Source of the DNA: Frateuria sp. | GTDB lineage: Bacteria; Pseudomonadota; Gammaproteobacteria; Xanthomonadales; Rhodanobacteraceae | Direction: 5' to 3' | Assembly (NCBI RefSeq): GCF_013362045.1 | Contig: NZ_JABFWW010000053.1 | Location: 1 to 34,607, forward strand | DNA length: 34,607 nt | Part shown: positions 1 through 34,607 of the stretch, piece by piece | Numbering within the stretch: the first letter of the stretch is position 1 | How the letters are laid out: each line of letters opens with the position of its first letter | The notes under the pieces: model-generated | Told to the model about the DNA's origin: nothing | Databases searched by the model: none | What the model saw: the letters and a program-made list of their open reading frames with translations, nothing else | Made by a program: the position numbers and the translations under genes

Positions 1-74
1 GGGGGACTCGAACCCCCACGCCTCTCGGCGCTACCACCTCAAGGTAGTGCGTCTACCAATTCCGCCACCTGGGC
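1..74 (-). tRNA. tRNA-Leu(GAG), 3' end cut by the window edge
   Basis: Read on the minus strand, the sequence opens with the typical tRNA-Leu 5' part GCCCAGGTGGCGGAA. It continues with a D-arm, an anticodon loop containing GAG, a long variable arm typical of a class II tRNA, and a T-arm ending GGTTCGAGTCCCCC at the window edge. The 3' acceptor strand lies outside. It starts 13 bases after the secG stop, so it is probably processed from the tpiA-secG transcript. The order tpiA-secG-tRNA-Leu is widespread in gammaproteobacteria. Confidence 0.95.
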
Positions 75-87
75 AGGTGTGTTGCTT

Positions 88-519
88 TTACTTCGACGAA
101 CCCGCCGGCGCGGGAACGTCCGACTTCGCGGGAGCGCCGGCGGCCGGCACGTCGCTGGTCGCCTTGGCCGGCGCCTGCGGCACGTCGGTGCGGGCGGGCG
201 CCGCGGGCTGCGCATTCTGGGCGGGCGCGGGCTTGTTGGCAAGACCGGACATCACGCCCAGATCCGGCTGCGCGGTCTGCGGCGCACCGTTGCGGCTGAG
301 ATAGATGCCCATGCCCAAGCTGAGCAGGAAGAACAGCGTCGCCAGCGCCGCGGTGGCGCGGGTGAGGAAGCTGGCCGAACCGCGCGCGCCGAAGACCGTC
401 GCCGACGCACCGCCGCCGAAACCGGAGCCTGCGTCGGCACCGGCGCCGCGCTGCATCAGGATCAGCACGATCATCGCCGCCGCGATCAGGATGTAGAAGA
501 CGCTGAAGATGACAAACAT
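88..519 (-). CDS. secG: Preprotein translocase subunit SecG
   Basis: SecG is the small accessory membrane subunit of the SecYEG protein-export channel in the inner membrane. The 143-residue product has two hydrophobic segments (about residues 2-22 and 55-75). They flank the conserved cytoplasmic loop with GAGADAGSGFGGGASATVFG and a following phenylalanine/threonine-rich stretch. After the second membrane segment comes an Ala/Pro-rich, low-complexity tail of about 65 residues, so the protein is longer than the approximately 110-residue E. coli form. It lies 26 bases downstream of tpiA and just upstream of tRNA-Leu, the usual order. The ATG start coincides with the start of the first membrane segment. 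Confidence 0.95.
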   Translation of the reverse strand: MFVIFSVFYILIAAAMIVLILMQRGAGADAGSGFGGGASATVFGARGSASFLTRATAALATLFFLLSLGMGIYLSRNGAPQTAQPDLGVMSGLANKPAPAQNAQPAAPARTDVPQAPAKATSDVPAAGAPAKSDVPAPAGSSK

Positions 520-545
520 GTTGTTCTTTAGGAGTCCGTAGGGCT

Positions 546-1295
546 TCAGTGCGCCGCGGCGCAGATGCCGAGGAAATCGCCGGCGGTGAGCGAAGCTCCG
601 CCGATCAGGCCCCCATCCACGTCCGGCTGCGCGAACAATGCCGCGGCGTTTGCCGCCTTGACGCTGCCGCCGTAAAGCAGCCGGGTCAGACGGGCAATCA
701 TAGCATCTTCCCTTTCCAGTTGGCTACGAATGAACGCGTGTGCCTGCTGGGCCTGCTCGGGCGTGGCAGTGTGTCCGGTGCCGATCGCCCATACGGGCTC
801 ATAGGCGATGACAGCGGTATAGAACGGGGCAATGCCGGAACCGGCGAGCACGGCGCCGAGCTGGCGCGCGAGCACCGCTTCAGTCTGCCCGGCCTGGCGC
901 TCTTCCAGCGTCTCGCCAATGCACAGGATCGGCGTCAGGCCGGCGGCGCAGGCGGCGGCGAACTTGCGCGCCACCAGTCCGTCGCTCTCGCGGTGGTACT
1001 GGCGACGCTCGGAGTGGCCGACCAGCGCCCACTGTGCGCCCACGTCCGCCAGCATGGCAGCGGAAACCTCGCCGGTGTAGGCGCCCTGCCCCTCATGCTC
1101 GCTGACGTCCTGGCCACCGAAGCCGATGCCGTTGGCGCCGTGGCGCGAAGCCAGTTCCACGAGATAGGGAAACGGCGGGAACACCAGCACGTCGGCGTCC
1201 CGCGGACGCTGCGCTGCAATGTCGTCGAGCAGGGCTGCAGCCATCGAGCGGCTGCCGTGCATCTTCCAGTTGCCGGCGATGAGTTTCCTGCGCAT
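546..1295 (-). CDS. tpiA: Triosephosphate isomerase
   Basis: Interconverts dihydroxyacetone phosphate and glyceraldehyde 3-phosphate in glycolysis and gluconeogenesis (cytosolic homodimer). The 249-residue product has the family length. Visible landmarks are the substrate lysine in GNWKMHG (residue 11), the electrophilic histidine in LVGHSERR, the catalytic glutamate in AYEPVWAIGTG followed by the flexible lid, and the phosphate-binding YGGSVK and GGLIGGASL. The ORF-track entry of 522 residues is read-through into an upstream antisense region. The start MRRKLIAGNW matches the family; an in-frame ATG three codons upstream (1304) is an alternative, and neither has a clear ribosome binding site. 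It is divergent from the SDR gene. Confidence 0.96.
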   Translation of the reverse strand: MRRKLIAGNWKMHGSRSMAAALLDDIAAQRPRDADVLVFPPFPYLVELASRHGANGIGFGGQDVSEHEGQGAYTGEVSAAMLADVGAQWALVGHSERRQYHRESDGLVARKFAAACAAGLTPILCIGETLEERQAGQTEAVLARQLGAVLAGSGIAPFYTAVIAYEPVWAIGTGHTATPEQAQQAHAFIRSQLEREDAMIARLTRLLYGGSVKAANAAALFAQPDVDGGLIGGASLTAGDFLGICAAAH

Positions 1296-1384
1296 GCCTT
1301 CCATCCGGTGAAAAGCGGCAAGGATAGCGACCGCTCCACAGGCCGGCAAACGGATGCTGGCCGTCACCGGGCCGCTCGGCCATG

Positions 1385-1406
1385 ATGCGGGTTCACCCAC
1401 CCGCAT
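1385..1406. promoter_or_regulatory. Inverted repeat just upstream of the SDR gene
   Basis: A perfect 8-bp inverted repeat, ATGCGGGT and ACCCGCAT with a 6-base spacer, ends 12 bases before the SDR start codon in the 123-bp divergent tpiA/SDR region. It could be an operator or an mRNA hairpin close to the SDR translation start, where no good Shine-Dalgarno sequence is visible. Function is inferred from position only. Confidence 0.3.
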
Positions 1407-1418
1407 GGATCTGGATCG

Positions 1419-2225
1419 ATGCCCTCCGAACGTCCGCTCAGCCTGGTCACCGGCGCCTCGGCGGGCATCGGCGCCGCCTTCGCGCAGGAGCTCGCCGCAC
1501 GCGGGCATGACCTGGTGCTGGTCGCGCGGCGTGCCGGGCGCCTGCAGGCGCTGGCCGCCGAAATACACGAGCGCCATGGCGCGCACGTTCACGTGATGCC
1601 TGCCGATCTGGCGGACCCGGCAGCACCCGGCCGGCTGGTCGAGGCCCTGCAGTGCGAGGGACTGGCGGTGGACTGGCTGGTCAACAACGCCGGCTACGGG
1701 GTGCCCGGAACGTTCGAGGCCAGCGACTGGGCCACGCATGCGGACTTCCTGCAGGTGCTGCTCACTGCGCCGACCGAACTGGCTTGGCGGCTGTTGCCCG
1801 GCATGCGCGCGCGCGGCTGCGGCCGCATCATCAACGTGGCGTCGCTGGCGGGCCACGTGCCCGGTTCGGCCGGGCACACACTGTATGCGGCGAGCAAGGC
1901 GTACTTGATCAAGTTCTCGCAATCGCTGGCGCTGGAGAACCGCCACCTGGGCGTGCACGTGTGCGCGTTGTGCCCGGGCTTCACGTATTCGGAGTTCCAC
2001 GACGTCACCGGCACCCGGGCATTGGTCGGCAAGCTGCCGCGGTTCATGTGGCAGGACGCCGGAACCGTCGTGCGCGAAGGCATCGAGGCCGTGGAGCGTG
2101 GCGAGGTGGTGCATGTCACCGGACGAGTGAACCGGACGATCAAGGCGCTGGCCAAGCTGCTGCCCGACCGGCTTGCCCTGCGGCTCTCGGCACGCGAATC
2201 GAAGCGCTACCGCCAGCTCGATTGA
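1419..2225 (+). CDS. Short-chain dehydrogenase/reductase, DltE-like (COG0300)
   Basis: A classical SDR NAD(P)H-dependent oxidoreductase of 268 residues, probably cytosolic; the substrate cannot be read from sequence. The cofactor-binding TGASAGIG is at residues 11-18. An arginine pair after the second beta strand (ARRAGRL) favours NADPH. NNAG is at 89-92, the catalytic serine is near 142 (NVASLAG), and the YAASK motif gives Tyr156 and Lys160. The C-terminal segment LAKLLPDRLALRL is typical of the DltE/YdfG-like group of putative ketoreductases. It is followed by a DUF6445-like gene on the same strand after about 60 bases, so the two may be co-transcribed. ATG start chosen because it places TGASAGIG at the usual distance. 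Confidence 0.88.
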   Translation: MPSERPLSLVTGASAGIGAAFAQELAARGHDLVLVARRAGRLQALAAEIHERHGAHVHVMPADLADPAAPGRLVEALQCEGLAVDWLVNNAGYGVPGTFEASDWATHADFLQVLLTAPTELAWRLLPGMRARGCGRIINVASLAGHVPGSAGHTLYAASKAYLIKFSQSLALENRHLGVHVCALCPGFTYSEFHDVTGTRALVGKLPRFMWQDAGTVVREGIEAVERGEVVHVTGRVNRTIKALAKLLPDRLALRLSARESKRYRQLD

Positions 2226-2285
2226 ACGGCCTGCGTGGCCTCGCCAACTGCGCTAACGTGGCCGGCCAGCTGCCGCGAGTCCGCC

Positions 2286-2960
2286 ATGAGCCTGTTCCCG
2301 ACCCAGATGCGCCCATTGCCGTATCGCAAGCCCACCGAGGGCCGCGACTACTGGGTGCTGGACGATGCCTTGCCCGGCCCGCTGGCGGTGCGCGAACGCT
2401 GCCTCGCGAAGAGCGACTGGGAGTATGGCTTCCCGACCACGGGCGAAGCCTGGCCCGGCATGCGCGCATCGCCGGCATTGCTTGAGGACGAACTGGCTTT
2501 CATCGAGGGCAAGGTGCGGGAGGCCACCGGCGCGAAGAAGCTCTGGCTCGGCCAAACCGATGCCGGCCAGAAGCTCAACCACAACTGCGTGCAGATAGTC
2601 GGTGCGGTCGAGGGTGCGCTCAAGCCGCACACCGATTCGCTCAATCTCTGCCGATACGCGGCGGTGCTCTATCTCAATCCGACGGTACCGGAGAGCTGCG
2701 GCACCAGCTTCTTCCGCCAGCGCATGCCCGGCGGCCAGCTCGGCGGGAACATGGTGGCGCCGCCCTACCGCAACCTGGTCGATGCGCTGGGCAACCGCTT
2801 CGTGCAACCGGACGCCTTTGCCGAAGACGTGCGCGTGGCACACCGCTTCAACCGGCTGCTGCTCTACAAGGCCAACCTCATCCACAGCGCCAGCGCCTAC
2901 TGGGGACTGGAAGACATGGCCAGCAAGCGCATGACGGCGGTGTTTTTCTGGATGGCCTGA
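2286..2960 (+). CDS. DUF6445-family protein, putative 2OG-Fe(II)-type oxygenase
   Basis: A 224-residue protein that I assign tentatively to the DUF6445 family from general resemblance. It shows a possible non-haem iron facial triad: H-x-D in LKPHTDSLNLCRY, followed by a beta strand (AAVLYLNP), and a distal His in LYKANLIHSASAYWG. That layout resembles the double-stranded beta-helix of prolyl-4-hydroxylase-like enzymes. The substrate is unknown. The start at 2286 (MSLFPTQMRPLPY) is preferred over the ATG at 2235, because the 17 extra residues look non-coding. It is downstream of the SDR gene on the same strand and convergent with the IPNS-like gene. An oxidoreductase role beside an SDR is inference. 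Confidence 0.6.
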   Translation: MSLFPTQMRPLPYRKPTEGRDYWVLDDALPGPLAVRERCLAKSDWEYGFPTTGEAWPGMRASPALLEDELAFIEGKVREATGAKKLWLGQTDAGQKLNHNCVQIVGAVEGALKPHTDSLNLCRYAAVLYLNPTVPESCGTSFFRQRMPGGQLGGNMVAPPYRNLVDALGNRFVQPDAFAEDVRVAHRFNRLLLYKANLIHSASAYWGLEDMASKRMTAVFFWMA

Positions 2961-3060
2961 GGGGCACGCAGGATAGGCTTCGTCCAGCAGTGCATGGCGA
3001 AGGAGGTCCGCTTCCTCCGCGCCCCGCCCCCTCATTTCCGCAAGAGACAACTCCTTCGAG

Positions 3061-3116
3061 GGAGCGCCAGCCTCTCATCCCAGTCCCCCTCCCGGGGGGA
3101 AGAAGGACCAAAGCCC
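3061..3116. repeat. GC-rich intergenic repeat remnant
   Basis: This stretch of a 156-bp convergent intergenic region contains CCCCCTCCCGGGGGGA flanked by further C-rich and A/G-rich runs. It resembles a degraded member of the CCCTCTCCC-rich repeat family seen near 11.8, 12.3, 23.3 and 30.2 kb. It directly abuts the stop codon of the dioxygenase gene. It may also act as a weak hairpin between the converging genes. Membership is a judgement by eye. Confidence 0.4.
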
Positions 3117-4049
3117 CTAGATCAGCTTGATTTCGCGCAGCCGCTGCATCAGGTACTCGTGCGAGGTCAGCGAGTTGTCGTAGCGGCTGGGGTTGTCCGG
3201 CGTCACGCACTCGGGCAGCGGGTCGAGCGCCACGTCGGGATTGGGGTGCAGGAAGAACGGCACCGAGTAGCGAGGCTTGCGCGCGTTCTCGTTCTGCGGG
3301 TTGACCACGCGGTGCGAGGTGGACGGGTACACGTGGTTGGTCAGCCGCTGCAGCATGTCGCCGATGTTGACCACGATGGCGTCGCCCTCGGTGGTGATCG
3401 GCAGCCACTCGCCCTCGCTCAGCACTTCCAGGCCCTCGGCGCTGGCGCCGACCAGCAGGGTGATGAAGTTGATGTCCTCGTGCGCACCCGCGCGGACGTT
3501 GGGAATGTTTTCCTGGATGATCGGCGGATAGTGGATCGGGCGCAGGATCGAATTGCCCTGGTCGGTCTTGTCCTCGAAGTAGCGCTCGGGCAGGCCGATG
3601 TGCAGCGCCAGCGCGCGCAGCACGCGGGTGCCGAGCAGGTCCAGCGCCTCGTACAGGCCGTAGCCGCAGGGCTTGAACTGTGGCACTTCCGCGGGCCACA
3701 GGTTGGGCGGCATCACGTCGGCGAACCTGGAATCGCGCGGGATCTCGCGGCCTACGTGCCAGAACTCTTTCAAGTCCGGATAGCGGCTGTCCTTGGCCGT
3801 TTCCACCTTGAACGGCGTGTAGCCGCGTGCACCACCGGAGCCGGGCACGTGGTACTTCATCTTGGTTTCGGTCGGCAGCGCGAAGAACTGCTCGAACGCC
3901 TGGTAGGCACCGTCGATCAGCTCCCGCGCGATGCCGTGCCCGCTGATGCAGCAGAAGCCGAACTGGCGGTAGGCGGCGCCGAGTTCGGCGACGAACGCGT
4001 CGCGGTCGGTGTCGTAGCGGCGGATGTCGAGCGTGGGGACTTGCTTCAT
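3117..4049 (-). CDS. Isopenicillin-N-synthase-like 2OG-Fe(II) dioxygenase
   Basis: A 310-residue soluble non-haem iron oxygenase. The N-terminal half matches the DIOX_N region ([14 protein letters not shown] and a Phe-rich helix). The C-terminal jelly roll carries the iron ligands His and Asp in [13 protein letters not shown] and His in [11 protein letters not shown]. The 2-oxoglutarate-type arginine/serine pair is in KPRYSVPFF. Related proteins are annotated as flavanone-3-hydroxylase-like or ethylene-forming-enzyme-like; the substrate is not predictable here. The ATG overlaps the glmM stop (ATGA), so it is probably translated with glmM. The 777-residue ORF-track entry includes out-of-frame read-through of glmM and is not the gene. 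Confidence 0.88.
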
Positions 4050-5413
4050 GGATTTTCCGTCATGTGCACGTGCGCGGCGGATTTTACGGCCTCGGCCAGC
4101 CAGCCGGCCAACTGCTGCACCTCGCCCGCATCGGCGCCTTCGATGGTGACGCGCACCACCGGTTCGGTGCCCGACGCACGCAACACCACGCGCCCCCGGC
4201 CCTGCAGGGTGCGCTCCACTTCGGTCAGCGCATGGCGCACCGTGTCGCTCCCCAGTGCCTCGCGCGCGCCCTGGGCGCGCACGTTGACCATCACCTGCGG
4301 CAGCTTCTGCAGGCCACGACGGGCCAGCGCGAGGTCCTGGTCCGATGCGGCCAGCGTCTCCAGCACGGCCAGCGCGGCGATAATGCCGTCGCCGGTGGTG
4401 GCGCGATCCAGGCAGAGGATGTGGCCGGAAGTCTCGCCGCCCAGCATGCCGCCGTGGGCCTTGAGCTGCTGCAGCACGTAGCGGTCGCCCACGTTGGCGC
4501 GGATCAGCGGCACTTCCAGCTCGGCCAGGGCCTGCTCCAGCCCGTAGTTGCTCATCAACGTGCCGACCACCGGCCCATGCAGGCAGCCGCGCGCGAACAG
4601 GCTGCGCGCCAGCACGTAGAGGATGTCGTCGCCGTCGGCGATGGTGCCGTTGCGGTCGACTAGGATCAGGCGGTCGCCGTCGCCGTCGAAGGCGATGCCG
4701 ATGTCGGCGCTCTGCGCCAGCACCGCCTGCTGCAGGGCCTGCGGATGGGTCGAACCCACGTTGCGGTTGATGTTGAAGCCGTCGGGCTTGTCGCCGATCG
4801 CGGTGACGTCGGCGCCGAGCTCGGCGAACACCTTGGGTGCCACCTGGTAGGTGGCCCCGTGCGCGCAGTCCAGCACGATCTTCGTGCCGCGCAGGGTGAA
4901 CTCTTCCGGCACCGTCGCCTTGCAGTATTCGGCATAGCGCGCGACGGCATCGGCCACGCGCGTGGCCTTGCCCAGTTGCTCGGAAGGCACGGTGGCGAAC
5001 GGGGCATCGATTTCCTCCTCGATCGCCGCCTCGATCTCGTCGGAAAGTTTCTCGCCCTGGGCCGAGAAGAACTTGATGCCGTTGTCGTGATGCGGATTGT
5101 GCGAAGCGCTGATCACCACGCCGGCCGCCGCGCGCATGGATCGCGTAAGGAAGGCCACGGCGGGCGTCGGCATCGGCCCGAGCAGGCCCACGTCCACGCC
5201 GGCGGCGACCAGGCCGGCCTCCAGCGCCGACTCGAACATGTAGCCGGAAACGCGGGTGTCCTTGCCGATCAGCACCAGCGGCTTGCGCGTCGACTCGCGG
5301 GCAAGCACGGCACCGGCCGCGCGACCGAGGCGCAGCATGAAATCGGCGCTGATCGGCCATTGCCCGACCAGCCCGCGGATGCCGTCGGTACCGAAGTATT
5401 TTCGTGTGCTCAT
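4046..5413 (-). CDS. glmM: Phosphoglucosamine mutase
   Basis: Converts glucosamine 6-phosphate to glucosamine 1-phosphate, the entry step to UDP-GlcNAc for peptidoglycan and lipopolysaccharide. The 455-residue product has all alpha-D-phosphohexomutase landmarks. These are the N-terminal YFGTDGIRG, the phosphoserine loop [12 protein letters not shown] (Ser about 104), the metal-binding DGDGDR, the sugar-binding GGETSGH, and the phosphate-binding [11 protein letters not shown] near the C-terminus. The start MSTRKYFG (5413) fits the family; the adjacent upstream ATG (5416) is possible, and AGGA lies just before both. It sits 46 bases after folP, a conserved order, and overlaps the following dioxygenase by four bases. 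Confidence 0.97.
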
Positions 5414-5459
5414 CATCGTTCCTAGCGGTGACGCCACGGGGCGGGCGCACCTGTGTATC

Positions 5460-6368
5460 TCAGTCTTCGTCGGGCCAGCGTGGAGTTGCCGGACGCACGT
5501 CACGCTTCGGAGCGGCATCTCCTTCATGCACGGCATGCCAGACCGCCAGGGCGTCGACGGTGGCGGCGACGTCATGTACACGCACCATGCGCGCGCCTCG
5601 CTGTACCGCGATCAGCGCCGCTGCGGCCGAACCGGCGGCGCGCGCCTCGCCCGCAGGCCGGCCGGTGAGCGTGCCGATCATCGACTTGCGAGACAAACCC
5701 ACGTAGACGCCTGCGCCCAGCCCGGCGAAGCGCTCCAGCGCACGCAGCAGCGCCAGGTTGTGCTCCAGCGTCTTGCCGAAGCCGAAGCCCGGGTCGACCA
5801 GCACGCGCCGCTTGTCGATGCCGGCCAGCTCGCAGGCGAACAGGCGGTCGGCAAGGAAACGGTGCACTTCGCCCACCACGTCGTCGTAGTGCGGATCGTC
5901 CTGCATGCCGCGCGGCTCGCCCTGCATGTGCATCAGGCACACCGGCACGCGCAGTTCGGCGGCGACGTCCAGGGCGCCTTCGCGGCGCAGCGCATAGACG
6001 TCGTTGATCATGCCGGCGCCGGCGGCCACCGCAGCGCGCATCACTTCGGGCTTGGAGGTGTCGATGGCGATCGGCAGCGCGGTGCGCGCAGCCAGTTGTT
6101 CGATGACCGGCACGACGCGGCGCAACTCCTCCTCGGCCGGCACCTCCGCCGCACCGGGTCGGGTCGACTCGCCCCCTACGTCGAGCATGTCGGCACCCTG
6201 CTCCGCCATCGCCAGGCCGTGCGCCACGGCCGCCTCGACGGAGGCGTAAGCGCCACCGTCGGAAAACGAATCAGGCGTCACGTTGAGGATGCCGACCACG
6301 CGCGGGCGATCCAGGACCAAAGGGCGGCCGGCGCAGTCGAGCACGGTGGCAAAAGCTTGATCGAACAT
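5460..6368 (-). CDS. folP: Dihydropteroate synthase
   Basis: Condenses p-aminobenzoate with 6-hydroxymethyl-dihydropterin pyrophosphate in folate synthesis; the sulfonamide target. The 302-residue TIM-barrel product shows [14 protein letters not shown] (pterin/pyrophosphate loop 1), GGESTRPGA (loop 2), [36 protein letters not shown] with the conserved Ser-Arg-Lys, and the terminal RVHDV. It is somewhat longer than the E. coli enzyme because of a charged C-terminal tail ([15 protein letters not shown]). It starts 7 bases after the orn stop and precedes glmM, so orn-folP-glmM looks like one transcription unit. Confidence 0.97.
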
Positions 6369-6375
6369 CGGCGTT

Positions 6376-6936
6376 TCAGCCCTGCCCGCCCAGCGCGCCC
6401 ATGTGCAGGCGGTAATAGCGCAGCTCGTCGATCGAATCGCGGATGTCGGAGAGCGCCGTGTGCGCCGATTCCTTGCTCAGGCCGCGGGCGACCGCGGGCG
6501 ACCAGCGCCGCGCCAGTTCCTTGAGCGTGGAGACGTCCAGGTTGCGGTAGTGGAAATGGCGTTCCAGCCGCGGCATCTGCCGGTGCAGGAAGCGGCGGTC
6601 CTGGCAGATCGAGTTGCCGCACATGGGCGACTTGCCTGCGGGCGTCCAATCCTTGAGGAAGTCCAGCGTGGCCTGCTCGGCCTGGGTGTGGTCGGTAGTC
6701 GATTCGAGCACCTGCTGCCACAGGCCCGACTTGCGATGCTGGTTGCGGTTCCAGCTGTCCATCGACTCCAGCCGGTCGAGCTCGTGGCGGACCGCGAAAA
6801 CCGGCCCTTCGGCCAGCACATGGAGGTCCCTGTCTGTCACGATGGTGGCGATCTCCAGGATCGAATCGGTATCCGTATCCAGGCCGGTCATCTCCAGATC
6901 GATCCAGATCAGGTTGTCGTCGTTCAAGTGGCTCAT
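6376..6936 (-). CDS. orn: Oligoribonuclease
   Basis: A 3'-5' DEDDh exonuclease that degrades 2-5 nt RNA fragments and linear di-nucleotides such as pGpG. It therefore completes mRNA decay and cyclic-di-GMP turnover. The 186-residue product has Exo [13 protein letters not shown] (Asp and Glu metal ligands), a central Exo II region with [12 protein letters not shown], and Exo [21 protein letters not shown]. The start at 6936 is supported by AAGGAGG six bases upstream on the minus strand. The 1095-residue ORF-track entry is a GC-driven read-through. It is divergent from sbcB with a 63-bp shared upstream region and is followed closely by folP. Confidence 0.97.
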
Positions 6937-6999
6937 GCATCCTCCTTGGAGGGCGCAGTCTAGCGCAGCCTGGCACGGCGCCATGCGATCATCGGGGCC

Positions 7000-8436
7000 A
7001 TGCAGACCTTCCTCTGGCACGACTACGAAACCTTCGGCGCCGATACGCGGCGCGACCGGCCCTCGCAGTTCGCCGGCATCCGCACCACCGCGGAACTGGA
7101 GATCGTCGGCGAGCCCGTGATGTTCTTCTGCCGCCCGCCGCGCGACGCGCCGCCGGACCCGGATGCCTGCCTGATCACCGGTATTGCGCCGCAACAGGCC
7201 GAGCTGGAAGGCGTTTGCGAAGCCGAGTTCGCCGCCCGCGTGCACGAACAGTTCGCACAGCCTGGCACCTGCGGCGTGGGCTACAACTCGCTGCGCTTCG
7301 ACGACGAGTTCACCCGCCAACTGCTGTACCGCAACTTCTACGATCCCTACGCGCGCGAGTGGGAGAACGGCAACTCGCGCTGGGACCTGATCGACCTGGT
7401 ACGCATGTGCCAGGCGCTGCGTCCCGAAGGCATCGTGTGGCCGAGCCGCGAGGACGGCACGCCCAGCTTCAGGCTCGAACACCTGGCGGCCGCCAACCAC
7501 CTCAGGCAGGAGCGCGCACACGACGCGCTCTCCGACGTGCACGCGCTGATCGACCTGGCGCGGCTGATCCGCGTGCGCCAGCCGCGGCTGTGGGACTGGC
7601 ACTTCGAACTGCGCCGCAAGCAGAAGGTGTTCGGCCTGCTGGACGTGGTCGGCATGACGCCGCTGGTGCACGTGTCCTCGCGCTACCCGGCCAGCCGCCA
7701 TTGCCTGGCGGTGATCGCGCCACTGGCGCCGCACCCGTCGCGGCCCGGCGAGGTGATCGTCTACGACCTCGACACCGACCCGGCGCTCTGGCTCGACCTC
7801 GACGAGGACGACATCGCCGACCGCATCTTCACCGCGCGCGCCGACCTCCCCGAGGGCATCGAACGCATCCCGCTGCGCACCGTGCGCGCCAACCGCGCGC
7901 CCGCGCTGGCGCCGCTGTCGGTGTTGAAGGACGTGGACCACACCCGGTTGAAGCTCGACCTGGAGCGCTGCATGCGCCACCACGCCCTGCTGCGCGGCGC
8001 CGCTGGCCTGGCGGACAAGTTGCGCCGCGTGTTCGCCCATGCCGCCGAACTCGCGCCGCCGGAGGACCCGGAGCTGGCCCTGTACGGCGGCTTCCTCCCC
8101 GATGCCGACAAGCGCCTGCTGGCCGAAGTGCGCGCCACGCCGCCGGAGCAATTGGGCCGGCGCGGCTTCCCCTTCCGCGACCCGCGCTATCCGGAACTCC
8201 TGTTCCGCTACCGCGCGCGCAACTGGCCGCAGTCGCTTGACGCGGACGAACAGGCCCGCTGGGAAGCCTTCCGGCAGGCGCGCCTGACCCGGCCGACCGC
8301 GCTCACCGCGCGCACGCTGGAGGACTACTTCGCGCGCATCGCCATGCTGCGCCAGGAGCGGCCGGACCGGACCGCCCTGCTGGACCAGCTCGAAGCCTGG
8401 GGCCACGAACTGGCGCCGGTGCCGCTGCTGGCCTGA
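7000..8436 (+). CDS. sbcB: Exodeoxyribonuclease I
   Basis: Processive 3'-5' single-strand DNA exonuclease used in mismatch repair and recombination. The 478-residue product has the expected length. The N-terminal DEDDh exonuclease domain shows [10 protein letters not shown] (Exo I), [20 protein letters not shown] (Exo II, also typical of ExoI) and [17 protein letters not shown] (Exo III). The SH3-like and helical C-terminal domains follow ([18 protein letters not shown] and [20 protein letters not shown]). It is divergent from orn, another DEDDh exonuclease, and lies 75 bases upstream of a DUF2461 gene on the same strand. Confidence 0.95.
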
Positions 8437-8511
8437 CCTCTGGCAAGCGATGCTCGCGGCGGGCGGGAGGAGACCATCGCCCGCGACCGGTCCTGCGGAG
8501 ATAATCGCAGG

Positions 8512-9198
8512 ATGCACAGCGCCTACTTCACTCCCGCCACCTTCCGCTTTCTCCGCGCGCTCGGCCGCAACAACAGCCGCGAATGGTTCGCCGCGCACAA
8601 GGCCGACTACGAGCGCCACGTGCGCGAACCGTTCCTCGCGCTGATCGCCGACATGGCCGCGCCGCTGGCTTCGATCAGCCCACATTACCGCGCCGATGCG
8701 CGCAAGACCGGCGGCTCGCTGTTCCGCATCCACCGCGACACCCGCTTCTCCAGCAACAAGCTGCCGTACAAGACCTGGCAAGGCTCGCGCTTCTTCCACG
8801 CACGCCGCCACGAGATCCCGGCGCCCTCGTTCTACCTGCACATCGAGCCGGGCGACTGCTTCGCCGGCGGCGGCATGTGGCACCCCGAGCCGGATACGCT
8901 GAAGAACATCCGCGGCTTCCTCGCCGACAACCCGGAAGCCTGGAAGCGCGCTACGCAGACCAAGGCCTTCCGCGAACGGCTGAGCCTGTGGGGCGAAAGC
9001 CTCAGCCGCCCGCCGCGCGGCTTCGACCCGGACCACGAACTGATCGAGGATCTCAAGCGCAAGAGTTTCGCCGCCGGCGAGAACTTCGACGACGCCTTCG
9101 CCTGCTCGTCCGAGCTGCTGCCGTGGGCAGTGGAGAGCTTCCGGCGGGTGGCACCGATGATCGACTATCTCTGCGCCGCGCAGGAGCTGGAGTTCTAG
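8512..9198 (+). CDS. DUF2461 domain protein (TIGR02453 family)
   Basis: A 228-residue protein of the widespread bacterial and fungal DUF2461 family of unknown biochemical role. Characteristic features are the N-terminal [20 protein letters not shown] followed by [16 protein letters not shown], the central [18 protein letters not shown], and the [17 protein letters not shown] motif. A C-terminal [13 protein letters not shown] segment follows. No signal peptide or membrane segment is visible. It may be co-transcribed with sbcB. It converges on the MFS transporter gene across 59 bases. Confidence 0.9.
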
Positions 9199-9257
9199 CC
9201 CAGCGAGCTGCTCGCAGGTGGGCTTCGGCCAACGATGCGGGTGGACTGACCCCCACC

Positions 9258-10583
9258 CTACATGGCCGGGAAACGCCGGCGACGCAGCAGCACGCACGCC
9301 ACCGCCATGCCCAACACCGCGGTCGCCGCCACGTAGTGTGCCGGCGCAAGGACGCCGAAGCGCCTCATAAGCAGGCCGATCAACGGTGGCGTCAGTCCGC
9401 CGAACAATGCATAGGCGAGGTTGTACGAGGCCGACAGTCCCGAGAAGCGCACCGCCGGCGGGAACGCCTCCACCATCAGCACCGGCACCACGCCGACCAC
9501 GCCCACCGCCAGACCCGCCAGTGCGTACAGCGCGATGAAATGCGCGCCGCCGGCAGCGAGGTCCAGATACAGCGCATAGCCGGCCAGCAACAACCCGGCC
9601 GCGCCCGCCAGCAGCGTCCGTGCCGGGCCGATGCGATCGGACAGGATGCCGTAGCACAGGCAACCGGCGGCCAGCGCGGCCGAGGCGAGGTTGTTGCCCA
9701 GGAACGCCCGCGCCGGCGTCACGTGGAAGGCCGACTGCACCAGCGAAGGCGTCATCAGGATCAGCACCACCACCGCCGCGGTGAGCATCCAGGTGACCAG
9801 CATCGACAGCAACACCGCCGGCCGGTGCCGCGCCGCCACCTGCGCCAGCGGCAAGCCGGCGACCAGCTCGCGCCGTGCGTGCATCGCCTCGAACACCGGC
9901 GTCTCGCTAAGCCAGCGGCGCAGCCATACGGCAAGCAGGCCGAACACGCCGCCGAGCAGGAACGGCAGCCGCCAGCCGTGGTCCAGCAATGCTGCCGGCG
10001 CCAGCGCGCGGCTGATCCACGCCGCCACCAGCGAACCGAGCAGGATGCCTACGGTCAGGCCCGAGGTCAGGCTGGCGCAGGCGAAGCCGATCCGCCGGGG
10101 CGGCACGTGCTCGGCCACGAACACCCACGCGCCGGGAACCTCGCCGCCTACCGCGATGCCTTGCACGATCCGCAGCAGCAACAGCAGCAGCGGCGCCAGC
10201 ATGCCGACTTGCGCATACACCGGCAGCAGGCCAATGCCCAGCGTCGGCAACGCCATCAGGAACACGCTCAGGGTGAACATGCGCTTGCGCCCCAGCTTGT
10301 CGCCGTAATGCGCCATCACGATGCCGCCCAGCGGCCGGGCCAGGTAACCGGCGGCAAAGATGCCGTAGACCTTCAGCTGGGCCAGCCACGGCGCGCTGTC
10401 CGGAGGGAAGAACAACTGGCTGAGCGGCAGGGCGAAGAATACGAACACCACGAAGTCGTAGAACTCGAGCGCTCCGCCCAATGCGGCCAAGGCCAGCGTG
10501 CGCGCGTCCGAGCGGTTCAGCGGTCGGGCGAGGTCCGCGGAAAGCGCCGCGGTACCCACTGGCGAGCCAGCCGCGGCCGCCAT
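9258..10583 (-). CDS. MFS transporter, metabolite:H+ symporter (MHS) type
   Basis: A 441-residue inner-membrane secondary transporter with twelve predicted transmembrane helices. The first helix motif [18 protein letters not shown], the loop [17 protein letters not shown] and the segment [22 protein letters not shown] are typical of the MHS group (ProP, citrate and alpha-ketoglutarate permeases). The substrate is probably an organic acid or osmolyte but cannot be assigned. The start at 10583 ([11 protein letters not shown]) is preferred over the track start at 10643, because it overlaps the stop of the upstream small membrane gene as TGATG, a translational-coupling arrangement. Confidence 0.85.
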
Positions 10584-10747
10584 CAGGACCGCTTGCCCTT
10601 GAACAGCATGCTCACGCCGACCGCGATCACCGCCAGCGGCCACCAGGTAGCCAGCAACTGGCCCAGGTGCAGGTCGAAACCGAAATTGCGCAGCAGGAAC
10701 AGCAGGCCGATCACGATCAGGAGGACGCCGGGCACGTTCGGACGCAT
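10583..10747 (-). CDS. Small two-helix membrane protein, LiaF/DUF5668-like
   Basis: A 54-residue protein. It has a short Pro-containing N-terminus (MRPNVPGVLL) and two hydrophobic helices separated by a short loop with NFGFDLHLGQ and a Trp-Trp-Pro motif. It ends in a basic tail, KGKRS. The pattern matches the LiaI-LiaF-like transmembrane region (DUF5668) often seen as stand-alone small proteins. The start MRPNVPG is preferred because the upstream 38 track residues look non-coding. The stop overlaps the MFS start by one base. Function unknown. Confidence 0.65.
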   Translation of the reverse strand: MRPNVPGVLLIVIGLLFLLRNFGFDLHLGQLLATWWPLAVIAVGVSMLFKGKRS

Positions 10748-10817
10748 GGGTGGCTTCTCGCGGGACAGGAAGCGGCCACTGTGCGCAGGTGCGGGCGCAG
10801 CGTCAATGCCGGCCAGT

Positions 10818-12263
10818 TCAGGCCTCGGCAAAGGGGAACGCGAGCACGTCGGCGATGCCATCCGTGCCGGCCAGGCACATCAGCAGCCGCTCGACGCCCA
10901 GCGCGACGCCGGCGCAGGCCGGCAGGGCGTCGAGCACAGCCAGCAGCCGCTCGTCGATCGGCACCTCGCGCAGGCCGCGGGCGCGCCGCACGGCGTTGTC
11001 GCGGTCGAAGCGACCGCGCTGCTCGGCGGCGTCGTTGAGTTCGTGGTAGCCGTTGGCCAGTTCGTAGGGGCCCAGGTAGAGCTCGAAGCGTTCGGCCACC
11101 GGCGGGTCGTCCGGGCGGATGCGGGCAAGCGCGCACTGGCTGGCCGGGTAGTCGTGGATCACGGTGATGCGGTCGCGCGGGAAGGCTGGCTGCATGCGGT
11201 GGGTGATCAGCAGGTCCAGCCAGTCGTCGCGGGTCAGGCCTGCGGGGTCGACATTCGATCCGGCCAGCGCCTGCTGCAGCGATTCCAACGGCGCGGTAAA
11301 GGGATCGAGGCCCAAGCCATCGAGGAAGATGCCACGGTAGCTGGTTGCCTGCACTTCCGCCTGGCGACCGAGCAGCGCCAGCGTGGCCTGCACCAGTGCC
11401 ACCACCTCCTCCGCCAGCTGCCGGTGATCCCAGCCCAACCGGTACCACTCCAGCATGGTGAATTCGGGATTGTGCCGCCCGCCCGCTTCGCCGTTGCGGA
11501 ACACGCGACCCAGCTCGTAGCAGTCGCCCACGCCCGCGGCCAGCAGTCGCTTGAGCGGAAACTCGGGCGAGGTGCGCAGCCAGCGCTCGCGTGCACCCGC
11601 ATCGACGTGGCCGCTGAAGGCGGTAGTGAAGCTTTCGATGTTGGGGTCGGTGTTGCCGGCGGCGGAGAGGATGGGGGTTTCCACCTCCAGCACGTTGCGG
11701 TCGGCGAAGAAGGAGCGGATCAGGCGATAGACGTCGGCGCGCAGGCGCAGGGCCGAGGCAAAGGCCTCCCCCTCTCCCCACCCCTCTCCCCCCGCCGTGC
11801 GGAGGGGAAGGGGGCTGGAAGGCTGCCGCGAGTTGGAAGGCTGGAGCGAGTTTGCGGAGAACGAGTCGGAAGGCTGCGGCGGGCTTGCCTGGCTCCCTCT
11901 CCCCCGGCGACGCCGGGGGAGAGGGTTGGGGAGAGGGGAAGGCCTTTCGCCCAGGACCTGGACGATCGCTTCGAGCACATCGCCCGTGCGCAGCAGCACC
12001 TCGTCGCTCCAGAAGCGCAGGACTTTGAACCCGGCCCGCTCTAGCATTTGGGTTCGACGGGCGTCGTAAGCCTGCTGTTCGCCATGCTGGCCACCGTCGA
12101 GCTCCACGATCAGTTGGTGTTCCACGCAGCAGAAGTCCGCGTAGTACCCGGCGACCGGGTGCTGGCGGCGGAACTTGGCGCCCAGTTGTACTGCGCGCAG
12201 ATGCGACCAGAGCTTGGCCTCTGCATCGGTCTGGCTGCGGCGCAGTGGTTCGGCGCGATCCAT
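10818..12263 (-). CDS. epmA: DUF559 nuclease-like domain fused in frame to EF-P beta-lysine ligase (EpmA)
   Basis: One uninterrupted 481-codon frame. Residues 1-107 form a DUF559 domain, about 108-168 are a low-complexity linker encoded by a GC-rich repeat, and about 169-481 are a complete EpmA/PoxA/GenX class II aminoacyl-tRNA-synthetase-like core. EpmA attaches (R)-beta-lysine to elongation factor P. Its motifs are present: FFADRNVLEVETP, motif 2 RVFRNGEAGG with HNPEFTMLEWYR, ELANGYHELNDA, and motif 3 GVALGVERLLM. Compared with E. coli EpmA only about a dozen N-terminal residues are missing. No in-frame ATG, GTG or TTG was found between the repeat and the EpmA core, so the DUF559 ATG (with AGGAG upstream) is the visible start. 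An unusual EpmA start codon or a frameshift-maintained arrangement is not excluded. Confidence 0.75.
   Translation of the reverse strand: MDRAEPLRRSQTDAEAKLWSHLRAVQLGAKFRRQHPVAGYYADFCCVEHQLIVELDGGQHGEQQAYDARRTQMLERAGFKVLRFWSDEVLLRTGDVLEAIVQVLGERPSPLPNPLPRRRRGRGSQASPPQPSDSFSANSLQPSNSRQPSSPLPLRTAGGEGWGEGEAFASALRLRADVYRLIRSFFADRNVLEVETPILSAAGNTDPNIESFTTAFSGHVDAGARERWLRTSPEFPLKRLLAAGVGDCYELGRVFRNGEAGGRHNPEFTMLEWYRLGWDHRQLAEEVVALVQATLALLGRQAEVQATSYRGIFLDGLGLDPFTAPLESLQQALAGSNVDPAGLTRDDWLDLLITHRMQPAFPRDRITVIHDYPASQCALARIRPDDPPVAERFELYLGPYELANGYHELNDAAEQRGRFDRDNAVRRARGLREVPIDERLLAVLDALPACAGVALGVERLLMCLAGTDGIADVLAFPFAEA
11760..11947. repeat. 188-bp GC-rich element with inverted termini (copy A)
   Basis: The two ends are imperfect inverted repeats of about 30 bp. 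Each starts AAAGGCCT and continues into CCCCTCTCCCC and CCCTCTCCCCC blocks, followed by GC-rich hairpins such as CCCCCGGCGACGCCGGGGG. The centre holds three spaced copies of GGAAGGCTG. The element lies between the DUF559 and EpmA coding parts. It is translated as the Pro/Ser/Arg-rich linker without a stop codon in that frame. Confidence 0.8.
11942..12263 (-). other. DUF559 (PD-(D/E)XK-like endonuclease) coding segment
   Basis: This is the N-terminal module of the fused ORF. It has the usual DUF559 order: an N-terminal helix with QTDAEAKLWSHLRA, then LGAKFRRQHPVAGYYADFCC, then LIVELDGGQH, then RTQMLERAGFKVLRFWSDEV. The Asp in YYADF and the Glu in VELDGG fit the PD-(D/E)XK nuclease fold related to Vsr. 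At 107 residues it is a complete domain. It is exactly bracketed by repeat copies A and B, unlike any neighbouring gene. The biological role of stand-alone DUF559 proteins is not established. Confidence 0.8.
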
Positions 12264-12282
12264 CGCCTCTTCTCCTTGGTTG

Positions 12283-12395
12283 AAAGGCCTCTCCACCGGC
12301 TGCGCCGGGGGAGAGGGAGCTACGGCGCGCAAGCTCGAGACTCCCTCTCCCCCGGCCACGCCGGGCGAGACAGCCGGGGAGAGGAGGAGGCCTTT
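12283..12395. repeat. 113-bp GC-rich element with inverted termini (copy B)
   Basis: It starts AAAGGCCT and ends AGGCCTTT. Inside are inverted arms containing GCCGGGGGAGAGGGAG and its complement CTCCCTCTCCCCCGGC, around a short centre. It lies between the ligA stop and the DUF559 start, within 20 bases of the DUF559 ATG. The termini match copy A, but the interior is shorter and differs, so the pair is not a simple duplication. Confidence 0.78.
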
Positions 12396-12400
12396 GCTTC

Positions 12401-14788
<2,388 letters not shown>

Positions 14789-14894
14789 TTAGCGACACGC
14801 CCTCCGCGCCGGCAGGCCGCGGCTAAGGGAACCGAAAGGCCGCCGCGCTAGCGTGCCGGTGGCGGGCGGCGCGGGGCCGCCCCGGAGGTGCGCC

Positions 14895-15518
14895 ATGCGC
14901 CTGTCGCGGATCTGTTCCTGCCTGCTCGCCCTGGCTGTTTCCAGCACGGCCTGCGCCGGCGGCGGCCCGTTCGGCATCGATCACCGCCTGCATTACGACA
15001 ACCGCGGCATCTGGAATCGCAATGACCAGAACGCGCTGCTGTACGGCACCATCGTCACGGTGGGCGTCGGCGCGCTGGCGTTCGGCGACCAGGACAAGCT
15101 GGGCGACACGTTCTGGCGCTCGGTCGATGCCATGGTCGTCACCAGCGTGAGCACCGAGGCGCTCAAGTACACCTTCCGGCGCGAGCGGCCTTCACAGACC
15201 GACGACCCCGACCGCTTCTTCAAAGGCCACTCGCAGAGCTTCCCCAGTGGCGAGGTCGCCGCGATCTCGGCCGCGGTGACCCCGTTCATCGCCAACTACG
15301 GCAGCGATCATCCGGCCGTCTATGCCCTGGCCCTGCTGCCGGCCTACGACGCGGTGGCGCGGATGAAGGTGCGCGGCCACTGGCAGAGCGACGTGCTGGT
15401 GGGCGCGGCGATCGGCACCGGCATCGGCATCTGGGCCTCGCGCCGCGACTCGCCGCTGATCGTCGGCTGGCTGCCGGGCGGCTTCAGCGTGGGCTTCGTG
15501 CACCATTTCAAGCCGTGA
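14895..15518 (+). CDS. PAP2-family membrane/periplasmic phosphatase-like protein
   Basis: A 207-residue protein with an N-terminal signal (ICSCLLALAVSSTACA; the final cysteine could also mark a lipobox-like site). Phosphatidic-acid-phosphatase-2 motifs follow: K-x6-RP in KYTFRRERP, a PSG motif in SFPSGEVAAI, and R-x5-H-x3-D in ARMKVRGHWQSDV. The general-acid histidine of the usual PSGH is Glu here, and the SR of motif 3 is AR. Activity may therefore differ from canonical lipid phosphatases. The start at 14895 is supported by GGAGG seven bases upstream. It is divergent from ligA and convergent with rnk, 7 bases apart. Confidence 0.82.
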   Translation: MRLSRICSCLLALAVSSTACAGGGPFGIDHRLHYDNRGIWNRNDQNALLYGTIVTVGVGALAFGDQDKLGDTFWRSVDAMVVTSVSTEALKYTFRRERPSQTDDPDRFFKGHSQSFPSGEVAAISAAVTPFIANYGSDHPAVYALALLPAYDAVARMKVRGHWQSDVLVGAAIGTGIGIWASRRDSPLIVGWLPGGFSVGFVHHFKP

Positions 15519-15525
15519 GGATTCC

Positions 15526-15933
15526 TCAGCGATGCAGGTCGCCCGCGGCCTCGGGCTGGTAGGCGATCTCCAGCACGCGCAGCCGGCGCGACTGGCTGCC
15601 GGGCATCGGCCAGTCGATCTCCTGGCCACAGGCGAGCCCGAGCAGCGCGCTACCCACGGGAGCCAGGATCGACACCGTGCCCGGCTTGCCGGCCGCGCCC
15701 GGATACACCAGGGTCACGGTGAGCCGCTCGCCGGTGTCCTCTTCGCCGAAGGTGACGGTGGAATTCATGGTGACCACGTCCGGCGGCATCGCGTTGGGCT
15801 CGCTCAGTTCGGCCCGATCCAGCTCGGCCCGCAACGCCGCGTGCTGCTGTGCCTGCTCCGGCGGCAGCCGGTCGAGCAGGCTCTCGATGCGCTCCACATC
15901 CAGGCGGGACAGCGTGATGGCGGGCCGAGGCAT
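15526..15933 (-). CDS. rnk: Nucleoside diphosphate kinase regulator (Rnk/GreA-like)
   Basis: A 135-residue Rnk-type protein. It has a short N-terminal helical region (ITLSRLDVERIESLLDRLPP and a Gln/Ala-rich helix) and a GreA/GreB C-terminal FKBP-like domain with VVTMNSTVTFGEEDTGE, LTVTLVYPG, ILAPVGSALLGLACGQEIDW and a terminal LRVLEIAYQPEA. Rnk binds RNA polymerase in the secondary-channel region but lacks the full GreA coiled coil. The start at 15933 is chosen over the longer track ORF because homologues begin near MPRPAITLSRLD, and AGGAG lies upstream. A 36-base hairpin lies in its 5' leader. Confidence 0.88.
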   Translation of the reverse strand: MPRPAITLSRLDVERIESLLDRLPPEQAQQHAALRAELDRAELSEPNAMPPDVVTMNSTVTFGEEDTGERLTVTLVYPGAAGKPGTVSILAPVGSALLGLACGQEIDWPMPGSQSRRLRVLEIAYQPEAAGDLHR

Positions 15934-15959
15934 GGCAAGGATCTCCTGGGGACGAAAAG

Positions 15960-15995
15960 CACACGCGCCAGAGCGCGCACGCTCCAGCGCGTGTG
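15960..15995 (-). promoter_or_regulatory. Strong hairpin in the rnk 5' leader
   Basis: CACACGCGC pairs perfectly with GCGCGTGTG. Inside, after a symmetric CA/CA internal loop, GAGCG pairs with CGCTC around a CGCA tetraloop. It lies 26 bases upstream of the rnk ATG, outside the ribosome binding site, in a 149-bp divergent region. It could affect mRNA stability or attenuate transcription, or act as a DNA operator. The function is inferred from structure only. Confidence 0.5.
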
Positions 15996-16010
15996 ATGGG
16001 CTCGTGACGT

Positions 16011-16029
16011 GCGTTTCGGAATGAAACGC
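16011..16029. promoter_or_regulatory. 19-bp palindrome between rnk and the DHA2 transporter
   Basis: GCGTTTC-GGAAT-GAAACGC is a perfect 7-bp inverted repeat with a 5-base spacer, near the middle of the divergent intergenic region. Its size and position fit a dimeric repressor site controlling one or both genes. No regulator gene is adjacent. Confidence 0.42.
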
Positions 16030-16082
16030 CCTCTGACTTTGGTGTCGCCCGAGGGGAAAAGCAACCCACCCCAACGGGTAAC

Positions 16083-17543
16083 ATGGACGGCATGCCCGAT
16101 GCCGTATCTCCCGTCCTCCTCCCTCCAGCGACTGAAGAGATACCGGACATCCCCACGCGGGAGCGCTACCGCGGCCTGATCTGGCTGGTTTCGGCCGCGT
16201 TCTTCATGCAGGCGCTCGATTCGACCATCGTCAACACGGCCGTGCCCGCGATGGCCGACGCGCTGGACGTCACCCCGCTGGGCATGCGCAGCGCGCTGAC
16301 CAGCTACGTGCTGACCCTAGCCATCCTGATTCCGGCCAGCCCGTGGCTGTGCGACCGCTTCGGCACGCGCCGCGTGTTCGGCGCCGCCATCGCGGTGTTC
16401 GGCCTGGGCTCGCTGTTCTGCGGCATTGCGCAGACGCTGCCCGAACTGGTGGCCGCGCGCGTGATGCAGGGCGTGGGCGGCGCGGCGTTGATGCCGGTGG
16501 GCCGCTACGTGCTGGTGCGCAGCATCGCCAAGCACGAGTTCGTCCGGGTGATGAGCACGGTGGCCACCTTCGGCCTGCTCGGCTCGGTGCTCGGGCCACT
16601 GCTGGGCGGTGCGCTGGTGGAGTTCACCAGCTGGCGGCTGATCTTCCTGATCAACGTGCCGGTGGGCATCGCCGGTTTGTGGATGAACAAGCAGGACATG
16701 CCCGAGTACCGGCTGCGGCACGCCAACCGCTTCGACCTGCTCGGCTTCCTGCTGTTCGGCGCGGCTTCGGCGCTGCTGCTGGCCGCTTCGGAACTGCTCG
16801 GTGCCGAGCACGTGCGCTGGGGGCCGATCGGCGAATACACCGCGCTGGCCCTGCTTATCGGCGTGATCTACGTCTGGCACAGCCAGCGTACGGCGTTTCC
16901 GGTGGCCGACCTGTCGCTGTTGAAGGTGCGCAGCGTGTGGGTGGCGCTGGCCGGCAACCTGTTCACGCGGCTGGGCATCTCCGGCATGTTCCTGCTGCTG
17001 GTGCTGTTCCTGCAGGTCGGCTGCGGCTGGTCGCCGCTGCTGGCCGGCCTGATGATGGTGCCGCAGGCGCTGGGTTCGATCAGCGCCAAATGGCTGGTCA
17101 ACCGCGCGCTGGCGCGACTGGGCTATCGCCGCCTGCTGCTGGGCAATACCTTGCTGGTCGCGTTGCTGCTTGCCTCCTTCGCGCTGTTCGGACGCACCAC
17201 GCCGATGTGGCTGATCGCGGCGATGGTGTTCCTCTACGGCAGCTTCGCCGGCATGCAGAACACGGCGATGAACACGCTGATCTACCACGACCTGGACATC
17301 AGGCACGCCTCGATGGCCTCGTCGATGGCATCGACCGCGCAGTACCTGTCGATGAGCTTCGGCATCGCGCTGGCCACGCTGCTGATGGAGTCGCTGCTGC
17401 AGGGCCACGCGCATAGCGACTACGTGGCGGCGTTCCGCTGGACGGTGCTGATCCTGGCCGCGGTCACCGCCTCGGCCAGCCGCGTGTTCGCCCGCCTGGG
17501 CGCCGACCGCCCTGCCCGCCAGCCAGCCGCGGCCGAGGCTTGA
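16083..17543 (+). CDS. MFS drug transporter, DHA2/EmrB-QacA type
   Basis: A 486-residue inner-membrane exporter with about 14 hydrophobic segments. Family features are the helix-1 motif FFMQALDSTIVNTAVPAMA (motif D1), WLCDRFGTRRVF (motif A), RVMQGVGGAALMPVGR (motif B) and GLLGSVLGPLLGGALVE (motif C, typical of antiporters). These indicate proton-coupled efflux of drugs or other small molecules; the substrate is unknown. The start is the first ATG (16083) or that at 16092; neither has a strong ribosome binding site. It is followed by the nhaD-like gene after 56 bases on the same strand. Confidence 0.88.
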   Translation: MDGMPDAVSPVLLPPATEEIPDIPTRERYRGLIWLVSAAFFMQALDSTIVNTAVPAMADALDVTPLGMRSALTSYVLTLAILIPASPWLCDRFGTRRVFGAAIAVFGLGSLFCGIAQTLPELVAARVMQGVGGAALMPVGRYVLVRSIAKHEFVRVMSTVATFGLLGSVLGPLLGGALVEFTSWRLIFLINVPVGIAGLWMNKQDMPEYRLRHANRFDLLGFLLFGAASALLLAASELLGAEHVRWGPIGEYTALALLIGVIYVWHSQRTAFPVADLSLLKVRSVWVALAGNLFTRLGISGMFLLLVLFLQVGCGWSPLLAGLMMVPQALGSISAKWLVNRALARLGYRRLLLGNTLLVALLLASFALFGRTTPMWLIAAMVFLYGSFAGMQNTAMNTLIYHDLDIRHASMASSMASTAQYLSMSFGIALATLLMESLLQGHAHSDYVAAFRWTVLILAAVTASASRVFARLGADRPARQPAAAEA

Positions 17544-17599
17544 GCCGGGAGGCAGCGCTCACGCCTGCTAACCTTGGGGCGTTTCCCGGGAAGCCATCC

Positions 17600-18976
17600 A
17601 TGCGTTCGTTCTTCCTCCTGGCCGCACTGGCTGGCCTCTTTCCGGTGTCGGCTTCCGCCGCGGACGCCGGCGCCAACTTCCACCTGACCGGCCATCCGGT
17701 CGGCTGGTTCGCACTGGCGTTGTTCGTGCTCGCCTACCTGGCGGTGGTGCTGGAGGAGCGCATCTGCATCGCCAAGTCCAAGCCGGTGATGCTCGCCGCG
17801 GCGCTGATCTGGGGCCTGATCGCCTGGCAGGCGCGTGGCGAGGGCACGGCGGCCGCGCGCGGCGCGTTCGAGGCGATGTTCCTCGAGTACGCCGAGATCT
17901 TCTTCTTCCTGGTGGTGGCGATGACCTACGTCACCGCGATGGGCGAGCGCAACGTGTTCGAGGCCTTGCGTGCGCAACTGACGCGCCGGCGCCTGGGCTA
18001 CCGCGCGCTGTTCTGGATCACCGGGACCATCGCCTTCTTCCTCTCGCCGGTGCTGGACAACCTCACCACCGCACTGGTGATGTCGGCGGTGGTGCTGGCG
18101 GTGGGCGGCGGCCAGCGGCGCTTCGCCACGCTGGCGCTGATCAACCTGGTGGTCGCGGCCAACGCCGGCGGCGCATGGAGCGCGTTCGGCGACATCACCA
18201 CGCTGATGGTGTGGCAGGCGCACAAGGCCGAGTTCTTCGATTTCTTCCGGCTGTTCCCTCCTGCGTTGGCCAACTGGCTGGTGCCGGCCTTCGCCATGCA
18301 TTTCGCGCTCCCCGAGGGTTCGCCCGAACCGGCGCCTGGCCACGCCGGCGTCAAGCCCGGCGGCATCGGCATCTGCCTCACCTTCGCGCTGACCATCGCG
18401 ATCACCGTGGTCGGCAAGCAGTGGCTGGGCATGCCGGCCGCCTACGGCATGCTCGCCGGCCTGGCGCTGCTCAACCTGCTGGCCTCGCGCATCGACCTGC
18501 GCCAGCGCCGCTACGCTCTGGCGCAGGGCATCGAAGAGGAGCCCTATTCGATCTTCCGCATCATCGCCAACGCCGAGTGGGACACGCTCTTGTTCTTCTA
18601 CGGCGTGTTCGGCTGCGTCGGCGGGCTGGCGGCGCTGGGCTACCTCGAGCTGGCTTCGCACGCGCTCTACGGCACGCTGGGCCCCACCTATGCCAACACC
18701 GCCATGGGCGTGCTTTCGGCGGTGATCGACAACATCCCGATCATGTACGCGGTGCTGCAGATGAACCCGCCGATGGACGCGGCGCAATGGCTGCTGATCA
18801 CGCTCACCGCCGGCGTCGGCGGCAGCCTGCTTTCGGTCGGATCGGCTGCCGGCGTGGCGCTGATGGGCGCCTCCGACGGACGCTATACCTTCATGAGCCA
18901 CCTGCGCTGGAGCTGGGCGATCGCGCTGGGCTACGTGGCCAGCATCGCCCTGCACCTGGCCCTCAACGGCGCCTGA
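17600..18976 (+). CDS. nhaD: Na+/H+ antiporter, NhaD type
   Basis: A 458-residue inner-membrane antiporter of the ion transporter superfamily. An N-terminal signal-like helix (FFLLAALAGLFPVSASAADA) is followed by about 12 membrane spans. The conserved NhaD signatures SPVLDNLTTALVM, NAGGAWSAFGDITTLMVW and VIDNIPIMYAVLQM carry the Asp/Asn/Thr residues required for sodium and lithium exchange. The start at 17600 places the signal segment at the N-terminus; the 20 residues before it in the track lack coding character. It is 28 bases upstream of a second cation/proton antiporter, suggesting a sodium or pH homeostasis unit. Confidence 0.9.
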   Translation: MRSFFLLAALAGLFPVSASAADAGANFHLTGHPVGWFALALFVLAYLAVVLEERICIAKSKPVMLAAALIWGLIAWQARGEGTAAARGAFEAMFLEYAEIFFFLVVAMTYVTAMGERNVFEALRAQLTRRRLGYRALFWITGTIAFFLSPVLDNLTTALVMSAVVLAVGGGQRRFATLALINLVVAANAGGAWSAFGDITTLMVWQAHKAEFFDFFRLFPPALANWLVPAFAMHFALPEGSPEPAPGHAGVKPGGIGICLTFALTIAITVVGKQWLGMPAAYGMLAGLALLNLLASRIDLRQRRYALAQGIEEEPYSIFRIIANAEWDTLLFFYGVFGCVGGLAALGYLELASHALYGTLGPTYANTAMGVLSAVIDNIPIMYAVLQMNPPMDAAQWLLITLTAGVGGSLLSVGSAAGVALMGASDGRYTFMSHLRWSWAIALGYVASIALHLALNGA

Positions 18977-19004
18977 TCCGCCATACGGAAGCAGCGAGGA
19001 AACC

Positions 19005-20183
19005 ATGCACCACGCCAGCGAGATCCTGCTCACCCTGTTCCTGGTGTTCGTCGCCGCGCAGGTTGGCGCAGAAATCGCCCAGCGCCTGAAGCTGCCCGGC
19101 GTGGTCGGCGAGATCACCGCCGGCGCCGCGCTCGGCCCCTCGCTGCTGGGCTGGATCACGCCGGAGCAGATTCTGCCCGGTACCCCGTTGGACGTACTGG
19201 CCGAGATCGGCGTGGTGCTGCTGCTGTTTTCGGTGGGACTGGAGACACGGCTGGATGACCTGAAGAAGGTCGGCAAGATCGCCTTCCTGGTCGGTGTGCT
19301 GGGGGTGATGCTGCCCTTCGGCATGGGCAGCGCATGGGCGCACGGCAGCGGCTTCGCATGGGGCAAGTCGCTGTTCGTCGCCGCGGCGTTCGTGGCCACC
19401 TCGGCGGGGATCACCGCGCGCGTGCTGCAGGAGCTGGGCGCGCTGCAACGGGTGGAGAGCAAGGTGATCCTGGGCGCCGCGGTGATCGACGACATCCTCG
19501 CCATGCTGCTGCTCGGCGTGGTGGTCTCGCTGCAGGGCGGCGAAGGCTTCGATCCATGGAAGCTGCTGGTGGTGCTCGGCAGCGCGATCGGCTTCATCGT
19601 GCTGGTCGGCCTGGGCGGCGCGCGGGTGATGCGCTGGAATTCCGCCTGGCTGGACAAGCCGCACAGCCCGCATTCGCCGCTGGCGATCGTGCTGGCGCTG
19701 TGCCTGGGCCTGGCCTGGCTTTCCACCCTGCTTGGCCTGGCCGCGATCATCGGCGCCTTCCTGGCCGGCATGATTGCCTCGGAGACGCGCCAGCAGCATG
19801 TCCTGGAGCAACAGACCCAGCCGCTGCTGGCGTTGCTCACGCCGTTCTTCTTCGTGATCACCGGCAGCAAGATCGACCTGCGGCAACTGGCCAGCGGCGA
19901 GGCGCTGGCGATGCTGGCGGTCGTCACCGTGATCGCCATCGTCTCCAAACTCGCGGGCGGCTGGCTGGGCGCGCTGGCGCTGGGCCGGCGCAGCGCGGCC
20001 ATCGTCGGGCTGGGCATGGTGCCGCGCGGCGAGGTCGGCGTGGTCGTAGCGAGCCTGGGCCTCACGGCCGGCGTGTTCAGCGACCGCATCTACGCCGTCA
20101 TCGTTGCGATGTCGCTGCTCACCGCCATGGTCACGCCGCCCGTGCTGGCCTGGCTGCTCAGGCGCCATCCGTCGACGCCGTAG
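19005..20183 (+). CDS. Cation:proton antiporter, CPA2 (KefB-like) without RCK domain
   Basis: A 392-residue membrane protein with about 12 spans. Family landmarks include KLPGVVGEITAGAALGPSLL, LLLFSVGLETRLDDLKKVG, the ion-binding Asp pair in AAVIDDILAM, FLAGMIASET, and the C-terminal GMVPRGEVGVVVASLGL. It ends after the last helix and has no cytosolic TrkA-N/RCK domain, unlike KefB/KefC, so it resembles NapA-like Na+ or K+/H+ exchangers. It is probably co-transcribed with the preceding nhaD. A GC-rich hairpin begins directly at the stop codon (20184-20209) but lacks a T-tract. Confidence 0.88.
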   Translation: MHHASEILLTLFLVFVAAQVGAEIAQRLKLPGVVGEITAGAALGPSLLGWITPEQILPGTPLDVLAEIGVVLLLFSVGLETRLDDLKKVGKIAFLVGVLGVMLPFGMGSAWAHGSGFAWGKSLFVAAAFVATSAGITARVLQELGALQRVESKVILGAAVIDDILAMLLLGVVVSLQGGEGFDPWKLLVVLGSAIGFIVLVGLGGARVMRWNSAWLDKPHSPHSPLAIVLALCLGLAWLSTLLGLAAIIGAFLAGMIASETRQQHVLEQQTQPLLALLTPFFFVITGSKIDLRQLASGEALAMLAVVTVIAIVSKLAGGWLGALALGRRSAAIVGLGMVPRGEVGVVVASLGLTAGVFSDRIYAVIVAMSLLTAMVTPPVLAWLLRRHPSTP

Positions 20184-20283
20184 GCAGGGACGAGCGCCGG
20201 CGCCCCTGCGCCCGCCCTATCTTGACGCCCGTTTCAAGCACGATCGGCCAAGGTTCCGTCCCCACCCGGCAGGAGCACTGGCC

Positions 20284-20769
20284 ATGAAAGCGACCCTCGT
20301 CCCCCTGGCAGCCGCCCTCGCACTCGCCATCGCGCCGATGGCGCAGGCGCAATCGTCCTATGCCTCAAAAGCGACCCGTGCCCCGAGCGGCGTGCTGGTC
20401 CGTTCCGACGGCATCTACCTGCGCTGCGACCAGTGCGGCACCGTCGAAAGCATCGAGCACACCGTCGCGCAGGGCGGCGGCCATGGCACCGCCGGCGCCG
20501 TCATCGGCGCGATCGCCGGGGGCGTGCTGGGCAACCAGGTCGGCAAGGGCAAGGGCCGCAAGCTCGCTACCGTCGGCGGCGCGGTGGGCGGCGGCTTCGC
20601 GGGCCATGCCATCGGCAACCGCACGGGCAACGGCAACGAAGCCTGGACCGTCCGCCTGAAGATGGCCAACGGCACCAACACCTCCGTGCAGGTCGCCGAC
20701 GCCTCCGGCATCCGCGAGGGCGACATCGTGCAGGTGGATGCGGACGGAAACATCACCAGGGTGAAGTAA
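20284..20769 (+). CDS. Glycine-zipper 2TM-domain envelope protein
   Basis: A 161-residue protein with a clear signal peptide (LVPLAAALALAIAPMAQAQ, cleavage after AQA). A short mature region carries a CDQCG pair. A glycine-zipper segment follows (GTAGAVIGAIAGGVLGNQV and GAVGGGFAGHAIGNRTG), as in the SlyB/17-kDa-antigen type of outer-membrane-associated proteins. There is no lipobox cysteine at the cleavage site, so it is probably periplasmic or membrane-inserted rather than a lipoprotein. A beta-rich C-terminal domain ends in VQVDADGNITRVK. The start at 20284 has AGGAG upstream. The larger track ORF begins inside the antiporter gene and is read-through. Confidence 0.85.
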   Translation: MKATLVPLAAALALAIAPMAQAQSSYASKATRAPSGVLVRSDGIYLRCDQCGTVESIEHTVAQGGGHGTAGAVIGAIAGGVLGNQVGKGKGRKLATVGGAVGGGFAGHAIGNRTGNGNEAWTVRLKMANGTNTSVQVADASGIREGDIVQVDADGNITRVK

Positions 20770-20791
20770 TCACACCGGCGCCCTCGATCGA

Positions 20792-20998
20792 TCAACCTGC
20801 CCGCAGTTCCGCGGCTGGACGGCGCCGCGCCAGCACCTGGAGCACGCGCTCGATGTGCGCCTGTCGCAACCGCACCGCCTTCTCGGCATCCGAGTCGTCC
20901 AGTTGCTCGGATCGCACGCGCTCGCGGTGCTCGATCTCCAACGCCAGCAAGCGATAGGCAAGCGCCAATCTCTTCTGGATCTGCTCGTCAGTGGCCAT
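20792..20998 (-). CDS. Small hypothetical coiled-coil protein
   Basis: A 68-residue, highly charged, largely helical ORF (MATDEQIQKRLALAYRLLAL, then Glu/Arg/Gln-rich heptad-like sequence). No family is recognised. Codon-position GC and amino-acid composition look plausible for a gene, and it does not overlap another gene. No strong ribosome binding site is visible. An alternative start at 21030 adds residues of doubtful character. Confidence 0.42.
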   Translation of the reverse strand: MATDEQIQKRLALAYRLLALEIEHRERVRSEQLDDSDAEKAVRLRQAHIERVLQVLARRRPAAELRAG

Positions 20999-21181
20999 GG
21001 CGGTACACCGAGCGGCCTTGGGATACCCATGCTACGCCGAATTTGTGACGGAAAGCGGTCGCGACAGGAGGGCCGCTTTTCGGGTTGCGCAGGGTCCGAT
21101 CCTGATGCGGTCGACGTCCGCCGACGAGTGGCGACAACTCATCGAGTTCGTGATCTTCGACCTGAGTTTGAACCCGATAAG

Positions 21182-21271
21182 TGGCGGAGAGAGTGGGATT
21201 CGAACCCACGGTAGGCTTGCACCTACGGCAGTTTTCAAGACTGCTGCCTTAAACCGCTCGGCCATCTCTCC
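21182..21271 (-). tRNA. tRNA-Ser(UGA)
   Basis: On the minus strand GGAGAGATGGCCGAG opens the gene, and TCTCTCC plus discriminator G and an encoded CCA closes it. The anticodon loop is CTTGAAA, giving UGA. A long variable arm typical of serine tRNA and a GGTTCGAATCC T-loop are present. The ORF-track protein containing GIRTHGRLAP is the familiar artefact of translating this tRNA on the opposite strand. A good sigma-70-like promoter lies upstream. serS is about 0.75 kb away on the same strand, but it is a separate unit. Confidence 0.97.
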
Positions 21272-21321
21272 GATGGGCTGGACTCGCAGGCGCCTCGTGC
21301 CGGCGACGCATGCACCGAGGC

Positions 21322-21349
21322 ATTGTACGGTCGATGGAGATCTTGTCCA
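21322..21349 (-). promoter_or_regulatory. Promoter of tRNA-Ser
   Basis: On the minus strand TGGACA (5 of 6 to TTGACA) and TACAAT (5 of 6 to TATAAT) are separated by 16 bases. The -10 hexamer lies about 50 bases upstream of the mature tRNA 5' end. This is the best sigma-70 match noticed in the window. Confidence 0.62.
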
Positions 21350-21553
21350 TCGCGGCCGGCGTTACGCCCGAGCGGCGCTTTGGTTGACGGTCGAAACGCC
21401 GTGCAGGTTCTTGCGTTTAGCCGTCCGGCGGATAGCTGAGCGGCGGCCATACGCACCCGCTTTCGCCATCTTGCGGAGACATCGCGGTTGCCTAGCATTC
21501 GCTCCACGGCCAGCGGCGGTCGCTTGCCGGTGAATCCACTTCAGGAGCTTCCC

Positions 21554-21883
21554 ATGAGCATCAAGTCGACCTTGTGCGCTGTTGCCCTACTCGCCGCAGG
21601 CGCCGCCCTCTCGCCTGCCTACGCCGACGGCCATTGGGCCAAGACCCATCCGCGCCGCGACCAGGTGAACGACCGGCTGCACCGTCAGGACGCGCGCATC
21701 CACGATGAGCGCAAGGAAGGCGACCTCACCAAGAGCCAGGCGGCCGCCCTGCACAAGGACGATCACCAGATCCGCCAGGAAGAGCGCGACATGGCCAGCC
21801 AGAACGGCGGCCACATCACCAAGCAGGAAAAGCGCACGCTCAACCAGCAGGAGAACCAGGTCAGCAAGGAGATCGGCCACTGA
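21554..21883 (+). CDS. Small secreted charged protein
   Basis: A 109-residue protein with a signal peptide (IKSTLCAVALLAAGAALSPAYA, cleavage after AYA). The mature part is hydrophilic and helical, rich in His, Asp, Arg, Lys and Gln, with HRQDARIHDERKEGDLTKSQ and later EKRTLNQQENQVSKEI. The pattern R-I-x-x-G/E...G-x-L-T-x-x-x-A...L is shared with small periplasmic proteins common in Xanthomonadales and Burkholderiales whose role is unknown. The start at 21554 is supported by AGGAG six bases upstream. A strong hairpin terminator follows the stop. Confidence 0.8.
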   Translation: MSIKSTLCAVALLAAGAALSPAYADGHWAKTHPRRDQVNDRLHRQDARIHDERKEGDLTKSQAAALHKDDHQIRQEERDMASQNGGHITKQEKRTLNQQENQVSKEIGH

Positions 21884-21907
21884 GGCCGACCGTCACGACC
21901 ATGGACC

Positions 21908-21929
21908 GCGGGGCGCTTCGGCGCCCCGC
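21908..21929. terminator. Hairpin terminator between convergent genes
   Basis: GCGGGGCGC and GCGCCCCGC form a perfect 9-bp stem closed by a TTCG tetraloop, followed on the plus strand by TTGGTTT. It lies 25 bases after the small secreted-protein gene and 7 bases from the serS stop, so it could stop transcripts from either side. The T-tract is weak and only on the plus side. Confidence 0.68.
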
Positions 21930-21935
21930 TTGGTT

Positions 21936-23249
<1,314 letters not shown>

Positions 23250-23310
23250 TTATCGCTGTGCGTGGTGCGGGGGAGCAAACCGGGGCGCATACCCGGTGAG
23301 GGTGTAGTGA

Positions 23311-23361
23311 GGGGCCTACCCCTCTCCCAGCCCTCTCCCCCGGCAAGGCCGGCGAGAGGGG
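23311..23361. repeat. GC-rich CCCTCTCCC repeat, single arm
   Basis: This stretch starts GGGGCCTACCCCTCTCCC, continues into CCCTCTCCCCCGGC-AAG-GCCGGCGAGAGGGG, and abuts the rarA stop codon. It matches the left arm of copies A and B near epmA, with GGGGCCT replacing AAAGGCCT. It has the internal hairpin but lacks the distal inverted terminus. Confidence 0.65.
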
Positions 23362-23362
23362 A

Positions 23363-24685
23363 CTATTTCTCGCGCGCCTGGCCGCGCGCCTCGCGCAGGG
23401 CGAGCAGCTTTTCGCGCAGCTTCTGTTCCAGGCCGCGTTCGACCGGCTCGTAGAACACGGCGCCATCGAGCGCATCGGGCAGGCACTGCTGGTCGAGGGC
23501 GATGCCGCCTTCGGCGTTGTGGTCGTACTGGTAGCCCTTGCCGTAGCCCAGGCCTTTCATCAGTTTGGTCGGTGCGTTGCGCAGATGCATCGGCACCTCC
23601 AGGGTGCCGCCCTCGCGCACGGCGGCGCGGGCCTTGTTGTAGGCCATGTAGGCGGCGTTGCTCTTGGGCGCGATGGCCAGCCAGATGGCCAGCTGCGCCA
23701 GGCCCAGTTCGCCCTCCGGGCTGCCCAGGCGCTCGTAGGTGTCCCACGCGTCCAGCGCCATGCGCCATGCGCGTGGCTCGGCCAGGCCCACGTCCTCGAC
23801 CGCCATGCGGGTCATGCGGCGGGCGAGATACAGCGGGTCGCAACCGCCGTCGAGCATGCGGCAGAGCCAGTACACGGCAGCATCCGGGTCGGAGGAGCGC
23901 ACCGATTTGTGCAAGGCCGAGATCTGGTCGTAGAACTGCTCGCCGCCCTTGTCGAAGCGGCGCGTGCGGTCAGCCAGCACCTGGGTGAGGGTCGCTTCGT
24001 CGACGTGGCCCTCGTGCGCTACTTCGGCGGCGATCTCCAGCAGAGTCAGCGCACGTCGCACGTCGCCGTCGGCCGCCCGCGCGATCAACTGCAGCGATTC
24101 GGGTGCGACCTCCAGATGCAGCCGGCCCAGGCCGCGCTCCTCGTCGGCCAGCGCGCGTTCCAGCGCACCGACGATCGCCTCGGCGGAGACCGCCTCCAGC
24201 ACGTGCACGCGGCAGCGCGACAGCAATGCGGAGTTGAGTTCGAAGGACGGGTTCTCGGTGGTGGCGCCGACGAACACGATCACGCCTTTTTCGATGTGCG
24301 GCAGGAAGGCGTCCTGCTGCGCCTTGTTGAAGCGATGCACCTCGTCCACGAACAGCACGGTGCGGCGGCCCTGGGCGAAATTGGCCTCCGCCTCGGCCAG
24401 CGCCTTGCGCACGTCCGGCAGGCCGGAAAGCACGGCGGAGATGGCACGGAAGTCGGCATCGGCATAGCGCGCCACCAGCAGCGCCAGCGTGGTCTTGCCG
24501 CAACCGGGCGGTCCCCACAGCACCATCGAGTGCACCCTGCCCGCTTCGAGCGCGCGACGCAGCGGCGAGTCGGCCGCGGTCAGGCGCGGCTGGCCGACGA
24601 TCTCGTCGAAGCTGCGCGGGCGCATGCGCTCGGCCAGCGGCTTGAGCGCATCGGATTCGGGGAACAGGGAGGCGGTCTGGGGCAT
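23363..24685 (-). CDS. rarA: Replication-associated recombination ATPase RarA (MgsA)
   Basis: An AAA+ ATPase of the clamp-loader clade that acts at stalled replication forks with SSB. The 440-residue product has a short SSB-binding-type N-terminus and RMRPRSFDEIVGQ. Walker A is WGPPGCGKTT, Walker B is LFVDEVHRFNK, and sensor 1 is FVGATTENPSFELN. The RarA-specific tetramerisation region follows (SDPDAAVYWLCRMLDGG, RRMTRMAVEDVG and LMKGLGYGKGYQYDHN). Normally it directly follows lolA; here DUF1275 intervenes, with a 96-bp gap upstream of rarA. Confidence 0.95.
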   Translation of the reverse strand: MPQTASLFPESDALKPLAERMRPRSFDEIVGQPRLTAADSPLRRALEAGRVHSMVLWGPPGCGKTTLALLVARYADADFRAISAVLSGLPDVRKALAEAEANFAQGRRTVLFVDEVHRFNKAQQDAFLPHIEKGVIVFVGATTENPSFELNSALLSRCRVHVLEAVSAEAIVGALERALADEERGLGRLHLEVAPESLQLIARAADGDVRRALTLLEIAAEVAHEGHVDEATLTQVLADRTRRFDKGGEQFYDQISALHKSVRSSDPDAAVYWLCRMLDGGCDPLYLARRMTRMAVEDVGLAEPRAWRMALDAWDTYERLGSPEGELGLAQLAIWLAIAPKSNAAYMAYNKARAAVREGGTLEVPMHLRNAPTKLMKGLGYGKGYQYDHNAEGGIALDQQCLPDALDGAVFYEPVERGLEQKLREKLLALREARGQAREK

Positions 24686-24781
24686 CGCCGCGATGATAAC
24701 CCTCGGCGCATCGCGGTCGACACGGCCGCCGATGGCGATGGCCGCAGCGCAGGCCGGCCGCGATTGCGCGCTCCTGCGTCG

Positions 24782-25453
24782 CTATGCGGTGGCCGTGCGC
24801 TTGCGATAGAGGCTGTAGAGGGCGCCGCAAAGGCCGGTCAGCGTGGCCGGGATCAGCAGGCTGTGTTCCCGCAGGCGCTCGAACAGCAGCGCACCCGCTA
24901 CGCCGCCGAGCATGAACGTGCCGATCACCAGCACGCACACGCGCATCCGCAGCGTGTCCACCTCGAGCCCGCGCAGGCGGTGGCCCAGGTAGATGCCCAG
25001 GTCGGTGAACATGCCCGAGACATGGGTGGTGCGGAACACCATGCCGCTGTAGGTGCTCACCATGCCGTTTTGCAGCCCGCAGGCCATCGACGCGAGCCAC
25101 AGGCCCGCCGACCATTCCCGGTCCAGCAGCGGCACGGCGGCGAACAGCAGCAGGGACTCGAGCAGCAGTGCGACGCCGTAGGGGCGGCCGAGCTTCAGCG
25201 TGCTTTTCTGCACGATGGCGCCGGCGGCCATGGCGCCGATCACGAACGCCAGCAGCGACAGCGCCCAATGCAGCGCCTCGGTGCTCTGGGCAGTACCCAG
25301 CGAAATGCCCAGCAGCGTGGTCGAGCCGGTCAGGTTGGTGATCGACTGGTGGCGAAAGCCCATGTAGCCGGCTGCGTTGACCAACCCCGCGATGAAGGCG
25401 AGCACGGCGCCGCCGATCCACGCCCAGCGCGGCAACTGGCGCAGCACGGGCAT
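24782..25453 (-). CDS. YoaK/DUF1275 family membrane protein
   Basis: A 223-residue integral membrane protein with six hydrophobic segments. DUF1275 features are an N-terminal FIAGLVNAAGYMGF, then the conserved SITNLTGSTTLLG, and later MACGLQNGMVSTYSGMVFRTTHVSGMFTDLG. The family is widespread and of unknown transport or other function. It starts 7 bases after the lolA stop, so it is almost certainly co-transcribed with lolA. It separates lolA from rarA in an otherwise conserved order. Confidence 0.9.
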   Translation of the reverse strand: MPVLRQLPRWAWIGGAVLAFIAGLVNAAGYMGFRHQSITNLTGSTTLLGISLGTAQSTEALHWALSLLAFVIGAMAAGAIVQKSTLKLGRPYGVALLLESLLLFAAVPLLDREWSAGLWLASMACGLQNGMVSTYSGMVFRTTHVSGMFTDLGIYLGHRLRGLEVDTLRMRVCVLVIGTFMLGGVAGALLFERLREHSLLIPATLTGLCGALYSLYRKRTATA

Positions 25454-25460
25454 GGCCGGA

Positions 25461-26126
25461 TCAGTCCTTCAGCGGCTGGGTGGTGATCACCGGCAGGTCG
25501 CCGATCACGTCGGTGCCGGGCGGCGGCGTGAAGTTGAAGGTCGACGGCGGCAGCCCGACGTTGCGCTGCCAGTCGGAAAAGCGGATGTCGGTCACCGCGC
25601 CGAGCTGGTCGCGGAACACCATGCGCTTGAGGCCCTGCGCATCGAAGCCGAGGTCGGCGTAGTCGAACTGCGGGTCCTTGGCCTTGGACGTCATGCGCAG
25701 CCAGGTGAGCCCATCGCGTTCGCCCTGTTCGGTCACCTCGAAGTCTCGGTCCAGCTGCTTGAGGTCGGTGACCACGGTCAGCGGACTGTGCGCTTCCTCG
25801 GTGCTCTGCACGCGCACCGTGACCTGCTCCAGCTCCGGGTCGTACAGCCACACGCGGCTGCCATCGGCGACGATGGTCTGCTTGTACGGGGCAAGCGTGT
25901 CCCAGCGGAACTCGCGCGGCGCTTCGAGCGCGAGCGTGCCGGAACTGCCCTTGGCATCGTGCCCGCTGGCGTCGGTGAGGGTCTGCGTGAAGCGGCCCTT
26001 GAGCGAGTGCAGGCCGGTGGCGAAGGCGTCCAGGCGCTGTCGCGCAGGACCGGCGGCGGCCTGGGCCAATCCGGCAAAGGACAGCGCGACCACGGCGGCG
26101 CAGAACAGGATACGGGTACGGAGCAT
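25461..26126 (-). CDS. lolA: Outer-membrane lipoprotein carrier protein LolA
   Basis: Periplasmic chaperone that takes lipoproteins from the LolCDE complex to LolB at the outer membrane. The 221-residue precursor has a signal peptide (RILFCAAVVALSFAGLAQAA) and the half-barrel sequence LKGRFTQTLTDASG, PREFRWDTLAPYKQTIVADG, SRVWLYDPELEQVTVR and LKRMVFRDQLGAVTDIRF. It ends in the typical FNFTPPPGTDVIGD. The start at 26126 begins the signal peptide; the 46 extra track residues are not typical. The usual upstream neighbour ftsK is separated from it by a TPR/oxygenase gene. Confidence 0.93.
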   Translation of the reverse strand: MLRTRILFCAAVVALSFAGLAQAAAGPARQRLDAFATGLHSLKGRFTQTLTDASGHDAKGSSGTLALEAPREFRWDTLAPYKQTIVADGSRVWLYDPELEQVTVRVQSTEEAHSPLTVVTDLKQLDRDFEVTEQGERDGLTWLRMTSKAKDPQFDYADLGFDAQGLKRMVFRDQLGAVTDIRFSDWQRNVGLPPSTFNFTPPPGTDVIGDLPVITTQPLKD

Positions 26127-26169
26127 GGCGATTCCAGATGAATGGGCGGCAAGTCTGCCTTCGGCAGCC

Positions 26170-27729
26170 TTAATCGGACTGGTCTTGGCGCTCGGCCGGA
26201 ACGAGGTCGAAGGCGATGGATAGCCGGTGCTCACCGGGTGCTCCGGAGAAAGGCACCGTGCCATGCCACATCCAGGACGGAAACAGCGTCAGCAGGCCGG
26301 GCTCGGGCTTCACGTAGTGCTCGGCCGGAAGCGCCAGCGCCATGGGTATGCCCGGCTCGCCGAACTTCAACCAGCCGCCCCGATCGCCGTCGGAAACCGA
26401 GGCCGGCACGTCCAGATGGCAGGCAGAGGAGATCCATCCCTTGCCATGATAGTGGTTGGCATGGTGGCCATGCGGCCGCAAACGCACCGACCATAGGCCG
26501 GTGAACCGGTAGCCGCCGGCGGCGCGTCGTGAAAACGCATCGTTCGGCCCGGCCTTCAACGCCTCCATGTAGCGCCGGATCGGCCCCTCGACGGCCAAGG
26601 GAAACGCCCGTACCGCCGCATCCGCCCCCGCCAGGCGCAGCTCGACCTGGGTGCCGGAGCGGGCCGATTGCGCAGGCGGGTGCGCCTGCAGGCGATCGTG
26701 GCGGACTTGCAGGCTGGCGGACAGATCGCGCAGATACGTGCGTAGGTCGGGCCAGCCCGGCGGCACGTCGATGCGGCAGGAACGCACCAGGCGCGGATAG
26801 TCGTAGAGCGCCCGGTAACGCGGGTCGCCGAGCGAGCGCCACGCCGCCGCCTGCAGCGCCAGGGCGTGCGCGTCATCGGGGTCCTGCGCAAGCAGGCTTT
26901 CGGCCAGCCCGGCCGCTTCCCCGACCCGACCGTGCGCGAGCAGGATGTCGCCCCGCAGCCCTTTGGCCGGGCGGTGGTGCGGAGCCAGCCGCAACGCATG
27001 CTCCACCAGCGCCAGGGCATCGGTCGGGTCGGACGCAAGGGCGCATTGCGCGGCAAGCACGTGCAGTTCGACGTGGTGCGGGTGGACCCGCAGGAGAGGA
27101 GCCAATTCCGCGCCCGCCCGTTCCGACGCGCCTGCATCGTGCAGGAGGCGCGCCCTGACCATCTGCAGTTCGATCGTGGGCTGGCTGCCGCCACCGGCCC
27201 CGATGGCGGCACAGGCCGCCTTCAGGTCGCCCGTGCGCATCCATACCAGCTCGGCCAGGCTGGTATGCGCGGCCACGTGGCCGGGATGGGTCGCTATCAC
27301 ACGCCGGAATTCGGTCTCCGCCTCGTCCAGGCGATCCTGCTCGAACAAGGCACGCCCGAGCACGAAGCGTGGTGTAGGGCCATCGAATCCCTTGGAGATC
27401 GCATCGCGCGCCGCGGCTTCCGCGGCTTCGGGCATGCCGCCCTCGCCGCAGGCGATCGCCAGTCCCAGGGCCAGCCGGGCATCGGACGGAGCCGCCGCGA
27501 CGGCATCCCGGTACGCGGCGATGGCCTGGACCGGTCGCCCCAGCGACAACAGCAGCTGCGCGCGCAGTTGCAGCGGCACGACCGCGCGGCGGGTCGGATG
27601 CGACGCAAGGAAACCTTCAGCCAGTTCCAGCGCCGCCGCGGCGCGGCCTTCGTGGATCAGCCGGCCAGCTTGCGCCAGCAGCGCCGCGTGCTCGCCACCC
27701 TCGTTGGAACCATCGGGTTCGATCGCCAT
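26170..27729 (-). CDS. TPR-repeat protein with C-terminal 2OG-Fe(II) oxygenase domain
   Basis: A 519-residue two-part protein. Residues about 15-300 are helical TPR-like repeats (AAYRDAVAAAPSDARLALGL, LDEAETEFRRVIATHPGHVA, ALALVEHALRLAPHHRPAKG). The last 200 residues match the putative 2OG-Fe(II) oxygenase family PF13759, with HANHYHGKGWISSACHLDVP and then LFPSWMWHGTVPFSG and EHRLSIAFDLV holding the distal His and the Arg. No signal peptide is visible. Partner and substrate are unknown; the TPR half probably recruits a protein substrate. The track start at 27753 is TTG. The ATG at 27729 is used here, but its GGGAG lies immediately adjacent, so the start is uncertain. It is inserted between ftsK and lolA. 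Confidence 0.82.
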   Translation of the reverse strand: MAIEPDGSNEGGEHAALLAQAGRLIHEGRAAAALELAEGFLASHPTRRAVVPLQLRAQLLLSLGRPVQAIAAYRDAVAAAPSDARLALGLAIACGEGGMPEAAEAAARDAISKGFDGPTPRFVLGRALFEQDRLDEAETEFRRVIATHPGHVAAHTSLAELVWMRTGDLKAACAAIGAGGGSQPTIELQMVRARLLHDAGASERAGAELAPLLRVHPHHVELHVLAAQCALASDPTDALALVEHALRLAPHHRPAKGLRGDILLAHGRVGEAAGLAESLLAQDPDDAHALALQAAAWRSLGDPRYRALYDYPRLVRSCRIDVPPGWPDLRTYLRDLSASLQVRHDRLQAHPPAQSARSGTQVELRLAGADAAVRAFPLAVEGPIRRYMEALKAGPNDAFSRRAAGGYRFTGLWSVRLRPHGHHANHYHGKGWISSACHLDVPASVSDGDRGGWLKFGEPGIPMALALPAEHYVKPEPGLLTLFPSWMWHGTVPFSGAPGEHRLSIAFDLVPAERQDQSD

Positions 27730-27769
27730 CTCCCTGTGCTCGCTCAAACGCAACTGCGTGCGGTGGCCG

Positions 27770-30094
27770 CTACTTCGGCGGGGGCGGCGCCAGCACTTCC
27801 CGGTTGCCGTTGTGCTGCGGAGCGCTGACCACGCCGTCCTGCTCCATCTGCTCGATCAGCCGCGCGGCGCGGTTGTAGCCGATGCGCAGGTGGCGCTGCA
27901 CGCCGGAGATCGACGCGCGGCGGGTCTGCGTGACCACGGCGACGGCCTTGTCGTAGAGCTGCGCGTCGGCGTCGCCGCCTTCCTCGCCGTCCTGCGGCAG
28001 GCCCGAGTCGTTGATGAACTTGCCATCGCTGGTGGCCTGCACCTCCTCCAGCACACCCTCGATGTACTGCGGCGCGCCCTGCGCCTTGAGCCAGGCGACC
28101 ACGCCATGCACCTCGTGGTCGTCGACGAAGGCGCCGTGCACGCGTTCGGGCGTGGCGGTGCCGGGCGGCAGGTAGAGCATGTCGCCGTGACCGAGCAGCG
28201 CCTCGGCGCCGGACTGGTCGAGGATCGTGCGCGAGTCGATCTTGGAAGAAACCTGGAAGGCGATGCGGGTGGGGATATTGGCCTTGATCAGGCCGGTGAT
28301 CACGTCCACCGACGGGCGCTGCGTGGCCAGCACCAGGTGCACGCCGGCGGCGCGCGCCTTCTGCGCCAGGCGGGCGATGAGTTCCTCCACCTTCTTGCCG
28401 ACGATCATCATCATGTCGGCGAATTCGTCGATGATGATGACGATGTAGGGCAGCGGCTCCAGCGGCTCGGCCGCCAGGTTGGGCATCTCCGGGTTGGGCC
28501 GGAACAGCGGATCGAGCAGCGGTTGCCCGGCCGCCTCGGCGTCCCTGACCTTCTTGTTGAAGCCGCCCAGGTTGCGCACGCCCACCGCGGCCATCAATCG
28601 GTAGCGGCGCTCCATCTCGGCCACGCACCAGCGCAGCGCGTTGGCCGCTTCCTTCATGTCGGTCACGACCGGCGCGAGCAGGTGCGGGATGCCCTCGTAG
28701 ACCGAGAGCTCCAGCATCTTCGGGTCGATCATGATCATGCGCACGTCTTTCGGGCTCGCCTTGTACAGCAGCGAGAGCACCATCGCGTTGACCGCGACGG
28801 ACTTGCCCGAACCGGTGGTGCCCGCCACCAGCAGGTGCGGCATCTTGGCCAGGTCCGTGACCACCGGCTTGCCGCCGATGTCCTTGCCCAGCGCCAGCGC
28901 CAGCGGCGACTTCATCTGGTCGTACCTGTCCGAGCGCAGGATCTCGGACAGGTACACGATCTGCTTCTTGGCGTTGGGAATCTCCAGGCCGATCACGTTC
29001 TTGCCGGGAATCACATCGACCACGCGCACGCTGACCACGGAAAGACCGCGCGCGATGTCCTTGTCCAGGCTGGACACCTGCGCGCCGCGCACGCCGGCGG
29101 CCGGCTCCAGTTCGAAGCGGGTGATCACCGGTCCGGGGTAGACACCGACCACCTTGGCCTCGATGCGGAAGTCCTTGAGCTTGAGTTCCACCTGGCGCGA
29201 GAGCACCTCCAGCGTCTCTTCCGAATAGCCCGGCCCCTGCTCCGGCGCCTCGTCGAGCAGCGACAAAGGTGGCAGTTCGCCGGGCTGCGAGGCGCCGACG
29301 AACAGCGGGATCTGCGTCTCCAGCTTGGCACGCTCGCTCTTGGCGACCGGCGCGGGCGGCGTCTCGATGCGCACCGGTTCGCGCTTGGCCTGCCTGGCCG
29401 CCTCGGCCTTCTTGACCACCTCGCGCTCGGCGCGCGCCTGCTGCGCCTTGGCCGCTTCGGGCGCCTGCTTGAGCTTGCCGCGCAGCCAGCCGACCAGCAG
29501 CAGCGTGCCCTGCCCCGTCCAGTCCATCACCTTGAACCAGGACAGGCCGGTGGCCAGCGTCACCGCGATCAGGAACAGCGCCAGCAACAGCAGCGGCGCA
29601 CCCTTCTCGCCGAAGGCCTGCAGCAGGCCATGGCCGACTCCCTGGCCAATGATGCCGCCCACGCCCTGCGGCAGCACCGGTTCGTTGAAATTGAGATAGA
29701 GCAGCGCCGGCGCCGTGACGAAGAAGAACACGAAGCCGATCAGGCGCAGCGAGGATTCCCACGGATGCTCGGCCTGCTCGCCGCGCTGGCGCAGCACCTG
29801 CACGCCCAGCAACAGGAGCAGCAGCGGGAAGCAGTAGGAAACCAGCCCGAAGATGTAGCGCAGCAGGTTGGCGATGTTCGCCCCCACGGCGCCGCCGAAG
29901 TTGCGCGCGTGCTCGACCGTGCTGGCATGGCCCCAGCTTGGGTCCTGGTCGTTGTAGCTGGCCAGGCAGACCAGCAGGTAGACCGCCAGCGGCAGCAGCA
30001 GCAAGGCACCCACTTCGCGCAGGCGGCGCTTGGCTTCCTCGCTGAGGCCGATGGGTTCGTTTGCCTTCTTTGCGTTTGCTGCGCTGCGCGCCAC
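27770..30094 (-). CDS. ftsK: DNA translocase FtsK
   Basis: Septum-located DNA pump that clears chromosome termini and activates XerCD at dif. The 774-residue product has four N-terminal membrane helices (within residues about 28-205) and a short Ala/Lys/Pro-rich linker, far shorter than the E. coli linker. The alpha-beta motor has Walker A GTTGSGKS (about 425-432) and Walker [10 protein letters not shown] (about 552-560). The C-terminal gamma winged helix ([20 protein letters not shown] and [14 protein letters not shown]) recognises KOPS. It is preceded by a 231-bp region with repeats and followed after 40 bases by the TPR/oxygenase gene. Confidence 0.97.
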
Positions 30095-30192
30095 CGGAGC
30101 GGATTCCCCTCGAGACTTCGTCCCAAGTCTACACAGGCCGTTGAGGGGGTAGAAGCTTGATTTTTCTGGAAAGGCGGGGGTTTCGAAAAGCT

Positions 30193-30306
30193 GCCCTCTC
30201 CTCTCGGGAGAAGGGTTTGGGGGTGAAGGTATAGCCAGCGCGCGGTGTCACGCTCCCCCGCACCCTCTCCCGCCTGCCGGCACCCTCTCCCGAGGGGAGA
30301 GGGGCT
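30193..30306. repeat. GC-rich CCCTCTCCC repeat pair upstream of ftsK
   Basis: Two hairpin-forming blocks are seen: CCCTCTCCTCTCGGGAGAAGGG, and later CCCTCTCCCGAGGGGAGAGGG, with a further CACCCTCTCCCGCCTG copy between. They fill most of the ald-ftsK intergenic region. Core words match the repeats near epmA and rarA, but the AAAGGCCT termini are absent. The second hairpin is 20 bases after the ald stop and might also reduce read-through; it has no T-tract. Confidence 0.6.
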
Positions 30307-30325
30307 CAGATCGGACGCCTAGGCC

Positions 30326-32547
<2,222 letters not shown>

Positions 32548-32562
32548 GCGCACCGGACGCAG

Positions 32563-32580
32563 GGCGGGCCTCGGCCCGCC
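32563..32580 (+). terminator. GC hairpin after trxB
   Basis: GGCGGGCC-TC-GGCCCGCC is a perfect inverted repeat 16 bases after the trxB stop, with no T-tract. It may stabilise the mRNA 3' end or contribute to termination before the stronger hairpin at 32673. Confidence 0.4.
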
Positions 32581-32672
32581 ATCGGCGGCGCGGCGATTCC
32601 CTGTCCTTATCGCGCAAGGATGCGCTCTTGCAAAAAAATCCGCATCGACCGGAACCGGCAGATGCGCAATAG

Positions 32673-32706
32673 AAAAGCCCCATGCCGAGGCATGGGGCTT
32701 TTTTTT
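32673..32706. terminator. Strong bidirectional intrinsic terminator between trxB and csp
   Basis: AAAAGCCCCATGCC and GGCATGGGGCTTTT form a near-perfect stem. It is followed on the plus strand by a run of eight T in total and preceded by four A, so it also works on the minus strand. It serves the convergent ends of trxB (and any RNA from 32600 on) and csp, whose stop is 25 bases away. Confidence 0.88.
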
Positions 32707-32730
32707 ACATCGCAATGTGCAGAGGGCGGA

Positions 32731-32937
32731 TTAGGCCGCCACTTCCACACCCGAAGCCTGGGCACCCTTCGGGCCCTGGGTGACTTCGAACTTCACGCGC
32801 TGGCCTTCCTGCAGGCTGCGGAAGCCCTTGGAATTGATGGCCGAGAAGTGGACGAACACGTCCTCTCCACCGTCCTCGGGCGCGATGAAGCCAAAACCCT
32901 TGGCATCGTTGAACCACTTGACCGTACCGAAACGCAT
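32731..32937 (-). CDS. Cold-shock domain protein (CspA family)
   Basis: A 68-residue single cold-shock domain, an RNA/DNA-binding OB-fold chaperone. RNP1 is KGFGFIAP and RNP2 is VFVHFSAI; the N-terminus [15 protein letters not shown] and the C-terminal [12 protein letters not shown] are typical. The start MRFGTVKWF (32937) has AGAGG upstream and fits the family; the 80-residue track version adds a non-typical N-terminus. It has a long AT-richer upstream leader of 229 bases before mtnP and a strong intrinsic terminator. Paralogue identity (CspA, C, D or E) cannot be set from sequence alone. Confidence 0.95.
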
Positions 32938-33027
32938 TGCGTGAACCTCTGACTCTAGGACTGGATGCACCAAGGCTTGCGCTGGACCACCTTTTCCCCT
33001 TGGTCAGCCGCCCCTGGCACGGGCGAA

Positions 33028-33057
33028 AGTATCAACATGTTTATGGGCAAAGCGCAA
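33028..33057 (-). promoter_or_regulatory. Possible csp promoter
   Basis: On the minus strand TTGCGC and GATACT are 18 bases apart, in an AT-richer patch of the csp upstream region. A start about 7 bases downstream of the -10 would give a leader of roughly 84 nt. The hexamers match consensus only in part (3 and 4 of 6). Confidence 0.33.
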
Positions 33058-33166
33058 TATGCGAGGTTGATTTTCGTTTCTGCGGGATCGTATTGCCGCA
33101 ACGCGGGGTAATGAAAAACGGCCGCCCTGGTCGCCACTGCCTCGAAAGATCAGAACAAATAGCTGA

Positions 33167-33913
33167 TTAGGACAGCATTGCCCCGAGCAAAACCGGAACC
33201 TGCGCCGTGGCGGCCGCCAGGTGGGCAAAGATCTCCTCGATGCTGATTTCCTCCTCGTCGCCGCAGCCCGCGGCGAAGTTCGCGACCAGGGCGAGGCAGG
33301 CGTATTCGAGCTCCAGTTCGCGCGCCAGGGCGGCCTCCGGCATGCCGGTCATGCCGACCAGGTCGCAGCCGTCGCGCCTCATGCGGGCGATCTCGGCGCG
33401 GGTCTCCAGCCGCGGGCCTTGGGTGGCGCCGTAGCAGCCGCCGTCGATCACCGCGATGCCCGCCCTGCCCGCCGCCCGCACCAGGGCCTGGCGCAGCGGG
33501 GCGGTATAAGGCTCGCTGAAGTCGATGTGCTTCACTTCGGCGCCGTCGACGTCGCAGAAGCTGGTGATGCGGCCGTAGGTGTAGTCGATCAGCTGATCCG
33601 GCACCACCAGCGTGCGCGGCCCCATGTCGGCGCGGATGCCGCCGACCGCATTGACCCCGATCACCCGCCGCGCGCCCAGCGCATGCAGCGCCCACAGGTT
33701 GGCGCGATAGTTGACCCGGTGCGGCGCCAGCGTATGGCTTTCGCCATGGCGCGCCAGGAACGCCAGCCGCTTGCCGGCGAAATCGCCCAGCACCACCTCG
33801 CCCGAGGCCGGGCCGTAGGGCGTCTCCAGCACGCGCCGGTCGGCGTTTTCCAGGCCGGGGAAACGGTACAGGCCGCTGCCGCCGATGATGGCCAGGTCGA
33901 TGATTTCGGTCAT
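33167..33913 (-). CDS. S-methyl-5'-thioinosine phosphorylase (MTAP/PNP family)
   Basis: Phosphorolysis of a purine nucleoside to base and (methylthio)ribose 1-phosphate. The 248-residue product has the phosphate-binding IGGSGLYRF, RHGESHTLAPHRVNYRAN, the glycine-rich VIGVNAVGGI, and the substrate loop LVGMTGMPEAALARELEL. In ALVANFAAGCGD an Asn stands where adenine-specific MTAP enzymes have Asp. That favours 6-oxopurines, i.e. methylthioinosine, as known for the Pseudomonas enzyme PA3004. The start at 33913 has GGAG six bases upstream; an ATG at 33931 overlapping the hpt stop is an alternative. It follows hpt, which would reuse the hypoxanthine released. Confidence 0.85.
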   Translation of the reverse strand: MTEIIDLAIIGGSGLYRFPGLENADRRVLETPYGPASGEVVLGDFAGKRLAFLARHGESHTLAPHRVNYRANLWALHALGARRVIGVNAVGGIRADMGPRTLVVPDQLIDYTYGRITSFCDVDGAEVKHIDFSEPYTAPLRQALVRAAGRAGIAVIDGGCYGATQGPRLETRAEIARMRRDGCDLVGMTGMPEAALARELELEYACLALVANFAAGCGDEEEISIEEIFAHLAAATAQVPVLLGAMLS

Positions 33914-33927
33914 GGTCGCTCCGGGGC

Positions 33928-34482
33928 TCATTCGGACTTCAGCGCATAGATGGCCGGAAGGTTGCGGCCCTGCTCGTAGTAGTCCATGCCGTAGCCGAAC
34001 ACGTAGCGGTCGGGCAATTCCACGCCATTGAAGTCGGAGGCGATGCCGGCCACGCAGCGGTCGTGCAGCTTGCGGCAGAGGCTGGCGATCAGCACGCGCT
34101 TCGCGCCACGCTTCATGCAGTCGTCCCGCACCGCCTTGAGCGTATGCCCCTCGTCCAGGATGTCGTCGACCAGCAGCACGGTGCGTCCGGCCAGCGGTAC
34201 CTGCGGCTCGCGCAGCCAGCACAGGTCGCTGCCGGCGGTGGCGCCGCGGTAGCGGGTAGCGTGCACGTAGTCGAACTCCAGGTCGGTGCGGATCGACAGC
34301 GCCAGCTGCCCGGCGAACATCAGCGCGCCGTTCATCACGGTCAGGAACACCGCCCGCTCGCCCTCCAGGGCAGCGTCGATGCGCCGGCCCAGGTCGGCGA
34401 TCACGGTGTCCAGCTCGGCGCGCTCGAACAGCACCTCGGCGTGGGCCAGCGCCTGCGCCAGCGGGAGAAGCGGTGTGCTCAT
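33928..34482 (-). CDS. hpt: Hypoxanthine phosphoribosyltransferase
   Basis: Salvages hypoxanthine (and possibly guanine) with PRPP to IMP/GMP. The 184-residue product carries the PRPP-binding signature VLLVDDILDEGHTL, the upstream TVMNGALMFAGQLAL loop with the conserved Asn-Gly, and a C-terminal DRYVFGYGMDYYEQGRNLP that closes over the base. The start ATG overlaps the stop of the upstream gene (ATGA). Its own stop lies next to an in-frame ATG of the MTI-phosphorylase gene, so the three genes are tightly coupled. Confidence 0.95.
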   Translation of the reverse strand: MSTPLLPLAQALAHAEVLFERAELDTVIADLGRRIDAALEGERAVFLTVMNGALMFAGQLALSIRTDLEFDYVHATRYRGATAGSDLCWLREPQVPLAGRTVLLVDDILDEGHTLKAVRDDCMKRGAKRVLIASLCRKLHDRCVAGIASDFNGVELPDRYVFGYGMDYYEQGRNLPAIYALKSE

Positions 34483-34607
34483 GGGGTTCCTTCGGTTTCG
34501 TCCAATGCAGTGATGCGCGCGATGAAGCGGTCGCGCTGGGGATTGTCCAGCAGGCCTTCCCAGGTCGCGCCGATGGCGCCGCGCAGCGGGGCGAGGCGCT
34601 CCATTGC
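34479..34607 (-). CDS. nagZ: C-terminal fragment, probable beta-N-acetylhexosaminidase NagZ
   Basis: The window ends inside this gene; the last 42 residues plus the stop are visible (MERLAPLRGAIGATWEGLLD, then NPQRDRFIARITALDE). The tail has the Arg/Leu-rich helical look of NagZ C-termini. In Pseudomonas aeruginosa nagZ (PA3005) sits beside the MTI-phosphorylase gene (PA3004), and Xanthomonadales keep a nagZ-hpt arrangement. NagZ trims GlcNAc from peptidoglycan-derived muropeptides. The gene overlaps the hpt start by four bases. The assignment rests mostly on context. Confidence 0.6.
   Translation of the reverse strand, partial: AMERLAPLRGAIGATWEGLLDNPQRDRFIARITALDETEGTP

Follow-up and report, generated by a model that had tools for sequence, protein, structure and literature searches.

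In one Frateuria genome, a single open reading frame joins a DUF559 nuclease-like domain, through a linker made of a repeat element, to a complete EpmA core, and the same layout recurs elsewhere in the family. EpmA activates the translation factor EF-P and, as a rule, is a compact enzyme devoted to one task. Weighing the comparative sequence evidence, we consider it probable that the frame is one translational unit read from the DUF559 ATG, yielding a single DUF559–linker–EpmA protein that would be the cell's only source of EpmA activity. No description of a DUF559–EpmA fusion was found in the literature searched.

The fused gene and its parts

The window, that is, the whole stretch of 34,607 nucleotides that was analysed, is a contig from a 317-contig, 3.1-Mb assembly that is 86% complete. 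On its minus strand, the frame 12263–10818 is open from an ATG to a stop codon (10818–10820) and encodes 481 amino acids, with DUF559 first, a 62-residue linker next and the EpmA core last. The features of the locus, with the evidence for each, are as follows:

12401–14779, minus strand: ligA, encoding an NAD-dependent DNA ligase, whose upstream position is conserved (neighbour comparison)
12284–12395, no strand assigned: second repeat element, in the gap from ligA to the DUF559 ATG (sequence; repeat search)
12272–12277, minus strand: Shine–Dalgarno sequence AAGGAG (sequence; kept in G003 and G004)
11949–12263, minus strand: DUF559 domain, residues 1–105, with its ATG start at 12263 (PF04480, 130.5 bits; 3HRL match; dN/dS)
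11763–11948, minus strand: linker of 62 codons (residues 106–167), free of stops and without ATG, GTG or TTG (codon scan; low pLDDT)
11760–11947, no strand assigned: MITE/REP-like element making up the linker, with facing ends AAAGGCCTYCCCCTCTCCCC (copy counts; RNA folding)
10818–11762, minus strand: EpmA (EF-P lysine ligase) core, residues 168–481 and the stop codon (TIGR00462; same-genus identity)

Residues 2–104 of the product matched PF04480 (Pfam; 130.5 bits against a cut-off of 20.6, profile positions 5–108 of 109), and residues 10–106 matched the solved endonuclease-like protein 3HRL (E 1e-30). The domain is Vsr-like, of the PD-(D/E)XK type, and D43, E54, D56, G57 and H60 of the D..E.DG..H core are invariant among eight fused and other DUF559s. 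The EpmA part (residues 172–476) matched TIGR00462 along the entire model (positions 1–304 of 304; 365.2 bits against a cut-off of 286.9), bearing out the first-pass annotation, which had called this core intact, and shares 82–85% identity with EpmA in five same-genus genomes. An own translation start, which is usual for EpmA without strictly defining it, is absent here: neither the linker nor the first 20 EpmA codons contain ATG, GTG or TTG; for the repeat, this had already been noted from the letters alone. The Shine–Dalgarno sequence lies 8 nt upstream of the DUF559 ATG, and CCAAGGAG is identically placed in the two same-genus genomes G003 and G004. The frame and this ribosome binding site agree with the earlier statement that reading stays open through a 188-bp repeat into a complete DUF559 domain. 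In an AlphaFold model the EpmA part is clear and the linker is disordered (pLDDT <50 over residues 94–163); the DUF559 part of the model was built without homologues and is unusable.

The linker of the window is one copy of a palindromic MITE/REP-like element that is abundant in the genome and has both the high copy number and the inverted ends of that class. The 20-bp ends of this 188-bp element face each other at 11760 and 11947; the end sequence occurs in 37 genomic copies, against 0 for the reversed control, so the repeat proposed on first reading is genuine, and an inner palindrome at 11895–11925 occurs in 30 copies, against 0 for controls. A repeat element here serves as a protein linker. 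The linker RNA (11760–11951) has a predicted fold of −117.8 kcal/mol, stabler than all 200 shuffled sequences (z −5.7), and such a stem, which translating ribosomes would have to open, might hinder read-through. The second element, at 12284–12395, is palindromic too, and the DUF559 domain is thus bracketed by two repeat elements.

In each fused genome the fused gene is the sole full-strength EpmA-like match, and efp and epmB were found above cut-off, close together, in all 16. The EF-P loop in these genomes reads KPGKGQA, with the modifiable lysine present. The class II motifs of the EpmA core (TSPE, FR... and GxxR) are intact, and T231, S232, P233, E234, F255, R256, E267, E272, W273, R392, E394, E401, N404 and R459 are invariant across P0001 and 26 EpmA sequences. 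Because it is the sole copy, with its motifs intact and its EpmB and EF-P partners kept, we infer that the fused enzyme must work as EpmA.

Distribution and frame conservation

We surveyed the family through 234 genomes, each from a different species, and found the uninterrupted DUF559–linker–EpmA frame in 16, the window's species and 15 others, spanning eight genus groups (g1, g5, g7, g9, g22, g23, g24 and g25). This shared layout fits the fusion reading offered in the first-pass annotation. Two of the five same-genus genomes carry the fusion, one of them a single contig (G004); a two-contig assembly (G208) elsewhere in the family carries it as well. A normal start codon inside the same sequence in relatives had been named as something that would overturn the reading; the two fused same-genus relatives have no EpmA ATG or GTG, only TTG leucine codons inside the core. 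In the other three same-genus genomes epmA begins with a normal ATG, and a different small gene separates it from ligA. At these three loci (L005, L007 and L009) a gene of ~385 nt occupies the place of DUF559 and is perhaps of the VOC/glyoxalase kind, judged by eye only.

Among the best matches listed from 399 genomes of the order, none outside the family was a full-length fusion, and a contig scan of named public genomes returned unfused loci only. In EpmA trees that included named loci, the Rhodanobacter, Dyella and Luteibacter sequences fall among the family's genus groups, which identifies the family as Rhodanobacteraceae. Further epmA fusions were considered in G006, G020, G021, G185, G201 and G143 on the strength of long frames or similarity, and none is one.

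DUF559 lies directly upstream of epmA in 18 species, a count taken among the matches listed that may miss weakly similar unfused neighbours, and in 16 of these the two are in frame. With a chance of one-third for each, the probability of this is 1.7e-6, a figure that is overstated because related species are not independent, although the direction is unaffected. The 16 linkers range from 111 to 315 nt and have 15 different lengths, all multiples of three; read in frame they contain 0 stop codons, whereas the other two frames hold 10 and 20. Aligned within a genus, the linkers differ by large indels; in genus group g23 one-base gaps are compensated. Of the two unfused species, one (G101) has a DUF559 stop that overlaps epmA's own ATG, and the other (G211), a draft genome, loses the frame within a hexanucleotide tract. 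This tract (L216, G211:C161:1200-4800) is an (AAGCCA)n run, made irregular by a single extra A, that separates DUF559 from epmA; it may be a frame break or, possibly, a phase-variable switch.

By simple counting, which is rough at these distances, dN/dS across the fused genes was 0.07–0.24 for DUF559 and 0.09–0.19 for EpmA, and 0.10–0.12 for the window's DUF559 against its same-genus relatives; in the linker, pN was about equal to pS. The low values of both domains, set beside a linker in which pN approximates pS, show that both domains are under purifying selection while the linker is held mainly in frame. Judged on these comparisons, one reading frame is kept across eight genera by selection. 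Since the linker residues are nearly free to vary, a protease could split the product.

A further arrangement was seen at locus L169 (G071:C3:274300-278600), where three tandem DUF559-repeat units stand upstream of epmA at a spacing of exactly 501 bp; the first two DUF559 units end in stops, and the third alone is fused.

History of the ligA–epmA junction

The stop codon of ligA overlaps or directly adjoins the start of epmA in most unfused relatives, Xanthomonas, Dyella and Luteibacter among them, and the overlap is most often ATGA or GTGA; a ligA stop overlapping the epmA start is likely the ancestral layout. The fusion sits in this junction, and in two fused species (G228 and G229) the DUF559 frame begins at the GTGA overlap with ligA, the usual place of the epmA start. 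In most relatives within the family, unfused EpmA starts ~2–8 codons before the point matching residue 168 of the fusion. The first dozen EpmA residues had been thought replaced by repeat sequence; the native start is indeed lost, but the loss amounts only to the start codon and about five initial residues.

The EpmA tree follows genus, and the fused EpmAs do not form one clade (at least nine changes; p-AU 7e-66), which rejects movement of the fused gene as a whole between genera. The fused DUF559s group by genus, and the test does not reject their forming one clade (p-AU 0.18). DUF559 and EpmA divergences are correlated (r 0.81 over 120 pairs), DUF559 pS is equal to or above EpmA pS in nearly all 120 pairs, and there is no excess DUF559 similarity between genera. 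Recent horizontal spread, for which the nuclease should be less diverged than its host gene, did not show itself in these pairs, and recent jumps of DUF559 across genera are likewise unsupported, the domain being as diverged between genera as EpmA.

This pattern agrees with an old fusion that was lost repeatedly; the losses may have come about when members of a genus exchanged the junction, which the mixed genus group g1 suggests. Several old independent insertions are possible, and G091 looks like one. On the sequence comparisons the fusion is old within genera and no peculiarity of the window's genome. The suggestion of an unusual capture of epmA by a nuclease/repeat unit therefore holds as far as the linker is a repeat element, and gives way as regards an event unique to this genome. 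Tests for two other connections of the domain gave little: a single-sequence scan for a viral origin returned nothing and a profile scan only distant DUF559s (up to 55% identity), and for a role in anti-phage defence the one hit, to DpdF, was weak (E 7e-5, 18.8 bits).

Readings of the fusion and related systems

In the reading that we prefer, ribosomes would start at the DUF559 ATG (12263) and read through the repeat-derived linker, making one polypeptide of 481 residues that would supply EpmA activity for EF-P, with a DUF559 part of putative nuclease or nucleic-acid-binding activity. A DUF559 coding segment may have landed where the ligA stop overlaps the epmA start, pushing out the native start codon; the linker would have been formed by palindromic repeat elements, and frame-breaking changes would since have been discarded by selection on the needed downstream enzyme.

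An arrangement of two proteins from one frame, in which DUF559 reads on and EpmA also starts internally at an unusual codon, such as the CTG at the LxLRA motif, with the help of the purine-rich repeat (GGGGAGAGGGGGAGG), seems improbable to us. Shine–Dalgarno-like stretches from the repeat do lie just before the EpmA core, and some fusions have an ATG (G091, at about the native place, and G198), TTG or GTG nearby. However, six fused species have no ATG, GTG or TTG anywhere in the linker or across the first 20 codons of EpmA; the LxLRA codons are unconserved (CTG, TTG or CTC for the first leucine and CTG, TTG, CTC or TTA for the second); and an own EpmA start would leave the linker frame unheld, yet all 16 are in frame. 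That the window's frame is an assembly error within the repeat, or a pseudogene on its way out, is hardly credible: the fragmented, incomplete assembly and the error-prone C-runs would allow for an error, but no sequencing indel explains a frame that recurs in 15 other species, including the one-contig same-genus G004 and the two-contig G208, and the low dN/dS of both domains argues against decay. A sequencing indel, which the first-pass annotation had held out as a refutation, thus fails as one.

The origin of the fusion, as distinct from its product, could also lie with a selfish homing-type DUF559 nuclease that invades the ligA/epmA junction and becomes deletion-proof by holding the start of a gene that the cell needs; this account is compatible with one fused protein, and we regard it as unlikely. 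Vsr-like homing endonucleases have a related nuclease fold and insert at a fixed site, and the DUF559 here is of the Vsr-like/PD-(D/E)XK type. Consistent with such an origin are the place where DUF559 begins in G228 and G229, at the GTGA overlap, the patchy distribution with fused EpmAs that are not one clade and a DUF559 clade that is not rejected, the three tandem copies in G071 and the joining of DUF559 to other genes described below; against it, DUF559 divergence between genera equals that of EpmA, and recent jumps are not indicated.

In two species DUF559 also runs on in frame, across a repeat linker, into the heme chaperone HemW (L200, G020:C1:1808200-1812000; L201, G021:C1:2365000-2368500; TIGR00539, 364 and 355 bits against a cut-off of 205), and in G020 ATG, GTG and TTG are absent from the linker between the domains. 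The two cases suggest a wider habit. At L180 (G012:C100:7000-12500) the Type_ISP_C domain of a Type ISP restriction enzyme is interrupted in frame by DUF559, which resembles an intein without splicing. It is conceivable, though we would not favour it, that the DUF559s of this family are gene-capping mobile elements that lodge in frame at the start codons of housekeeping genes or close to them (in 16 species epmA, in two hemW, and internally a Type ISP enzyme) and seize translation initiation; with initiation taken over, such an element could not be deleted without killing the host gene, and would persist as inteins do, with no splicing.

The EpmA part resembles EpmA/GenX/PoxA (TIGR00462; PDB 3A5Y, 3A5Z and 3G1Z) in its complete catalytic core, class II motifs and EpmB and EF-P partners, whereas known EpmA has a short N-terminal tail of its own and here ~167 residues with a nuclease-like domain precede the core, the native start being gone. 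Likewise, the N-terminal part shares the KFRRQ, DF, VELDGGQH and RFW motifs with DUF559 (PF04480; PDB 3HRL; PRK09767 family; Caulobacter VsrA, PMC12907096) and is alignable over its full length, but many stand-alone DUF559s in the family stop after ~110 residues, and here the domain heads a translation-factor ligase. The Caulobacter member is responsible for an SOS response when a methyltransferase is missing (PMC12907096). DUF559 at the C-terminus of TrmJ-like SPOUT methyltransferases was noted in Alphaproteobacteria in 2007 (PMC1829167); there the same nuclease domain is attached to an RNA- or translation-related enzyme, but the partner differs, the domain is at the opposite end and a repeat linker is not described. 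Rickettsia palindromic elements and Coxiella QMITEs occur in frame inside ORFs (PMC10969869 and PMC5896051), where an inserted palindromic repeat similarly becomes protein sequence; those elements are added to one protein, whereas here the repeat joins two domains and replaces the start of the second.

A nuclease-like domain before the only EpmA could mean either that EF-P activation is linked to nucleic acids, which is undescribed in the literature searched, or that a nuclease gene has secured itself against deletion by taking over the start of a gene the cell needs. The fusion is in any case likely to confuse automatic annotation of epmA start sites. In G195, the frame of another DUF559 copy continues into a GDSL lipase, which possesses an ATG of its own.
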